Of a stretch of 64,000 nt of DNA, positions 1 through 64,000 are shown one piece after another; the stretch's first letter is position 1; each line of letters starts with the position of its first letter. The notes below the pieces were generated by a model. That model had not been told where the DNA came from, ran no database searches, and saw only the letters and a list, made by a program, of their open reading frames with translations. A program made the position numbers and the translations under genes. The stretch lies in the NCBI RefSeq assembly GCF_037031285.1, contig NZ_JAYEZO010000002.1:434001-498000 (forward strand), written 5' to 3'. This DNA comes from Halobellus sp. LT62 (lineage in GTDB: Archaea > Halobacteriota > Halobacteria > Halobacteriales > Haloferacaceae).

Positions 1-1135
1 CGATTCCCATCAGGTACTCGATCACGTCCTCGCGGTCGGTTTTCTCGGCCTCCTCGCCGCACTCGGTGCAGGTGTGTCCGGGATCGCCGTGTCGGCGGTC
101 GACGACCTCGTACTCCTCGTGCTCGTTCGGGCACTCGTAGATTACGACGTCCGAGCGGAGGTCCTCCGAGAGGAGCAGTCGGTCGACCGAACCCATCATC
201 AGGTTCTGTCGGGTGGGGCCGAACCCGTAGGTAGCCTCCTCGCCGGTGTGCAGTTTCTTGAAGAACTCTTCCATCTCGGATTTGTCCTTCATCACCTCTT
301 GGTCGGCGAGGACCTCTTGAGCGGCGTCGACGAGGTCGTACAGCCCCGACTCGTCCGTGTAGGAGACGTCGAACTTCCCGACGACGATGTCGCCGACCTC
401 GTGGTGGAGGTAGTCGCCGTCGAGGAACTCGTCTTTCGTCGGCGAGGGACCGCCCACGAGGACGCCGTCCATCTCGTGGCGCTTCGGGACGAACAGGTCG
501 TTGGCCATCCCGGCGACCTCCTGATAGAAGTTGTCGATCGCTTCGAGCCGGAGGCGGGCGAACCGCTGGGCTGACTGGCCACCCTTCCGCTGCTTGCCGG
601 GGACGAGCGACGACGCGGACTTGACGGGCTCGACGCGCTTGCCCTTCAGCCAGCCGACGTTCGCCTCGCGGCGGTCGAGGACGATCAGGCCGAACAGGCC
701 CTTGTCGGTCAGCATATCCTCTAACGGCTCGGTGAGGAAGTCCGAGTCGCAGTGATAGCGGAACGACTGGATCGGCTCGGGCGGACTATCCAGCGCGCGC
801 GTGACCATCTCGGTCTGGCCGCCGCCGGAGTTGACCGCGCCCGAGAAGAGGACGATGCCGTTGTCCGGGGGGAAGGTGTCGTAGTAGCGGAGCCGGTCTT
901 TGATCGACGTCAGCGCGTCCTGCACGTTCGTCCGCGTCTGCTTGGACTTGATGTTGGACGCCTCCGAGTGCTCCTGGGTAACGTGGGCGACGACGTCGGA
1001 GATCTGCTTGTCCGGGGGGATGTAGATCGTGACGAGCTGCGTGCCGGAGCCCTCGTACTCTTTGAGCTCCTCGATGACCTTTCGGAACTCGTACTTCCGA
1101 CGGTCCTCGTTCACCTCGTCGGCGTCGGTACTCAT
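1..1135 (-). CDS. prf1: Peptide chain release factor aRF1 (C-terminus cut by the window edge)
   Basis: Archaeal class-1 release factor: it recognises all three stop codons in the ribosomal A site and triggers hydrolysis of peptidyl-tRNA. The frame starts at the ATG complementary to 1133-1135 and is open to base 1, giving about 378 residues of a family usually a little over 400. Seen: the N-domain NIKS motif (residues 61-64) used for stop-codon reading; the catalytic GGQ motif near residue 185 in the context RKGGQSAQRFARLR; and a C-terminal CPNEH...CTECGEE zinc-type cluster. It is divergent from the MinD gene. Identification is secure; only the end lies outside the window. Confidence 0.97.
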   Translation of the reverse strand, partial: MSTDADEVNEDRRKYEFRKVIEELKEYEGSGTQLVTIYIPPDKQISDVVAHVTQEHSEASNIKSKQTRTNVQDALTSIKDRLRYYDTFPPDNGIVLFSGAVNSGGGQTEMVTRALDSPPEPIQSFRYHCDSDFLTEPLEDMLTDKGLFGLIVLDRREANVGWLKGKRVEPVKSASSLVPGKQRKGGQSAQRFARLRLEAIDNFYQEVAGMANDLFVPKRHEMDGVLVGGPSPTKDEFLDGDYLHHEVGDIVVGKFDVSYTDESGLYDLVDAAQEVLADQEVMKDKSEMEEFFKKLHTGEEATYGFGPTRQNLMMGSVDRLLLSEDLRSDVVIYECPNEHEEYEVVDRRHGDPGHTCTECGEEAEKTDREDVIEYLMGI

Positions 1136-1323
1136 TACCCGTACTAGCCGCTCCAGCAGGTAAGTAACCTGCGACTACGGGCGAAACGGTGCGGTCGACG
1201 GGTCGGTCGGGGTCGGTGCGGTCGGCGTCGGGTCGGGGAACGCCGCCGCACGCGCCGATTATCAAACCGCCCGGTTCGCCGGACAGATTTATAAGCTCAA
1301 CGCGGGAGTCACGGAACGAACCT

Positions 1324-2898
1324 ATGGGTCGTGTCTACGCAGTCGTCAGTGCGAAGGGGGGTGTCGGCAAGACGACGACGGCGGCGAACCTCGCCGCCGC
1401 GTTGGCCGCCGCGGGATCGAGCGTCGCCGTCGTCGACGGCGATCTGGGGATGGCGAATCTCGCGAGCGCGCTCGGTGTCTCGCTCGGGGACGCCACGCTC
1501 CACGACGTCCTCGCCGGTGATGCCGACGTCGACGAATCGATTCTCGAGGGGCCGCACGGGCTGGCAGTCGTCCCCGGCTCGCCGGATCTCGACGCGTTCT
1601 CTCGGGCGGATCCGGACGAACTGGACGCCGTCCTCGCTGATCTCACCGAGGAGTACGAGTACGTTGTTCTCGACACCGGTGCGGGCCTCAGCAACGACAC
1701 CGTCGTCCCGATGACGTTCGTCGACGAGGTGCTCTTGGTCTCGACGACGACGCGCGATTCCCTCGGCGACACCGACAAAACGCGCCAAGTCGCCGGACGC
1801 CTCGGCGTCAGCGTCGCGGGCGTCGCGCTCAACCGGGCCGACCGCGAGACGCTCGACCCGGAGTTCGTCAGCGACGTACTCGACGCGGAGATCCTCCAGA
1901 TCGTGCCGGACGCGGCCGTGATTTCGCAGGCCGCCGAAGCGGGCGAACCGCTGACGACGTTCGCACCGGGCAGCGACGCGGCGTCGGCGTACCGCTCGCT
2001 CGCGGGACGTCTCACCGGCGATGCGAGCCTCGCCGACGAGCGCGACGAAACCGGTGAACTCGACGCACCCGACGAGAGCACTCACGCCGGCGGGACTGAC
2101 CACTCCGACGAGGATGTCGCCGCCGACGTTTCCGAAGATGATGACGAGGGCGTCGACACCGACGAGGACCTCGACGACGAGGATTTCGACGCCGACGAGG
2201 AGGCGGACCCGGTTTCCGGGGACGAAGCAGTCTCAGCGGATGAGCCCCCCTCGGGGGGTGAGGCCTCCTCAAAGGATGAGGTTCTCTCAGAGGAGCAGTC
2301 CGTCTCGGATGACGAGGCCGCGGACGAGGACTCACCGACGAGCGATGAGGACATCGTCGTCGCGGGGGCCCACGAGGAGGACGGGCCCGGCGGCGACACC
2401 GATCCCTTGGCCGAATACGACGTCGGAGCCGATTCCGTCGACGAATCGAGCGCGGACTCGGCCGCGCCCGGTGTCGAATCCGACTCGGAGGACGACGGAA
2501 CGGAATCCGACGACGACGAATCGGACCCGCTCGTCGAACCCGCGAGCGCGGACGAACTCACCGCCGCGAGCGACGACGCGGAGGCGGACGCCGACACCGG
2601 TGTCTACACGACGTCGCTGTCCGACGACATCGACGCGGCTGAAGGCCCCGAAGACGAGACGGGCGGCGATCCGGCCGGCGGTGTCGACAACGCGGACGCG
2701 ACCGGCAAGGGGGCCGACGCCGTCGACGCGACCGGCGAGGGGGTCGACGATTCGGTGGACGCGACTGGTTCTTCAGAGGAAGACGTCGGGGAGGAAGACG
2801 CTGACGACGGAGCGCGGGACGAAGCGGCGGAGACAGACGAGACGGCCGACGACGACTCCGGGAAAAAGAAGGGCCTCTTCGGTCGATTCTTCGGATAG
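1324..2898 (+). CDS. minD4: MinD-family ATPase with long acidic tail (MinD4-like)
   Basis: ParA/MinD-type ATPase, 524 aa. Residues 1-235 form the ATPase domain with the deviant Walker A KGGVGKTT (residues 11-18). About 270 residues of almost pure Asp/Glu/Ser/Thr/Ala follow, and the protein ends in KKKGLFGRFFG, a short basic-hydrophobic segment resembling a membrane-targeting helix. In Haloferax, an oscillating MinD4 with an extended tail positions archaella and chemoreceptor arrays; the match in layout and the neighbouring genes suggest the ortholog (inference). The start is the ATG at 1324: it follows the TATA-like element ATTTATA (about 1287-1293) at leaderless spacing and begins directly with the P-loop strand. 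The in-frame extension upstream to 1189 crosses that promoter and is not used. Confidence 0.85.
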   Translation: MGRVYAVVSAKGGVGKTTTAANLAAALAAAGSSVAVVDGDLGMANLASALGVSLGDATLHDVLAGDADVDESILEGPHGLAVVPGSPDLDAFSRADPDELDAVLADLTEEYEYVVLDTGAGLSNDTVVPMTFVDEVLLVSTTTRDSLGDTDKTRQVAGRLGVSVAGVALNRADRETLDPEFVSDVLDAEILQIVPDAAVISQAAEAGEPLTTFAPGSDAASAYRSLAGRLTGDASLADERDETGELDAPDESTHAGGTDHSDEDVAADVSEDDDEGVDTDEDLDDEDFDADEEADPVSGDEAVSADEPPSGGEASSKDEVLSEEQSVSDDEAADEDSPTSDEDIVVAGAHEEDGPGGDTDPLAEYDVGADSVDESSADSAAPGVESDSEDDGTESDDDESDPLVEPASADELTAASDDAEADADTGVYTTSLSDDIDAAEGPEDETGGDPAGGVDNADATGKGADAVDATGEGVDDSVDATGSSEEDVGEEDADDGARDEAAETDETADDDSGKKKGLFGRFFG

Positions 2899-2951
2899 GC
2901 TAGCGCGCGGAAGCGGGAGCTTCTTTTATCCGGGAGCGGTGAGTCGTCGAT

Positions 2952-3095
2952 ATGGCAGAAACAGATTCGCGTGTCCCGTTCTGGTGGTTCATTCTGTTCG
3001 TCGTGTTGGCGCTCGGTGCCGGTGTTGCGACCGTGTTCGCCGTGGGTGGGGATCTGACGGGGATGATCGGCCCGTTCGCTTCGTTCGGTCCGTAA
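2952..3095 (+). CDS. Small single-pass membrane protein (47 aa)
   Basis: Starts MAETDSRVPFWW and has one strongly hydrophobic segment (about residues 9-31) ending in a short FASFGP tail. Codon use is host-like (third positions G/C), and CTTTTAT about 20 bp upstream fits a leaderless haloarchaeal promoter. It sits between the MinD gene and argS and converges with argS, whose stop is 30 bp away. I do not recognise a family or function. Hydrophobicity, composition and promoter spacing together support a real gene. Confidence 0.65.
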   Translation: MAETDSRVPFWWFILFVVLALGAGVATVFAVGGDLTGMIGPFASFGP

Positions 3096-3125
3096 GCGGC
3101 TACCGATCTCGACGCCGAGACCGTC

Positions 3126-4880
3126 TCACATCGATTCGGGGGCCTCGATGCCGAGCGCGTCGAGCGCGTTGGCGACGGTGTGCCGCGACGCTTCGACCAG
3201 TCCGAGACGCGCCGCGGCGACCGCGTCGTCCTCCGCGTTGAGCACCGAACACTCCCGATAAAACGTGTTGAACGTCTCGGCGAACTCGCGGGCGAACGTG
3301 GCGACGACGTGCGGTTCGAGGTCCTCCGCGGCCTCCTCGATCACCGCGGGGAAGCGCGCGATGTCGGCAAGTAGTTCTCGCTCGGCGTCGGTGTCGAGCA
3401 GTGCGGTGTCGATCGCGGGCTCGATACCCGCGTCGGCCGCCTCGCCCTCGATGCCGCAACACCGCGCGTGAACGTACTGGACGTAGGGCGCGGACTGCGC
3501 CTCGAAGTCGAGCGCGCGCTCCCACTCGAAGGTGATTCCCTTGGTCGGCTGCTTCGAGACGATGTCGTAGCGGACCGCGCCGATGCCGACTTGGTGGGCG
3601 ATCCGGTCGATGTCTTCCTCGCGCAGTTCGTCGTTTCTGACGCGCGAACCGAGCCGGTCTTCGACCTCCTCGCGGGCGCGTCGGATCGACTCGTCGAGCA
3701 GGTCGTCGAGGTCGACGCCGGTCCCCTCGCGGGTCGACATCCCGCCCTCGGGGAGGTTGACCCACGAGTAGAACGTCTGTCGAAGCTGGTCGGTGTCGTT
3801 GCCGAGGATTTCGAGCGCGGCTTCGAGCTGTTCGGCCTGCAGTTTGTGGTCCTCGCCGAGGACCGTTACCGCCTCGTCGTAGTTCTCGAACTTCCACTCG
3901 TGGTGGGCGAGATCTCTGGTGGTATACAGCGTGGTGTCGTCCGAGCGGAGGAACACGAGGTTCTTCTCCAGCCCGAACGCCGAAAGGTCCAGCTGCCACG
4001 CGTCTTCCTCGTAGACGGCGTGATCGGACGCCTTCAGCCGCGTGACGACGTCGTCGGCGGAGCCGTCGCGGATGAACCCCGTCTCCTTCACGAAGCGGTC
4101 GAACTCCGCGGGAAGCCGTTCGAGCGAGGCTCGCATCCCGCCGAGCACTTGATCGACGACGATCGCGACGCGCTCGTACGTCTCCTCGTCGCCGGCTTCG
4201 AGCCCCTGCATTATCTCGGCAATCTCCGCTTCCGCCGCCTCGACGACGTCGCCTTCGGCGTTCTCTAAGAACTCGTTACCCTTCCGGTAGTAGCGGACGA
4301 GGTCGTAGTCGGCGCGATCGCGCTCCGGCTCCGGCAGGTCCGACTCGTCGAACGTCTCGTAGGCCCACGTGAAGACGGCCACTTGGCGACCGGCGTCGTT
4401 GACGTAGTAGTGCCGTTCGACGTCGTTACCCGCGTAATCGAGGACGCGGGCGACCGCGTCGCCGAAGATAGGGTTGCGGGCGCGGCCGACGTGGACCGGA
4501 CCGGTCGGGTTCGCGCTCGTGTGCTCGACGACGACGGACTTGCCCGTCGGCGGGAGCGTGCCGTAGTCCGCCGCGCGTCCCGCATCGAGCGTGTCGGCGT
4601 AGTAGGAGTCGGAAACATAGAAGTTCACGTAGGGTCCCTGCGTGTCGACGCGGCCGACGTACTCGCAGTCGCCGAGATCGATCGCGTCGGCGACGTCCTG
4701 TGCGACCGCGGGGGGTGCCGCACCCACCTCTCCGGCGAGGCGGAACGCGACGCTCGAAGCCAGCGTCGCCGGGACGTCCTCCGGCGGTTCCTCGACCCCG
4801 AGGTCGTCGGTCGGCAGGTCGAGCGCGTCGAGTGCCGCTTCGACCGCGTCCTCGACCTCCGAACGGAAGGCTCTGAACAT
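3126..4880 (-). CDS. argS: Arginyl-tRNA synthetase
   Basis: Class I aminoacyl-tRNA synthetase charging tRNA-Arg in the cytoplasm, 584 aa, a normal family length. Seen: N-terminal Add-1-type domain; the HIGH signature as HVGR (residues 130-133) within [19 protein letters not shown]; the KMSKS-loop counterpart as GMSTREG near residue 377; and the C-terminal DALR-type helical anticodon-binding domain, whose end is [10 protein letters not shown]. Start is the ATG complementary to 4878-4880, where the alignable N-terminal domain begins. It stands alone, divergent from the riboflavin operon. Function is clear. Confidence 0.97.
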
Positions 4881-5040
4881 ACTCGCCGTTCAGCCACCGC
4901 GGCTAAAGGCCTTTCCGAACGCCCTCGGACGGCGCTGCTGGGTGGCTCCCGAACGTCACCGTCGCCGGGATCGACGCCTTTAGGAGTCGGAGACCACAAC
5001 TTCGTGATACCTCCTACAATCGAGACTCTGCGGGCGATGT

Positions 5041-5110
5041 CGCGAATTTTTCGCGTTCACTCCGCTCTTCCCATCACAATTCTGGAACACGTTCCAAAGT
5101 CGTTATGCTT
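5041..5110 (+). promoter_or_regulatory. rbkR promoter with upstream dyad (candidate operator)
   Basis: A perfect dyad TGGAAC-AC-GTTCCA spans 5083-5096, ending six bases before the TATA-like TTATGCTT (5103-5110). The TATA box lies about 30 bp before the rbkR ATG at 5138, so the mRNA is probably leaderless. Forty bases further upstream is a second dyad, CGCGAA-TTT-TTCGCG (5041-5055). RbkR proteins are autoregulating kinase/regulators, so the promoter-proximal dyad is a plausible binding site (inference). Confidence 0.55.
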
Positions 5111-5137
5111 AACACGAACGGCCTCGAATTACGGACA

Positions 5138-5848
5138 ATGTCAGAATCGGCAGTCTCCGCCGTCGGCCACGACGAGTTGGCGGCGCTGAAATTCGTCGCA
5201 CTCGAAGGCGCGCTTTCGGCCCCCGTCAAGATCTCCTGTTCGGCTCTCGCCGACCGCCTCGACGCCTCGAACCAGACGGCCTCGCGTCGGCTCCAACGGC
5301 TCGAACAGGCGGGTCACGTCGAGCGCGACGTCGTTGCCGACGGGCAGTGGGTATCGCTGACGGAATCGGGCGAGGCGGCGCTCCACCGCGAGTACGCGCA
5401 CTACCGGCGCATCTTCGACGGAACCGATCCGTCGACTGTCGACCTCGACGGCACGGTCACGAGCGGGATGGGCGAAGGACGGCACTACATTTCGCTGTCC
5501 GGCTATATGGAGCAGTTCGCGGAGCGACTCGGGTACGAGCCGTTCGCCGGCACGCTCAACGTCGATCTCGACGAGGAGAGCGTCAGGGCCCGCTCGGCCG
5601 TCTCCTCGCTCTCCGGCGTCCCAATCGACGGCTGGGAGGACGACGAGCGGACGTTCGGCCCCGCGACGTGCTACGCGGCGACGGTCGAATACGACGGCGA
5701 GGTCGCCGAGACCGCTCACATCATCGTTCCCGAGCGGACGCACCACGACGAGACACAACTGGAGGTCATCGCTCCCGTTCGGCTCCGCGACACGCTCGAT
5801 CTGGAAGACGGCGATGTCGTGACCGTCAGCGTGGAGGCGGTAGAATGA
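5138..5848 (+). CDS. rbkR: CTP-dependent riboflavin kinase / transcriptional regulator RbkR
   Basis: Two-domain protein, 236 aa. Residues 1-90 are a winged helix ([21 protein letters not shown]). Residues 95-236 are the archaeal DUF120 CTP-dependent riboflavin kinase, with [19 protein letters not shown], and the C-terminal [15 protein letters not shown] barrel strand. The kinase makes FMN from riboflavin; the HTH half regulates riboflavin genes in homologs. The start at 5138 is preferred over the ATG at 5105, because the latter lies inside the promoter. It overlaps ribB by ATGA, so the two genes are translationally coupled. Confidence 0.93.
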
Positions 5849-6621
5849 CGCGGACGACGACCGACATCGCGCCCGAGAGCGCCCGGGAGACCGACCGAGA
5901 CGGCGACAGCGTCGTCGAGCACCCAGACGCCGACAGCACTCTCGATCGTGAGGCTGACCACGCAGTCGACCGCGCGCTCGCCGCCTTCCGGCGCGGCGAA
6001 CCCGTCCTCGTCCACGACGCCGCGGACCGGGAGGGCGAGACGGACATCGTCTATCCGGCGAACGCGGTCGACGCCGCGGCCGTCGCCCGACTTCGCCGCG
6101 ACGCGGGCGGGCTGGTCTGCACGGCCGTCTCCGATACCGTCGCCGACGCCGTCGGCCTGCCGTTCCTCGAAGACGAACTCGAACACCCCGCCGCGGCCGA
6201 TCACGACCTCGCGTACGACGACCGCTCGTCGTTCTCGCTGCCGGTGAACCACCGCGAGACGTTCACGGGCATCACCGACGACGACCGCGCGCTCACGATT
6301 CGTCGGCTCGGCGAAGCCGCAGAACGCGTCGAACGGCGCGAAAGCGACTACGACGCCGAGGCGTTCGCCGACGAGTTCCGGACGCCGGGACACGTCCACG
6401 TCCTCCGTGGCGCGCCCGATCTCCTCGCGGATCGCCGCGGCCACACCGAACTGGGACTGGCGCTCGCCGACGCCGCGGACCTCCCGCCCGCGGTCGTCGT
6501 CTGCGAGATGCTCGACGCCGACACCGGCGGCGCTCGAACGCCCACCGACGCGGCGGCGTACGCTCGCGAAAACGACCTCGTCTACGTCGAAGGCGCAGAC
6601 ATCATCGACCGGCTGGGTTGA
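5845..6621 (+). CDS. ribB: 3,4-dihydroxy-2-butanone 4-phosphate synthase
   Basis: Converts ribulose 5-phosphate to formate plus the four-carbon riboflavin precursor. It is 258 aa, with the acidic active-site loop [12 protein letters not shown], the THD-equivalent segment [18 protein letters not shown], and the C-terminal CEMLDADTG signature. The first 35 residues are a charged, probably disordered, haloarchaeal extension. The ATG overlaps the rbkR stop (ATGA), placing the enzyme under the control of the kinase-regulator encoded just before it. Confidence 0.95.
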
Positions 6622-6746
6622 TCACCGAGGAGACCGCGTCCGACTCTTCGATCGCCCTCCGAGACGCGATACGTCCCCGGTACCCGGCCTGTACCTCCGA
6701 AGTCGCTCTTGTATGGTTTTATATTCCGGGGAGTAAACCACGGCAT

Positions 6747-7676
6747 ATGGGATTCGACGACATGGACGTCGGGACGATTTGGCAGGACGGTTCGTTCGTC
6801 GACTGGGACGACGCGACGGTCCACGTTCTCACGCACGGTCTCCACTACGGCTCGGGTATCTTCGAGGGCGTCCGGTGTTACGACACCGAGAACGGCCCGG
6901 CGATCTTCCGCTGGGACGAGCACCTCGAACGGTTCTTCCAATCGGGGGACCCCTACGATATGGAGCTTCCGTACTCCCGCGAGGAGCTCACCGAGGCGAC
7001 GCTCGAACTGCTTCGCCGCGAGGAACTGGAGTCCTGTTACATCCGCCCGGTCGCCTTCTACGGCTACGGTTCTCTCGGTGTCAGCCCGAAGGACAACCCG
7101 GTGAACGTCGCCATCGCGGCGTGGCCGTGGGGCGCGTACCTCGGTGAGGAGGCCCTCGAACGGGGCGTCGAGGTGATGATCTCCTCGTGGCGCAAGCACG
7201 CTTCCAGTCAGATTCCGACGAACGCGAAGACGACCGGACTCTACGTCAACTCGATGCTCGCCGGCGAGGAGGCCCGCCGCAACGGCTACACCGAGGCGAT
7301 CGTCCTGAACAAGGAGGGCAACGTCGCCGAGGGACCCGGCGAGAACATCTTCCTCGTCCGCGACGGCGAGATCTACACGCCCGGGCTCTCCGAGAGCATC
7401 CTCGACGGCATCACCCGCAACACCGTGATCGAACTCGCCCGCGAGCGCGGATACACCGTCCACGATCAGGCCAGTATCTCCCGCGGCGAACTCAACACCG
7501 CCGACGAGCTGTTCTTCTCCGGGACGGCCGCCGAGGTCACGCCGATCCGGAAGGTCGACAACGTCGTCATCGGCGACGGCTCCCGCGGTCCCGTGACCGA
7601 GGAGCTCCAGCAGGCGTTCTTCGATCTCGTCGAGCGGCGGACCGACGCCCACGACGAGTGGTTCACGTACGTCTAG
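6747..7676 (+). CDS. ilvE: Branched-chain amino acid aminotransferase
   Basis: PLP-dependent fold-type IV aminotransferase (309 aa) performing the last step of Val, Leu and Ile synthesis. Seen: HGLHYGSGIFEGVRCY near the N-terminus; the PLP lysine region QIPTNAKTTGLYVNS; EGPGENIF; and the phosphate-binding FFSGTAAEVTPI. The start at 6747 follows a TTTTATATT promoter by about 25 bp; the in-frame ATG at 6618 would run through that promoter. Its stop codon begins the repeat module at 7674. Confidence 0.95.
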   Translation: MGFDDMDVGTIWQDGSFVDWDDATVHVLTHGLHYGSGIFEGVRCYDTENGPAIFRWDEHLERFFQSGDPYDMELPYSREELTEATLELLRREELESCYIRPVAFYGYGSLGVSPKDNPVNVAIAAWPWGAYLGEEALERGVEVMISSWRKHASSQIPTNAKTTGLYVNSMLAGEEARRNGYTEAIVLNKEGNVAEGPGENIFLVRDGEIYTPGLSESILDGITRNTVIELARERGYTVHDQASISRGELNTADELFFSGTAAEVTPIRKVDNVVIGDGSRGPVTEELQQAFFDLVERRTDAHDEWFTYV

Positions 7677-7730
7677 ACACCCACCTTTTTACTGCGGAGG
7701 GGTCCTGCGGACCCCTCCGCGCAAAAACCT
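7674..7730 (+). terminator. 3'-end module copy A: T-run plus 12-bp hairpin
   Basis: Beginning with the ilvE stop, the sequence reads TAGACACCCACCTTTTT (7674-7690). A perfect 12-bp inverted repeat follows (7694-7705 and 7709-7720, arms GCGGAGGGGTCC / GGACCCCTCCGC, loop TGC), then CAAAAACCT. The T5 tract and hairpin look like a transcription end. The same arrangement, with a different stem, follows carS at 9339. Further tandem GC-rich repeats (CCGCACTGCC units) lie at about 7806-7862. Confidence 0.7.
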
Positions 7731-7732
7731 GT

Positions 7733-7780
7733 CTTGCTGAGCGGAGCGAAGCAAGGCTCGTGAGACGCGCAGCGTCTCAC
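7733..7780 (+). repeat. Tandem small hairpins after ilvE, one with a GAGCGGAGCGA loop
   Basis: Two adjacent perfect inverted repeats. The first is CTTGCT-GAGCGGAGCGA-AGCAAG (7733-7755); the second is GTGAGACG-CGCAG-CGTCTCAC (7760-7780). They sit between AAAAACCT and GGAGGGAAAAA, two segments that are directly joined in the copy after carS. The stretch therefore behaves like an insertion within the module. The 11-base loop of the first hairpin recurs near both tRNA loci. Confidence 0.6.
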
Positions 7781-7866
7781 GGCGGAGGGAAAAACTCCCC
7801 GCGTGGAAACCGCACTGCCTCCGCCCCGCACCACCTCCGCACTGCCTCCGCTCCGCACTGCCCGGA

Positions 7867-8088
7867 TTACTTCGATTCGACATTCGTTTCGCTTCGATCG
7901 TTTCCGGCCGCTACCGCGGCTTCGACGCCGGTGAACAGCCCGTGAACCCCGGGGAACAGTCCGGCAACAAAGAGTGCGCTGTATGAAAGTTGAACGCCGA
8001 CGACGAACGCGTCGCTCGCGAGCCCGTACGCGAGCAGCGCGACCGCGAGCCGATCGCGACCTTCGACGTGTGGTACGCGTACGTCATC
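7867..8088 (-). CDS. Small hydrophobic protein frame with no ordinary start codon
   Basis: Directly after the DUF502 stop, in the same frame, a frame of 73 codons reads ...RDRLAVALLAYGLASD..., continues with VGVQLSYSALFVAGLFPG, and ends NDRSETNVESK. It has two hydrophobic stretches and strongly GC-biased third positions, so it looks coded. No ATG, GTG or TTG occurs before the hydrophobic part. The nearby ATG at 8085-8083 is in another frame, and dropping two bases (TA) after its second codon would join it to this frame. Possible readings: a recently frameshifted gene, an unusual start, or a sequence error. Confidence 0.45.
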   Translation of the reverse strand, partial: DDVRVPHVEGRDRLAVALLAYGLASDAFVVGVQLSYSALFVAGLFPGVHGLFTGVEAAVAAGNDRSETNVESK

Positions 8089-8676
8089 TCATTCGTCCGT
8101 CCGCGCGTCGATATCGATCGGAGACGTCTGCTCGTTCTCTCCGAACCCGGCGGACAGCACCCGCGTCAGCGCCTCCTCGACGCTCTCGTCCGTCTCCGTG
8201 ATGTCGGCGCGGTCGACTTCGAGCACGAATCCCGTGGTGATGTTCGGTGCCGTCGGCATAAACAGGACCACGCGGCCGTCGTCGGTCGTTTTCCCGGTCT
8301 TGAACGCCGTCATCCGCATCCCGTTCCACGGCTCGATCTTCACCGGCTTCTGGAGGTCGTCGGTGCCGGACACCGCCGTCTCGACCGCGAGTTTCGAGGC
8401 GTTGTAGAGGACGCGAATCAGCGGGACCCGGTTCATCGCGGCGTCGAGGTACGTCTCGAACAGCCGTCCGATCGTCGTCCGCATCAGATAGCCGACCGAG
8501 AGCACGAGCATCACGAAGACGACGACGGCGACGACGAAGCCGAGCGGTTCGTCCAGTCGTCGAATCACGGGCAGATCGACGATTCTCGAGTAAAGGTAGT
8601 TGAGGACGAGTAAAATGACGAGAACCGGCGTCAGGACGATCAGTCCGCTTGCGAAATCGCGCCTCCAGGAGGACAT
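8089..8676 (-). CDS. DUF502 family membrane protein
   Basis: A 195-aa integral membrane protein. Two N-terminal hydrophobic spans (about residues 9-27 and 45-70) are followed by a soluble domain containing VPLIRVLYNASKLAVETA and VVLFMPTAPNITTGFVLEV, the usual conserved core of DUF502. The role is unknown. The start is the ATG complementary to 8674-8676, before MSSWRRDFASGL; the longer upstream frame is low-complexity Arg-rich shadow sequence. It is divergent from carS, with about 120 bp for both promoters. Confidence 0.85.
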   Translation of the reverse strand: MSSWRRDFASGLIVLTPVLVILLVLNYLYSRIVDLPVIRRLDEPLGFVVAVVVFVMLVLSVGYLMRTTIGRLFETYLDAAMNRVPLIRVLYNASKLAVETAVSGTDDLQKPVKIEPWNGMRMTAFKTGKTTDDGRVVLFMPTAPNITTGFVLEVDRADITETDESVEEALTRVLSAGFGENEQTSPIDIDARTDE

Positions 8677-8798
8677 CTCTCGGTACGTACGTCTCACTGG
8701 GGGGTTAAAGTGACTGGTGTCGACGCGGTCGCTCCGTGCGGTCGATCCCGTCACCGGAACCGGACATTCTTTTGCGCTCGCCGTCGCAGCCGACACCG

Positions 8799-9341
8799 AT
8801 GCTCGTTGATCTCGTTGTCGTCGCGTTCTGGGCGATGCTGCCCGCGTACGTTCCGAACAACGCCGCCGTCCTCGCCGGCGGCGGCGCGCCGATCGATGGC
8901 GGTCGCACGATGGGTGACCGACGCCTCCTCGGCGACGGCAAGACGTGGCGCGGAACGGCTGTCGGGACGGCCGTCGGCGTTCTCCTCGCACTCGGACTCA
9001 ACGCCGTGGGTCCAGCGGTCGTTGCGGCCGTCGACGTCGATCTCCCGTCGTTTCCCTTCCTCGCCGCGTTCGGCCTCGCCTTCGGCGCGATGCTGGGAGA
9101 CATCACGGCGTCGTTCCTCAAGCGCCGGACGGGCCGCGAACGCGGCGCGGCCTTTCCGGTCGTCGACCAACTCGACTTCGTCGCCGGGGCGCTCGCCTGC
9201 ACCGCGCTCCTCGACTACGGGTGGTTCACAGAGACCTTCACGCTTCCCGTGCTCGTCGTCGTCGTCGTGCTCACGCCCGTACTCCACGTCGTGACCAACG
9301 CCATCGCGTATCTGCTCGGCCTGAAAGACGAACCGTACTAG
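8799..9341 (+). CDS. carS: CDP-archaeol synthase
   Basis: Integral membrane CTP:archaeol cytidylyltransferase that activates unsaturated archaeol for polar headgroup attachment. It is 180 aa with about five hydrophobic spans. Family marks seen: the N-terminal [15 protein letters not shown], the cytosolic [13 protein letters not shown] loop, and [14 protein letters not shown] plus [13 protein letters not shown] toward the C-terminus. The start at 8799 gives the standard N-terminus; the in-frame start at 8736 lies in the promoter region. Its TAG stop starts 3'-end module copy B. Confidence 0.93.
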
Positions 9342-9405
9342 ACACCCACCTTTTTGCACGATGGGTTCGCGACGCGAACCCATCGTCCAAAAACCTGGAG
9401 GGAAA
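9339..9405 (+). terminator. 3'-end module copy B: T-run plus 13-bp hairpin
   Basis: Starts with the carS stop as TAGACACCCACCTTTTT (9339-9355). A 13-bp perfect inverted repeat follows (9358-9370 and 9374-9386, core CGATGGGTTCGC / GCGAACCCATCG, loop GAC), then CAAAAACCTGGAGGGAAAAA. Compared with copy A, the flanks are identical and the stem is entirely different. Nested dyads continue to about 9480 (CCGCCGAC...GTCGGCGG and ACGGCC-GAA-GGCCGT). Confidence 0.7.
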
Positions 9406-9596
9406 AATGCCGCCGACGAACGGCCGAAGGCCGTGATGTCGGCGGTGAACCGCTCGCTCACTGCGTTCGCTCGCGGATGCTCAATACAGCCTTCAGACCT
9501 AACAAAAACGTGTTTTGAAAGAACGGGTCTGATAGTGTCGTAATGCACCAGTAGTATCTTGGCAAGATTTATTTGTAGAGCGTAAGGGTTCAACTT

Positions 9597-9809
9597 ATGT
9601 TTCGTAGAACGTCGATGACCCTACGGCAAGGGGGAGCCTTTGCCATATGGGGATTCGGAGTCCTCCTCGTCCTCGGGCTTTGTTTTGCTGTTCTACAGAT
9701 AAGAGGCAATGAGCTGCTTGTGATTGCAATTGTCGTCAGCTTTGTGTCGTTCTGGACTATATTTCTGCCACTCTGGCGACGTCTCCCGGAAGACTGGAGA
9801 CGAAGTTGA
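9597..9809 (+). CDS. Small two-span membrane protein, AT-rich
   Basis: A 70-aa frame with two hydrophobic segments (about residues 12-32 and 39-57) and a basic end WRRLPEDWRRS. Composition is clearly AT-richer than its neighbours, and the surrounding 9,480-9,900 shares this, suggesting acquired DNA. A TTTATTT box at 9569-9575 would give a leaderless start at 9597; an internal ATG at 9615 is the alternative. No family recognised. Confidence 0.45.
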   Translation: MFRRTSMTLRQGGAFAIWGFGVLLVLGLCFAVLQIRGNELLVIAIVVSFVSFWTIFLPLWRRLPEDWRRS

Positions 9810-9966
9810 CCACTCAATAGTCGAGTTAGGCTCAACACACAAGCTCGCTTTGACAGGAAATCCACTCTCACAAACCTGAAATAAATCCTCTGCGTAGTTC
9901 CTCGTCTCCGGCCGCCTCCGCTCGGAATCGTCCCGTTTAAGCGCCTCGCCCGCTCGTTCACATCCA

Positions 9967-10491
9967 ATGGCGAACGACGAACTCATCGAGGCGCTGCGCG
10001 ACGCCGACGCCGTTCGGTTCGGCGAATTCGAACTCTCTCACGGCGGCACCTCGGAGTACTACGTGGATAAGTACCTCTTCGAGACCGACCCCCACTGCCT
10101 CCGGCTGATCGCGGAGGCGTTCGCAGCGGAGTTAGACGGCGAGAAACTCGCGGGCGTCGCCCTCGGCGCGGTCCCGCTCGTCGCCGTCACGAGCGTCGAA
10201 ACCGACACGCCGTACGTCATCGTGCGAAAGCAGGCTAAGGAGTACGGCACGGGCAACCGCATCGAAGGTCGACTCAGCGAGGGCGAGGAAGTCGTCGTCC
10301 TCGAAGACATCGCCACCACCGGGACCAGCGCGCTCGACGCCGTCGAGGCGCTTCGCGACGCCGGCGCGGTCGTCGACCGCGTGCTCGTCGTCGTCGACCG
10401 ACAGGAAGGCGCGCGCGAGCGACTCGCCGATGCGGACGTCGAACTCGACGCGCTCGTCACGGCCGAAGACCTCCTCGCAGATAGCTCCTAG
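9967..10491 (+). CDS. pyrE: Orotate phosphoribosyltransferase
   Basis: Transfers the phosphoribosyl group of PRPP to orotate, giving OMP in pyrimidine synthesis. It is 174 aa with [16 protein letters not shown] at the substrate end, the catalytic-lysine region [12 protein letters not shown], and the PRPP loop [13 protein letters not shown]. It corresponds to the haloarchaeal PyrE2 type. The next gene, transcribed the same way, is a regulator built from a related phosphoribosyltransferase fold. Confidence 0.95.
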
Positions 10492-10622
10492 CCCCGTCGC
10501 CGTCGATCGCGCTCTTGCCGCTACTCGCAGTCGGTATCTCGCGCGGACGCCAGTCCCGCCGTCGCCCCACCCTCACGGCATCCATAATCGTGGTGTTTCC
10601 AGCGTGCATACGGATCGACATA

Positions 10623-10658
10623 TTCATACTTACGCAACCTCGCACATCGAAGTATGAA
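10623..10658 (+). promoter_or_regulatory. 9-bp inverted repeat spanning the start region of the GfcR-like gene
   Basis: TTCATACTT (10623-10631) and AAGTATGAA (10650-10658) are perfect inverted arms 18 bases apart. The left arm lies in the TATA region (CATATTCATACTTA) and the right arm contains the ATG at 10654. A protein bound to both arms would cover promoter and start, which fits autoregulation by the HTH protein encoded here (inference). Confidence 0.55.
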
Positions 10659-11373
10659 CAGAGCGGAGAAGGCTGCCCTCCAGCTACAGTCTGTTGCGGT
10701 TCTGCGGATGCTCAAAGAGACGCGCACGTACGACGAACTCGCCGAGCTCACCGAGCTCCCGGCGGGCGACCTCAACCGGTACGTCAACGGGCACGTCCTC
10801 CCCGGGACCGAGCGCGCCCGCGACGTCGTCGAGGGAGTGGGCCGCGAGGCGCTGGCGGCGGAGCTGCGCGCCCGCGTCGAGTTCGACGACGAGGGCTACG
10901 TCGACAACTCTGCAATTGTCTTCGATCAGTCCTTCCTCGATCTCGTCGCGCCCGCCGCCGCCAACGCGCTCGGCTTCGAACGCCCGGATGTCGTCCTGAC
11001 GGCCGCGACCGACGGTATTACTCTCGGCGCGGCGATGGCGAGCTACTTCGACGCCCGCGTCGCGTACGCGAAGAAATCGAAGGAGACCGCCGTCGAGGAG
11101 TTCATCGAATCGCGTCAGCGCCTCGCCTCCGGTATCGAGCTGACGTACTACCTCCCGCAGCGGGCGCTCACCGGCGGTGAGAGGGTCCTGATCGTCGACG
11201 ACCTCATCCGCTCGGGCGAGACCCAAGAGCTGCTTCTCGACATCGCGAAGCAAGCGGGCGCGGAGGTCACGGGGGTCTTCGCGCTGATCGCGGTCGGTGA
11301 CGAAGGAATCGATCGGGCCCGTGAACTCACCGACGCGCCGGTCGGTGCGCTCACGACGTTCGAGGACGACTAG
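10654..11373 (+). CDS. GfcR-like regulator: HTH plus phosphoribosyltransferase-like domain
   Basis: 239 aa. Residues 1-60 are an HTH (TYDELAELTELPAGDLNRYVNG); the rest is a type I phosphoribosyltransferase fold. The PRPP loop is altered to VLIVDDLIRSGETQ, with Ser in place of the usual Thr before Gly. Proteins of this layout are often labelled OPRT-like; one, GfcR, is a known activator of sugar catabolism in Haloferax. Here the gene sits 127 bp upstream of an AzgA-type purine permease, so a nucleobase- or PRPP-sensing role is equally plausible. I therefore assign the family, not the specific regulon. Confidence 0.75.
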   Translation: MNRAEKAALQLQSVAVLRMLKETRTYDELAELTELPAGDLNRYVNGHVLPGTERARDVVEGVGREALAAELRARVEFDDEGYVDNSAIVFDQSFLDLVAPAAANALGFERPDVVLTAATDGITLGAAMASYFDARVAYAKKSKETAVEEFIESRQRLASGIELTYYLPQRALTGGERVLIVDDLIRSGETQELLLDIAKQAGAEVTGVFALIAVGDEGIDRARELTDAPVGALTTFEDD

Positions 11374-11439
11374 CACATCCGATCACCGATCACCGTAACG
11401 GAACGTAGGCGCGGTTTGTCCGGCGGCGTGAACTGATTT

Positions 11440-11467
11440 CATTTCAACTGACAATAGAAATGTTTAT
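11440..11467 (+). promoter_or_regulatory. Permease promoter with inverted repeat
   Basis: CATTTC (11440-11445) and GAAATG (11457-11462) form a 6-bp inverted repeat. The right arm abuts the TATA-like TTTATCC (11462-11468), about 35 bp before the permease ATG at 11501. It is a candidate site for the upstream GfcR-like protein; its sequence differs from the repeat at 10623. Confidence 0.4.
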
Positions 11468-11500
11468 CCGGTAAATCCGTGCTATGCTCAGACGTGCATT

Positions 11501-12889
11501 ATGGGGATCAGTGAAAGCGTCTCAGAGTACTTTGGTGTGCAAGAACACGGATCATCAGTCCGTACCGAACTTCTCGCTGGACTGACAACATTCCTGACGA
11601 TGTCGTACATCGTCGTCGTCAACCCGGCAATTCTGATGGGTGCAATCTCCATCGAGGGCTACTCGGAGGGCCAGATTATGTCGATGCTCGCCATCGTCAC
11701 GATCATCGCAGCCGCGGTGGCGACATTCGTTATGGCAGTCTACGCGAACCGGCCGTTCGCGCAAGCCCCCGGGCTCGGACTCAACGCGTTCTTCGCGATC
11801 ACCGTCGTCGGGATCCTCGGCGTTCCGTGGCAGACCGCACTCGCGGCCGTCGTCGTCGAAGGGATCATCTTCATCATCCTCACGGCGATCGGCGCGCGGG
11901 AGTACGTGATAAACCTCTTCCCCGAACCCGTGAAGTTCGCGGTCGGGACCGGTATCGGGTTGTTTCTCGCGATCATCGGGCTGCAGGCGATGGGCATCGT
12001 CGTCGACGACCCCGCGACGCTCGTCGGGCTCGGATCGGTTGCCGCTGATCCGGTCGCGATCGTCTCCGTCTTCGGTCTCTTCTTGACGCTGGCGCTGTAC
12101 GCCCGCGGAATCCCGGGTTCGATCATCATCGGGATCGTCGCGACGACAGTTATCGGCTGGCTCGTTACCGCTTTCGGGCCCGTCGCGGCCGACGCTGGAT
12201 TAGTCGCCGGTTCGACGGGGGCCACGTACGACATCACGCCGCTGGCGGGCGCGTTCGTCTCCGGCTTCGGGAACGTCGAGGCGTTCTCCTTCGCGCTCAT
12301 CGTCTTCACGTTCTTCTTCGTGGACTTCTTCGACACGGCGGGAACGCTCGTGGGCGTTGGTCAAGCGGGCGACTTCCTCGACGAGAACGGGGATCTCCCC
12401 GACATCGACAAGCCGCTGATGGCCGACGCCATCGGGACGACCGTCGGCGGAATGCTCGGGACTTCGACGGTCACCACGTTCATCGAGTCCGCAACGGGCG
12501 TCGAAGAGGGCGGACGGACCGGACTGACCGCACTCACCGTCGCCGCGCTGTTCATCGCCTCGCTCGCGATCGTTCCGCTTGCCACGGCTATCCCACTGTA
12601 CGCCTCACACATCGCGCTCGTCGTTATCGGCGTCGTGATGATCCAGAACGTCGTCGACATCGACTGGAGCGACCTGACGAACGTGATCCCTGCCGGGCTG
12701 ACGATCCTCGTGATGCCCTTTACGTACTCGATCGCGTACGGTATCGCTGCGGGCATCGTCTCCTATCCCGTCATCAAACTCGCCGCGGGCGAGCGCGAAG
12801 ACATCCGACTCGGCCACTGGGTGCTCGCGGGAGCGTTCGTCGTCTACTTCGTCGTCCGGACCGGCGGCGTCCTCGCCGCGCAGGTGTAG
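11501..12889 (+). CDS. NCS2-family purine permease, AzgA type
   Basis: A 462-aa polytopic membrane protein (about 12-13 hydrophobic spans) of the nucleobase-cation symporter-2 family. The AzgA (adenine/guanine/hypoxanthine) subgroup is indicated by TELLAGLTTFLTMSYIVVVNP at the start, APGLGLNAFFA, FFFVDFFDTAGTLVGV, and STVTTFIESATGVEEGGRTG. It probably imports purine bases for salvage. Regulation by the adjacent HTH-phosphoribosyltransferase protein is an inference from position. Confidence 0.9.
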   Translation: MGISESVSEYFGVQEHGSSVRTELLAGLTTFLTMSYIVVVNPAILMGAISIEGYSEGQIMSMLAIVTIIAAAVATFVMAVYANRPFAQAPGLGLNAFFAITVVGILGVPWQTALAAVVVEGIIFIILTAIGAREYVINLFPEPVKFAVGTGIGLFLAIIGLQAMGIVVDDPATLVGLGSVAADPVAIVSVFGLFLTLALYARGIPGSIIIGIVATTVIGWLVTAFGPVAADAGLVAGSTGATYDITPLAGAFVSGFGNVEAFSFALIVFTFFFVDFFDTAGTLVGVGQAGDFLDENGDLPDIDKPLMADAIGTTVGGMLGTSTVTTFIESATGVEEGGRTGLTALTVAALFIASLAIVPLATAIPLYASHIALVVIGVVMIQNVVDIDWSDLTNVIPAGLTILVMPFTYSIAYGIAAGIVSYPVIKLAAGEREDIRLGHWVLAGAFVVYFVVRTGGVLAAQV

Positions 12890-12992
12890 CGGCTCTCGGC
12901 GTCCCACTCGGGTTGATTTCGCAGCGTCCCACTCGATTCGATTTATTCCACGGACCGCAAGAGATTCACCCACCAACTCGTGAGTACAGTAC

Positions 12993-14387
12993 GTGAACGT
13001 TCTCGCGCTCTCTCGGACCACCGCAGTTCGACTCCTCGTCCTGCTGGTGATCCTCTCGCTGCTCGCACCCGCTGTCGTCTCGGCGCTGACGTACGATCCC
13101 TCCGAGGAGACGACCCTCGAGCGAGGCAACATCACGAGCGCCGCGAACAACTCCACCGTCATCAGCGCGCAAGGGTACACCTTCCAAGGGAACACGAACC
13201 CGAAAAAGCCCGCTCGCCTCGTCTCGGTCGACGAGCGCGGCAATCTCGAATGGGTACACGACGATAGAGTCGGCGGCGACGCGTGGTTCTTCGACGTCGA
13301 TCCGATGCCGAACGGGAACCTGCTCGTCTCCTCGCCGCGGGCGGGCGACACGCTCGTCTTCGAGCTCGACCCCGACACGCAAGAGCGCGTCTGGGAGCAG
13401 CGCTTCGATATGACCGACACCCACGACGTCGCGTATCTGGGCGACGACCGCATCGCGATCGCGAATATGCGGCAGTGGAACGAATCGGCCGACAGAAGCG
13501 ACGACCGGATCGTCGTCTACAACCGCTCGACGGAGGAGTTCACGTGGGAGTGGTACTTCCGGAACCACTACCCACCGAGCACCGACGGCGGCTACAACGA
13601 CGATTGGTCTCACGTCAACGACGTCGACAAGATCGACGACGACCGACTGCTCCTCTCGCCGCGGAACTTCGATCAGGCGATCGTCGTGGATATGGAGACG
13701 AAGGAGATCGTCGAACGCCTCGGCAGCGATCAGGAGTACGACGTGCTCCGCGAACAGCACAACCCCGACTGGCTGCTCAGCGAGAACGGCACGCCGACGA
13801 TCCTCGTCGCCGACAGCGAGAACAACCGGATCGTCGAGTACGCCAAGGAGGACGGCGAGTGGGTCCGGACGTGGGAGGTCGGCTCCGAGTCGCTCAACTG
13901 GCCCCGGGACGCCGATCGACTCCCGAACGGCAACACGCTCGTCACCGACACGCTGAACCACCGGGTGATGGAGATCACGCCGACCGGCGAGGTCGTCTGG
14001 GAGTACTACGCGACGTGGGGTCCGTACGACGCCGAGCGGATGGGAACCGGCCCGGAGTCGTCGGGCCCGACGATCCGCGATATGAACGCCAGCGGGACGT
14101 ACGCGATCACCGGCAGCGCGAACCTCACGGCCGGTGGCGAGGGGAGCGTCGGCTTTGACGGTCGGATTCGCGCGACCTTCGCCGACACGCCGCTCGAAGA
14201 ACCGATGAACGAGTTCGCGACTCGCTGGGCGCACGTGACACCGTGGCTTCGCCCCGTCTGGATGTCTGGCTGGGACTTCGTCTGGGCGATCTGCGCGGTG
14301 CTCGTCGGAGTAACGTGGGCGAGCGGCGAGCTGATTGTCGGGCGACACAAGATCGCAGCCGGAATCCGTCGCCTCGTCGACCGGTGA
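12993..14387 (+). CDS. Arylsulfotransferase-like membrane-anchored beta-propeller protein
   Basis: 464 aa, using a GTG start. An N-terminal hydrophobic signal (about residues 12-31) leads into an external repeat-rich domain, then one C-terminal span (WDFVWAICAVLVGVTWASGEL). The propeller has repeated 'DxxPNGNxLVS' type blades, DDWSHVNDVDKIDDDRLLLSPR (arylsulfotransferase-like HxN...R layout) and TLVTDTLNHRVMEI. It fits the ASST / 'arylsulfotransferase' family common in haloarchaea, whose substrates are unknown there. The enzymatic name is by family only. A TTTATT box lies at about 12940. Confidence 0.75.
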   Translation: MNVLALSRTTAVRLLVLLVILSLLAPAVVSALTYDPSEETTLERGNITSAANNSTVISAQGYTFQGNTNPKKPARLVSVDERGNLEWVHDDRVGGDAWFFDVDPMPNGNLLVSSPRAGDTLVFELDPDTQERVWEQRFDMTDTHDVAYLGDDRIAIANMRQWNESADRSDDRIVVYNRSTEEFTWEWYFRNHYPPSTDGGYNDDWSHVNDVDKIDDDRLLLSPRNFDQAIVVDMETKEIVERLGSDQEYDVLREQHNPDWLLSENGTPTILVADSENNRIVEYAKEDGEWVRTWEVGSESLNWPRDADRLPNGNTLVTDTLNHRVMEITPTGEVVWEYYATWGPYDAERMGTGPESSGPTIRDMNASGTYAITGSANLTAGGEGSVGFDGRIRATFADTPLEEPMNEFATRWAHVTPWLRPVWMSGWDFVWAICAVLVGVTWASGELIVGRHKIAAGIRRLVDR

Positions 14388-14489
14388 CTGACGTCGCTCT
14401 CGCCCTGAACGGTCTCTCGGAACGCCTCTGTGCGTTTTCTACGCACTCGACCACGTGACTCTTTACGTCGGCGTTCCTACCCGGACGTG

Positions 14490-14747
14490 ATGTCTGATCT
14501 AGTGCTGTACGAACTCGAAGGCTGCCCGTACTGTGCGAAAGTGATTGACAAGCTGAACGAACTCGGCTTGGAGTACGAGTCGGTGAAAGTCCCCTCCGCG
14601 CACAGCGAGCGGACGGCAGTCGAGGAGATCAGCGGCCAGACCGGCGTTCCCGTCCTCGTCGACGAGGCGAACGGCGTCGAGGGGATGCCCGAGAGCGACG
14701 ACATCGTCGAGTATCTCGAGGAGACGTACGGCGACGCGGCGAGCTGA
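14490..14747 (+). CDS. Glutaredoxin-like thioredoxin-fold protein
   Basis: 85 aa, a single glutaredoxin domain with the CPYC redox motif (residues 12-15), TGVPVLVD containing the cis-proline, and the ESDDIVEYLEETYG helix at the end, as in glutathione-S-transferase N-domain-like glutaredoxins. Haloarchaea use gamma-glutamylcysteine rather than glutathione, so the physiological partner is uncertain. Cytoplasmic. Confidence 0.88.
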   Translation: MSDLVLYELEGCPYCAKVIDKLNELGLEYESVKVPSAHSERTAVEEISGQTGVPVLVDEANGVEGMPESDDIVEYLEETYGDAAS

Positions 14748-14863
14748 AGCGGGCCAAACGGCGAACCGGGCGCGAAACGCCGTCGTCCGAGGCGAGCGAT
14801 GACCATTCGCTAACGAGTGTTCTTTTGTGGACGCGATGAACGCGTTTCGTCGGCGACGATACC

Positions 14864-14921
14864 CGAACCGCTAGCTACTGGGGCGAATCGTTAGCTACTG
14901 AGACGAACCGCTAGGCTTCGG
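14864..14921. repeat. 20-bp imperfect tandem repeat across the stop of the HTH gene
   Basis: Three units: 14864-14883 (starts CGAACCGCTAGCTACTG), 14884-14903 (CGAATCGTTAGCTACTG), and a partial third from 14904 (CGAACCGCTAGG). The stop codon of the minus-strand gene lies in the third unit, at 14911-14913. The rest of the 14,748-14,910 gap holds no further gene. Confidence 0.7.
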
Positions 14922-15888
14922 TCGGTTCCTCCGACCGGTCGCGGATGAGGTCGCGGATCTCGTCGGGGTCGTCGATGTCCGCCAGCTCCTCGCAGCTGAC
15001 GAGTGCGGTCCCCTCGACGGCGTCGCGCTTCGACTGCCCCTCGGTGAAGTACACCGACCGCGTCCGCGTGACCTCGCCGAGCGAGGACATAATCCGCGCG
15101 CGCTTCTCGGCGCTGCGCGTGAAGGTCGAGTGACCGGTGAGCATCGGCATGAAGCCGGTCCGGCGGTCGTCGTCCTCGCTGACCGCTTTGAACGGCGCGC
15201 GAGCGGTCGGATGGACGGTGAATCCCGCCCGCGTGAGGACGTGCACGACGTGCTCGTCGCCGGATTCGGGGTCCGGATCGTCCGGAGTCGGTTCGGCGTC
15301 GCGGACGTCTTCGGCCCCCTCCATCACCTCCACGGGGCTCGAAAACGGCTGGTCGAACATCTCTTCGAGTTGGATCGCGACGTCGATGCTCGCGTTCATC
15401 CCGTCTTCGTACTTCGAGACGGTGCGCCGGGAGACGCCGAGCTCCGTCGCCAGTTGGCCGAGGCTCCAGCCGCGTTCTCGTCGTTCGTCCGCGAGGAGGT
15501 CGCCGTCGATGTTGACGTACAGGCCGCCCGGCGCGGCGTAGATGAGCGGGGGGACGCCCTCGACGAACAGCTCCATCGCGGTGTCGGGATTGAACACGGG
15601 TACGCCGTGGCGGAAGTAGACGACGCCGGGTTTCAGGTCCTCATCGCGGGTTCGCAGGCCGACGACCATCGGCGTCGCGTTGAGGTAGGTTCCCAATCGC
15701 CGCATCTCCTCGCCGGTCCTCCCGTCGAACGCGTCGATGTTTCCGAGGATTTTGAGGAGTACGAGGTCCTCGCCCCGCCGCGCGGCGACGTCGAAACTCT
15801 TCGGTCGGATCGCACAGCGCTCGCTGACGAGAAATCCCGCGTCCTCGAGCATCGCCGTAATGTTTCCGACTATCGCCGACCGAGACAT
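14911..15888 (-). CDS. Archaeal HTH transcriptional regulator (COG1395-like)
   Basis: 325 aa. The N-terminal part ([19 protein letters not shown]...) and C-terminal part are two copies of a nuclease-like or ligand fold region. A clear Xre-type HTH lies between them at about residues 128-180 ([20 protein letters not shown], followed by [10 protein letters not shown]). Matches the conserved 'putative HTH-type transcriptional regulatory protein' of archaea. The ATG at 15888 is chosen over the GTG at 15894, because the TATA box (CATATATG, 15911-15919) predicts transcription starting there. The promoter overlaps a palindrome, suggesting self-control. Confidence 0.82.
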
Positions 15889-15893
15889 AGGCA

Positions 15894-15919
15894 CATATAG
15901 GGGAGTCAGCCCATATATG
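15894..15919 (-). promoter_or_regulatory. Palindromic promoter of the HTH regulator
   Basis: CATATAGGGG (15894-15903) and CCCATATATG (15910-15919) are near-perfect inverted arms (9 of 10) with a 6-base spacer. The outer arm is itself the TATA element of the minus-strand gene starting at 15888. An operator that coincides with the TATA box would give direct competition with TBP. Confidence 0.5.
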
Positions 15920-15961
15920 CGTTGTGCCGCCGGAACCGCCCGCGTCCGGTGGTTTTGCGGT

Positions 15962-16249
15962 TTACAAGTCCAGCTCGGTCGCGTCGCTCACCTCGAACTG
16001 CGTCACCGTGGGCTCGCCCGCCAGAATCTCCGGCAGGCGCGCCTCGAACTCTTGGAAGTGCGCCGACCCCGCGTGCGCCTCGAAGGCCGGTTCGTCCTCG
16101 TACCGCTCGAAAAACCGGAGTACGGTCTCGTCGTCGACGTCCACCGCCGCGCGGTACTCGACGGTTCCCGGTTCCTCGTTCGACTCCTCGACGAGCGCTT
16201 CCTCTCGGTGCTCCGGATCGATCGGAAAACTCGCGTGGAGTACGATCAT
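15962..16249 (-). CDS. Antibiotic biosynthesis monooxygenase (ABM) domain protein
   Basis: 95 aa, one dimeric alpha-beta-barrel ABM domain: [19 protein letters not shown], then [18 protein letters not shown], and [20 protein letters not shown], which is the typical H-x-x-S-x-H-F-Q stretch. Homologs act as quinol monooxygenases or heme-degrading enzymes; the substrate here cannot be told. It is divergent from tiaS with about 100 bp between. Confidence 0.85.
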
Positions 16250-16350
16250 CGGACAAATGGTGTCGCCATACCGACAAATATCCTGCGCAACCCCCCAATC
16301 GTCGCCGCGTCCCGAAAGCCGTTAGCCGCCGCGCCGCCTACCCGAGGCCG

Positions 16351-17661
16351 ATGACCGTTATCGGCCTCGACGATACCGACTCCCGCGAGCGGGGGATGTG
16401 CACGACGTACCTCGCGACGCGGCTCGCCGAGCGTGTCGTCGCCGAGGGCGGAGCGGTCGATCGCCGCCTCTTAATCCGCCTCAACCCGGCCGTCGAACAC
16501 AAAACACGCGGTAACGCGGCGCTCGCGCTCCACACCGACATCGACCCCGAGCGAGCGCTGGAACTCGCCGTCGCGGAGTTGGAACCGCTCGCCGAGATCG
16601 ACGACCCTCGGACGAGTCCCGGCGTCGTCGTCGCCGACGGCACTCCCGACGCGGTCCCCGACGATGTCGCAGATTTCACCCACAGTGCGATCCGCGACCT
16701 GCTCGATCCGGCCGACGCGCTCACCACTATCGACGAGTTCGGCTACCGCCACCACGGGTGGGAGGGCGGCCGCGGCCGAATCGGTGCGCTCGCCGCCGTC
16801 GGTGCGTGGGCCGCCCTCGACGAATGGACGTACGAGCACATCTCCTATCGGGCGTTCGAGCGCTGTGGGTCACCACGTGACGTCGACGAGGCGTCCGTCT
16901 TCGCGGCGGCCGACCGATTCTATCCCGACGCGTGGGACACCGTCGACCGCACCGAGCGGCAGGCGGTTTGCGTCCCCAACGCGCCCGGTCCGATCCTCTA
17001 CGGCGTCCGCGGCGACGACCCTGACGTGGTCGTCGATCTCGCCGATCGAATCGAGAGCGAGCCGATCGAGCGCTCGGCGACGTTCCTGACGAACCAGGGG
17101 ACCGACGCGCATCTGCGCGACGGCGCGATCGGTGACCTTCGCGACGGTCGCGCCTACCGCGTCGACGGCACTGTCGCGAACGACCCGGAGACGCGGCGCG
17201 GTGGGCACGTCTTCTTCGAGCTTGCGGGTGGGGACCGCGCCGATCCCGCGGCTCCCGACGGCGGGATCCCCGGCGACACCCGTCTCGACTGCGTCGCCTT
17301 CGAGCCGACGAAGCGCTTTCGCGACCGGATCAGAGCGCTCCGCGTCGGCGACGAACTCACCGTCTGCGGCGAAGTGAGCGGTGGGACGCTCAAACTGGAG
17401 AAGTTCGCCCTCGACTCCCTGCGACGGACCGAGGAGACGAACCCGACGTGTCCCTCCTGCGGTCGCTCGATGGCGAGTGCCGGTCGCGAGCAGGGCTATC
17501 GCTGTCGCGACTGCGGAACGTCGACTGCGGAGCCCGCGACCGTCTCACTCGATCGCGACCTCGAACTGGGGTGGTACGAGGTCCCGCCCTGCGCGCGCCG
17601 GCACATCGCGAAGCCGCTGATCCGTGGCGGATTCGACGCCCCGATTCACCCCGAGCGGTGA
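16351..17661 (+). CDS. tiaS: tRNA(Ile2) 2-agmatinylcytidine synthetase TiaS
   Basis: Archaeal enzyme that joins agmatine to C34 of the AUA-reading tRNA-Ile, using ATP. It is 436 aa. Seen: the N-terminal GLDDTDSRERGMCTTYLA; the ferredoxin-like domain with NAALALH; the OB-fold region (YRVDGTVANDPETRRGGHVFF); and a C-terminal zinc ribbon CPSCGR...YRCRDCG. The start at 16351 puts the conserved MTVIGLDDTDS at the N-terminus; the huge upstream in-frame extension is GC-rich shadow. Confidence 0.95.
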   Translation: MTVIGLDDTDSRERGMCTTYLATRLAERVVAEGGAVDRRLLIRLNPAVEHKTRGNAALALHTDIDPERALELAVAELEPLAEIDDPRTSPGVVVADGTPDAVPDDVADFTHSAIRDLLDPADALTTIDEFGYRHHGWEGGRGRIGALAAVGAWAALDEWTYEHISYRAFERCGSPRDVDEASVFAAADRFYPDAWDTVDRTERQAVCVPNAPGPILYGVRGDDPDVVVDLADRIESEPIERSATFLTNQGTDAHLRDGAIGDLRDGRAYRVDGTVANDPETRRGGHVFFELAGGDRADPAAPDGGIPGDTRLDCVAFEPTKRFRDRIRALRVGDELTVCGEVSGGTLKLEKFALDSLRRTEETNPTCPSCGRSMASAGREQGYRCRDCGTSTAEPATVSLDRDLELGWYEVPPCARRHIAKPLIRGGFDAPIHPER

Positions 17662-17706
17662 GCGGGCGGTCGCAGTCGCGATCCGATTCGATCCAATTCG
17701 ACCCGC

Positions 17707-18159
17707 TCACTCCTCGACGACCAGAACCTCCGTGTTCGATCTCCGGTCGACGTACTGACTTCCCGAGGGCGGCTTCACGTCGACGACGAGCGTCCCGGTC
17801 TCTTGATTCGCCCGCGTGTCGACGTCGACAGTAACACTCGCGACCCCGTTCGCGTCCGATCTCGCCGTCACGACTCCCTCCATCTCGGCGCTGCCGTCTT
17901 TCACTATCACCGTCGCGCCCTCGACGCCGTCACCGTCGTCGTCGACGACGACGAGTTCGAGCTCCTGTTCGCCCGGCTCGACAACGTCCGGCGTTGGCCG
18001 CACGTCGAGTTCGGAGACGGCGAGCCCCTGCACCCCCGAGAGCATATTCAGCATCACGCTCATCGTGGCGACGCCCACCACGAGGGCGATGACGAGTCTG
18101 ATCGGCAGTCCTTCGATCGCGCGGTCGTCCCCGGCGAACCGTCCGAGTTCGTCGAACAT
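17707..18159 (-). CDS. Haloarchaeal membrane-anchored Ig-like protein
   Basis: 150 aa: a short cytoplasmic start (MFDELGRFAGDDRAIEGLPI), one hydrophobic span (about residues 21-45), then an external beta-rich domain ending NTEVLVVEE, with a surface-domain-like DDDGDGVEGATVIVKDGSAE stretch. It resembles uncharacterised haloarchaeal proteins with pilin-like N-termini and a carboxypeptidase-regulatory-like domain. Its promoter is shared with the divergent HerA-like gene. Confidence 0.6.
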   Translation of the reverse strand: MFDELGRFAGDDRAIEGLPIRLVIALVVGVATMSVMLNMLSGVQGLAVSELDVRPTPDVVEPGEQELELVVVDDDGDGVEGATVIVKDGSAEMEGVVTARSDANGVASVTVDVDTRANQETGTLVVDVKPPSGSQYVDRRSNTEVLVVEE

Positions 18160-18213
18160 ACCGCCCGTGGTCCCGTCTCCGTATATAAACGCTCGTCCGG
18201 GGGTTCAAGTCGG

Positions 18214-19386
18214 ATGGCGCGGCCACTCCCTACGATGCACACAGAGGTACTCGGTCGGGGCGACGGTGCCGACGCCGCCACCGACGACGCAGCGCCGACT
18301 GCGGCACCGACGTTCGCCGGACGGTTCGGCCACCACCGCGCCCGCGACGGCAGCCGCGGCGCGCCCGTCGCGATCGATTTCGACCGCCCGCACGCCGCGC
18401 TGGTGGTCGGCAAACGCGGTTACGGCAAGTCCTACACGCTCGGGGTACTCATCGAGGAAGCGGCCCGAACGCCCGGCGTCGCGCCCGTCGTGATCGATCC
18501 GATGGGCGTCTTTCGCGGTCTCGAAGACGACGCCTCGGGCGAGGCCGTCCCGACACGGGTCGTCGAGGAGCCGCGTATCCGCGCGGACGCGATCCCGGCG
18601 GCGAACTGGCCCGCGCTCGTCGGCACCGAGCCGGACCGCCCCGTCGGCGCGCTCGTCTGGCACGCCGCGGCCGCGGCGGCGACGCTCGACGGAATGTGCG
18701 AGGTCGTTTCCGACTCCGACGCGACGCCCGACGTCCGCCGCGCGGCCGCCAACCGCCTCCGGCGCGCCGCCTCGTGGGACGTCTTCGATCCCGACGGGTT
18801 GGACGCGCGGTCGCTCGGAGATGGGTCAGCGACGGTCCTCGATTGCTCCGCGCTCGACGACGCGCCGTCGAACGCCGTCGCCGCCGGCGTCGCGGCCGCG
18901 CTGTACGACAGCCGGCTCGGCCGGTCGGCGTCGGACGGAGATGGGCCATCCCACATCGACCGCCTGCCCTGGCTCTTCGTCGACGAGGCGCACGTCTTCT
19001 TCGAGGGCGTCGCCAGCGCACCGCTCCGCACGATCCTCACACGCGGCCGCGCACCGGGCGTCTCGCTCGTCGCCGCCACGCAGCGACCGAGCGCCCTTCC
19101 CGCGGTCGCCGTCTCGCAGTCCGATCTCCGGATCGTTCACCGACTGACGGCCGGTTCGGACATCCGCGCGCTGGCCGCCGCGGATCCCGCCTACGTCGAC
19201 GGCGACCTCGCGGCATCGATGCCGACAGAACCGGGTGAGGCGCTCGTCGTCGACGACACCGCTGAAGCGACTCGTACGGTCGCGATTCGCGCGCGCGACA
19301 CCCCACACGGCGGATCGAGCTCTCGGGCTTCGGCGGTGGCGCGGTCCGTCCACTGCGGAGTGAACGCCACCGAAACTGACGAGTAG
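18214..19386 (+). CDS. HerA-like (DUF87) ATPase
   Basis: 390 aa P-loop ATPase of the HerA/FtsK group. Seen: Walker A VVGKRGYGKSYTLGV (about residue 65), Walker B LPWLFVDEAHVFFEG (about 250), and the sensor/arginine-finger stretch ILTRGRAPGVSLVAATQRPS. HerA proteins pump DNA with the NurA nuclease; no nurA is adjacent here, and this shorter stand-alone form is common in haloarchaea with unknown role. The start at 18214 is 25-30 bp after the TATATAAA box (about 18182). The next in-frame ATG at 18235 is an alternative. Confidence 0.8.
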   Translation: MARPLPTMHTEVLGRGDGADAATDDAAPTAAPTFAGRFGHHRARDGSRGAPVAIDFDRPHAALVVGKRGYGKSYTLGVLIEEAARTPGVAPVVIDPMGVFRGLEDDASGEAVPTRVVEEPRIRADAIPAANWPALVGTEPDRPVGALVWHAAAAAATLDGMCEVVSDSDATPDVRRAAANRLRRAASWDVFDPDGLDARSLGDGSATVLDCSALDDAPSNAVAAGVAAALYDSRLGRSASDGDGPSHIDRLPWLFVDEAHVFFEGVASAPLRTILTRGRAPGVSLVAATQRPSALPAVAVSQSDLRIVHRLTAGSDIRALAAADPAYVDGDLAASMPTEPGEALVVDDTAEATRTVAIRARDTPHGGSSSRASAVARSVHCGVNATETDE

Positions 19387-19407
19387 TCGCACGGAAAATG
19401 GCACTCG

Positions 19408-19749
19408 ATGGCCGATCGGCTCCTCCCGGTGCTCGTCGCCCTCGGCGGCTTCCTCGGGGCGACGGCGCGCTACCTCGTCGGCACGGTCGCCGGCGGCCCA
19501 ATCGGGACGCTCCTCGTCAACGTCGCCGGGAGTTTCGCGCTGGCACTCGCCGTCGGGAACGTTCGATCGACGCGCCTGCGGACGCTGCTGATGACTGGGC
19601 TGCTCTCCTCGTTCACGACCTACAGCACGTTCGCCGTCGAGACGGCATCGCTCGGGCTAGAACTTGGAATCGCCAACGTCGTCGCCACATACGCGCTCGG
19701 CTTCGCCGCCGCGTTCCTCGGACTCCTCGTCGGGAGGCGATGGGCGTGA
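19408..19749 (+). CDS. crcB1: Fluoride channel subunit CrcB 1
   Basis: 113 aa with four hydrophobic spans. It has the family core GGFLGATARYLVG, NVAGSFALALAVG and TGLLSSFTTYSTFAVE; in Fluc channels the Phe/Thr/Ser positions line the fluoride pore. Fluc/CrcB proteins export F- passively as antiparallel dimers. It overlaps the second crcB by 10 bp, so the two are likely made together and may form a heterodimer. Confidence 0.93.
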   Translation: MADRLLPVLVALGGFLGATARYLVGTVAGGPIGTLLVNVAGSFALALAVGNVRSTRLRTLLMTGLLSSFTTYSTFAVETASLGLELGIANVVATYALGFAAAFLGLLVGRRWA

Positions 19750-20123
19750 CGGCCGTCGTCGCCGACCTCCTCGGCGCGCTCCCCACGCCACTGCTCGTCG
19801 GCCTCGGCGGCGCGTTCGGCGCGCTCGTTCGCTACGGCGTCGATCTGGGACTCGACGGCGGTCGACGGAGCACGTTCGCGGTCAACGTCCTCGGGAGCGT
19901 CGCCCTCGGCGCGCTCGTCGCCTCCGCGCCCGCGGACGCGACGCTCGCGCTCGCTGGGACGGGATTCTGCGGCGCGTTCACGACGTTCTCGTCCTTTGCG
20001 GTCAACGTCACCCGCGCTGTCGACGCGGGCGACTACCGGCTCGCGGTCGCCGACGCCGTTGGGACGCTCGCGTCGGCGCTCCTCGGCGTCGGGATCGGTT
20101 TTTGGCTTGGTGGCGGTTGGTAG
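19740..20123 (+). CDS. crcB2: Fluoride channel subunit CrcB 2
   Basis: 127 aa, four spans, with GGAFGALVRYGVDL, NVLGSVALGALVA and GTGFCGAFTTFSSFAVN, a paralog of the preceding gene. The start ATG at 19740 lies inside the end of crcB1. Tandem two-gene CrcB pairs usually encode obligate heterodimers with fixed opposite topology. I saw no recognisable fluoride riboswitch in the short space before crcB1. Confidence 0.93.
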   Translation: MGVTAVVADLLGALPTPLLVGLGGAFGALVRYGVDLGLDGGRRSTFAVNVLGSVALGALVASAPADATLALAGTGFCGAFTTFSSFAVNVTRAVDAGDYRLAVADAVGTLASALLGVGIGFWLGGGW

Positions 20124-20204
20124 AATCCGTGCTCGGGAGCCGTCGAACATCTGTGCTTTGGCACGCGATTGCTGATTGACCGACTGTCGGGCGGACTGAA
20201 GGGG

Positions 20205-20299
20205 CCGCGCTCTCGACGAAGACGCGCGAAGTAAGCACTGCAGGAGTGAGCGGAGCGAACGACGAAGCGCACAGCGAGCGCATCGAGTCGAGAGCGCGG
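20205..20299. repeat. 13-bp inverted repeat with purine-rich interior
   Basis: CCGCGCTCTCGAC (20205-20217) and GTCGAGAGCGCGG (20287-20299) are perfect inverted arms. The 69-base interior includes GAGCGGAGCGA (20248-20258) and other AGCGA-type words. It forms the first part of the 358-bp gene-free stretch between crcB2 and the tRNA-Asp genes. Confidence 0.65.
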
Positions 20300-20357
20300 G
20301 GGCTTCCGAGTGGGTACTGTTCTATTGCGTCAATCGACTCGTTCCACTGAGAACTCG

Positions 20358-20413
20358 GCGGGATTTGAACTTCACTCGTTCCGCTTCGCTCCACTCGCTA
20401 GTTCAAATCCCGC
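20358..20413. repeat. Inverted repeat made from the tRNA-Asp T-arm
   Basis: GCGGGATTTGAACT (20358-20371) and AGTTCAAATCCCGC (20400-20413) are a perfect 14-bp inverted repeat with a 28-base loop. Thirteen bases of the arm equal the T-arm of the adjacent tRNA-Asp genes (as read on the plus strand). The loop, on the minus strand, contains GGAGCGAAGCGG. It is not a tRNA: there is no acceptor, D-arm or anticodon arm. Confidence 0.7.
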
Positions 20414-20421
20414 TGTGAGCG

Positions 20422-20479
20422 TTTTCCGACATCGGGCTCGCTCGTCGCTTCGCTCCTCGCTCGCGTAGATGTCGGAAAA
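20422..20479 (-). repeat. 12-bp inverted repeat just 3' of tRNA-Asp
   Basis: TTTTCCGACATC (20422-20433) and GATGTCGGAAAA (20468-20479) flank a 34-base loop. On the minus strand the loop carries GAGCGAAGCGA (20445-20455). Transcription out of tRNA-Asp would read GCTTTTTCCGACATC, so the T-run may terminate the tRNA transcript at the first arm. Confidence 0.6.
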
Positions 20480-20481
20480 AG

Positions 20482-20554
20482 CGCCCGAGGCGGGATTTGA
20501 ACCCGCGTCACGACCGTGACAGGGTCGTATGATGGGCCACTACACCACCCGGGC
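20482..20554 (-). tRNA. tRNA-Asp (GTC), copy 2
   Basis: Minus-strand 73 nt beginning GCCCGGGTGGTGTAGTGG, with a 7-bp acceptor stem (one G-U), anticodon loop reading GTC within CCTGTCACGG, T-arm GCGGGTTCAAATCCCGC and discriminator G, typical of Asp. No CCA is encoded. Identical to the copy at 20579 and only 24 bp from it. Confidence 0.95.
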
Positions 20555-20578
20555 ACACCGTCGGAGCCAAGCACAAAG

Positions 20579-20651
20579 CGCCCGAGGCGGGATTTGAACC
20601 CGCGTCACGACCGTGACAGGGTCGTATGATGGGCCACTACACCACCCGGGC
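20579..20651 (-). tRNA. tRNA-Asp (GTC), copy 1
   Basis: Identical in sequence to the copy at 20482. It lies promoter-proximal, about 30 bp downstream of a TATA-like CTTAATTA (complement of 20681-20688), so both copies are probably cut from one transcript. The gap to atpD (20,652-20,828) contains only this promoter and the end region of atpD. Confidence 0.95.
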
Positions 20652-20828
20652 TTGCTCCATCTCCTCGTAGCCCGGTAGTCTAATTAAGACTTATCATCTG
20701 ACGGCGGCGTGGGAGCGATCCCCGGGGCGTCCGGCGATGGCTCTCGGCCGCTGTGAGTCTCGTCGAAAACGTGGCCGAAGCGTTCGGTTCGCGCGAGCGG
20801 TACGCCGGTCGAACAGGAAACCGGGCCG

Positions 20829-21512
20829 TCAGGCGTCCGCGGGGGCTGCGGCGGCCGCTTCCTCGGCTTCCTTCTCCTCTTTCTCTTCTTCTTCCTTTTT
20901 GTTCTTGATCTTTTTCAGTCGGAAGATCTCCTCGCGTTCCTGCTCTTCGAGCTTCTGTTCGATGTACTCCTTGTTCTCGTACAGTTCCGGCAGGAGCTTG
21001 AACTCCAAGGCGTTGACACGGCGCTTGGTCGTCTCGATCTCGGTGAGCATCTTCTTCATCGCGGTCTCGACCTCCGCGGCGAGGATGATCGTTTCGAGCA
21101 GCTCCTCGTAGGCGTCGGCGGCCTCGTCGATTCGCGCCGAGGAGCCGAGCAGGCCGTAACCGCGCTGATCGAGGCTCTTCTTCACGCGCGAGGACTCGAT
21201 CTGCGGGACGACGACGCCCATAATGTTCTTCGATTGGGTCGTGATCTCGGGGTGTTCTTTCAGCGCCGCGGCGGCACCGCGGACGGCGACGTCGCCCTCC
21301 ATCGCCCGCGCCATATTGATCTTCTCTTGGGCGGTCTGGTAGTTCGCGTCGAGTTCCGAACGGACGTCTTGGGCCTGATCCAGAATATCCATAAACTCCA
21401 TAATGAGGCCGTCACGCTTCTGTTCGAGCGTGTCGTGACCTCGTTCGGACAGTTGGATGCGATCCTCGATCGCCATCAGATTCTTACGGGTCGGTTTGAC
21501 GTCTTCGGCCAT
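20829..21512 (-). CDS. atpD: A-type ATP synthase subunit D (central stalk)
   Basis: 227 aa. Central-stalk subunit that rotates inside the A3B3 head: [16 protein letters not shown] at the start, long N- and C-terminal helices forming the coiled coil ([22 protein letters not shown]), then a very charged Lys/Glu tail and an Ala-rich end. Last gene of the cluster, separated from atpB by 263 bp. That gap contains a TATA-like stretch (about 21540-21552), so it probably has its own promoter as well. Confidence 0.95.
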
Positions 21513-21775
21513 CTTGTAGAACGCTAGTGAACCGAGGCTGTTAACCTTTTACTGTTCGCCCCGGATTCGGGTGCGACCGGCGCTCTCACCCCGATCCGTC
21601 CACGTCACGGTCGCGACGTGTGGACTCGCGATTACGAGGCAACGAACTCCCGATTACGACGTACAACATCCCGAGTACGACGTTCGAGATCCATTCGGAT
21701 GTCACGCTACCGGGTCGCGGTCGGTGCAAAAATAATTCGTCCACAGGGGGACGCCCGTGCCGACTCGAATACCGA
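21513..21775. other. Gap between atpB and atpD with imperfect tandem repeats
   Basis: No gene seen. About 21622-21693 holds three related units of roughly 23 bp (CGCGATTACGAGG, CCCGATTACGACG, CCCGAGTACGACG). AAAAATAATT at about 21728 is the only AT-rich tract after the atpB stop and may be its terminator region. Confidence 0.5.
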
Positions 21776-23203
21776 TCAGTCGGCCGTCGCTTCGGCTTCC
21801 GTGTTGTCGGCGTCGGTCGCGTCCTCGTGGTAGTACTCCTCGATGAAGTCCTCGTCGACGCGGTTGAGTTCCTCTTTCGGCAGCATCGAGAGGAGTTCCC
21901 AGCCGATTTCGAGCGTCTCCTCGAGCTCGCGGTTCGTCTCGAAGCCCTGATCGATGAACTCCTCTTCGAACCGGTCGGCGAAGTCGAGGTACTTGTTGTC
22001 GCGATCCGACAGCGCCTCGCGGCCGACGATGTTCACGAGGTCGCGCAGGTCCTCACCCTCCGCGTACGCCGCGTACATCTGATCGGAGACGTCGGCGTGA
22101 TCCGCGCGGGTGAGCCCCTCGCCGATGCCGTCGTCCATCAGTCGCGACAGGCTCGGCAGCACGTTCACCGGCGGCTGCAGGCCCTGACTGTTGAGGTCGG
22201 GGTCGACGTAGATCTGCCCCTCGGTGATGTAGCCGGTCAGATCCGGGATCGGGTGCGTGTCGTCGTCGCCGGGCATCGTGAGGATCGGAATCTGCGTGAC
22301 CGAGCCGTCACGGCCTTGGATCCGGCCCGCGCGCTCGTACAGTTGCGCCAGGTCGGTGTACATGTATCCGGGGTAGCCACGTCGGCCCGGGACCTCCTCG
22401 CGGGCTGCACCGATCTCGCGGAGCGCCTCGCAGTAGTTGGTCATGTCCGTCAGGATGACGAGCACGTGGTAGTCCTTCTCGAAGGCGAGGTACTCCGCGG
22501 TCGTCAGGACCATCCGCGGGGTGACCGTCCGCTCGACGGCGGGGTCGTCCGCGAGGTTCATGAAGACCACGGAGCGCTCCAGCGCGCCGGTGCGCTCGAA
22601 GTCCTCCATGAACTCGTTGGCCTCTTCTGCCGTAATCCCCATCGCGCCGAAGATGACGGCGAACTCGGAACCTTCGCCCTCTCCTTCTTCCTCTTCGGGC
22701 ACACTCGCCTGCCGGGCGATCTGCATCGCCAGTTCGCTGTGCGGCTGGCCCGAACTGGAGAAGATCGGGAGCTTCTGGCCGCGAACCAAGGTGTTCATCC
22801 CGTCGATTGCGGAGACACCCGTCTCGATGAACTCCTCGGGATACTCCCGGGAGTAGGGGTTGATCGCCGCGCCCACGATGTCTTGGCGCTCCTCGGGGAC
22901 GATGTCCGGGCCGCCGTCGATCGGCCGGCCGGACCCGTCGAGCACCCGTCCGAGGAGGTCCTCGGTGACGGGCATCTTCATCGTCTCGCCAAGGAAGCGA
23001 ACCGATGCGTGCTGGTCGATACCGCTGGTGCCCTCGAACACTTGGATGGCGACGACGCCCTCCGAGGATTCGAGCACCTGACCGCGCAGGGTCTCGCCTT
23101 GGGCCGTCTCGATCTCGACGATCTCGTCGTACCCGATCGCCTCGTCGACCTCGGCGAACACCAGCGGACCGCTGATCTCGGTGATTGTTTGGTACTCTTT
23201 CAT
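21776..23203 (-). CDS. atpB: A-type ATP synthase subunit B (non-catalytic head subunit)
   Basis: 475 aa. Regulatory nucleotide-binding subunit alternating with A in the membrane-bound A1Ao complex. It lacks a true Walker A (the corresponding loop is [16 protein letters not shown]), as expected for [18 protein letters not shown] and the [12 protein letters not shown] region are conserved. A haloarchaeal acidic insert [11 protein letters not shown] is present. The start ATG at 23203 lies just after the atpA stop (2 bp). Confidence 0.97.
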
Positions 23204-23205
23204 TG

Positions 23206-24975
23206 TTAGTAGAGACTCCGGAGCTCGTCTGCGATGTCCGATTTGAGTTCGTCGACGTACTCCTCGTAGTCCTCTTGGACACCGATCCGGTTGATCCGCG
23301 GCACGGACTCGACGTCGATGATCTCCTCGACCGGAACGCCCGCTTCGAGCGCGTCGAACGCCTCGTCGTGGAACGTCTCGATCGTCGTCAGCATAAGGTA
23401 CGTCTTCTCCGGCGGACAGAAGGTGTCGACCGGGTGGAACGCGTTCTGCTGCAGGTACGCCTCGCGCAGGTAGCGCGCGACTTCCAGCGTCAGCTGCTGG
23501 TCCTCCGGCAGCGCGTCCTTGCCGACGAGCTGGACGATCTCCTGCAGTTCCGCCTCCTCGTCGAGGACGTCGACCGCCCACTGGCGCTTATCGGGCCAGT
23601 CGTCGGAGACTTCCTCTTGGAACCAAGGGTCGAGCTGGTCCTTGTACAGCGAGTAGGACTCGTTCCAGTTGATCGAGGGGAAGTGCCGACGCTCCGCGAG
23701 GTCGGCGTCGAGCGCCCAGAACGTCTTCACGATACGCAGCGTGTTCTGGGTGACCGGCTCGGAGAAGTCGCCGCCGGGCGGGCTGACCGCCCCGATCGCC
23801 GAGACCGACCCCTCGGAGCCGTTGATGTTCTCGAAGTAGCCGGCGCGCTCGTAGAACTGTGAGAGGCGCGCGGCGAGGTACGCGGGATAGCCCTCTTCGC
23901 CGGGCATCTCTTCGAGGCGCGAGGAGATCTCGCGCATCGCCTCGGCCCACCGCGAGGTGGAGTCGGCCATCAGCGCGACGTCGTAGCCCATGTCGCGGTA
24001 GAACTCCGCGATGGTGATCCCCGTGTAGACGCACGACTCGCGCGCCGCAACGGGCATATTCGACGTGTTCGCGATGAGCGACGTCCGGGCCATCAGCGGG
24101 TTCCCCGTCGAGGGATCCTCGAGCTCGGGGAAGTCGTCGATGACCTCGGTCATCTCGTTCCCGCGCTCGCCGCAGCCGACGTAGATGATGATGTCGGCGT
24201 CGGCGTACTTCGCGAGCTGGTGCTGGGTGACCGTCTTCCCGGAGCCGAACGGCCCCGGAATCGCGGCCGTCCCGCCCTTCGCGATCGGGAACAGGCCGTC
24301 GAGGATCCGCTGCCCCGAGACGAGCGGCGTCCGCGGGGTCTTCTTCTCGACGGTGGGTCGGGCCTCGCGGACCGGCCACTCCTGCAGCATCGTGACGTCC
24401 TCGCCGTTGTCGAGTTCGGCGACCGTCTCCTCGACGGTGAACGACCCGGACTCGACGGAGACGATCTCCGCCGTCTCGCCCTCCTCGAGGGCGTCCGGCG
24501 GGACCATCACCTTGTGGTCGATGGTGATCGTCTCCTCGACGACGCCGACCACGTCGCCGCGGCCGACTTCGTCGCCCTCCTCGACGGTGGGCTCGAACTC
24601 CCACTCCTTGTCGAGTTCGATGCCCGGCGCGTCGACGCCGCGGTCGAGGTACGGGCTCCCCATCTTGTCTTCGAGGACGTCCAGCGGACGCTGAACGCCG
24701 TCGTAGATCGTGTCGAGAAGGCCCGGACCGAGGTCGACGCTCAGCGGCTCCCCCGTGTTCTCGACGGGTTCACCGGGGGCGATCCCCGACGTCTCTTCGT
24801 ACACTTGAATCGTCGTCGTGTCGCCTTCGATCTCGATGACTTCGCCCATCAGACCCTCGTCGCCCACGTAGACGACGTCGTTCATTCGGGCGTCGAGATC
24901 GCGGGCGACCACGACGGGGCCACTCACGCTCGCGATGATGCCGTCCTCGCGGACGGCTTGCTCTGTCTGACTCAT
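23206..24975 (-). CDS. atpA: A-type ATP synthase subunit A (catalytic)
   Basis: 589 aa catalytic subunit: makes ATP from ADP and Pi using the ion gradient. Seen: the N-terminal beta barrel, the family-specific non-homologous insert region, Walker [10 protein letters not shown] (about residue 237), the catalytic region [12 protein letters not shown], and [22 protein letters not shown]. Between atpF and atpB with spacers of only a few bases. Confidence 0.98.
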
Positions 24976-24978
24976 ATA

Positions 24979-25305
24979 TTAATTGTCCTCCTCCATCAGA
25001 TCGATTCCGATGGCTCGCTTGATCTGGTCTCGGAGGCCGCCCGCGCCCGCGCCGCCGCCGAGCGTGACCAGCGTCGGTTCGATGCTGGTCTCGACGTCGT
25101 TGCGGACCGATCGGGAGAGGTACTCGAGGTCGTCGTCGTGCATCACCACGATGCCGACGTTCTCGTCTTCGAGTACCCCGCTCACGGCCTCGTCGAGCTG
25201 TTCGTCCTTCTCGTCGTCGGCGACGGTCTCGAACTTCCGGACGCCCGCGAGGCGGAACCCGGTCGTGAAGTCGGGACTGCCGATGACGGCGATCTCTTGG
25301 CTCAT
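24979..25305 (-). CDS. atpF: A-type ATP synthase subunit F
   Basis: 108 aa. Small Rossmann-like central-stalk subunit: QEIAVIGSPDFTTGFRLAGV at the N-terminus, VGIVVMHDDDLEYL in the middle, and TLGGGAGAGGLRDQIKRAIG near the end. It overlaps the end of atpC by ATGA and is followed at once by atpA. Confidence 0.93.
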   Translation of the reverse strand: MSQEIAVIGSPDFTTGFRLAGVRKFETVADDEKDEQLDEAVSGVLEDENVGIVVMHDDDLEYLSRSVRNDVETSIEPTLVTLGGGAGAGGLRDQIKRAIGIDLMEEDN

Positions 25306-26348
25306 AGGATCACCAGCTCCCGTTCGATCTGCTCCTCGGGCAGGCCCGCCTCGCGTCCCCGCGCGATGGCGCGAATGTTGTCGACTTCGCGCTCCTTCGC
25401 GAGGATGTACGACGCGATCGGCGTGATCGACAGGGGGAACACGTGGCCGAGTGCCTCCGTGTATTCGAGCAAGGCGACGTCGAGGGCCCGCTCGAAGTTG
25501 ATGAGGCTCTCCGCGGACTCGAGTTCGTCGAGCGCCGCAGAGAGGTCGTCACCGTACTTCGACTCGCGGATCTTCGTGACGAGCTCGTCGCGGTTCTGCG
25601 ACAGCGTCGAGAGCTCGCTCGCGTTGAAGAGCGACCCGCCGTCGATGTAGTAGTCGGCGGGGTCGATGTCCGCGCCGCTCTGAGCGAGCCGAAGCGCGTT
25701 CCGGGCGTTCCGGAAGTCGATCTCGGCCTCGAGGAACTCGCGGTACTGCTGGGTGGCCTCGTCGACGACGAGGTCCTCCAATAGATGCTCGTAGTACGTC
25801 CTGTCGACCGCGTTTTCGAGGGGCACGAGGACGCCGGTGTCCTCGTAATCGCCGTAGGCGTCTTCGAGCCCGGGACCGAAGATCGTCCCCGAGAGGCGGT
25901 CGACGACGTCCTCGATGGTCGGCGCGTCGAGCAACTGATCGAGCAGTTCCTCGTCGAACTCGCCGGCCCGGATCAGATCGTCCGCGATCGCGTCGCGGTC
26001 GGCCTCCGAGTAGATGCCGCGGATGACGGTCTTGACGTTCCACGCGTCGAATTTTCGCAGATAGCGCGCGATCAGGTCGTACAGCCGACCGTCGGCCCAG
26101 CGGAGGAGGTCGTCGAACTGCTTCGCGAGGTTTCGGTTGAGGGCGTACTCGATGAGGTCGACGCCCGAGTGCCGCGAGCCGAGCGCGTTGATCTCGGCTT
26201 CGTAGTCGGACTCCTCCATGAACCGAGCGATCTCGGCCGGACCCATCCGAATCAGTTTGCGGTACTCTTCGTCCCCGTAGAGCGCGCCGGAGCGCGCTCG
26301 CACGCGGGCCGTCACGTACTCGGGGTTGGAACCGCCGGCGGAACTCAT
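25302..26348 (-). CDS. atpC: A-type ATP synthase subunit C
   Basis: 348 aa, homologous to V-ATPase subunit d: the funnel-shaped, all-helical coupler between the central stalk and the membrane c-ring. Conserved pieces include NPEYVTARVRARSGALY at the start, YLRKFDAWNVKTVIRGI, and LGHVFPLSITPIASYILAKE near the end. It overlaps atpE and atpF by four bases on each side. Confidence 0.94.
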   Translation of the reverse strand: MSSAGGSNPEYVTARVRARSGALYGDEEYRKLIRMGPAEIARFMEESDYEAEINALGSRHSGVDLIEYALNRNLAKQFDDLLRWADGRLYDLIARYLRKFDAWNVKTVIRGIYSEADRDAIADDLIRAGEFDEELLDQLLDAPTIEDVVDRLSGTIFGPGLEDAYGDYEDTGVLVPLENAVDRTYYEHLLEDLVVDEATQQYREFLEAEIDFRNARNALRLAQSGADIDPADYYIDGGSLFNASELSTLSQNRDELVTKIRESKYGDDLSAALDELESAESLINFERALDVALLEYTEALGHVFPLSITPIASYILAKEREVDNIRAIARGREAGLPEEQIERELVIL

Positions 26349-26926
26349 TGGTCGAACAGTCTCTCGCTGACGTTCTTGAGGTTGTTCTCCCAGACGCTTC
26401 CGAGAACCGAGTCGAACGTGTTGTTCACCCGAACGCGGGAGCTCTCGCCTTCGACGACGACACCGCCGAGGCAGTCGTACTCTCCGGCGTACTCGAAGCC
26501 GTCGTGTTCCGCACAGAGCGTTTCGAGCAGCTCTTCGTCGCCGGCGCGTCCGTACACCGACACGGACTCACCCTCGTCGAACTCGTCGGTCGCGTCCTCC
26601 AAGAGCGCGCGGGTCAGTTCCTCGCGCTTCTCGTCGGGAAGCGAGGCGAGTTCGTCTTCGACCCGACTCCGGACGTCTTCGAGGACGTCGCGGCGGGCTT
26701 CGAGCCGTTCTTGCTTCGCTTCGAGCTTCGCGCTCGACAGCGCCTGTTCGCGCTCCTGTTCGATCTGGCGCTCGACGGATTCCTTCCGCGCTTCGAGGAG
26801 TTCCTCGGCGTCAGTCTCTGCCGTCTCGACGATCTCGTCGGCGCGACGCTCGCCCTGCTCGCGAATCTCTTCCGCACGCGCGCGGGCTTCGTCTCGGATG
26901 TCTTCGACGACGTTGTCCAAACTCAT
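26345..26926 (-). CDS. atpE: A-type ATP synthase subunit E (peripheral stalk)
   Basis: 193 aa. The N-terminal half is one long charged coiled coil (EEIREQGERRADEIVETAET), pairing with subunit H in the peripheral stalk; the C-terminal half is the globular head-binding domain. The stop overlaps the atpC start. 22 bp separate it from atpK. Confidence 0.93.
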   Translation of the reverse strand: MSLDNVVEDIRDEARARAEEIREQGERRADEIVETAETDAEELLEARKESVERQIEQEREQALSSAKLEAKQERLEARRDVLEDVRSRVEDELASLPDEKREELTRALLEDATDEFDEGESVSVYGRAGDEELLETLCAEHDGFEYAGEYDCLGGVVVEGESSRVRVNNTFDSVLGSVWENNLKNVSERLFDQ

Positions 26927-26948
26927 TGATGGAAAGAGCGGGGGGCGT

Positions 26949-27185
26949 TCAGACCAGGAATACGACGACGAGCGCGAGAATGACGAGCGTCTCCGGCAGA
27001 ACGGTCAGGATCAGACCGTTGACGAAGAGACTGTCGTCCTCCGCGATGGCTCCCATCGCGGCCGCGCCGATGCCGCGCTCGGCATACCCTGCGCCGAAAG
27101 CCGCGAGGCCGACCGCGAGCGCGGCGGCGGCGGTTGGTTCAAGAGCCGGGGCAGCTTCTGCCTGCTGTAGGAGTGCTTCGAACAT
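26949..27185 (-). CDS. atpK: A-type ATP synthase subunit K (membrane rotor ring, c subunit)
   Basis: 78 aa, two membrane helices joined by a polar loop. The first is glycine-rich (AVGLAAFGAGYAERGIGAAAMGA); the second carries the ion-binding Glu in LTVLPETLVILALVV. Many copies form the rotor ring, so more protein is needed than for the other subunits. The start is ATG at 27185; the longer upstream frame reads through a promoter-like region. See the separate promoter entry. Confidence 0.95.
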   Translation of the reverse strand: MFEALLQQAEAAPALEPTAAAALAVGLAAFGAGYAERGIGAAAMGAIAEDDSLFVNGLILTVLPETLVILALVVVFLV

Positions 27186-27242
27186 TGTTGGTAGTGTTGA
27201 CCGGATAGTCGTCTCCGAACGTGCGTAATTGAACCCACGTAT

Positions 27243-27410
27243 CTCATAAAGCTTCCCAAACTGACTCGCCGCAACCGGTGCGAAGCGCCCGGACTCGCCC
27301 GTATTCGACCGATTTGAGAATGAGTGACACGGGGTTTCGAATCGAGCGTACCGGAGGTTCCGAAAGCGAGGATGCGACCGCACCCGCGAGCGCGATGCGC
27401 TCGGTGCGGT
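27243..27410 (-). promoter_or_regulatory. Internal promoter and hairpin between atpI and atpK
   Basis: In the 238-bp gap, a TATA-like CTTTATGAG (complement of 27243-27251) lies about 60 bp before the atpK ATG. Near the atpI stop, 27377-27410 can fold as ACCGCAC / GTGCGGT around CGAGCGC-GAT-GCGCTCG, a two-part hairpin. Together they could end or process the atpHI message and start a separate atpK-led message. Confidence 0.5.
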
Positions 27411-27423
27411 GACCCCTCCCGCG

Positions 27424-29694
27424 TCAGTCCTCGGTCGTGAAGCGCCGCTCGTAGCCGAACGGTTCGTACTCGCGGCCGCCGCCGTCGAAGAACTTGTTGA
27501 AGAACTCGACGTATTCGAGACGCACCGCCTGCAGGCCGGCGCTCGTGACGCCGAGTGCGAGGACGAGCAGGTGGCCGAGCACGAGCACGAGCAGTCCGAT
27601 CAGGATCGTCGCCGCGTCGCCGTGGACGAGCCCGCCGAACATAATCTCGGTCACTTCGTAACCGTGGTAGCTCAGCGTCTCACCCTGCCCGAGCGCCGCC
27701 ACGGCCTCCGCGTCCGGCATCCCGGTGAGACCGAAGTGCCAGCCGCCGTGGTCGTCGACGTACACGCCGAAGAACAGGAGATTGACCGTGAAGGCCATCC
27801 CCGCTTTCGCGAGCAACACCGCGGCGATACGCGTGTACGAGAGGACGTTCACGAGGACGTTCAGGAACTCGACGACCTCGATCGGCTCGCCGATCGCGAG
27901 CAAGAGGAGACCGGCGATGAACACGAGGAGCGGGACCGTGATCGGCCCGACGCCGGGGATGGTGAATACTTCCATCGTCGGGAAGCCGCTGAAGCCGAGC
28001 GGGATAACGCCCTCGCTGGAGAACGTCGTGTAGAGGAATCCGGGGGCGACGCTTGCGAGCGCGTCGCTGAAGACCCACACCCACAGACCGTTCATCATCA
28101 GTAGCCACGAGCCGTTCTCGTAAATCGCGTGTTCGAGGTCGTGTAGCTGGTAGTCCTCGATGAAGCCGAAGATCCACGCCACGTTGAGGTGGAAGATGCC
28201 GATGAGGACGCTCACGACGAGCCAGCCGCGGGCCCAGTCGATGCCGGCGGGCGAGAGGCCCTTCTCGATCGGCGGGTGCGCCAGTCCGAGCGCGCCCTCC
28301 CAGAAGTACGTCGAGATGACGTGCAGGCCGAACAGTTCACCGTAGAGTACCCCGAAGATCGCCGTGAAGATCCCTGCCGCGATCGTCACGCCGCCCATGC
28401 TCCGGAACGCCGGCCGGTCCGCGAAGTTGGTGTAGAGGTAGTAGCCGATCGCGGTGTAGATGATCCCGTAGCCGAGGTCGCCGATCATGAACCCGAAGAA
28501 CGCCGGGAACGTCAGAAAGAGGATGATCGTCGGATCGAACTCGTAGTAGCTCGGCCGGTTGACGGCCTGTACGAGGATCTCGAAGGGTTTGACCGCACCG
28601 GGATTGTCCTGCACCGTCGGCGGTTCGTCGTTTTCCATAACGACTGCGCTGCCGCCGTCGGCGCGGGCCTGCGAGCCGCCGTCTGCGGCCGCCGCGGCTC
28701 CACCGTTGCCACCTGCGGGTACCTCCTCGCGGACGTGGTCGGTCCCGTCCTTCGAGAAGGTCGCGCGCTCTAACTCCTCGACCTCGACGCGGTCGCCGAC
28801 AGCGTCGGTGACTGCGCCCTTGAACTCCGTGTAGCGCTCCGAGGGAATCCAGCCCTCGGCGATGAAGGCGTTGTCCGTCGTCGCAAAGGACAGCGGCGCT
28901 TCGGTCTTCTGGACGTCGATCGAGAGCTTCTCCTCGGCGGCGAGTAGGAAGCCCGCGGCGTCAACTTTCTCGGACTCCAGCTCGTTCTCGACGGTCGAGA
29001 GCTTCGATTCCAGTTGCTGTTTCTCGTGTTCGAGCTCGGCCTTGTAATCGCTCGGCTCCTCGTTCCCGTCGGTTTCCGGAATCTCGTAGGCGGTGAAGTC
29101 CGCGCTCACCAGCGCGTCGACGAGCGCCGAATCGTCCGCGTCCGCAGCCGGTCGAGCGAAGACGGCGAGGACGTCGTTACCGGCGAAGATTTCGTGTGAG
29201 CGGAGCTCGTCGGCGTCGATGACCGCGCGCTCGATGGTGTCGCGGTCGCCGGAGCCGACGGCGACCTGCAGCGTGTCGTAGCCCGAGAGCAGGTCGAGGT
29301 CGATTCCGAGGTCGACGAACGGCTCGACGGCGTCGAGCCGGTCTTCGAGCGCTCGGATCTCCTGACGGAGCTCCTGTCGACGGTCGTCGAGTTCGTTGAC
29401 GTGGGTCCGAATCTCTTCGAGTTCCTCGTCGAGCGCCTCGTCGGTGACGATGCGCGTCGGCCCCGCGTCGTCGGCGTCGACGTCGAGAATGCTCTCTAGG
29501 GAGCGAACCGTGACGAGTCGGTCGGAGGACTCCTCGGCCCCTTCGACGGGGTTTCCCGGGTCGAAGCCGTCCCACGATCCGTCGTACTCGGTGACGTGCA
29601 GGAGGTTCAGGCCGTGAGCGGTCTCGATGACCTCGTCCATCACGGCTTTCGATCCCGTCACCGAGACCTTGCTCATCTGCTCAGGTCTGAGCAT
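27424..29694 (-). CDS. atpI: A-type ATP synthase subunit I (membrane stator)
   Basis: 756 aa, a-subunit of the Ao motor. The cytosolic N-terminal half (about 1-385) has two coiled-coil arms (ELDDRRQELRQEIRALEDRL and a second at about 220-245) and a haloarchaeal Gly/Ala-rich insert. The C-terminal half has about eight membrane spans beginning near LFLTFPAFFGFMIGDLGYG. The essential Arg is in LSYTRIAAVLLAKAG. MLRPEQ start overlaps the atpH end by 14 bp; the alternative MSKVSV start at 29676 would avoid the overlap. Confidence 0.95.
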   Translation of the reverse strand: MLRPEQMSKVSVTGSKAVMDEVIETAHGLNLLHVTEYDGSWDGFDPGNPVEGAEESSDRLVTVRSLESILDVDADDAGPTRIVTDEALDEELEEIRTHVNELDDRRQELRQEIRALEDRLDAVEPFVDLGIDLDLLSGYDTLQVAVGSGDRDTIERAVIDADELRSHEIFAGNDVLAVFARPAADADDSALVDALVSADFTAYEIPETDGNEEPSDYKAELEHEKQQLESKLSTVENELESEKVDAAGFLLAAEEKLSIDVQKTEAPLSFATTDNAFIAEGWIPSERYTEFKGAVTDAVGDRVEVEELERATFSKDGTDHVREEVPAGGNGGAAAAADGGSQARADGGSAVVMENDEPPTVQDNPGAVKPFEILVQAVNRPSYYEFDPTIILFLTFPAFFGFMIGDLGYGIIYTAIGYYLYTNFADRPAFRSMGGVTIAAGIFTAIFGVLYGELFGLHVISTYFWEGALGLAHPPIEKGLSPAGIDWARGWLVVSVLIGIFHLNVAWIFGFIEDYQLHDLEHAIYENGSWLLMMNGLWVWVFSDALASVAPGFLYTTFSSEGVIPLGFSGFPTMEVFTIPGVGPITVPLLVFIAGLLLLAIGEPIEVVEFLNVLVNVLSYTRIAAVLLAKAGMAFTVNLLFFGVYVDDHGGWHFGLTGMPDAEAVAALGQGETLSYHGYEVTEIMFGGLVHGDAATILIGLLVLVLGHLLVLALGVTSAGLQAVRLEYVEFFNKFFDGGGREYEPFGYERRFTTED

Positions 29695-30013
29695 GTACCG
29701 CCTCCTCGAACTGACTGATCGCGTATTCGACCGCCTCGTCGGCGTTCTCCTCGGCGGACGCGACCAGTTTCTCGCGGGCCTGCTTGCCCTCTTCGATGAG
29801 CTCCTCGCGCTCGGCCTCGATCTCCTCGCGGGCCTCGGCGAGCCGCTCGGATTCGTACTCGTCGGCCTCCGTCTCTGCGTCGGCGCGGATCTCCTCGGCT
29901 TCGCGACGCGCTTCCTCGATGCGCTCGTCGCGATCCTCCTCGGCCTGTTTCACGATGTCTTCGGCCTCGGATTCCGCCGTTTTGATCCGTTCGAGAACCT
30001 CTGGTCTCGGCAT
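29681..30013 (-). CDS. atpH: A-type ATP synthase subunit H (peripheral stalk)
   Basis: 110 aa, almost entirely a charged coiled coil (ERIKTAESEAEDIVKQAEED), the partner of subunit E in the peripheral stalk. First gene of the nine-gene cluster H-I-K-E-C-F-A-B-D. The start at 30013 (MPRPEVLERI) is chosen because the upstream frame is GC-rich shadow sequence inside the promoter region shared with the divergent methyltransferase. Confidence 0.93.
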   Translation of the reverse strand: MPRPEVLERIKTAESEAEDIVKQAEEDRDERIEEARREAEEIRADAETEADEYESERLAEAREEIEAEREELIEEGKQAREKLVASAEENADEAVEYAISQFEEAVHAQT

Positions 30014-30171
30014 ACTCGTATCACCGAAACGTTGCGCAAGCGGCGTATAAGGTGTTTGCGAAACACCGTCACCACGCGCTCGCGAAACACCCGCTCCACA
30101 CGTTCGCCGATCCGCCGTGAGACGGGAGCGGATCCGCACCGTTATGATTCTCCCGTTCCAACCGCCGTCCG

Positions 30172-30795
30172 ATGGGTGTCCTCGAAGACAAGGCCAACGC
30201 GCGCCTGTTCTACAAGTACCTCTCGAAGGTCTACGACCGGATCAACCCCTTCATCTGGAACGAGGCGATGCGCGACGAGGCGCTGGAGTGGTTCGACGTA
30301 CGGCAGGGCGATCGCGTGCTCGACGTCGGCTGCGGCACCGGCTTCGCGACCGAAGGCCTGCTCCGCTACACCGACGACGTACACGGCCTCGATCAGAGCC
30401 GCCATCAGATGGAGAAGGCGTTCGAGAAGTTCGGCTCGCGCGACCGCGTGCGGTTTTACCGCGGCGACGCGGAGCGACTCCCCTTCGCCGACGACTCCTT
30501 CGACGCCGTCTGGTCGTCGGGATCGATCGAGTACTGGCCCGATCCGGTCGCGGCGCTGACGGAGTTCCGCCGCGTCGTCAAACCCGGCCACACGGTCCTC
30601 GTCGTCGGCCCCGACTACCCGAACAACCGCATCTTCCAGCATCTCGCGGACGCGATTATGCTCTTTTACGACGAGGAGGAGGCCCAACGGATGTTCGAGG
30701 AGGCCGGCTTCGTCGACATCGAACACCACATCCAACAGGCGTATCCCGGGAGCCCCCGAGCGATCACGACTCTCGCGCGTGCGCCAGAGGAATAA
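30172..30795 (+). CDS. SAM-dependent methyltransferase (quinone methyltransferase-like)
   Basis: 207 aa. Class I methyltransferase with motif I VLDVGCGTGFATEG, GDAERLPFADDSFDAVWSSG (motifs II-III) and a C-terminal tail that could meet a membrane. It is closest in layout to MPBQ/MSBQ (2-methyl-6-phytylquinol) and UbiE-type enzymes, which in haloarchaea are thought to methylate menaquinone. The exact substrate is inferred, not shown. It is divergent from the ATP synthase cluster. Confidence 0.8.
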   Translation: MGVLEDKANARLFYKYLSKVYDRINPFIWNEAMRDEALEWFDVRQGDRVLDVGCGTGFATEGLLRYTDDVHGLDQSRHQMEKAFEKFGSRDRVRFYRGDAERLPFADDSFDAVWSSGSIEYWPDPVAALTEFRRVVKPGHTVLVVGPDYPNNRIFQHLADAIMLFYDEEEAQRMFEEAGFVDIEHHIQQAYPGSPRAITTLARAPEE

Positions 30796-30822
30796 TCTAG
30801 GACCCCGCTCTCCTGCGACCGC

Positions 30823-31326
30823 TCAATCAACGGTCCCGCGCACCCGACTCACACGCGCGGATTCGACGTAGACGGTGACCGAGACGGTTCGCCCGCGCCG
30901 CAACTGCGGGTCGTTCGTGCCGGCGATCCGGAACGAGCCCGTTTCGCCCTCCGACCAGACGCCGTCGCTCGCGAGGTTGAACGGCCCCGTCGGCCCGCCG
31001 CGAAAGCCCGTCGCCGCGAAGAACGGGACGGGCGGTTGATACCGCAGTTCCTCCCCGTCGACCGCGACGACGACTCGCACGTCCGCGAGGGGCAGCGGCG
31101 CACCGCGCTCGTGCGTGAGCGCGATCGTATCGCCGTCGAGCCGCAGCGAAAGGGCGACCGTTCCCACCTCGGAACCCGGCGGCGAGGCCGCGTCGCTCGC
31201 GATTCCCGGTTCGCCCGTCGCCGCCGCGACGGCCTCCGCACCGGCGGCGACGACGCCACCGAGCACGACTCCGACGAGGAGCAGCAGTACGACACCGATC
31301 ACCGACGCCGACGCACGGGGAGACAC
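30823..31326 (-). CDS. Type IV pilin-like secreted protein
   Basis: 167 aa. The start MSPRASASVIGVVLLLLVGVVLGGVVA matches the haloarchaeal pilin N-terminus (DUF1628/Pilin_N), in which the hydrophobic helix follows a short basic leader cut by a prepilin peptidase. The remainder is a beta-rich external domain. No pilus assembly genes are adjacent; a pilin-like surface protein is the safest name. Confidence 0.72.
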   Translation of the reverse strand: MSPRASASVIGVVLLLLVGVVLGGVVAAGAEAVAAATGEPGIASDAASPPGSEVGTVALSLRLDGDTIALTHERGAPLPLADVRVVVAVDGEELRYQPPVPFFAATGFRGGPTGPFNLASDGVWSEGETGSFRIAGTNDPQLRRGRTVSVTVYVESARVSRVRGTVD

Positions 31327-31379
31327 GCGGGGCTCTGGGCGCTCGATGAGTTATGAACCTTCGGCCGCCGCGGGGTCTG

Positions 31380-32720
31380 TCAGTTGGCAAGAACGCCGGT
31401 CGGCGTCATCGACTCCGAATCGTTGCCCAGCGCGCTCTCGTTGACCGCGCCGTAGACGAACGGCGTCGGCGTGGGGTCGACTGAGAGCACGACGACCGAG
31501 CTCCCGTCGATGGCGGTCACTTGGTAGGTTCCGCTGGGTGCGAGCGTCCACAGCGAGCCGTCGTCGCCGGTCCGGCCCACGACGGAGCTCCGTCCGCCCT
31601 CGGGACCGACGGTGAGTTGCGCGTCGACCGGTTCGTCGTTCGACGTGCTGTTGAGTTGCAGTCGGACCGGACCGCCCGGATACGTCCGGTGGGCGGTCAA
31701 CTCCAGGCCGTCTTTGACGGCCGAGGTCTCCGACCCGGTCGTCACCTGATCGATCGGGCGGTACTGGTACTCTTTGAACACGCGCTCGCTCCCGCTGTCG
31801 ACGAACGCGACGAGCCGGCCTCGTTCGTGTTCGATGGTTACGCGCGTGCTGTCGCTCTCCGGGTTCCCGACGATGTCGTCGCGGATCCGAAGCTCGGTGA
31901 TCGTCGGGTACGCCTCTTCGGTCGCGTTCACCGCGTCGGCGAGCGAGAACGAGCCACCGTTACCGAGTCGAAGCTCCCCGCGGTACGTCTCGCGGACGTA
32001 CGTACCGTCCCGGATGACCGAGAGCTCGATGCTGTCGGCCCCCGACTGGACGAAAAAGCGCGTCGATTCGGCCTCTCCGTTGAGCACCGACGCCGCGTGG
32101 CCCCGAACCGGGCCGGTGAGCGTGTTCAGCTCCAGTTCGATGTTCCCGAAGCGCGACGAGGAGATGCTGAATCCCGGCGTCGACTCGACGAGCGACTGGA
32201 GCCGCTCGCGACGCTGCTGGAGCTCCCGCGCCTCGGCGTCGATCACGGCGAGTTCGTAGAGCAGTCGCCGCGGCGTCAGCTCTCCGCTCCCGTACGCCGC
32301 GATGACCTGCTGCTGTCTGGTCCGTAGCGTGATCGTCCGCTGTTCGATCGCGCTGACCTCCTGCAGCAGGTACTGCTGTCGTCTGTCGTTGGCCCCGGCG
32401 GCTTCGATCCGTTCGACGACCGCGGCGCTTTCGAGGCGGACGTCCGTGGTCTGTGACCCGAACGCGAGGCCGCTTCCGAGTTCGACGTACTCCGTCTTGA
32501 GCGTACTCCGAGTGGCCGATCCCTGCGGGATTCCGAGGACGCTGATCGACGTCTCCTCGTCGGTTTCGTTCGGCGTCGAGACCTGCATCGACGGACCGTA
32601 CCCGGTGGAACCTGACGCGTCGCTGGCGAGCGCGTCCGAACCGTCGGGGAGCGCCGGAACCGCGCCGGCGACGGCGGAGAGGACGAGGAGGAGGGCGAGT
32701 GAGAGGGCGGCAGCACGCAT
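31380..32720 (-). CDS. Secreted/anchored haloarchaeal protein with coiled coil (DUF7096-like)
   Basis: 446 aa. A signal-like N-terminus (AAALSLALLLVLSAVAGAVPA) precedes a long helical region rich in Gln/Arg (about residues 100-185), then beta-rich domains ending near PTPTPFVYGAVNES. I recognise it only as a conserved haloarchaeal secreted protein. The start ATG at 32720 follows a TTTTTAATAA promoter (complement of about 32745-32754). It is divergent from a membrane-anchored HTH protein, a recurring haloarchaeal pairing as I recall it. Confidence 0.62.
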   Translation of the reverse strand: MRAAALSLALLLVLSAVAGAVPALPDGSDALASDASGSTGYGPSMQVSTPNETDEETSISVLGIPQGSATRSTLKTEYVELGSGLAFGSQTTDVRLESAAVVERIEAAGANDRRQQYLLQEVSAIEQRTITLRTRQQQVIAAYGSGELTPRRLLYELAVIDAEARELQQRRERLQSLVESTPGFSISSSRFGNIELELNTLTGPVRGHAASVLNGEAESTRFFVQSGADSIELSVIRDGTYVRETYRGELRLGNGGSFSLADAVNATEEAYPTITELRIRDDIVGNPESDSTRVTIEHERGRLVAFVDSGSERVFKEYQYRPIDQVTTGSETSAVKDGLELTAHRTYPGGPVRLQLNSTSNDEPVDAQLTVGPEGGRSSVVGRTGDDGSLWTLAPSGTYQVTAIDGSSVVVLSVDPTPTPFVYGAVNESALGNDSESMTPTGVLAN

Positions 32721-32788
32721 ACGCAAAGCGTATTCCCGGAACGTTATTAAAAACGCGCCATTCGGTCGGCCGTCGAACGCGTGTCGCA

Positions 32789-32906
32789 TTTCAGCGTTCC
32801 ACGTGCACTCTCTCGTCGGCGTCGGTCCGGTAGCGCGGTCCTGCCTCCCCACACCGTGGGTGACTCTCACGATGGAAAGCGTTTTCAGCGTTCCACGTGC
32901 ACTCTC
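32789..32906. repeat. 24-bp direct repeat in a divergent promoter region
   Basis: The same 24 bases, with core GCGTTCCACGTGCACTC, occur at 32789-32812 and 32883-32906, exactly 94 bp apart, in the 191-bp space between the two divergent genes. The core contains the palindromes CACGTG and GTGCAC. The second copy ends six bases before the plus-strand ATG at 32912. Confidence 0.75.
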
Positions 32907-32911
32907 AGCAA

Positions 32912-34207
32912 ATGCGGACGTCCGCGCTGTGGGTTGCCCTCCTCCTCGTCTCCGCCGCGGTCGCTCCAGCCTCCGCCCTCGCCGTCGGCGATCTCTCCGC
33001 CGGCTCGTCACCGTCGCCGACCGACGCTGGCCCGCCGGCCGACGAGACAGACGCCCTGCGATCGCCCGCCGTCTTCCAACAAGCGAGCGAAGACGATGTG
33101 GCCGCCCGAACGAGCGTCGAGATCGATCTCCAGTCCGACCGGAGCGCGGAGTGGCGCATCGAGACGCACTACGCGCTCGAATCGGAGAACGAGACGCGCG
33201 CGTTCAGAAGTCTCGCGTCCGAGTACGAGGCCGGCGAATCAGACGTTGGACCGACCCCCGTGTTGTTCGAGTCGCTCCAACAGCGCGCGAGCGAGTCGAC
33301 GGGGCGGCAGATGGCGATCGAGAACGTCACGTATCACAGTTCGATCGACGAGGAGGTCGACCGCGGCACGCTCGCGCTGACCTTCCGCTGGACGAACTTC
33401 CTGCGTCAGGGCGAGAACGAGACGCTCCTCCTCGACGACGTGTTCGCGCTACCGACCGCCGAGACCGACGAGCAGCGGACGTGGCTCTCGATCTTCGACG
33501 ACGACCAACAGATCCTCATCCGCCCGCCCGAGAGCTATACCGTCACGGGGACGAGCATCCCCGTTCAGCAGCGAGAGAGCGCGATCATCCTCGCTGAACC
33601 ATCGGACTTCGAGGGCGAGGACGAAGCGCTCGAAGTCACCTACTCCGCCGTCGGACCCGCCGGACGGCTCCCGGTCGGCCTCCTCGCTGGCGGCGGTATC
33701 CTCGCGGTCGTGACGCTTTTCGCCGGGCTCTGGGTGATCCAGCGGAGCGAGACGCGCACCCTTCCGTGGGCGTCGCCGTCGCCCAACGATGCGCCGCCCG
33801 GCGGGGCGGTTGGGGCTCCCGAGTCCAACGGCGGAACGGATGCGCCCGCGACGCGGCCCGCCGACGAGACGGCCGTAGACCGATCCGCCGAGTCGGCACA
33901 GCCGGTCAGCGAAGGTGACCGACGTCCCGACAGAGACGATCCGTCCGCCGGCGACGTCGAAGCCGGGCCCGACCTGTCGCTGCTCTCCGACGAGGAGCGC
34001 GTCGAGCACCTTCTCGAACAGAACGGCGGGCGGATGAAGCAGGCCACCATCGTCGATGAGACGGACTGGTCGGACGCGAAGGTTTCACAGCTCCTGTCAG
34101 CGATGGCCGACGAGGGCCGCGTGGACAAACTTCGGCTCGGGCGCGAGAACCTCATTTCACTCCCCGATGACGCCGAAGAGTCGACTGACGCCCCCGACGA
34201 CGAGTGA
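32912..34207 (+). CDS. Membrane-anchored winged-helix protein (DUF7345/DUF7343-like)
   Basis: 431 aa. Signal peptide (RTSALWVALLLVSAAVAPASALA), an external beta-rich domain (about 60-255), one membrane span (VGLLAGGGILAVVTLFAGLWVI), an acidic linker, and a C-terminal winged helix (EERVEHLLEQNGGRMKQATI, then DETDWSDAKVSQLLSAM). It looks like a one-piece sensor that carries information from the surface to DNA. The ATG at 32912 is preferred over the GTG at 32897, because it starts the signal peptide directly. The divergent secreted protein may be a partner. Confidence 0.75.
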   Translation: MRTSALWVALLLVSAAVAPASALAVGDLSAGSSPSPTDAGPPADETDALRSPAVFQQASEDDVAARTSVEIDLQSDRSAEWRIETHYALESENETRAFRSLASEYEAGESDVGPTPVLFESLQQRASESTGRQMAIENVTYHSSIDEEVDRGTLALTFRWTNFLRQGENETLLLDDVFALPTAETDEQRTWLSIFDDDQQILIRPPESYTVTGTSIPVQQRESAIILAEPSDFEGEDEALEVTYSAVGPAGRLPVGLLAGGGILAVVTLFAGLWVIQRSETRTLPWASPSPNDAPPGGAVGAPESNGGTDAPATRPADETAVDRSAESAQPVSEGDRRPDRDDPSAGDVEAGPDLSLLSDEERVEHLLEQNGGRMKQATIVDETDWSDAKVSQLLSAMADEGRVDKLRLGRENLISLPDDAEESTDAPDDE

Positions 34208-34264
34208 CGCCCTCCGACGACAACTGACGCTCCCGACGACAACTGACGCCCAACGACGACCGCC
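34186..34264. repeat. 19-20-bp tandem repeat across the stop codon of the HTH protein
   Basis: Four units each starting TGACGC: 34186-34204, 34205-34224, 34225-34243 and 34244 onward, sharing the core CCCGACGAC. The gene's TGA stop (34205-34207) is the first triplet of unit 2. The repeat therefore straddles the end of the coding region. Confidence 0.7.
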
Positions 34265-34321
34265 GGTGCTGAGGCTGTCGCCGCCACTGAGGGCCGACGC
34301 CCGTGTCGAGAAACGGACGAT

Positions 34322-34346
34322 CGGATCCTCGATAGGATCCGCTTTT
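34322..34346 (+). terminator. Hairpin plus T-run
   Basis: CGGATCCT (34322-34329), loop CGAT, AGGATCCG (34334-34341), then CTTTT. A perfect 8-bp stem followed by a T-run lies between the HTH gene and the prenyltransferase gene; it could terminate the upstream message or act in the leader of the next gene. Confidence 0.55.
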
Positions 34347-34384
34347 CGGAACCTCTTTTGCCGCCCCATCCTCAGCGACGGGTA

Positions 34385-35227
34385 ATGGAGTATCTGGAGC
34401 GTCGGGTGTCGCTGGTCGAGGCGCGCCTCGAGGAGGTCATCGAGGCAGTCGACCCCCCGGAGCTATCCGACGAGATCGCACACGTCGCGCTGGCGGGCGG
34501 CAAGCGCGTCCGACCGGCGGTCACGATTCTCGCCTGTGAGGCCTGCGGCGGGGAGCCCGCGGACGCGGTCGACTTCGCCGTCGCGATCGAGCTGGTCCAC
34601 AACGCGTCGCTCGTCATCGACGACATCATCGACCGCTCGGACGTGCGGCGCGGCACGGCGAGCGCGTGGGCCGAATACGGGTACGGTCCCGCCATCATCA
34701 CCTCCGACGGCCTCTTGGGCGAGGCGTTCGCGCTCCTCTCGCGGAACGACCACGCGACGCAGATCGTCGCCGAGTCGATGGTCGAACTCGGCGAGGGCGA
34801 GGCAACCGAACTGGTCGCACGCCCCACCGACGAGAGCGAGTACATGGAACTCGCGCGTCGAAAGACGGGGGCGCTGTTCCGCGCGGCCGCGGAACTCGGC
34901 GCGGTCGCCGCCGACGCGGACCCCTTCACGGTCGAGGCGTTCGGCGAGTACGCAGAGCGCGTCGGCGTGGCGTTTCAGATCCGCGACGACGTCCTCGACG
35001 CGACGGCCGATCCCGACGACCTTGGCAAGCCGACCGGGCAGGACGCGGAGATGGACCGACCCTCCTTGGTGCAGGTCACCGGGCTGTCCGCGGAGGAGGC
35101 CAACCAGCGCGCGCACGACCAGTCCGAGCAGGCGCTCGACGCGCTGGCGGCGTCGGACGTCGACGACAGCGAACCGCTCGGGTACCTCACGGACCTCGCG
35201 GAGTTCGTCGTCGTTCGCGAGCGCTGA
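34385..35227 (+). CDS. idsA: Polyprenyl (geranylgeranyl) diphosphate synthase
   Basis: 280 aa. Head-to-tail prenyltransferase adding isopentenyl units to make the C20 (or longer) chain of archaeal lipids. Seen: GGKRVRPA; first Asp-rich motif DDIIDRSDVRRG (DDxxD); ELARRKTGALFRAAAELGA; and second Asp-rich motif IRDDVLDATADPDDLGKPTGQD. The start at 34385 gives the normal N-terminus; the in-frame GTG/ATG upstream at 34358 lies just after the hairpin. Chain length cannot be set with confidence from sequence alone. Confidence 0.9.
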   Translation: MEYLERRVSLVEARLEEVIEAVDPPELSDEIAHVALAGGKRVRPAVTILACEACGGEPADAVDFAVAIELVHNASLVIDDIIDRSDVRRGTASAWAEYGYGPAIITSDGLLGEAFALLSRNDHATQIVAESMVELGEGEATELVARPTDESEYMELARRKTGALFRAAAELGAVAADADPFTVEAFGEYAERVGVAFQIRDDVLDATADPDDLGKPTGQDAEMDRPSLVQVTGLSAEEANQRAHDQSEQALDALAASDVDDSEPLGYLTDLAEFVVVRER

Positions 35228-35251
35228 CCGAGTCGCCCTCGGCTTCCCGTT

Positions 35252-36379
35252 TTAGCCCTGCGTGGCTTCCGCAGCGGTCGGGAACCGCGACTCCGCGATC
35301 GCGAACGCGAGCGTGCTGAAGACGCCGAGGAGCGTCCCGGCAGTGAGCCCGACCGCCAGCTGCGTCATCGAGAACGACTCGACGCCGGCGATCCCGCGCG
35401 GGAGGAAGAACCCCGAGACGACGTAGAGCACGACCGCGATGGCGACGACGTAAAACGGCGCGTTGAGGTAGCGCCACTTGAATCGATCCGCGAGGTACTC
35501 GTCGGTCACCTGCCCGAGACTGGAGGTGACGCCGGCCGCGGCGAACCACTGGACGGACCCGTGAACGAGTGCCGCGAGGACGAGCGGCGGCGTCGCGTCG
35601 GGAACGCTCGCGCGGACGGTCTCGACCAAGGCGTACCCGCGGAACCCGCCGACGACGAGGAGCGCCGCGGCGGCGACGTAGGTGATGAGGGTGACGCGGC
35701 CCTCATAGAGCACGTCGCGGACGCGCTCGGCCGTATCGTCGACGGCGTCCTCCAGCCCGAGGCCGCGAAAGAGGGTGTACAGGCCGAGGAACGCCGAAAT
35801 GAAGCCGAGAACGACCGCGCCCGGGACGTCGAAGAGGCTCGCGATCGTGACGAACGGATAGATCAGGAGGAGGATGCCGAGGGGTACGAGAATCGTTCCC
35901 CGCGTTTCCGGGTCGGCGAGGACCTGTTTCATCGTGTAGTAGATCGATTCGAGGTCTTGGGCCTGCCGGACGACGACCCGGCGCACGCTGTCGATCGGGA
36001 CGCGCGAACGGATGATCGGCAGGACCGACTCGTCCTGCGCGCCGTCGGTGATGACGATGGCGCTGACGTTCTCGCCTGTCGAGAGCCCCGCCAGCACGCG
36101 GTCGATCTCCTCGCCGATCGCGCGGTTGGCCTTCACGTCGCCGCCTTGGGTTCCCGTGACGGCCGCGACGGCGACTTCCTCGTCGACGTCGGGGTCGCGG
36201 TCGAGCGCGTCGTGCTCGTGAATCCCCTGAAACAGCACGTTGACGTCGGAGTCCTCCGGGTCCGCCGTCGCGAGCGCAACGGCTGCGGATTCGACGGCGT
36301 CGCGGCCGACGACCGGCGTCTCCAACCCGGTCTTGCGGCCGAGGTCGTCGTCGAGGTCGACGCAGAGGACCAACAGCAT
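35252..36379 (-). CDS. DUF373 family membrane protein
   Basis: 375 aa. The N-terminal soluble domain (MLLVLCVDLDDDLGRKTGLE...) holds the DUF373 signature with NRAIGEEIDRVLAG and AIVITDGAQDESVLPII. The C-terminal half has about six membrane spans. It is widely conserved in archaea with unknown function. It converges with the prenyltransferase (24 bp) and is divergent from the radical-SAM-like gene. Start at 36379; the much longer upstream frame is shadow. Confidence 0.88.
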   Translation of the reverse strand: MLLVLCVDLDDDLGRKTGLETPVVGRDAVESAAVALATADPEDSDVNVLFQGIHEHDALDRDPDVDEEVAVAAVTGTQGGDVKANRAIGEEIDRVLAGLSTGENVSAIVITDGAQDESVLPIIRSRVPIDSVRRVVVRQAQDLESIYYTMKQVLADPETRGTILVPLGILLLIYPFVTIASLFDVPGAVVLGFISAFLGLYTLFRGLGLEDAVDDTAERVRDVLYEGRVTLITYVAAAALLVVGGFRGYALVETVRASVPDATPPLVLAALVHGSVQWFAAAGVTSSLGQVTDEYLADRFKWRYLNAPFYVVAIAVVLYVVSGFFLPRGIAGVESFSMTQLAVGLTAGTLLGVFSTLAFAIAESRFPTAAEATQG

Positions 36380-36541
36380 CTCCCGGAAGGTACGCCGTCG
36401 TGGTATATCTGTTTTCGGGAGCACTGCGGCGGCGGCGACGGTCCGGCGGGGCGGACCGTTCGTCGTTCGTGGCGGCCGTTCGCGGTCGTCGCTCCAAGTA
36501 GCACGACTTTTGAGCCTCCGGACGGTAGCAAGGACAACAGA

Positions 36542-37537
36542 ATGATCTCGAAGGGCTGTGAGCAGTGCGCGAAAGGCGGGAAGATGGTCCTCTTCGTCTA
36601 CGGTTACTGCGACCAGCGCGACTGCTTTTACTGCCCGCTCGGCGAGAACCGCAAGAACGTCACCGACGTCTACGCCAACGAACGCCTCGTCGAGTCCGAC
36701 GACGACGTCCTCGAAGAGGCCCACCGGATGAAGGCCCTCGGCACCTCGATCACCGGCGGAGAGCCCCAAGAGGCCCTCGATCGGACGTGTCACTACCTCT
36801 CGCTGCTGAAAGACGAGTTCGGCGAGGACCACCACACCCACCTCTACACCGGGATCACCGGCGGTCGGGAGAATATGCGCCGACTCTCCGAAGCCGGTCT
36901 CGACGAGATCCGGTTTCACCCGCCCTACGAACTGTGGGGCGACCTCCACGGCACCGAGTGGGAGGAGATACTCTACGTCGCCCGCGAAGAGGGGCTCACG
37001 CCCGCGTTCGAGATCCCAGGTATCCGCGCCGAGGAGGAGTTCTTGGACTTCCTCGACGAGGGGGCGGCCGAGTTCTGCAACATCAACGAGTTCGAGATGA
37101 GCGACGGCAACTACCGGCGGATGCAGGAGGAAGGCTATGAACTACAGGAGGGCCACATGTCAGCCGTCGACGGCTCGAAAGCGGAGATTCTCGATGCGAT
37201 GGGCGACCACGAGCGCGTGTACTTCTGTACCTCCGTGTTCAAAGACGCCGCCCAGCACCGCAATCGGCTCAAGCGGATGGCGCGAACGATCCGCCGGCCG
37301 TTCGACGAGGTGACCGACGACGGGACGCTCGTCTACGGCAAGACGTGGATCACGGCGGACGAACTCGACGCCCTCGGCGTCCCCGAGGAATTCTACACCG
37401 TCAAGTCCCAACACGTCGAGGTCGCGTGGTGGCTCCTCGAAGAGATGATCCAAGAGGGCGACGTGCCCGACGGCGAGATCGTCGAACAGTACCCGACCGC
37501 CGACGGAACAGTGGTCGAGCGGACGCCGTTGGCGTAG
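36542..37537 (+). CDS. Radical-SAM-like protein (COG2108) with CX4CX2C cluster
   Basis: 331 aa. After an N-terminal CEQCAKGGKM there is GYCDQRDCFYCPLG. The spacing is C-x4-C-x2-C, instead of the canonical C-x3-C-x2-C for the SAM-binding 4Fe-4S cluster. The rest fits a radical SAM barrel: TSITGGEPQEALDR, the GGE motif that holds SAM, and EIRFHPPYELWG. It corresponds to the uncharacterised archaeal group related to pyruvate formate-lyase activase. Function unknown. Confidence 0.85.
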   Translation: MISKGCEQCAKGGKMVLFVYGYCDQRDCFYCPLGENRKNVTDVYANERLVESDDDVLEEAHRMKALGTSITGGEPQEALDRTCHYLSLLKDEFGEDHHTHLYTGITGGRENMRRLSEAGLDEIRFHPPYELWGDLHGTEWEEILYVAREEGLTPAFEIPGIRAEEEFLDFLDEGAAEFCNINEFEMSDGNYRRMQEEGYELQEGHMSAVDGSKAEILDAMGDHERVYFCTSVFKDAAQHRNRLKRMARTIRRPFDEVTDDGTLVYGKTWITADELDALGVPEEFYTVKSQHVEVAWWLLEEMIQEGDVPDGEIVEQYPTADGTVVERTPLA

Positions 37538-37557
37538 GGACGTCGCGAGCAACGCTG

Positions 37558-38244
37558 CTATCCGGGTCGTGACAGCTGTTCTATCGTCAGCGCCGCGTAG
37601 AGGCTCGGGACGAGCGCGATCGCCGTTCCGACGAGGAGCCACTCGCCGAGCGCCCCGTCGACGACGAGGCCGACGACGACGACCCCGACGCCCAGCAACC
37701 CGCCGCCGGCCGCGGCGCGCCGCTTCGTCCGGCGGTCGACGTCGACACCGCGGACCGAGCCGTAGAGCGCACCCCCGAGCGCGCAGATCACGCCGGCGGC
37801 GACGCCGACGAGCGGGTCTCCGACTAGCGTCCCCGAGAGGGCGAGGACGACGCCCGCCGCGGCACCGAGGAGCACGGACGTCCGCGGAGAGAGCGGGTTG
37901 ACGTCCGCGCCGAAGTGCGCGGCGTACCCCGCCGGGGGCGCGGCCAGTGCGATGCCGACGAGCGCTGCCCGGAGCGCTCCGCCCGCGGTGAGATCGTCGA
38001 CGAGAACGCCCAACGACCCCGACGCCGCGATCACCGCGCCCCCCGCGAGTAGCCAGCGGGGGCGGAGCGTCGCCGCCGGGTCGTCGTCGCGGACGATGCC
38101 GAACCCGACGAACGGGTAGGAGACGAGCGCGCCGACGACGACCGTCGCGTAGAGGCCCCAGCCGAGGGTGACGCCGGTCACGACGACCGAGAGACCGAGG
38201 AACACGCCGATGATGACGGCGAATTCGGGGACGCGACGGCTCAT
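37558..38244 (-). CDS. Haloarchaeal polytopic membrane protein
   Basis: 228 aa with about seven or eight hydrophobic, Gly/Ala/Val-rich spans (GVFLGLSVVVTGVTLGWGLY; LLGVGVVVVGLVVDGALG). No recognised transport or enzyme motif. The start at 38244 (MSRRVPEFAVI) follows the usual short basic N-terminus. It converges with the radical-SAM-like gene. Confidence 0.7.
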   Translation of the reverse strand: MSRRVPEFAVIIGVFLGLSVVVTGVTLGWGLYATVVVGALVSYPFVGFGIVRDDDPAATLRPRWLLAGGAVIAASGSLGVLVDDLTAGGALRAALVGIALAAPPAGYAAHFGADVNPLSPRTSVLLGAAAGVVLALSGTLVGDPLVGVAAGVICALGGALYGSVRGVDVDRRTKRRAAAGGGLLGVGVVVVGLVVDGALGEWLLVGTAIALVPSLYAALTIEQLSRPG

Positions 38245-38423
38245 ACTCGGGGTCGGGGCGAGGCAGCAGAAAGCGTTGCGGTCGTGGGAGGCGACGAGGC
38301 AGCGCCTCTCGTGTGCACGCGGGCCGGATGAATCTCGTCTCGCCACGCTCACGTCCGTTGCCACCGACAGGTGCCGTTCGCAGACCCGCAAGCGTTTAGA
38401 CGACCCGTCAAGTATCTCCCGCT

Positions 38424-38912
38424 ATGTCAGACTGTCCGTTAGCCGACGACTGCCCCCGGTACTCGGAGCGAATCGACGGAATGGGGTGTCAGTACTACGG
38501 CGACCGCGGCGGCGCGGAGTGGTGTAACAACTACGAACAGCCGATCCGCGACCTGAAGGCCCAGCCCGTCAAGCCAGGCGAGGAGATCGTCGTCGACGTC
38601 GACGACATACACGAGAGCGGCGCGGGCGTCGGTCGGACTGACGACGGGTTCATCGTCCTCATCGACGGGCTCCTCCCGGAGTCCCGAGCCGTCGTCCGGA
38701 TCGATCGCGTGAAATCGAATCACGCCACGGCGAAGAAGATCGTCGAGCGGCTGCCCCTCGACGAAGACGAGAGCGCTGAGGGAGACGACGGGGACGATGA
38801 GGTCGAGGCGAGCGGTGCCGAGAAAGACGAGGACGAGGACAAGAATCGTGACACGGGCGGTCGCGGGCGACCGACCGCGCTCGGAAGCCGCGACAACTTC
38901 TGGGGCGGGTAG
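38424..38912 (+). CDS. TRAM-domain protein
   Basis: 162 aa. An N-terminal cysteine cluster (CPLADDCPRYSERIDGMGC ...WC, possibly metal-binding) precedes a TRAM domain (about residues 48-110: PGEEIVVDVDDIHESGAGVG, LIDGLLPESRAVVRI), a beta-barrel that binds RNA in tRNA-modifying enzymes and archaeal RNA chaperones. The C-terminus is an acidic tail ending GSRDNFWGG. A role as an RNA chaperone is inferred from small archaeal TRAM proteins. Confidence 0.85.
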   Translation: MSDCPLADDCPRYSERIDGMGCQYYGDRGGAEWCNNYEQPIRDLKAQPVKPGEEIVVDVDDIHESGAGVGRTDDGFIVLIDGLLPESRAVVRIDRVKSNHATAKKIVERLPLDEDESAEGDDGDDEVEASGAEKDEDEDKNRDTGGRGRPTALGSRDNFWGG

Positions 38913-39039
38913 TCGGCCGCACCGGTCGGCGGAGACCGAACGGACAGTCGGGTCTCCGTCTCGACGGACAGTGACACACCGACGCGAGGAGCGGTCGATC
39001 TTCTGTAGCTTTTTTGCGACGGCCGCGCAAGAACACGAT

Positions 39040-39561
39040 ATGGCTGATGGCGAAGGCGACGACGGAGACGGCGCAGGTTCGACGGAGCCCGACGGGATGG
39101 ACGGGTTCGACGTCGACGCCGCGCTGTCGGAGGTCGGATTCGACCCCGAAGAGAGTGTACTGACCCGTCGGCAGGCGGAGGTGCTGGTGCTTCGAGAGCG
39201 CGGCGTCCGACAGTCGCGAATCGCGAAGATGCTCGGGACCTCGCGCGCGAACGTCTCCAGCGTCGAATCCAGCGCCCGTCGGAACGTCGAGAAGGCCCGC
39301 GAGACCGTCGCGTTCGCGGAGGCGCTGGCCGCGCCGGTGCAGATCGCCGTCGAGCGGGGGACCGACCTCTACGACGTGCCCAAGCAGGTGTACGACGCCT
39401 GCGATGAGGCGGGCGTGAAGGTGAACCGGACCGCACCCGAGCTGATGAAAGCCGTCTCCGACGCCGCCGGCGACGCCATCCAGGGACGCGAAGTCCGCGA
39501 GCCGCTGCTCGTGGGCGTCACGACCGGCGGGAAAGTGCAAGTGCGACGTACCGCCGAGTAG
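39040..39561 (+). CDS. Tfx-family DNA-binding regulator
   Basis: 173 aa. After an acidic leader, the HTH ESVLTRRQAEVLVLRERGVR, then SRIAKMLGTSRANVSSVESS, matches Tfx, described in a methanogen as a regulator near the molybdenum formylmethanofuran dehydrogenase operon. The C-terminal part (about 85-173) is the Tfx-associated domain. Target genes here are unknown. The start ATG at 39040 follows the T-rich element TAGCTTTTTTGC. Confidence 0.85.
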   Translation: MADGEGDDGDGAGSTEPDGMDGFDVDAALSEVGFDPEESVLTRRQAEVLVLRERGVRQSRIAKMLGTSRANVSSVESSARRNVEKARETVAFAEALAAPVQIAVERGTDLYDVPKQVYDACDEAGVKVNRTAPELMKAVSDAAGDAIQGREVREPLLVGVTTGGKVQVRRTAE

Positions 39562-39596
39562 GATAAGGATCGGCGGTGACAGCCGGCGGAGAACCG

Positions 39597-40724
39597 CTAG
39601 AACTCGCCTCGATCCTGCAACGACCGCACGAGCGATTTGACGTCTTGGGCCTTCGATTTCGGCACCACCAGCACGCGGTCCTCGTACGCGACGACCGCGA
39701 GATCCGACACCCCCACGAGCGACACGTGGGCGTCGTCGGCGACGACGACGTTGTCCCCGGCGTCGACCGTCCGGAGCGCGACGTCGCCGTCGGTGACGTT
39801 ACCGTTCGCGTCGGCATCGAGAACGCGTTCGAGGGCGTCCCACGAGCCGATATCGTCCCACGGGAACGACACGGGGACGACAGCGACGTCGTCGGCGGTC
39901 TCGAACACCGCGTTGTCGATGCTGACGGCGTCGGTGGATTCGAACGCGTCGGTGACGCTGTCGTCGTCGGCCCGGAGCGCGTCCAAAAGCGGAGCCAACG
40001 GCGACGTCTCGACGGCGTCGAAGAAGACCGCCGGCCGCCACGCGAACAGCCCCGCGTTCCAGTAGTGGCCCGCCTCGACATAGGCCTCGGCCGTCTCGGC
40101 GTCGGGCTTCTCGTGGAACGATCGGACCGGAAACCACTCGCTCCCGCTTCCTTCTTCGGCCCCGTCCGCGGGTTCGATGTAGCCGTATCCCGTCTCCGGG
40201 CGGGTCGGCTCCACGCCGAACGTCACGAGCCGACCCTCGGTCGTGGCGACGGCGGCCCCGCGGCTGACGGCCGCCGCGAACCCGTCGCCGACGAGGTGAT
40301 CGCTCGGGAGTGCCAGCACCACGCAGTTGTCGTACTTCGTCGAAATCCGATGCGTCGCGTACAGCAGTGCCGGACCGGTGTCGCGGCCGACGGGCTCGAT
40401 GAGTACCGTCGCGTCACCGACTCGCTCGGCGACTCCATCTCGGTATGATTCGCGCGTGACGACGACTACCTCGTCGGCGACGCCGCGAGCGCGGGAAACA
40501 GTGCGTTCGAGGAGCGATTCGTCTGTGTCGTTCCCATCGTTTCCGTCCGCGGCCAGCGAGAGGAACTGTTTCGGTCGATCTGACCGGCTCGCGGGGTAGA
40601 GCCGCGAGCCGGTTCCGCCGGCGAGCACGACGGCGACGACCGGGAGCGGGACGTCGGCGTCGGCGGCACCGGCGTCATCATTGGCCGACGTGGCCGTCGT
40701 CCTAGTGTGGGTGTTCCGAGCCAT
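39597..40724 (-). CDS. manC: Mannose-1-phosphate guanylyltransferase
   Basis: About 375 aa. Makes GDP-mannose from mannose-1-P and GTP for glycan synthesis. Seen: the nucleotidyltransferase signature VVAVVLAGGTGSRLYPASRSDRPKQF, LALPSDHLV, ETGYGYIEPADG, FHEKPDAETAEAYV and WNAGLFAWRP. It lacks the phosphomannose isomerase half found in bifunctional versions. The ATG at 40724 is preferred because it overlaps the upstream gene's stop (TGATG); an earlier ATG at 40730 is possible. Confidence 0.92.
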   Translation of the reverse strand: MARNTHTRTTATSANDDAGAADADVPLPVVAVVLAGGTGSRLYPASRSDRPKQFLSLAADGNDGNDTDESLLERTVSRARGVADEVVVVTRESYRDGVAERVGDATVLIEPVGRDTGPALLYATHRISTKYDNCVVLALPSDHLVGDGFAAAVSRGAAVATTEGRLVTFGVEPTRPETGYGYIEPADGAEEGSGSEWFPVRSFHEKPDAETAEAYVEAGHYWNAGLFAWRPAVFFDAVETSPLAPLLDALRADDDSVTDAFESTDAVSIDNAVFETADDVAVVPVSFPWDDIGSWDALERVLDADANGNVTDGDVALRTVDAGDNVVVADDAHVSLVGVSDLAVVAYEDRVLVVPKSKAQDVKSLVRSLQDRGEF

Positions 40725-41026
40725 CACCACGACTCCACGATGCCGTCTCGAATGTCGGCGACGCAGCCCTCACAATCCGGATGTCCGGCCTCGTAACAGT
40801 CGGGGTGTCCGTCGTCGTCGACGTCGACCGCTCGTCGTTCAGCGTAGCGACGACAGACGAGTCGGACGCGGCCCTCGTCGTCGCGGGAGAGCGCGTCTGC
40901 AACTGCGTCCTGACTGCTCGAATCGGTCGAATTCTTTCCGTCTCGGTAGGCGTCGCGGGCGCGAGCGTACTGTCGCCCCGCCTCGCGAAGCTTCTGTCGC
41001 AGGATGTGTTCGAGACGGTCGTCCAT
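40724..41026 (-). CDS. Small haloarchaeal protein with Cys/His-rich C-terminus
   Basis: 100 aa. Helical start (DDRLEHILRQKLREAGRQYA) and a C-terminal CRRYAERRAVDVDDDGHPDC, then YEAGHPDCEGC cluster that could bind zinc. The stop overlaps manC by one base, so the two are one operon. It resembles a haloarchaea-only family (DUF7091, from memory). The start at 41026 is chosen; the extension to 41149 is low in coding character. Confidence 0.65.
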   Translation of the reverse strand: MDDRLEHILRQKLREAGRQYARARDAYRDGKNSTDSSSQDAVADALSRDDEGRVRLVCRRYAERRAVDVDDDGHPDCYEAGHPDCEGCVADIRDGIVESW

Positions 41027-41232
41027 CGGTCGGGTGTGGGGCACCGATGAACATAGGTCCGTTGGTGAGTTCGCTCGGACCCGGTGGATTGCTCGCTCAA
41101 CGGCTCCCCCGCAGACGCCCCGACGATGTCCACCGAATTCCACTTTCACTCCGGTTACGACACTTTATTACCCATCGCGCACCAAACGCCCTGTGCCTCC
41201 CAATGGAAAACAAGGCGGAGGCGAGTGAAACT

Positions 41233-42162
41233 ATGTCAGACCTGCGAACACACGCAGCGGAGATAGCCGAACAGTTCTCGGACCACCTAGACGTCACCGA
41301 AGACGAGGTCGAAGAGCGACTAGAGAACCTCGTCGAAGAGTACCGCGTCCCCGTCGAGGAGGCGCGTCGCTCGGTGATCAACAGCTACCTCGAAGAGGCC
41401 GGTCTCGAACGCGACGAGATCGGTCGCGGCGGCAACGACGAGGTGCGCCTCGCCGACATCGACGAGGACGAACAGTGGATCGACGTGACCGCGAAGGTCG
41501 TCGAACTGTGGGAGCCCCGGAGCGACTCGATCGCGCAGGTGGGCCTGCTCGGCGACGAGTCCGGGCGAACCAAGTTCGTCGCCTTCGAGACCTCGGATCT
41601 CCCGAAACTCGAAGAAGGGGCGGTCTACCGCCTCGGAAACGTCGTCACCGACGAGTACCAAGGAAACTTCTCGGTGAAGCTGAACAAGACGACCTCGATC
41701 GAGGAACTCGACGAGGACATCGAGGTCGGCGACGACTCGACCACCGTCGAGGGCGCGCTCGTCGACATCCAGTCCGGAAGTGGCCTCATCAAGCGCTGTC
41801 CCGAGGAGGGCTGCACGCGCGTCCTCCAGAACGGTCGCTGCTCGGAGCACGGCGACGTCGACGGCGAGTTCGACCTCCGGATCAAGGGCGTGCTCGACGA
41901 CGGCGAACGCGTCTACGAGATCATCTTCGGCCGCGAGGTCACGGAGGATCTCACCGGCGTCACGCTCGACGAGGCCCAGCAGATGGCGATGGACGCCCTC
42001 GATACGACCGTCGTGGTCGACGAGATGCGCGAGGACCTCCTCGGCACCTACTACCGCGTCTCCGGGCCCGAACTGGGACGCTACGTCCTCGCGGACGAGG
42101 TCGAACGACTCACCGAACCAGCGGATCCCGAAGCGGTGCTGATCAAAGCGAGGTCGATCTGA
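41233..42162 (+). CDS. rpa3: Replication protein A, single-strand DNA-binding subunit (RPA3 type)
   Basis: 309 aa. OB-fold ssDNA-binding protein: a helical N-terminus (SDLRTHAAEIAEQFSDHLDV), first OB fold (DVTAKVVELWEPRSDSIAQV), second OB fold with the zinc module CPEEGCTRVLQNGRCSEHG, and the end ETTVVVDEM-type helix region. Length and the partner gene match the rpa3-rpap3 operon of Haloferax rather than the longer RPA1. The ATG at 41233 has GGAGG about 10 bases upstream; the ATG at 41203 is an alternative, nearer to the TTTATT promoter box (about 41164). Confidence 0.9.
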   Translation: MSDLRTHAAEIAEQFSDHLDVTEDEVEERLENLVEEYRVPVEEARRSVINSYLEEAGLERDEIGRGGNDEVRLADIDEDEQWIDVTAKVVELWEPRSDSIAQVGLLGDESGRTKFVAFETSDLPKLEEGAVYRLGNVVTDEYQGNFSVKLNKTTSIEELDEDIEVGDDSTTVEGALVDIQSGSGLIKRCPEEGCTRVLQNGRCSEHGDVDGEFDLRIKGVLDDGERVYEIIFGREVTEDLTGVTLDEAQQMAMDALDTTVVVDEMREDLLGTYYRVSGPELGRYVLADEVERLTEPADPEAVLIKARSI

Positions 42163-42163
42163 T

Positions 42164-42823
42164 ATGAGTTCCAACGAGATTCCGTCCCGAGAAGTCGCCC
42201 GACGCGTGTTCGCAGACGAGTTCAACGACTCCGCCTTCACGTTCAAAGAGTCCGACGACGACCGCGCGCCCGTCTACCTGCTATTGCCGACGGGCGAGAA
42301 AGCCAACCGGGTGTTCTTCGTGGGCACGTTAACCGAGAAGGACGACGTCGGCGAGGACAACGAGTACTGGCGCGGTCGCATCGTCGACCCGACGGGCACG
42401 TTCTTCGTCTACGCGGGGCAGTACCAGCCCGAAGCTGCGAGTATGCTCCGGGATCTGGAACCGCCAGCGTACGTCGCCGTCGTCGGCAAGCCGCGAACGT
42501 ACGAGACCGACGACGGGTCGGTCAACGTCTCCGTCCGCCCGGAATCGATCCAGGTCGTCGACGCCGCGACCCGCGATCGCTGGGTCGTCGAGACCGCCGA
42601 GCGGACGCTCGACCGCATCGCGGCGTTCGACGAGGAGAGTAACGAGTACGCGCGGATGGCCCGCGAGGAGTACGACCTTCCGATCGACCGCTACAAGGAG
42701 TCCGCCGTCTCGGCGCTGGAGAGCCTCGAAGAGTCCGACAGCGACGAGTTCGGGCTGGACGGTGGCACCGTCGACGACTCCGCGGCCGAAGACGACGAAG
42801 CGGGCCTCCAGCCCGAGCCGTAG
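42164..42823 (+). CDS. rpap3: RPA-associated protein (RPAP3 type)
   Basis: 219 aa, starting 1 bp after the rpa3 stop. One OB fold (ANRVFFVGTLTEKDDVGEDN, YWRGRIVDPTGTFFVYAGQY) followed by a helical segment and an acidic tail. In Haloferax the RPA and its associated protein act together in DNA repair and replication; the tight gene pair supports the same here. Confidence 0.9.
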   Translation: MSSNEIPSREVARRVFADEFNDSAFTFKESDDDRAPVYLLLPTGEKANRVFFVGTLTEKDDVGEDNEYWRGRIVDPTGTFFVYAGQYQPEAASMLRDLEPPAYVAVVGKPRTYETDDGSVNVSVRPESIQVVDAATRDRWVVETAERTLDRIAAFDEESNEYARMAREEYDLPIDRYKESAVSALESLEESDSDEFGLDGGTVDDSAAEDDEAGLQPEP

Positions 42824-42919
42824 GACGGCTCGACAGCGAGCGGCTCAGCGATTTTTTGTGTCTCGTATGAGCGTCTGACGAAGGGTTAAGTGGGTCGCCG
42901 GACGAGTTAGAGAAGAGCT

Positions 42920-43327
42920 ATGGGCAACAAAAACAAGACCATCTCGTTCCGCGTCAACGAGGATGCCTTCGAGACGCTGCGCGAGATCGCCGAGGAGCGA
43001 GACATTTCGCTGTCGGCGGTCTTCCGCGACTACGTCGATATGCTCGTTGCCCACGACGGCCAAGTGCAGGTCGTCCCCGAGCACGAACTCGACCAGTTGC
43101 GCACCGGCGACGACGCGGAGTTCCCGCCGACGGTCACCGTCCCGAAGAGCTTCGTCCGCGAGCACGAGCGCCTCGAACTGGAGGCCGAACACCTCCGCGA
43201 GCAGCTCGACGAGCACAAGCAGTACGTGAACCATCTCCGCGAACAACTCGAAGCGGAGGACGAGGAGGTCATCCACCTCGAAGACCTCGACGCCGACGCG
43301 GAGGAGCCGTCGTTCCGGCTGGGCTGA
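42920..43327 (+). CDS. Ribbon-helix-helix DNA-binding protein with coiled coil
   Basis: 135 aa. Residues 1-45 form a ribbon-helix-helix (NKTISFRVNEDAFETLREIA, ERDISLSAVFRDYVDML); residues 75-120 are a Leu/Glu/His-rich coiled coil (HERLELEAEHLREQLDEHKQ). RHH proteins bind DNA as dimers. Haloarchaeal RHH proteins CdrS/CdrL control cell-division genes; whether this is CdrL cannot be settled here. The T-run after the gene (about 43409) may end the message. Confidence 0.82.
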   Translation: MGNKNKTISFRVNEDAFETLREIAEERDISLSAVFRDYVDMLVAHDGQVQVVPEHELDQLRTGDDAEFPPTVTVPKSFVREHERLELEAEHLREQLDEHKQYVNHLREQLEAEDEEVIHLEDLDADAEEPSFRLG

Positions 43328-43460
43328 CGAGGTCGGAACCCGTCGTCGAGGTGGTCAAATTCCGTCGTTACGACAGCGCTCCACGCCGTCTCGGCCGTCA
43401 ATTCGGTTTTTTGCCACCTATCGACGACATATATTTATGCGTATATCTCCTGAGACCACC

Positions 43461-43829
43461 GTGCATTCCTTAGACGAGGTGTTTAGGCTATTAAGCAAAG
43501 AACGACGGCGGTATGCGCTCTATTACCTCTATCAGCAGGACCGCCCGGTTACGATCGAAGAACTCGCCGAGGCGGTCAACGAGTGGGAAACGGCCGCTGA
43601 CGACGTCGATGCTCCCGACGAGCGGTTCGAAGATGTGATGCTGACGTTGAATCACAGCCACCTTCCGGAAATCGAGGCTGCCGCGAGCATCGAGTTCGAT
43701 CAGGAGAACGGGAGAGTGAGAATCACAGACGCCTCGCGCGAGGCCGAAATCCTCATCTCGATAGCGCAGCGGCTCGAACAGTCCTCGTCGGACGTCGATA
43801 TCGTTGATGTCTCGGAGTTACTCAACTAG
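43461..43829 (+). CDS. Haloarchaeal winged-helix protein (DUF7344-like)
   Basis: About 122 aa. MHSLDEVFRLLSKERRRYAL begins the typical haloarchaeal small winged helix, with TIEELAEAVNEWE and LNHSHLPEIEAAASIEFD. Two starts are possible. The ATG at 43437 directly abuts the TATA element (ATATATTTA, about 43428-43436). The GTG at 43461 lies 25-30 bp downstream of that box, where a leaderless transcript should begin. I choose the GTG for that reason. Probably a transcription regulator; targets unknown. Confidence 0.72.
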   Translation: MHSLDEVFRLLSKERRRYALYYLYQQDRPVTIEELAEAVNEWETAADDVDAPDERFEDVMLTLNHSHLPEIEAAASIEFDQENGRVRITDASREAEILISIAQRLEQSSSDVDIVDVSELLN

Positions 43830-43895
43830 TTGCCTGTCCGAAATCGCAGGGGTTTCGGCGGCCTTCACGCTCCGTTTCCACTGCTGTTATTTCCT

Positions 43896-44351
43896 CTACC
43901 CCGATAGTGCCGTCCGCGCGCGGTGCAGTTTCTGTTCCATCTCGTCGTTGCCCTCGACGCCCGCGAGCGTCTCGGCCGCTTCGAGCGTTCTGACCGCGTT
44001 GTCCAGAAACGAGAGCACGTCGCCGGGGTACGCGTACAGCATATATTCGTCGCCGATCACGTCGACGATGGCGTCGGGGCCGAGCCCTTGGGCGCGCAGT
44101 TCGAGGAGGTAGCGGACGAACTGCCGCTCGGGATAGCCCGTGTAGAGGTCGTCGGGATTCTCCGGATCTAGGAAGTCCTCGGCGAAGTCGAGCAGGCGGT
44201 CTCGCGTCGCGTCGTCGACCTTCGAGAGTCCCTCGCCGGAGTAAAGCACGTCCATCGTCGCGCCCTTGAACGCGCCCTTCGGGATGTTGACGTCGAGCTG
44301 GGAGACGATCTGGCGGTGGTTCTTGAGGTAGACCTTGTCCGTGATAGCCAC
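43896..44351 (-). CDS. Conserved haloarchaeal protein (DUF5814-like)
   Basis: 151 aa starting with GTG (complement of 44349-44351) at MAITDKVYLKNHRQIVSQLD. Mostly helical: GLSKVDDATRDRLLDFAEDF, YPERQFVRYLLELRAQGLGP, VIGDEYMLYAYPGDVLSFLD. I recall similar sequence as DUF5814, a domain also found attached to archaeal helicases; function unknown. Upstream, 118 bp separate it from the tRNA-His gene on the other strand. Confidence 0.65.
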   Translation of the reverse strand: MAITDKVYLKNHRQIVSQLDVNIPKGAFKGATMDVLYSGEGLSKVDDATRDRLLDFAEDFLDPENPDDLYTGYPERQFVRYLLELRAQGLGPDAIVDVIGDEYMLYAYPGDVLSFLDNAVRTLEAAETLAGVEGNDEMEQKLHRARTALSG

Positions 44352-44469
44352 GGTTGCGCGTCCGTAGGCCGCTGCGGGCGAAAAGCCTCCCGGTCTCCGT
44401 GTGACCCCGCCGCACTCCGGTACGGAGTCGTAACGTATTTGACTGCGACGGGGGTACCTGAAGGTGCGT

Positions 44470-44544
44470 GTCCGGGTTAGGGTAGTGGACCATCCTTCAG
44501 CCTTGTGGAGGCTGAGACGCGGGTTCGATTCTCGCACCCGGACC
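44470..44544 (+). tRNA. tRNA-His (GTG), left copy at the element boundary
   Basis: 75 nt including the His-specific extra G at the 5' end and C at the discriminator position. The anticodon loop TTGTGGA, closed by CAGCC/GGCTG, gives GTG. T-arm GCGGGTTCGATTCTCGC. A GTATTTGAC promoter-like box lies about 30 bp upstream in host-type DNA, so this copy is probably the expressed one. It lies inside the left 84-bp direct repeat (44462-44545). Confidence 0.95.
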
Positions 44545-44606
44545 TAATTTCCGTTTCTCACGCCTTCTACCGTTGGTTTTCGGCACCCATCAAACAAGAG
44601 GGAGAA

Positions 44607-44717
44607 ATGATGCCGAAAGCCTATAGGATTAGAACGAACGCCGAACCCGACACCGTACAGCGATTACCAACCTCTCGGGACAAATACAATTCAGAGGTGG
44701 AATATGCCACTTCCTGA
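44607..44717 (+). CDS. 36-aa frame overlapping the integrase start
   Basis: Starts MMPKAYRIRTNAEPDTVQRL, preceded by GAGGGAG at Shine-Dalgarno distance, and ends 14 bp inside the integrase gene. Small basic proteins in this position are sometimes recombination directionality factors, but nothing in the sequence proves it. A leader-peptide role for coupling integrase translation is another possibility. Confidence 0.35.
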   Translation: MMPKAYRIRTNAEPDTVQRLPTSRDKYNSEVEYATS

Positions 44718-45810
44718 TGCTGTTCCGCTTGTCATTGAGGGCGACCGAGAGTACCTCAATCGTAGACAGTTGGAAGACTACAAACAACACAGGGAAGAGG
44801 TGCTTGAGTGGCTATGGACGGTCGGTAAAGACCCGGAACGGAGTGAGGGGTACAGCAAATCAGTCACCCGGAATATGGCATACCGACTCTCCAAGATTTA
44901 CAGGTGGGTATGGGAACGTGAAGATAGATATACTACCGAAATAACCCGAGAACACGCTGATTCATACCTACGTGAAATCGCGGGGAAGGATTGGAAAAAC
45001 TCAAACAAATCACAGTATCTCAAGGCCCTCAAACGTCTATTCAAGTGGAAGATACACGAACTCGGTGGAAGCCCGTGGGAGCCTGAAATCACGTTCTATC
45101 CTTCCTCGGAAGAGTATCAGCCTCAGGACTATCTTACCCTTGAAGAACGGAAGCGTCTCCGAGAGGCGTCGTTAGAGTACGGTGCTGTTCCTTCCTATGG
45201 GAACCTCACTCCAAGCGAACGCTCCCGTTGGAAAGCCCACATCGCTCAACGACTTGAGAAACCAAAGGAGAACGTCTCAAAAGTGGATTGGGAGCGTGTG
45301 AACAGTTGGAAGGTTCCCTCACTTGTGGCTACAAGTTTGGATGCGGGCTTACGCCCGGTCGAAGTAGAGCGTGCTGTTACTTCTTGGGTGGATATACAGA
45401 ATCACGTACTACGAATCCCGAAGGACGAATCATCCAAAAACCGTGACAATTGGATTGTGAGTCTACGGGAACAAACTGCCCGCTCACTCAAGATGTGGTT
45501 GGATGAGCGGGAGAATTACGCTAAATACGATGGGGCGGATGCGCTGTGGCTCACCCGCCGGAAGAATCCATACCAATCGGAGAGTTTGAACTATCTTCTA
45601 TCTCAACTATGCGATGAAGCCGGAATTGATACTACTAATCGTAAGGTGAGTTGGTACAGCATCAGGCACTCTACAGGCACCTATATGACCCATTTTGAAG
45701 ACCTTGGTGCGGCCAAGGCTCAACTCCGTCACAAGTCGGAACGAACCACGCTCAAGTACGACAACGCTCCCGTCGAAGAAAGAAGAGACGCCTTGGATAA
45801 GATGGGCTGA
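44704..45810 (+). CDS. int: Tyrosine recombinase / integrase
   Basis: 368 aa. The N-terminal half is a core-binding SAM-like domain (EITREHADSYLREIAGKDWK). The C-terminal catalytic domain has the first catalytic Arg in SLDAGLRPVEVERA, the second Arg in SWYSIRHSTGTYM (the usual H of HxxR is Tyr), a His in AQLRHKSERTT, and the nucleophile Tyr in LKYDN. It most likely catalyses recombination between the element and the host tRNA-His. AGGTGG lies about 8 bases before the ATG. The gene reads inward from the left repeat. Confidence 0.92.
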   Translation: MPLPDAVPLVIEGDREYLNRRQLEDYKQHREEVLEWLWTVGKDPERSEGYSKSVTRNMAYRLSKIYRWVWEREDRYTTEITREHADSYLREIAGKDWKNSNKSQYLKALKRLFKWKIHELGGSPWEPEITFYPSSEEYQPQDYLTLEERKRLREASLEYGAVPSYGNLTPSERSRWKAHIAQRLEKPKENVSKVDWERVNSWKVPSLVATSLDAGLRPVEVERAVTSWVDIQNHVLRIPKDESSKNRDNWIVSLREQTARSLKMWLDERENYAKYDGADALWLTRRKNPYQSESLNYLLSQLCDEAGIDTTNRKVSWYSIRHSTGTYMTHFEDLGAAKAQLRHKSERTTLKYDNAPVEERRDALDKMG

Positions 45811-45870
45811 ACAAGCAAACCGGCTCTTACGGCAGAAGGACTATCTATTCACTTTCTGAAGACCTTCCCA

Positions 45871-46467
45871 ATGTCATTCGATTTCTCGGAGTGGATAGAA
45901 GCCTACGGGAAGGTCGCCCCGGATGAGTCAATAGAGTACAAGGATGACTCCGGGGCTTGGTGTGAAGAGACAGACTATCGATTAGGGTCAATTTCATCTG
46001 AGTTTCAGCGACGTGGCTACATCTCCCGAGAAGATTTACGTAAAATCGGGAAGTGGAAAGCAGGGGGTCGGATTGACCACCACATTAGGAAGAACAGCAC
46101 ATCAGAGGTCGAAGACCAAAGCGAACTCGCGCTTCAATCTTCGGGCGATGTAGAGGCTGTAGAGGAGTTGACCAAACTAACAGGTGTGAGAGTTCCTATG
46201 GCGTCCACTATTCTCACAATGGCGAAACCAACGGAATTCGCTATCATTGATTATCGGGCGCTTCGCGCTCTTGGCGTTGTGAAGCCTGAACTCTTGGATG
46301 CTCAATCATACACCGACTACTCGACCTTTATGGAGTGCTTCAGAAATCCAACCTCAGAAGGATACGTCTTCTATATGGACATAGTACGGAAGATAGCCCG
46401 GCAAGAAGACCTGTCCACTCGGGATGTGGATATGGCTCTTTGGGCCTACGACAAATCTATGACCTGA
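45871..46467 (+). CDS. Helix-hairpin-helix DNA-glycosylase-fold-like protein
   Basis: 198 aa. The central segment LTKLTGVRVPMASTILTMAK, continuing PTEFAIIDYRALRALG, has the shape of an HhH motif followed by the substrate-pocket/Asp helix of HhH-GPD (Ogg/endonuclease III) proteins. The N-terminal part is polar and unlike standard glycosylases, and no iron-sulfur cysteines are present. Its place directly behind the integrase, among restriction genes, suggests a DNA-base-targeting role in defence or element maintenance (inference). Confidence 0.55.
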   Translation: MSFDFSEWIEAYGKVAPDESIEYKDDSGAWCEETDYRLGSISSEFQRRGYISREDLRKIGKWKAGGRIDHHIRKNSTSEVEDQSELALQSSGDVEAVEELTKLTGVRVPMASTILTMAKPTEFAIIDYRALRALGVVKPELLDAQSYTDYSTFMECFRNPTSEGYVFYMDIVRKIARQEDLSTRDVDMALWAYDKSMT

Positions 46468-46472
46468 GTTAA

Positions 46473-47051
46473 TTACCGAAGGTGCTGTAGAATCTGTAGA
46501 ATACGGAATCCGAGTTCCCCATAGTCCTTCTCCGTCTCAGATGCCTTCTCCTGTAGTTCCTTAATTTTCTTAGAATAGCGTTCGTTGATGACCAACTCCA
46601 ATTCCATCCCCGTCTCTTCCTCAAAGTCGGCTTCCAAGGCATTCAGCCCGCCCAAGAGATATTCTTCATCTGAATTGCCGGGAACAACCGGACTCCATAG
46701 TTGGAACACGTATGAATCAGCGGAGTCGAAGAGTTCAGTCACGTAGTTCTTGTCTGAGTTGAACTTCTGCCACAGGCGCTCTAAGGAGTGCTGATAGTCT
46801 TTTGCCCCGTATTCGGCCCATCGGTTGGTGTCCGGAGTTCCTACGTAGTGAAGACCGTTCAGGTGCGTTACAACCTCGCAAGTGTAGACTATCTGTTCCC
46901 CCTCATCGGTTTTGTCAACTCCTATCACATCAATTTCCGATTGGTCGCCTTCTTTCTGAGGGCGCTGATTATACATCACCAACTCGCACTCTTTTATCAG
47001 TCTGAGATACGCCCCAACAAGGAGTTCACCTGATTCCGGTTGTGTAGTCAT
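46473..47051 (-). CDS. Putative PD-(D/E)XK-like nuclease protein (gene 2 of a pair)
   Basis: About 192 aa from ATG 47051 (MTTQPESGELLVGAYLRLIK). GDQSEIDVIGVDKTDEGEQI, then VYTCEVVTHLNGLHYVG, has the D...(D/E)-x-(V/K) spacing of restriction-type folds, with CEV where ExK is usual. This is a weak match. The frame stays open upstream, and a GTG at about 47128 that overlaps the preceding gene's stop is an alternative start, which would couple the two genes. It ends facing the HhH gene, 5 bp away. Confidence 0.5.
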   Translation of the reverse strand: MTTQPESGELLVGAYLRLIKECELVMYNQRPQKEGDQSEIDVIGVDKTDEGEQIVYTCEVVTHLNGLHYVGTPDTNRWAEYGAKDYQHSLERLWQKFNSDKNYVTELFDSADSYVFQLWSPVVPGNSDEEYLLGGLNALEADFEEETGMELELVINERYSKKIKELQEKASETEKDYGELGFRILQILQHLR

Positions 47052-47112
47052 AATCCACTTATCTGTTTCCGGCGGTCTTCCCAATCGTTCGGTACTCGCC
47101 GATACTTCATTC

Positions 47113-48459
47113 TCAAACCTCTCCGTCACCGTTATCCCTGTATTCTTCAGGAAGCGAAAGAAGAGTATCATCTTGATAGAACATTTCTTCAATATCGCCT
47201 TTGTCTGTACCCTCTTTCAGATTTAGTTCTACAAGATGATACAAACCAACAGTAGAAAGAACCTTGTAGTCTCCTCGTTGCTCCATATACTTCTCTACGT
47301 TTGGCTCTATGCTAATATCGCGCTCATTCGGCGCAGTTCCCATCTCCGGATTCACAATCAACAGGCCCGAAACATTGTCGTCGGGGTTTTCTGCCACTAC
47401 GTTCTCAACCCAATCATCCAATTGTCTTCCTTTGCTTTTCTTGATGCCACCCGTTGTTCCCGTGATTTCAAGAGCAAACTGAGTTTTATCCGTGTGTAGG
47501 ATTCCATCTCGTTTCCCCGGTACTTCGCCGTCTACTGTGAAGCCAAGTTCGCGTAATGCTTCTCTTGTTACTTCCTCAAGGTTAGTGCTTGTCTCATAGA
47601 GTAACTTCTTGAATTTCGTTAGCGACTCTAATTCCTCTTCTAATTCTTCAATCTCTTCCTGCTTCTCTTGGATACTGTATTCTATGCCTTCCTCATTTGG
47701 AAGACGGTACTCAGAAAGCCAAGCAGGGGGAGCGCGGCCTTCCACATTAGTTTCAATTCCGAATACGTGATGGAGGGTGTCTTTGACAAAATCAGAATAC
47801 GTAATAGATTCATCCGGTGGAATAATAGCGACATAGCCGTCATCTGAACCATAACTATGAGCGACCTTTGTTGCTATAGATTCTGAATAAGAGTTCTCCG
47901 CGATAGTTTCCGAGTTGTAACTTGATTCGTGAGTAGAATGATTGATTATTTTTTCCCAATCAAAACGGCGACCAAAGAACCATTCCCACTCTTCATCAAT
48001 TGTCTGTACAGATTCACCCGACTCATCAGTATCAATGTCAACTGAAAATGGAAGCCAATTCAAAAGTTCATAATCATCGTAAGGCTCTACCTCATTGTCT
48101 TTCTGTCTCGCGTGTCTACCCATCTGCGAAAGTGTTGTCGTATTGCTCTTTTTCGGCTTCGTCGTCGTATTCCCCATACTCACAGTAAGAGACTCGGGTA
48201 GATAGACCACCAAGAACCCTCCTGTTCTAATAAACGTAGTAACATCTCCGGAGTCGAACACAATTGGAGATTCATCTGATTCGTTGTAGGGATGGTCGTA
48301 GTCTTGAGCCGCTGCTTCTAACGTTCTCAGATTGACAAACACGATATCGTAATCTTTGAAATTGGTAGATTCATCCCACCCTGCAGATTTGTGGACAAAT
48401 GGCAACTCACTTCCTTTTGATAAGATTCTCATAAGCGGGAGTGTGGTTCGGTGTGCCAT
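47113..48459 (-). CDS. Multidomain protein: Rossmann-like N-terminus, coiled coil, nuclease-like C-terminus
   Basis: 448 aa. N-terminal part (about 1-95) with DYDIVFVNLRTLEAAAQDYD and VTTFIRTGGFLVVYLPE, reminiscent of glutamine-amidotransferase-like sensor folds. The middle is Ser/Thr-rich. Residues 270-310 are a coiled coil (EEIEELEEELESLTKFKKLL). The C-terminus has REALRELGFTVDGEVPGKRD and FALEITGTTGGIKKSKGRQL, matching the D...E-x-(T/K)-G pattern of RecB-like nucleases. First gene of a minus-strand pair. No exact family recognised. Confidence 0.55.
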   Translation of the reverse strand: MAHRTTLPLMRILSKGSELPFVHKSAGWDESTNFKDYDIVFVNLRTLEAAAQDYDHPYNESDESPIVFDSGDVTTFIRTGGFLVVYLPESLTVSMGNTTTKPKKSNTTTLSQMGRHARQKDNEVEPYDDYELLNWLPFSVDIDTDESGESVQTIDEEWEWFFGRRFDWEKIINHSTHESSYNSETIAENSYSESIATKVAHSYGSDDGYVAIIPPDESITYSDFVKDTLHHVFGIETNVEGRAPPAWLSEYRLPNEEGIEYSIQEKQEEIEELEEELESLTKFKKLLYETSTNLEEVTREALRELGFTVDGEVPGKRDGILHTDKTQFALEITGTTGGIKKSKGRQLDDWVENVVAENPDDNVSGLLIVNPEMGTAPNERDISIEPNVEKYMEQRGDYKVLSTVGLYHLVELNLKEGTDKGDIEEMFYQDDTLLSLPEEYRDNGDGEV

Positions 48460-48643
48460 AATATTGGCGTAGTAATTCCAAATCGAAGGGATGGGTTCAC
48501 GCGCCGGGGGTAGAGTACGGAAAGACTGAACCGTTAGACAGACCGCTCAAGGCTCTCAATACCCCTGTAGCCCAAATCTTTGAGTGTAGGGTGTCCCGCT
48601 AAACCGAGTCTTCACTTTATATCCCTTCTTCAATTCGCATACA

Positions 48644-48775
48644 ATGGCGTATTCCGACCGTACTACCATACCCTGTGAAAAGTCCACGCGAGAGCGGTTG
48701 AAAAGTCTGAAACGCGGAGGTGAAAATTGGGATTCTCTACTGAGGAAGTTGAGCGAATCCTACGACCCCAACTAA
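48644..48775 (+). CDS. 43-aa VapB/RHH-like small protein
   Basis: MAYSDRTTIPCEKSTRERLK, then SLKRGGENWDSLLRKLSESY. The ERLKSLKRGGExWDxLL pattern is common in small haloarchaeal antitoxin-like proteins. The TATA box (TTTATATC, about 48615-48622) is 25 bp before the ATG, so the gene is leaderless. No toxin gene is adjacent; it may be an orphan or act as the element's repressor. Confidence 0.6.
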   Translation: MAYSDRTTIPCEKSTRERLKSLKRGGENWDSLLRKLSESYDPN

Positions 48776-48867
48776 TCTCACCGCTAACCAATCAGAACGA
48801 AGTGAACGGGTAGAGGCAGGTTCCCAAGCCCGATGCCTCACCCACATAGGATGGAGTCACCTAAACG

Positions 48868-49662
48868 ATGACAAACGAAACTACCGGATATAACGCTATA
48901 AACATTGGCCTTTCTGAGTCGAATAGCATACAAATAGACAATTCTGATAGCCCTATTATTGGATATGGTGTAGAGTATGCTAAAACATATGCGGAAAGGG
49001 TGAAGAGAGCGGAACAGATTCACAAAGACCGCTGTGACGACGTTCCCGCTGATGTAATCGGGGGAACCGCCAAAGCGCAAGAAGATTATCACCCATCCGA
49101 ATCTTGGAATGAAGTACCGTCTGTTCGTGATGGATACGATGACCGGCGAGACAAACTGTTCTCAGGTGGATGGGCAAATCAAGACGTGTTCACTTCCCTG
49201 TATAATGGTGAGTTCGGGAACTACAACCAACTTCAAGCGGAATCATATCTCGCGGCTATGTTCTCCTTCACTTTCGGGAAGAACCACGACATAGTAGCCT
49301 ATGAGATGGAGCAACTTTGCTTTGATACGGAGTGGGAGATTAATCCCCGACACCGGGTCTATGTCTTGGATGTGGTCGAAGACATTCCTTCTATTTATTG
49401 TGAAGGGATTGACCTAACAACGAAATTTAACGTGGCTCAAGAAATTCTACTCTTCACCAACGTAACTGTATCAGACCTTGATTCCCGTCTTGATGTGGGT
49501 AGAAGGCATATTTCCAACGTTCTTCCTGTTCTTCACGCTGAAGGATGGGTGAAAAGAGAAACAAGTAGTAGAGTCAATGAGCCGGATATTTGGAAGGATA
49601 ATGGACTTACAACAGACTATCTTGATATGCTCTTAGAAGCAAAGGAAAAGTTGGAAGAGTAG
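48868..49662 (+). CDS. Replication-protein-like remnant with C-terminal HTH
   Basis: 264 aa. The middle stretch DKLFSGGWANQDVFTSLYNG and AESYLAAMFSFTFGKNHDIV resembles the helix-bundle domain (HBD) that follows the primase core in NrS-1-like primase-polymerases of plasmids and viruses. The primase core itself is absent. The C-terminal 90 residues form a winged-helix-like unit (VSDLDSRLDVGRRHISNVLP). It may be a replication initiator, a truncated primase or a regulator. Composition is typical of the island. Confidence 0.45.
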   Translation: MTNETTGYNAINIGLSESNSIQIDNSDSPIIGYGVEYAKTYAERVKRAEQIHKDRCDDVPADVIGGTAKAQEDYHPSESWNEVPSVRDGYDDRRDKLFSGGWANQDVFTSLYNGEFGNYNQLQAESYLAAMFSFTFGKNHDIVAYEMEQLCFDTEWEINPRHRVYVLDVVEDIPSIYCEGIDLTTKFNVAQEILLFTNVTVSDLDSRLDVGRRHISNVLPVLHAEGWVKRETSSRVNEPDIWKDNGLTTDYLDMLLEAKEKLEE

Positions 49663-50005
49663 TTTACCGTCTCTATTAATTAGAGTATTCTTCGTTACTA
49701 TGTATAGTATAGCCATTTCCCTATGCATACATTTCCTACCAAGCGTTGACATTTCCCTTGGTGAGGCGAGACTATACACAGGTCGGTGCTTTCTCTATAC
49801 AAGAATTTAGACTCAATAGCGCCTGATACGCCCATACAGCCTGTTCTTCTCTTCTACAACCAATGCCTCTCACCGGGGCGTTAGAATGCGCTGTGACCCC
49901 TTCTCAATCCATAGCGCGGCTTCAGGCGTGTTGGCTTTGTCCGGCTTGAAGAGTGATTCGGGCTGAAGGTTGAGGGAACAATAATAGGGGTACTGAGGAA
50001 GTTAC
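49663..50005. other. Gene-poor stretch in the element
   Basis: AT-rich with short dyads around 49700 (TATAGTATA, TATGCATA). On the minus strand an open frame of about 43 codons lacks a start and could be a relic, but its length is within chance for this composition. No reliable gene seen. Confidence 0.4.
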
Positions 50006-50275
50006 CTACTCTCGCGGATTTTCGGCTTGTTGCTCCTTACACCACTCAAACAACTCTTCTCTCAGGTCTTTAGACGTTTCTCCGAACAGACTACCAAGAC
50101 GGTATCCAAGGTTTTCCCAAGTTAGATTCGGGAGTTCAGGATTCTCTTTGTATTTCGACTTGTCCGGGTCATCTTTGAGGGCTTCTGTCCATCCGGCATT
50201 GAAATTCCTTAGGTGGTTTGAATCGGGATTCGTGTTCCGCTTGTCTTCTTCGTAACTCAGTAGGTCATCGGACAT
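50006..50275 (-). CDS. Small acidic helical protein
   Basis: 89 aa from ATG 50275 (MSDDLLSYEEDKRNTNPDSN). The C-terminal half LTWENLGYRLGSLFGETSKD, then LREELFEWCKEQQ, looks like a conserved small domain that I recall from haloarchaeal mobile elements, without a known function. The upstream TTG at 50302 would add ten residues; the ATG is preferred. Confidence 0.55.
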   Translation of the reverse strand: MSDDLLSYEEDKRNTNPDSNHLRNFNAGWTEALKDDPDKSKYKENPELPNLTWENLGYRLGSLFGETSKDLREELFEWCKEQQAENPRE

Positions 50276-50946
50276 ACACTCATATGTGTTATTGGGTATC
50301 AAGATATTTTCCCTACTGAGTAAAGTAGCCTGAGATTCGCTGTTTCAGATGAAATTCTGTCGGAGTCCCACGGGGTTCTAACATACAAAGGGGCGGGGGT
50401 GTTCGTACTTGTTAATATAGGGCAAGTATCCCCGATAGGTTCAGATTCTGTGAAAAATCTCTAAACCACTACCCTCAAGTCTGAGAAGTGCCCAAAATCG
50501 GAGAAAACCTACCCCCTCAGAAGTGGACAGATGGGAGTAACACATAATCCGAATACAGACCCCTTCCTCTACTGATTCAGATGAAGCGGAGTGCTGATAG
50601 AGAGAAAGGCTGTGTGATGTACCTGTGAGTGCGTAGGTGCGCTCTAATGCGTTTCTACTGTCTGTCTGCCCTTCTCAGCACACACGAATAGATGAGTAGA
50701 GAAGGCAGATAGGGCGCTCTCACGGGTCTACCTATTCCCACTTCTTCACCGCTACTCCTTACTTGCGCTTCTTGCTGTGTTTTCGTGATTTGAGGAACGG
50801 AATAATGGAGAACAGAATACCGATGAAAGTTGCCCATAGACTTGACGCGGCAGAACTTGAGCCGGGTGGCGAGTGACCGTTCTCTCAGACTGTGGAAGAG
50901 TACGTGGGCACCGAACCCTTATTCAGGAAGGTTATGAAGAGCCACT
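50276..50946. other. 671-bp stretch without a secure gene
   Basis: Mostly non-coding in appearance. On the minus strand, about 50760-50885, a frame reads SSLWATFIGILFSIIPFLKS and ends KHSKKRK, which looks like one membrane span with a basic tail. It has no usable start codon. Elsewhere only short, inconsistent frames are seen. Confidence 0.4.
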
Positions 50947-51531
50947 ATGCCACCATCGGACGAATATGAGGAAAAGATAGCAAACTCAATAGAAGAAATC
51001 TACGACCTTCAGTTAGAAGCATTACGACGCGCCGGAGTCGCTAATGAAAAAGAGCAAGGTCTTGAGATTGAGTCAACGGAAGCGGTTAGACTGTTTCGGG
51101 AAGCGACAGGATACCTACTCCGTATGCGGGAACTCCGAGATGACGTTGAGATGGAACTTCGTAATAGCCAATTCTACCACATTGAGCGCGTTATCGGACA
51201 TATTGAAGACTACAATCGGATTCTTCAAGACATACGAAAGAACGATTCCTTTGAAAACGCAATACAAAGTTTCAATGAATTATCCTATGGCCCCGGAAAT
51301 AAGCAATATGCCAACCGTGCGGGATACAAAGTAACTATTGAAGGGCGTTCAGATTTTGTGCCCTCAATCTATGTTTCAGTAGATGGACTAAAAGGTAAGC
51401 AACGACAACAGAATGTACCAATGGATGGGACGACAATTGTTGAGAATTTTGTGTATCCTCGCTTAATCCGTCTAACAAAAGATGTAGAAAACTCTCTTAT
51501 CGGAAGGTGCGCATCCGGTAAGCGACCATAG
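50947..51531 (+). CDS. Hypothetical helical protein of the element
   Basis: 194 aa. Start MPPSDEYEEKIANSIEEIYD; two long helical stretches (EAVRLFREATGYLLRMRELR; HIERVIGHIEDYNRILQDIR), then a beta-rich C-terminal third (GYKVTIEGRSDFVPSIYVSV). No family recognised. Composition matches the element. The 96-bp gap after it holds no gene. Confidence 0.55.
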   Translation: MPPSDEYEEKIANSIEEIYDLQLEALRRAGVANEKEQGLEIESTEAVRLFREATGYLLRMRELRDDVEMELRNSQFYHIERVIGHIEDYNRILQDIRKNDSFENAIQSFNELSYGPGNKQYANRAGYKVTIEGRSDFVPSIYVSVDGLKGKQRQQNVPMDGTTIVENFVYPRLIRLTKDVENSLIGRCASGKRP

Positions 51532-51627
51532 CCCATTTTCTCACATCTCGGATATGTCTCAAGATAATCTATGAAAGCGCCCGAAGAGCAAAGAGTGTAG
51601 TTCCCGTAGTAGGACCCGAGAGAACCA

Positions 51628-51771
51628 ATGATTTGCCCTGAATGCTCTTGGCATTGGGCCTTTGAGGATGACGGAATTGTATGTCCATTTTGTGCGAGGG
51701 CTATAGGAACGCCAACCGATGATGACCCTCAGGAAGCCCACGAAGCGACAACCGAAGTTCAGGAAGCGTGA
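51628..51771 (+). CDS. 47-aa zinc-ribbon protein
   Basis: MICPECSWHWAFEDDGIVCP continues FCARAIGTPT and an acidic tail. The two pairs, CPEC and CPFC, fit a rubredoxin-like zinc ribbon. The stop is followed immediately by the ATG of the next small gene, so the two are co-translated. Such mini zinc ribbons are common in haloviruses and plasmids. Confidence 0.6.
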   Translation: MICPECSWHWAFEDDGIVCPFCARAIGTPTDDDPQEAHEATTEVQEA

Positions 51772-51903
51772 ATGACTGATTCCAATAGAACTCCCGAAGA
51801 ACAGGCGGTCATCAACAAGGTCGCGGAGAGGAAGGGTGAAGAGTGGGCTGAAGAACACGCGGGACTCATCATTGCTCAGGCTCAGTTGGTTGGAGAGATT
51901 TAG
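51772..51903 (+). CDS. 43-aa acidic helical protein
   Basis: MTDSNRTPEEQAVINKVAER continues KGEEWAEEHAGLIIAQAQLVGEI. Predominantly one helix. Its ATG is the first codon after the stop of the zinc-ribbon gene. No family recognised; the tight pairing is the main support. Confidence 0.5.
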   Translation: MTDSNRTPEEQAVINKVAERKGEEWAEEHAGLIIAQAQLVGEI

Positions 51904-52351
51904 GAACCTATCCTAAGGTCTCCCGATGGATTCGTCTGAGAGGGCGAGAATAAGCCCGTGTATGTCTTCGTCTGTTGATGAAGGGAATCCACCGTCTATT
52001 CTGAGGTGTCCTCAGCGGCTTCAGATAGCCCTCAGTTCGATTATGATTTTATAAAGAGAATGCGGAGCGCGGGGTAGTACGACTGAAAAATTTCACAGAA
52101 GGGCGACGGACTAAACGACGGAGATACTGATATGGGTATCAGAAGGGACCAATCTTTCTCGCTGATAGGTTTGATAACCCCAACGAATTTTTGCTAAATG
52201 GTTCCACGTATATATTAAATTTAAAAGAGTCAATCTTCAGCGCATCCGGACTGAATACAGACTTTTATCACTATTCTATCAGTATAGAGGCGACAGGTGA
52301 ACGGGGATTTATCGGTAAGAACTTTCATCCCACCGTGAATTGGAACGTCTA
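51904..52351. promoter_or_regulatory. 448-bp AT-rich region before the restriction-modification gene
   Basis: No gene seen. It contains several TATA-like runs (TTTTATAAAG about 52050; ATATATTAAATTTAAAA about 52211; TTTTATCAC about 52262) and would hold the promoter and control sites for the large enzyme gene that follows. Restriction genes are often tightly controlled during establishment. Confidence 0.45.
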
Positions 52352-55300
52352 ATGGCTGATTCGTCTGCTATTCTGAACGCACTTCACGGGGTGGCTTCCC
52401 GTATTACCGATGATAGTAGTGAACGGGACGTTGAGACTGCTTTTCTCCAAGAGGGGTTCTTCACACAGTTAGGCTATCAGGGAATCGGACACGACCTTCG
52501 GAGCGAGTGGAAACTTCCTGATGACCGACGCCCGGACTATGCGACCCTGAACGATAATCAGGCTGTCACCGCTGTCTATGAGTTCAAGAATCCGAGTGAA
52601 GACCTATCCGGACACGAATCTCAACTCTTCCACTACACCAAGGAACTCAAGGCTGAGTACGGGGTTCTTCTCAATGGACGCGAGTTCCGGTTATTCAGAC
52701 GAACAAACGGCTCTCATACCCGCTTGGTAACGCTGAACCTCGCTGATGCAACCCAATCTGATGTTCGGGAACTCTCGGGTGCGTTGGAGAAGCCAACGTG
52801 GGACACGACCGACCCGGATATTATCACTCAATACGTCGGAGAACTTGAGCCGGTTTCTCTTGAGGATGAACTTGGGCGAGAAGAGTTCTTTGAGACGTTT
52901 AGATTGGAAGAGGGGAGTCCCTTCGCTGAACTTGTTATATCTTCTATGGAACTTCTTCACGAACTCCGAGATGAGCAAGAAGCGAAGTTCGTTGAAGGGG
53001 CCTACGACTTTTGGGATGCTTCATACGCAAGTGAGCCGGATGATATTCCGGATTCGTGGGAGCCGTTCATCGATGGGGAGCAGTCTCTTCGTGACTTTAT
53101 GTTCTGCTTGGAGTCCGGTCACGCGCTACTCGCCCGGCTTCTGTTGGCAAAAGCGAGTGAAGACCACGATTTCTTCCCCGACAACAGGGGACTCCGTAGG
53201 TACTTTGATGAACTTCCCGGCTTCGGGGATGAGATTGATTTAGACGCTTACCCCGTTGCCGCTCACGGATTGATTGATGATATGCGGAATCAACTTGTTG
53301 AGAGTCTGTTTGAGGATGACCTGTTCATTTGGTGGACTGATGCGTTCCAAGAGTCTACAACCTCTCAGCACGCAAATCCATTCAATCGCTTCCGAGATGT
53401 GGCCCGTGAAGGGAGTGGCGTTACCCGAGTGAGCGACCCCGTCCGAGAGAAATTTAGCCGGGCTGTGGCTAACGTGTTCTTCTCCATTCTGAAGTTCGAC
53501 TTTTCACGGATAGAGGGCGACCCGTTGGGGAACCTCTATCAGCGGTACTTCGACCCTGAGACGCGGAAGGCCCTTGGTGAGTTCTACACCCCACAGCCCG
53601 TGATTGATTACATTATGGACGGGGTAGATTATGATGTAGGAGTTTCCGCTGAACGCTTGATTGACCCTGCCTGTGGCTCAGGGACGTTCCTTGTTGAAGC
53701 GGTGAGGCGATACAAGCAGGACGTTCGACGATACAACGACGACCCCGATTGGGAGAATCATCTTACGGAACTATGCTCTCGCCCACACATCGTTGGGCTT
53801 GATATTCACCCGTTTGCCGTGCTAATGGCCCAAATCCGGTTTATGGTGGAAATCCTGCCGGAGTACCGAGAAGCCAAGCGGAACAATCCTCAGTTCACGA
53901 TTCGACGGCTCCCGATATTCCGAACAGACAGCCTTCGGAATGAGCGAGAGAGTACCGGGGCAGACCTTGGAAGTGACGGACAACGACAACTCACCTTTGA
54001 TTCGCTCACCGAAGACAATCAGGACGTACTCATTCCTGTTCCTCTCCCCGTTGAGGTGGATGAAGATGAAGTGGAAGAGACGGACGGCGAGTTCCTTGTT
54101 CAGCGCGTCCGTATGCCGCTATTCAATACGATTCAACTACAAACCAATGTGAGCAATTTCGGGGAGTATTTCGCGGCTCTACAGGGCGTCTTGGACGTTG
54201 TAAAGTACCATATGAGCGAAGAATGGTGGGAGTATGGTGGCGGTCTTCAGGAAGGTATCTCACGCTATACAACGCGAGAGTATGAGGGTGTAGAGGAGTT
54301 CTTCGCGCCGTATGTTGATGATATTCTGAGTACCGTCCGATACCTACGGGAAGAACACGGTGACGGTCGCCTGTTCAAGATGTTGGAAGACAGCGTTCTG
54401 TCGCTTGTTGTGAAGAACTACTTGGACTACGAATACGTGGTCGGGAATCCCCCTTACGTCCGGATTCAACATCTACCTGATTCTCAGAAGGACTACTTCG
54501 CTCAGTTGTACGACTCTACGACAGGGAATTACGACATTTACTGTCCCTTCTACGAACGGGGATTAGATTGGCTCAGCGAGGGAGATGGTCGGCTTGGATT
54601 CATCACACCGAATCAGTTTATGGTGACAGACTATGGGGAAGGAATCCGGAAGGTGATGCTCCAAGAAGCCCAAATCGATGAGATATACGATTTCCGAGAT
54701 TCGGGTGTGTTTGAAGACGCAACAAACTACCCGGCAATAGTAATCCTGAGCGATGAGGATGATGAATCAATTCGCCGGGAGAATCAAATCCGCTGTGTCC
54801 GGGTGAAAGCGAACGTGGATGATGATAGTGGAAGAGCGTTGGATGAAGAGATTATTCAGGCTGTTCGTGACCACCGAGGAGAACCGGGGTATAGCGATGA
54901 ATATATTGATGTTTTTGATTATCCACAGGGTGAACTCGGAGAGGGTTATTGGCCCCTGATGCCGCCTGAAGAACTTCAAGTTTTCAACAAACTCGCAAAT
55001 CAAGGTAATACCTCAATTGGAGAGGCAACTGATGCGGTATTCCAAGGTATTCGTACAAGCAAGAACAAAGTGTATATCGTTGAGGTGTTGGATGCAGACC
55101 GGATTGAATCAACGGACACGGGCGGAACGGTTACAGTAATTCCTTCAGGGTTCTCAGAAGAGTTTGAAATTGAGACAGACCTGTTACGTCCGTTCTTACA
55201 AGGGAATGACGTTGAACGGTGGCGAGGGGAGTGGTCGGGGAGTCACGTTATCTACCCATACCACGTTCAGAATGACGACGGTGAGCGGAGCGCCACCTTG

Positions 55301-56209
55301 TACTCAGAAGAAGAACTACGGCAAGAGACTCCGTTGACGTGGGAGTATTTCCGGGCCTACGAAGATGAACTTAGAGGAAGAGAGAGGGGGGCTTGGGAAG
55401 ATAGCGATACTTGGTGGGAGTTCGGTAGAACACAGAATCTTGAGAAATTTGAACAGCGGAAAATTGTTCAGGCCCATATCTGTAGAAATGCTACGTTTAT
55501 GATAGATGAAGCGGGGACGTGGTACTTCACTACAGCATATGGGGTCTTGCTTGAGCCGGACTACCGAGAAATCACCGAAGAGGTTGCTTGTCAACTGAAC
55601 TCAAAGGCTCTTGATTTCTACTTCAAGCACATCACCACGGTCAAGGCAGGGGGATACTACGAATACCGCTCTCAGTATGTTGAGAAACTTCCCTGTGTGG
55701 TTAGCGAGAATTCTTCCTTCCCGGTGATGCGGGAAAAATCGGAATCTATCGTAGATACCATCGATTTAGAAAGTAAGACAGAACGCTTCCCGGAAGCCTA
55801 CTTGGGTGACTTTGAGGGCGAGTTAGATTACATTGATTACGAATGGCAAACACGCCGGTATCCGGTGGATGCTCACATACAGGCACAGGCAGACGGGACG
55901 TTCGCTGTCGAAGCCGGACGGTCGGATAGCATCACAGACCCACGGATGGATAGCCAAGACCGCGCCAAGTACGTTCACGCCGCTGTAGATGGCCGCAACG
56001 TGAAGAGCGGGGAAGAGATGAGTATCCCCATTCCTCGGCGAGATACAGGCGTGAGGGCGCTCTTGGATGCGTTAGAGGAAGACAGGGAGACTGTAGAGAA
56101 TACGGATATTGGTGAGTTGGAAGCCGATATTGACCAAGCCGTGTATAAGATGTTTGAGTTGACTGAGGAAGAGCGCGAAGTGATTGAAGACTACTTGGAA
56201 GTGTTCTGA
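52352..56209 (+). CDS. Single-chain restriction-modification enzyme (type IIG-like, adenine methyltransferase)
   Basis: 1285 aa. N-terminal nuclease-like domain with RRPDYAT...AVYEFKNP (PD-(D/E)XK shape, about residues 60-80). A helical connector follows, then an N6-adenine methyltransferase with GEFYTPQPVIDYIMD, motif I DPACGSGTFL (about 440) and motif IV VGNPPYVRIQHL (about 698). The C-terminal about 350 residues should recognise the DNA target. It resembles Eco57I-type enzymes, which cut and methylate with one polypeptide. Start ATG 52352; a TTG at 52340 is possible. No separate helicase or specificity gene is nearby. Confidence 0.87.
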   Translation: MADSSAILNALHGVASRITDDSSERDVETAFLQEGFFTQLGYQGIGHDLRSEWKLPDDRRPDYATLNDNQAVTAVYEFKNPSEDLSGHESQLFHYTKELKAEYGVLLNGREFRLFRRTNGSHTRLVTLNLADATQSDVRELSGALEKPTWDTTDPDIITQYVGELEPVSLEDELGREEFFETFRLEEGSPFAELVISSMELLHELRDEQEAKFVEGAYDFWDASYASEPDDIPDSWEPFIDGEQSLRDFMFCLESGHALLARLLLAKASEDHDFFPDNRGLRRYFDELPGFGDEIDLDAYPVAAHGLIDDMRNQLVESLFEDDLFIWWTDAFQESTTSQHANPFNRFRDVAREGSGVTRVSDPVREKFSRAVANVFFSILKFDFSRIEGDPLGNLYQRYFDPETRKALGEFYTPQPVIDYIMDGVDYDVGVSAERLIDPACGSGTFLVEAVRRYKQDVRRYNDDPDWENHLTELCSRPHIVGLDIHPFAVLMAQIRFMVEILPEYREAKRNNPQFTIRRLPIFRTDSLRNERESTGADLGSDGQRQLTFDSLTEDNQDVLIPVPLPVEVDEDEVEETDGEFLVQRVRMPLFNTIQLQTNVSNFGEYFAALQGVLDVVKYHMSEEWWEYGGGLQEGISRYTTREYEGVEEFFAPYVDDILSTVRYLREEHGDGRLFKMLEDSVLSLVVKNYLDYEYVVGNPPYVRIQHLPDSQKDYFAQLYDSTTGNYDIYCPFYERGLDWLSEGDGRLGFITPNQFMVTDYGEGIRKVMLQEAQIDEIYDFRDSGVFEDATNYPAIVILSDEDDESIRRENQIRCVRVKANVDDDSGRALDEEIIQAVRDHRGEPGYSDEYIDVFDYPQGELGEGYWPLMPPEELQVFNKLANQGNTSIGEATDAVFQGIRTSKNKVYIVEVLDADRIESTDTGGTVTVIPSGFSEEFEIETDLLRPFLQGNDVERWRGEWSGSHVIYPYHVQNDDGERSATLYSEEELRQETPLTWEYFRAYEDELRGRERGAWEDSDTWWEFGRTQNLEKFEQRKIVQAHICRNATFMIDEAGTWYFTTAYGVLLEPDYREITEEVACQLNSKALDFYFKHITTVKAGGYYEYRSQYVEKLPCVVSENSSFPVMREKSESIVDTIDLESKTERFPEAYLGDFEGELDYIDYEWQTRRYPVDAHIQAQADGTFAVEAGRSDSITDPRMDSQDRAKYVHAAVDGRNVKSGEEMSIPIPRRDTGVRALLDALEEDRETVENTDIGELEADIDQAVYKMFELTEEEREVIEDYLEVF

Positions 56210-56213
56210 AGAC

Positions 56214-57296
56214 CTACCAACCACCTTCAAACTCAACTTCAAGACCGCATCTCTCGGCAAATCGCCGTATGTAGCGTATTTTATCCTCTTTGCTCAGATT
56301 GGTGAAGAGGTAGTAACCACCGGGCAATTCTCGGTACGTCTTCATCTCGCGGTTATCAGGGTGGGCCGGATGGTCGTTGATTACGGCATTTTTATTGCCG
56401 GGAACGTAGGGAATTGAGTCCATCTTAGAAATCAAGTCATAGTTCTCAATCAAGTGGCTTACCGCCTCAGCCATTACCTTTGACTGATAGTTATCTCCGA
56501 ATGTGGCTAAGGTTTGTCCGTCGTTCTGAAGCCTAATGACGTAGTCACCGGACGCATCTGTGGAAACTTCAGAAACAGACACGGAAGCACCCTCATCTTC
56601 CTCATCCGGGGAAACAGCACCATCTGAAACTATCTCCGTGTCAATATCCTGAATCAGCCTATCAATCATCTCCTTGGCTTGAGATTCAGCCGGAGAAGAA
56701 ATCGCGTCTGAAACCTCAACGGTCAACAACTCCGTCACTTCTGTAGCCAACCTGTCCTTCTCCGATTCAAGCACTCTCCGGGCTTGTTTCAGATTGTTAA
56801 TTCGGGTGGCAATCTTCTCAGAATTGCCGGTCTGAATGGCGTCCTTGGTGAATGCCCGAAGAATCGTAATCCTCTCCGGAAGATTCTGAAGTTCCGTATC
56901 CGCGAGAGCGTTTACATTGACCTTAGAATCAATAACTTGTCTCCGATAGAACTCATACTCGGCTCCATTGGTTAGAACGCCCCAATTCACGTCTTCGCTC
57001 TTCATATACTCCTGAATCTGTTCTCTATGGTCATCTGTGAGCGGTGTATCAACGCCCTTAGCCTCAATAAACGCGACCGGGGCACCTTCTAAGACTAACG
57101 CATAATCTACCTTGAACGTCCGACGAAAAGCCTTCACCGGGTATTCATGTTGGGTGTCTGCCGGAATTTCCCACCCAAGAAGTTCAAGAAAGTCCTGTAA
57201 GATAGCGGCCTTTGTAGTCGCTTCCCCCATCTGTGGCGAATCCTCTATCGTAGATTGAGCGTGTTCAACATATCTTCTCACCACCTCTTCATCCAT
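56214..57296 (-). CDS. HsdR-N-like (type I restriction enzyme R N-terminal) protein
   Basis: 360 aa. FKVDYALVLEGAPVAFIEAK is the D...E-x-K nuclease core of HSDR_N domains, in a layout that continues REQIQEYMKSEDVNWGVLTN and YEFYRR. No helicase motor follows; instead there is a coiled coil (LKQARRVLESEKDRLATEVT) and a novel C-terminal domain. It converges with the restriction-modification gene, with 4 bp between stops, and is the last gene before the right repeat. Confidence 0.8.
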   Translation of the reverse strand: MDEEVVRRYVEHAQSTIEDSPQMGEATTKAAILQDFLELLGWEIPADTQHEYPVKAFRRTFKVDYALVLEGAPVAFIEAKGVDTPLTDDHREQIQEYMKSEDVNWGVLTNGAEYEFYRRQVIDSKVNVNALADTELQNLPERITILRAFTKDAIQTGNSEKIATRINNLKQARRVLESEKDRLATEVTELLTVEVSDAISSPAESQAKEMIDRLIQDIDTEIVSDGAVSPDEEDEGASVSVSEVSTDASGDYVIRLQNDGQTLATFGDNYQSKVMAEAVSHLIENYDLISKMDSIPYVPGNKNAVINDHPAHPDNREMKTYRELPGGYYLFTNLSKEDKIRYIRRFAERCGLEVEFEGGW

Positions 57297-57523
57297 AATT
57301 GTCTACAGACTGTTCAGCCCAATGTTATCAAAGTATCCGAACAGTCCTTCTAACCCGTATTGTCTGAAGGACAAACGAAGTGGGGTTTTTTCACGGTAGT
57401 CTTGCTAATGTGGGTGGGTAAAGAGAATCAACGGAAGGTCGTGAAAACACGGAAATTAAGGGTTAGAACCCGTTTAGACAGATAGCGCCTCTACACCAAG
57501 GCGGCAAAATCGGACAGGTGCGT

Positions 57524-57598
57524 GTCCGGGTTAGGGTAGTGGACTATCCTTCAGCCTTGTGGAGGCTGAGACGCGGGTTCGATTCTCGCACCCGGACC
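57524..57598 (+). tRNA. tRNA-His (GTG), right copy at the element boundary
   Basis: Same as the left copy except one base in the D-arm region (T at 57545 for C at 44491). All arms and the GTG anticodon are intact, so it could function. The upstream sequence is element DNA with no clear TATA box, so its expression is doubtful. It lies within the right direct repeat (57516-57599). Confidence 0.93.
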
Positions 57599-57636
57599 TT
57601 CTGAGGAACGTAGTGGCGAAGAAGGCCGGAAGGCGA

Positions 57637-57859
57637 AATCGAACCCTGCCAGTCGCGCGCAGCGCAGTAGTGAGCGAGCACGTCTGGATTCGGTTCGATT
57701 CTCGCACCCGGACCTTCTCTCTGAGACTATAACCGACGAGCACCGCGAAGCGTGTGCTCGCCACGAGTGTCGAAGGAGAAGTCGACGAGAGAATCGAATC
57801 AGGGAGCAACTGAGCGCAGCGAAGTTGCGAGTGAGGTTCGATTCTCGCACCCGGACCTT
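57637..57859 (+). repeat. Two relic tRNA-His 3' ends with inverted T-arm fragments
   Basis: Copies of the tRNA-His 3' end (core GGTTCGATTCTCGCACCCGG) recur at 57692-57718 and 57835-57859, after the intact copy ending at 57598. Each is preceded by an inverted piece of its T-arm: AATCGAACC (57637-57645) against GGTTCGATT (57692-57700), and GAGAATCGAA (57789-57798) against TTCGATTCTC (57838-57847). Inside the second lies a hairpin GCAACT-GAGCGCAGCGA-AGTTGC (57806-57828). The remaining gap to 57,994 holds only the promoter of the next gene. Confidence 0.75.
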
Positions 57860-57994
57860 GACGATCTAGCCCATCGCTGTCGCGCAATTTTCGGTCGTAC
57901 ACCGGAAGGGACATCGGAAGGATAGTCACAGACCAGCAACTCAGAGAATGCACTGACCATCGAATTTTATTGTGCACTGGATTCAGCGGGACGT

Positions 57995-59848
57995 ATGGCG
58001 AGTTCGGATTCCCAAACGTTCAGTGATTTCGTTACTGGGGACAAGCAGTTCGAGGTTCCCCTCTATCAGCGGAATTATTCGTGGGAGAAAGACCACGTAG
58101 AGGATCTTTGGGACGACCTGGTCGAGGCCGTCGAAATGGATCGTGACCACTACATCGGCACGTTCCTGCTGATGGATGATGATAGAGCGGATGATTCCGC
58201 TCACAAAATCATCGACGGCCAGCAGCGACTCACAACGCTAACGATTCTACTCTTCGAACTGCAGGAGAGACTCGATGAACTCGGCAAGGAAACGGAGGCT
58301 CGGAAGATCCGTGGCGAATATATCGCCAGATACGGCGATCAGAAACTGACGCTGGCCGGCGACGACAAGACGTTCTTCAAGCGGACGATTATGGAAAATG
58401 TCCTCGATGACAACCGGAAGGGACAGAAGCCGAATGCACTTTCCGATGTCGAGACTGCCAGTCCATCTCAGGGCCGACTTCTCAAAACGAAGGAGCTAAT
58501 CCGAGTATGGCTCAGAGAGGGTGTTCCTGAGAGTAGCTCTCACGAGGATTATGTCGACTTCTGCATCGATCTCTACCATAAGATCCAGTCGCTCCCGCTT
58601 TTGGAGTACACCGTCAGCTCTCGAAGCGAGGCGGCCCGAATATTCCAGACCGTCAACGACCGCGGGAAGTCGCTCACCGATCTAGAGATCACGAAAAGCT
58701 ACCTTATGCACCGTGTGTCCCTCTTAGAGAACGAGGACGAAGCAGACTCATCGATCGAATCCATTCAGGACTCGTTCAACGAAATCTACGATTCGATCGA
58801 GAATATCTCGTCGGGGCCCAGTGAGGATCGCGTACAGCGATACCATTTCATTATGTGGGACGACGAGTGGGGGACTGGCTGGGATCAGCGGCACTATCAA
58901 AACCACCTCGAACACCTCAAAGAAGACTTCCGGGCGGTCGGGAGTGTCGAGGAAATTCTACGCTACGTTCAGGAATTGGAGCGGATGTTCGGAAAGCTCG
59001 ATGAACTCTATAATTACACCGAAAGGGACGATCTCGACAACAAATGCATCGAGACTCGTCTCTCCAATCTGTTCATCGCAGGCCGATTGGCGAATTTCTA
59101 TCCGTTGTTGATGGTTGCGTACGACCAGTACACCCGCGAGGAAGTATCAGAGATGACAGAAGACAAATTCTGTGAACTGCTCGAAAAGGTGGAGACGTTC
59201 ATCGTTCGAACGTATATTATCGAGCAGAAGAGTGCGGATACGGGGCGAACGAGAGTCTATCCCCTTGCAAGAAAGCTCCACTATAACGCGAAAGAGACGG
59301 TCCCGAATTCGATTAGTCCGTTGCATCCAGACGGTGTTATCGAGCGGCTCAAAAAGCGGATCAACGACTACTGTAGTGACTCAAGGCTCGAATCGACGCT
59401 CGGTGAATCGGACGTGTACCGATACTACGGAAGCCGGAAAAGCGAACTCCGACTCCTGCTGTACACCTACGAGAGTTATCTCGAAGATGACGAGGAAGAC
59501 ATTCAGTTCTACGTCGAAGATGTCGTCAACAACAGAGACGATCGATTTTCGATCGAACACGTCTGGCCCCAGACACCGAAGGAAGGGTTCGATGAGGAAA
59601 CCAAGGAGTTGGTGAAACAGCACACTCATCGGCTCGGGAACCTCGCCCTAATGACGCCGGAAGATAACGCCGTGAAAGGGAACGACCCATTCGAGGACAA
59701 AAAGAAGGATTTCACCAGATCGAAGATCCGGATGCTCGAGGCCATCTTCGCGATGGACGAGTGGGGAGTGAATCAAATTGAGAAGCGGGAACAGGGGATG
59801 ATCCGTGTGATCAAAGAACGCTGGCCTGACGAGTATACGGACTCGTAG
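57995..59848 (+). CDS. GmrSD-like type IV restriction endonuclease (DUF262 + DUF1524)
   Basis: 617 aa. DUF262 (GmrS-like) at the N-terminus: FEVPLYQRNYSWEKDHVEDL and IDGQQRLTTLTIL, a DndB/ParB-like NTP-using module. The C-terminal DUF1524 (GmrD-like) carries the HNH-type nuclease FSIEHVWPQTP...HRLGNLALMTPEDNAVKGN. Such single-chain proteins cleave phage DNA with modified (e.g. glucosylated) bases. It lies outside the right tRNA-His repeat, after the relic sites, and has intermediate composition. A TTTTATT box about 27 bp before the ATG supports the start. Confidence 0.92.
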   Translation: MASSDSQTFSDFVTGDKQFEVPLYQRNYSWEKDHVEDLWDDLVEAVEMDRDHYIGTFLLMDDDRADDSAHKIIDGQQRLTTLTILLFELQERLDELGKETEARKIRGEYIARYGDQKLTLAGDDKTFFKRTIMENVLDDNRKGQKPNALSDVETASPSQGRLLKTKELIRVWLREGVPESSSHEDYVDFCIDLYHKIQSLPLLEYTVSSRSEAARIFQTVNDRGKSLTDLEITKSYLMHRVSLLENEDEADSSIESIQDSFNEIYDSIENISSGPSEDRVQRYHFIMWDDEWGTGWDQRHYQNHLEHLKEDFRAVGSVEEILRYVQELERMFGKLDELYNYTERDDLDNKCIETRLSNLFIAGRLANFYPLLMVAYDQYTREEVSEMTEDKFCELLEKVETFIVRTYIIEQKSADTGRTRVYPLARKLHYNAKETVPNSISPLHPDGVIERLKKRINDYCSDSRLESTLGESDVYRYYGSRKSELRLLLYTYESYLEDDEEDIQFYVEDVVNNRDDRFSIEHVWPQTPKEGFDEETKELVKQHTHRLGNLALMTPEDNAVKGNDPFEDKKKDFTRSKIRMLEAIFAMDEWGVNQIEKREQGMIRVIKERWPDEYTDS

Positions 59849-60007
59849 CCCTCCGAAACCCTATCCCGAAACACGCACTCCATCGACAGCGACGCGAGCG
59901 CCCCGGTTGCACCGAGACACCAACCCGCTCGATTTCCACAGATTCGAGAACCATTTCCCAGTTATATGCTCCGAGCGTGCATCTGTTCATCTGTAAGGTG
60001 AACGATT

Positions 60008-60553
60008 ATGAGCACAACCCCCACGACCCGAACCGCGGCTGAGACGACGTTCGGCAACGTCCTCGACTTCGACCTGCAAGGTACCCTCGCCGGGTACTGG
60101 ATCGCCGCGCTGCGCGTGATCACCGGCTACTGGTTCCTGCACGCCGGCTTCACGAAGTTCAGCTTCGTCGCCGGCGAACCGTTCGACGCGAGCGGCTACC
60201 TCCTCAACGCCTCGGGAAGCCCGATCGCCGGCCTGTTCGCGTGGGTCGCCGGGACCCCGTGGCTGCTGGAGTTCACGAACCTCGCGATCCCGCTCGGCGA
60301 GTTCTTCATCGGCCTCGGGCTGATCGTGGGCGCGCTCGTCCGATTGGCCTCGTTCTTCGGGGCCGTCCTGATGACGTTCTTCTACTTGGGGAACGCCGAT
60401 TGGGCGCACGGGCTGGTCAACGGTGACCTGATGGGCCTGCTGCTCTTCGTCACGGTCGCGACCCTCGGTGCGGGCCGGATCCTCGGACTCGACGCCTACC
60501 TCGAAACGCTCGACTTCGCGGACACCCGCGTCGCGAAGTTCTTCCTCGGGTAG
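60008..60553 (+). CDS. DoxX-family membrane protein
   Basis: 181 aa, about four membrane spans, with LRVITGYWFLHAGFTKF and LAIPLGEFFIGLGLIVGALV, as in the DoxX/DoxD group (related to the small subunit of thiosulfate:quinone oxidoreductase). A large partner subunit is not adjacent, so the substrate is open. AAGGTGA at about 59996 gives a Shine-Dalgarno site, and TTATATGC (about 59962) a promoter. Confidence 0.85.
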   Translation: MSTTPTTRTAAETTFGNVLDFDLQGTLAGYWIAALRVITGYWFLHAGFTKFSFVAGEPFDASGYLLNASGSPIAGLFAWVAGTPWLLEFTNLAIPLGEFFIGLGLIVGALVRLASFFGAVLMTFFYLGNADWAHGLVNGDLMGLLLFVTVATLGAGRILGLDAYLETLDFADTRVAKFFLG

Positions 60554-60669
60554 CTCCCGAGCCCTGTCGTCGTTTGGTGACGGTCTCGCTTTCTCTTTTC
60601 TTCTCGTTTGGGGCTGCGCCCACGACGCCGATCCGCGGATATTTTGCTTCCGACACCGACGCTTCGTGT

Positions 60670-61701
60670 ATGGCGATCGACCTCCGAAGTGACACGGTGA
60701 CGCGGCCCTCCGATGCAATGCGCGAGGCGGCCGCGGACGCGCCGGTCGGCGACGATGTCTACGGCGAGGACCCGGCGGTGAACGAACTCGAAGCGGCCGC
60801 GGCCGAGCGGGTCGGCACCGAGGACGCCCTCTACGTCCCGACCGGGACGATGGGCAATCAGATCGCCGCGCGCGTCCACGCCGACCGCGGCACGGAGATT
60901 ATTCTCGATCGGAAATCGCACATCTACTGCTGGGAGCTCGGCGGGCTCGCCCAACTGTCGGGGATCCAGCCCCACCCCGTCGACGCCGACGAGGCGGTTC
61001 CGACGCCCGCACAGATCGAGGAGGCGTACGTCGAGGAGGATCTGCACCGCGCCGGAACCGGACTCCTCGCGCTCGAAAACACGCATAACGGCCGCGGTGG
61101 CGTGGCGGTTCCCGTCGAAACGATCTCGGCGGCGGCCGGGGCGGCACACGACCGCGACGTCCCGGTGCACCTCGACGGCGCACGGTTATTCAACGCCTGC
61201 GTCGCGCTCGACGTCGACCCCGCGCGGATGGTCCGCGACGTCGACTCCGTGCTCTTCTGTCTCTCGAAGGGCCTCGGCGCGCCGGTCGGGTCGATCCTCG
61301 CGGGCGATGCGGACTTCATCGAAGCCGCCCGCCGCGTCCGCAAACTGCTCGGCGGCGGGATGCGACAGGCCGGGATCATCGCCGCACCCGGTCTGCTCGC
61401 GTTAGATAACGTCGAGCGACTCGCGGTCGATCACGAGAACGCCGCCGCGCTCGCGAGCGGACTCGACGCCGTCGAGGGACTGCGAGCCGCGGAGCCGGAC
61501 ACCAACATCGTGCAGGTGTTCACCGACGACCTCGGCGTCCGCGCGGAGGCGTTCATCGAGGCCTGCGAGGGCCGCGGTATCCGCGGCGGTCAACACGGTC
61601 CCTACCTCACGCGCTTCTGCACGCACCTCGACGTGACCCGCGAGGACGTCGACGACGCCGTCGATCGGATTTCCGAGGTCGTCGCCGACTTCCGAGACTG
61701 A
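60670..61701 (+). CDS. ltaE: Low-specificity threonine aldolase
   Basis: 343 aa PLP enzyme that splits threonine (and allo-threonine) into glycine and acetaldehyde. Seen: IDLRSDTVTRPSDAMREA at the start, VPTGTMGNQIAARVHADRGT, LENTHNGRGG, HLDGARLFNACVAL, and the PLP lysine in LFCLSKGLGAPVGS. The start at 60670 is the family N-terminus and follows a GATATTTTG promoter box by about 28 bp. Confidence 0.94.
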   Translation: MAIDLRSDTVTRPSDAMREAAADAPVGDDVYGEDPAVNELEAAAAERVGTEDALYVPTGTMGNQIAARVHADRGTEIILDRKSHIYCWELGGLAQLSGIQPHPVDADEAVPTPAQIEEAYVEEDLHRAGTGLLALENTHNGRGGVAVPVETISAAAGAAHDRDVPVHLDGARLFNACVALDVDPARMVRDVDSVLFCLSKGLGAPVGSILAGDADFIEAARRVRKLLGGGMRQAGIIAAPGLLALDNVERLAVDHENAAALASGLDAVEGLRAAEPDTNIVQVFTDDLGVRAEAFIEACEGRGIRGGQHGPYLTRFCTHLDVTREDVDDAVDRISEVVADFRD

Positions 61702-61745
61702 TCGCTGTAGCGAGTCGAAAGAGAAGCGAGTCGAAAGCGACCCGT

Positions 61746-62699
61746 TCACAGCCGAGCGGAGACTTCCGGCTCGACGAACACGTGCGTCACGCGGTCGTCG
61801 GTGTCGCGAAGCCGCGATTCGATATCGTCGATGACGCCGTCGAGATCGGCGGCCTCCGTTTCGGGGTCGACGGTGACGTCCATCGTCACGAGCACCGTCT
61901 GCGGGCCGACGTAGACCGTCCGGAACGTGTCGATGTGGAGGACCTGTGTCGACTCGCGAACCGCGTCGCGGAGTTCGGCCTCGACGTCTGCGGGGAGGCT
62001 TTCACCGAGGATCAGCCGCTTGTTCTCCACCGCCAACGCGATTGCGAACCCCATCAGCAAGAGCCCGATGAGCAGCGCGGCGATCGCGTCGAACACCTCG
62101 TTTCCGGTCGCTTTCGAGAGCAGGATTCCGACGAGTGCCAGCCCCGCACCGAGGAGTGCGATGGTGTCCTCGGTAAACGCCGTCAGCGTGGTCACGTCGC
62201 TCATCTTGCCGAACGCCTCCCTGATTCCGCTCCAGCCGTAGTGGTCGATCTGTCGCTGCATCTCCGCGTTCGCCTTCGCGAGCGCGTAGGTCTCGAACCC
62301 GATCGCACCGAGCAGCACGACCACGTTCACGTACCACGAGGGGAACGTGGTCCCGGCGAACGTGAGCGTGCCGCCCACGGCGTGGCCCCCGTGCGTAATC
62401 GCGTTGTACCCGTGCTTGAGCGACTCCCACCCGGCGATGCCGAACAGCAGCACGGCGACCAAAAACGAGTAGAAGAACTGTGCTTTCCCGTACCCGAACG
62501 GGTGTTCGCGGCTCGATTCCTTCTCGCTGAACCGAAGCCCGACGAGGAGAAAGACCTGGTTTCCGGTATCTGAGATCGAGTGGTACGTCTCCGACAGCAT
62601 CGACGGGCTGCCGGTGAGGAGAAATCCGCCGAACTTCATCACCGCAATCGCCCCGTTCGCGAACAGCGCGGCGAGGACGACGCCTTTGCTTCCGGCCAT
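61746..62699 (-). CDS. Cation diffusion facilitator transporter (ZnT9-like subgroup)
   Basis: 317 aa. Six membrane spans followed by a cytosolic metal-sensing domain. The first metal motif is intact (SETYHSISDTGNQ, HxxxD). The counterpart in span 5 is TTLTAFTEDTIALLG, with Glu-Asp and no His, as in the SLC30A9-like subgroup. The metal (Zn, Mn, Fe or Co) is therefore not predictable. The start at 62699 gives the short basic N-terminus MAGSKGVV. It is divergent from the phosphodiesterase gene. Confidence 0.9.
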   Translation of the reverse strand: MAGSKGVVLAALFANGAIAVMKFGGFLLTGSPSMLSETYHSISDTGNQVFLLVGLRFSEKESSREHPFGYGKAQFFYSFLVAVLLFGIAGWESLKHGYNAITHGGHAVGGTLTFAGTTFPSWYVNVVVLLGAIGFETYALAKANAEMQRQIDHYGWSGIREAFGKMSDVTTLTAFTEDTIALLGAGLALVGILLSKATGNEVFDAIAALLIGLLLMGFAIALAVENKRLILGESLPADVEAELRDAVRESTQVLHIDTFRTVYVGPQTVLVTMDVTVDPETEAADLDGVIDDIESRLRDTDDRVTHVFVEPEVSARL

Positions 62700-62834
62700 A
62701 TTCACACCACTGAAGACGGGGATAAAGTGGTTTGCACCGATCGTCGATCCGGCAGTTCGTTGGGCAGTTCGGTGGATAACGCGCCTTCCACCGGTGGTCG
62801 CACGGTTCTTGAGGATCGACTCCCTATGGCGGCT

Positions 62835-63350
62835 ATGCTCACTGTCGTCTCTGACACCCACAGCACCGATTCGCATCGCCTCTCCGGGCGGACGCTCGAA
62901 GCCGTTCGCGAGGCCGACGTCGTCGCGCACGCGGGCGACTTTATGCGCGAGTCCGTCCTCGACGACTTCGAACGCGAATCGACTCGACTGCTGGGCGTCA
63001 CCGGGAATAACGACGACGCGGGGGTCCGCGCTCGGCTCCCGGACGCCCGGAACTTCACCTACGGCGGGCTCACGTTTGCGATGACGCACACCCGACCCGG
63101 CGGACCGACGGCGCTCTCGCTGTTCGGTCGCCAGCGCGGTGCCGACGTGGTTCTCTTTGGCCACAGCCACCGACCGACGTACGACGCGACGGGGGAGGTG
63201 GCGCTCCTCAACCCGGGCAGTCACGCCCAGCCGCGCGGCAACCGCGCGGCGCACGCGGAACTCGAAGCGCTCCCCGACGGCGGGGTCGAGGGACGACTCG
63301 TCACCGTCGACGGCGACGTGTTCGAGTCGTTCGTCGTGTCCGAACACTAG
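62835..63350 (+). CDS. MJ0936/YfcE-like metallophosphodiesterase
   Basis: 171 aa calcineurin-like fold with all five metal sites: SDTH (residues 5-8), HAGDF, TGNND, THTRPGG and GHSHRP. Archaeal members hydrolyse cyclic or artificial phosphodiesters; the cellular substrate is unknown. The ATG at 62835 starts at the first strand (MLTVVSDTH); the ATG at 62826 would add three residues. Confidence 0.9.
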   Translation: MLTVVSDTHSTDSHRLSGRTLEAVREADVVAHAGDFMRESVLDDFERESTRLLGVTGNNDDAGVRARLPDARNFTYGGLTFAMTHTRPGGPTALSLFGRQRGADVVLFGHSHRPTYDATGEVALLNPGSHAQPRGNRAAHAELEALPDGGVEGRLVTVDGDVFESFVVSEH

Positions 63351-63377
63351 CGGAATCGAAGCGGCGTCCCCGGCCTC

Positions 63378-64000
63378 TCACAGCCACTCGCGCTGCCACG
63401 CCACCGCGAGGAACGTCACCGCGATGGCTCCGCCGACGAAGAAGAACGCGCCCGGCGGAAGGGCCGACAACGCTTCGGCGACGGATCGGACGGGGCCGTC
63501 GCCGCCAGCCCGTGCCGTCTCGACAGCCGCTTTCGTCACGTCAGCGGCGGTCTGGGTCGCCTTCGCAGCGGTTTCTGTCGGCGCTTCGGTCGCCGTCGGT
63601 TCGGAAGTTGGCGCTGCCGTCGGTTCCGCGGTCGGTTCGGGAGTCGGCGTGTCGGCCGATTCGGCGATTTGAAACCCGCCGTCCTCGGACGTCGCGGTCG
63701 GCTCCTGCGTCGGTTCCGATGCCGGGGTGGCCGTTTCGGATTCGCCCGGCGTCGCCGTCTCGGTGGCGGTCTCCGTCCCGCTTTCGTTCGTCGCGGCGTC
63801 GGTGCCGCCGGCGCTTCCGCCGTCGGCTCCGCCCGCACCACCTTCACCCGCACCGCTCGATCCGAGCGATACCGTCGGGGCGGCTCCGGACCGCACGAGC
63901 CTGTCGACGATCACGCTCCCGAGCGCGACGACGCCGAGGCCGCCGAGCACTTGAGTCAGAACTGACTGGAGCCCGCTCGTGTCTTCCTCTTTCCCGGCGA
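63378..64000 (-). CDS. Low-complexity membrane protein, truncated by the window edge
   Basis: The frame is open through base 64000, so the N-terminus is outside. Visible: ...SGLQSVLTQVLGGLGVVALG (membrane-like segment), a long Thr/Pro/Glu/Ser/Ala/Gly-rich linker with PTPEPTAEPTAAPTSEPT repeats, and a C-terminal span PPGAFFFVGGAIAVTFLAVA followed by WQREWL. The linker is probably extracellular and may be glycosylated. No family recognised. Confidence 0.6.
   Translation of the reverse strand, partial: AGKEEDTSGLQSVLTQVLGGLGVVALGSVIVDRLVRSGAAPTVSLGSSGAGEGGAGGADGGSAGGTDAATNESGTETATETATPGESETATPASEPTQEPTATSEDGGFQIAESADTPTPEPTAEPTAAPTSEPTATEAPTETAAKATQTAADVTKAAVETARAGGDGPVRSVAEALSALPPGAFFFVGGAIAVTFLAVAWQREWL

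Follow-up and report, generated by a model that had tools for sequence, protein, structure and literature searches.

Short noncoding units carrying an inverted copy of the adjacent T-arm follow tRNA genes in the Halobacteria

The window analyzed here, the whole 64,000-nucleotide stretch from Halobellus sp. LT62, carries two tandem tRNA-Asp genes on its minus strand (Table 1). Beginning 68 nt past the 3′ end of the second gene, a perfect 14-bp inverted repeat occupies positions 20358 to 20413, with arms GCGGGATTTGAACT and AGTTCAAATCCCGC enclosing a 28-nt loop that reads AGCGAGTGGAGCGAAGCGGAACGAGTGA on the tRNA strand. The original prediction that this repeat is built from the T-arm of the neighboring tRNA was confirmed. 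Followed along the tRNA strand, the tRNA 3′ end leads into a trailer hairpin (H1), the antisense T-arm GCGGGATTTGAACT, the loop (H2), the T-arm AGTTCAAATCCCGC, and a decayed acceptor strand. The last two belong to tail1, a direct copy of the tRNA 3′ part in which the T-arm (20357 to 20370) is intact and 16 of 22 positions are identical. As single-stranded DNA, the region from 20358 to 20413 folds better than its dinucleotide shuffles (z = −2.5). In a congener (G007, locus L053), the trailer sequence TTTTTCCGACATC is present without the H1 hairpin. A separate dispersed repeat lies at 20205 to 20299, with 13-bp arms (CCGCGCTCTCGAC and GTCGAGAGCGCGG) and a loop of GA words; about a dozen copies of this type occur in the genome, 74 to 100% identical over the matched part, and their arms differ from copy to copy.

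The second site in the window is a tRNA-His gene (57525 to 57598), behind which stand two tandem units, each closing with 23 nt identical to the 3′ end of tRNA-His. It had been proposed that each of these relic 3′ ends is preceded by an inverted piece of its own T-arm, and such pieces were found at 57637 to 57646 and 57789 to 57798. In similarity searches with this array, two plasmids matched over the first 76 bases only, i.e., the tRNA part, and no phage matched. Upstream, a 13-kb integrative element (44471 to 57598) is bounded by two complete tRNA-His genes. It encodes a tyrosine integrase, an Eco57I-type restriction-modification protein, and an HSDR_N-domain protein and looks like a defense island; its left tRNA has no unit beside it.

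Table 1. Positions in the window of the tRNA genes, unit parts, and element genes described in the text
Feature	Position	Strand	Basis
tRNA-Asp(GTC), first of two tandem copies	20578..20651	-	ARAGORN, Rfam
tRNA-Asp(GTC), second copy; tail0 (T-arm to 3′ end) at 20482-20503	20481..20554	-	ARAGORN, Rfam
H1 trailer hairpin at tRNA-Asp, TTTTTCCGACATC...GATGTCGGAAAA, GA-rich loop	20422..20480	-	sequence
Antisense T-arm, reading GCGGGATTTGAACT along the tRNA strand	20400..20413	-	sequence
H2 loop AGCGAGTGGAGCGAAGCGGAACGAGTGA	20372..20399	-	sequence, folding
tail1, direct copy of tRNA-Asp 3′ part	20350..20371	-	sequence
Tyrosine integrase (PF00589), tRNA-His element	44704-45810		
Eco57I-type restriction-modification protein, tRNA-His element	52340-56209		
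HSDR_N-domain protein, tRNA-His element	56214-57296		
tRNA-His(GTG), with tail0 at 57576-57598	57525..57598	+	ARAGORN
H1, first tRNA-His unit	57599..57636	+	sequence
Inverted T-arm AATCGAACCC, first tRNA-His unit	57637..57646	+	sequence
H2 loop, family 2 (..TGCCAGTCGCGCGCAGCG..GCACGTCTGG..), first tRNA-His unit	57647..57691	+	sequence
tail1, exact 23-nt copy of tRNA-His 3′ end	57692..57714	+	sequence
H1, second tRNA-His unit	57715..57788	+	sequence
Inverted T-arm GAGAATCGAA, second tRNA-His unit	57789..57798	+	sequence
H2 loop, second tRNA-His unit; starts TCAGGGAG like family 1, ends GAGTGA	57799..57834	+	sequence
tail2, exact 23-nt copy of tRNA-His 3′ end	57835..57857	+	sequence

We parsed 61 units (58 distinct) from the window's genome, congeners, and named haloarchaea. 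The order of parts is tail0, H1, antisense T-arm, H2, tail1, and tandem repetition is frequent. Units measure about 70 to 170 bp, are noncoding, and leave no room for a typical gene. The antisense piece corresponds to tRNA positions 52 to 64 and the direct copy to positions 52 or 53 to 73. Pairing of the antisense piece with positions 54 to 63 was built into the search; beyond this core, position 64 paired at a frequency of 0.64 (versus 0.27 for foreign tRNAs), position 65 onward was near background, and position 53 was a G.T wobble in 41 of the 58 units. tail1, copying positions 52 to 73, is 86 to 100% identical per position and stops at the tRNA 3′ end, so that a direct repeat of the tRNA 3′ end flanks the insert, as is characteristic of tyrosine recombinase elements. 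The arms match the local tRNA even where its T-arm is unusual (Gly-ccc, His, Met, and Arg-gcg), and no fixed terminal inverted repeat of the kind that defines miniature inverted-repeat elements (MITEs or SMRs) was found at the unit ends. Because the inverted piece is limited to positions 52 to 64, it is not an old tRNA copy in opposite orientation, the alternative to which the original prediction was exposed. Inversion of the whole 3′ tail (T-arm, acceptor, and trailer) was likewise rejected: the acceptor part fits foreign tRNAs just as well as the local one, and pairing falls to background at position 65. In another loop family (L024, L025, L042, and L071), one additional base sits in the T-loop of tail1 (GTTCACAATCC or GTTCAGAATCC), resembling an extrahelical base; four different tRNAs of the genus share it, in an unchanged position. 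A strict pattern for this family matched only the window's own genome, and the extra base was dropped as a class-wide feature.

To determine how widely such copies occur, we scanned the 43 tRNA genes of the window's genome (3.23 Mb) for copies of their own T-arms. An inverted copy (at least 12 of 14 positions, within 200 nt of the gene) was present downstream of 17 of the 43 genes, upstream of none of the 43, and in 0 of 860 shuffles; inverted T-arms are enriched at other tRNA genes, as the original prediction would have it. Direct tail copies (at least 17 of 22 positions, same 200-nt flanks) were detected downstream of 17 tRNA genes, upstream of 1, and in no shuffled sequence, the single upstream match presumably being the tandem tRNA-Asp. 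Across the class, a hairpin pattern independent of the loop (GGATTYGAA, 18 to 48 nt, TTCRAATCC) matched in 265 of 292 Halobacteria genomes, and the same pattern read backward matched in none. Chance and ordinary intergenic palindromes are ruled out by the upstream, shuffle, and reversed-pattern controls. Some lineages are poor in these hairpins, with 0 in all 3 genomes of family f10 and 0 to 2 in family f6.

The proposed test of whether loop contents are homologous between loci came out positive within each of several loop families. The commonest, family 1, has the form TCAGGGA-stem-GACCGTGG. In a phylum-wide sample, this family was detected in 51 of 82 Halobacteria genomes versus 0 of 311 others. 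A stricter family 1 pattern matched 39 stretches among GTDB contigs, of which 38 carry haloarchaeal titles and one that of an unclassified euryarchaeote MAG. Each of the five exact family 1 loops in the window's genome is located at a tRNA (Gly-ccc, Gly-tcc, Val-tac, Arg-tct, and Leu-caa). Among 40 hairpins in the named genomes, 29 lie 31 to 231 nt after a tRNA on the same strand, 6 follow an intron-containing tRNA-Trp not called by ARAGORN, 1 is next to a relic tail, and the other 4 are too near the end of the fetched stretch to place; the missed tRNA-Trp genes account for most hairpins that had seemed far from any tRNA. The sole judgeable family 1 hairpin without a full tRNA (L104, 6720 to 6840) is preceded by a truncated tail, CCCATCGTGCCCG, and may represent a displaced array bordering an integrated element. 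The reading of the units as virus-borne was rejected: the broad-pattern matches in IMG/VR are mostly 47 to 49 nt and seemingly internal to bacterial tRNA-Ser genes; the specific family 1 pattern occurred in a single contig of the viral collection, with a complete tRNA-Glu beside the unit. The units are restricted to tRNA genes and to the Halobacteria.

The loops are conserved as structures. Inner stem variants of family 1 are paired (GG..CC, GC..GC, GT..AC, and AC..GT), and the first two stem pairs are Watson-Crick in 81 and 84 of 90 hairpins, versus 58 and 31 after reshuffling. In 32 compact H2 loops, 25 both-side changes were counted versus 7.2 in shuffles. Such compensatory stem changes are a hallmark of structured RNA and fit RNA and single-stranded DNA alike. 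On our reading, Watson-Crick doublets and tandem G.A steps would take turns in the recurrent AGCGA words (GA-GC-GA-GC-GNA-GC-GA-GC-GA), and only one strand of such a sequence can pair well. In keeping with this, the tRNA strand folded better than its complement in 90 of 90 family 1 hairpins with both RNA and DNA parameters, and in 52 (RNA) or 49 (DNA) of the 58 units, although many of these sequences are related, and the counts are hence not independent. Stem mismatches of the G.T and A.C types were equally rare (5 versus 7 in family 1 stems; 5 versus 5 in parsed units); this lack of a G.T excess leans toward DNA rather than RNA, the counts being small. The hairpins are imperfect and strand biased, with a conserved bulge and wobble, and may resemble integron attC sites in shape.

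Comparison of related species revealed units that come and go at the same tRNA. At tRNA-Arg(tct), the G001 sequence directly past the tRNA is identical at 69 of 70 positions to the G007 sequence 97 bp further on, and the 97 bp present in G007 and missing in G001 constitute one complete unit, tail1 included (likewise G002). At tRNA-Gly(gcc), G023 carries one more unit than G017 (137 bp, on the side next to the tRNA), and the older unit is almost the same in both. At tRNA-Asp, the congeners G012, G003, and G007 have no units, G004 and G005 have one, and G006 has three with mixed loop families. A single genome can also carry identical loops at different tRNAs, as at Leu-taa and Arg-cct in G081 and at Val-gac and Met-cat in G077. 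Units are present or absent exactly, as wholes, between related species, whether by gain or by loss; exact loss could be ordinary recombination between the 22-bp direct repeats, and no excised form was observed. H1 persists without the rest of the unit at tRNA-Glu in G001, G004 to G006, and G010. The tRNA-Arg arrays of congeners also contain, in varying order, a second type of module, one built on the acceptor strand. In the tRNA-Arg(tct) loci L262, L264, L265, and L269, this module comprises TGAAATCnnnGATTTCA, CTCGCGCGACG, TACTCCC..GGGAGT, and CCCGTCGCGCTCG, the last repeating tRNA positions 61 to 73, and its GA words lie on the strand opposite to those of the T-arm units. At tRNA-Leu(taa) of G071 (L301), units 1 and 3 look identical over their full length and unit 2 is of another family, which looks like block duplication or reinsertion.

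The 3′ ends of tRNA genes are classic docking sites of mobile DNA. The idea that a mobile repeat uses tRNA ends as targets gains in strength from the same design at many tRNA families, the homologous loops, and the exact gain or loss at 3′ ends. The accompanying claim that each unit copies the local tRNA stands as far as the match of the T-arm goes, but compensatory change or template correction could have adapted the arm later. We consider it plausible, at a confidence just short of even, that the units are tiny nonautonomous cassettes which undergo site-specific recombination at the T-loop/3′ end of the tRNA, the hairpin serving as their folded attachment site. A DNA recombinase would act between the T-loop and position 73, and cassettes would go in and out as units. 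The antisense T-arm would fold the single-stranded cassette end, its hairpin stem rebuilding the double-stranded T-arm target, a putative parallel to the rebuilding of integron attC sites by folding; tail0 would keep the tRNA functional after insertion. Carrying no gene, the cassettes would therefore be nonautonomous. Simple unit excision does not explain the tRNA-Glu loci with H1 left alone, and recombination alone gives no account of an inverted arm that matches each tRNA, for which selection for proper folding, or correction of one arm on the template of the other, would each suffice.

The strongest rival is action at the RNA level in the tRNA trailer. The unit would then be transcribed as the tRNA 3′ trailer and work as a terminator, processing guide, or switch, its antisense T-arm pairing with tail1 or the tRNA. 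Stem covariation, the better folding of the tRNA sense strand, and the location of units always downstream and on the tRNA strand are what such a role predicts, but G.U pairs do not exceed A.C in the stems, unlike in typical structured RNAs, and close species differ in presence or absence at the same tRNA. Many units, moreover, come after a T-run directly behind the tRNA, and a T-run is the usual stop for archaeal transcription. When four unit-bearing loci were searched against Rfam, the tRNA alone scored above the cutoff, with no match to the unit. Why the acceptor strand is copied exactly and directly as far as position 73 is also left unexplained, and we regard an RNA-level role as unlikely, if still to be reckoned with.

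Template switching or fold-back synthesis is improbable in our estimation. Slippage at GA-rich hairpins would copy the local tail first inverted and then direct, the AGCGA loops serving as turning points, and this would readily yield the direct-inverted-direct order, the fit of the arms to even unusual local T-arms, and the apparently duplicated unit blocks such as those at tRNA-Leu of G071. Fold-back copying does not, however, lead one to expect the common G.T at position 53 or the tandem G.A mismatches; the inverted copy ends at position 64 across tRNAs, its acceptor part shows no preference for the local tRNA, and the loop words are conserved class-wide. That each tail copy is the attR of a lost virus or plasmid seems to us very improbable. 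Exact repeats of tRNA 3′ ends are typical of att sites, and an integrase-bearing element does lie upstream of the tRNA-His units, but that element has no unit at its left tRNA, the unit spacing is constant at 70 to 170 bp with conserved H1 and H2, and the one viral-collection contig with family 1 has a complete tRNA beside the unit.

There is scarcely any likelihood that a Cas1-family enzyme recognizes the T-loop and makes the duplicate of the tRNA end by CRISPR/casposase-like insertion. The A. boonei casposase does read the T-loop sequence TCAAATC, which precedes its insertion site at a tRNA 3′ end, and makes a short duplication of 14 to 15 bp (PMC6614799), but casposons need Cas1 and carry genes and terminal inverted repeats. 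The units have no terminal inverted repeats, and their geometry differs, the duplicated stretch being located upstream of position 73 and ending there. Cas1 was missing from the window's genome in its present state and from most of the congeners that have units (none in 30 of the 40 genomes searched), on which ground a casposon product was rejected.

The units resemble several known systems. Integron cassettes also form tandem arrays of short units at one anchor site, and attC sites seem to share the imperfect, single-strand-specific hairpin at the unit end, in which the terminal loop varies and unpaired bases are conserved; they differ in that the units here lack genes, take their stem from the T-arm of the host tRNA, and are anchored at a tRNA gene. 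An integron proper was rejected, as the units hold no genes and IntI-type integrase (TIGR02249) was above the cutoff in 0 of 40 genomes; the weak matches resemble tyrosine recombinases of the generic sort, which the Escherichia coli and other controls gave too. The main text of a study of archaeal integrons makes no mention of Halobacteria (PMC9668308). Another likeness is to tyrosine recombinases confined to the Halobacteria, for example, of the SNJ2 type, which would be candidate enzymes. Three integrase families are found in Halobacteria alone, and the SNJ2 att is 13 to 14 bp of a tRNA 3′ end (PMC8371274), which makes them natural candidates. Like the units, the elements of these recombinases have a direct repeat that ends exactly at the tRNA 3′ end, their att is short, and they are restricted to the Halobacteria (PMC8371274), but they are gene-bearing viruses or plasmids, whereas the units are gene-less and have an inverted T-arm. 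Haloquadratum SMRs, MITEs, and PATEs are likewise short, noncoding, gene-less haloarchaeal repeats (PMC3119063); the terminal inverted repeats of SMRs and MITEs are fixed, in contrast to the host-matched arms of the units, which are found at tRNA genes only.

We found no description of tRNA-tail units in the open-access literature searched, and subscription papers may hold one. The units seem to be short noncoding repeats of an undescribed sort, and they would be a new kind of element if dedicated folded-DNA recombination were proven. It is possible, though doubtful, that they represent an undescribed class-wide system of tRNA-anchored, gene-less cassettes whose single-stranded DNA ends fold into a T-arm copy, with a T-loop-reading recombinase inserting them on the side next to the tRNA, as an independent parallel to integron attC/attI recombination. 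Tiny elements built across a whole class from the host tRNA's own T-arm are seemingly undescribed, and they account for "relic tRNA ends" that might otherwise be mistaken for scars left by prophages. With hundreds of genomes and several tRNAs in each, they also offer a large natural data set on how an insert comes to match its target, and they may reveal a folded-DNA recombination route in archaea.
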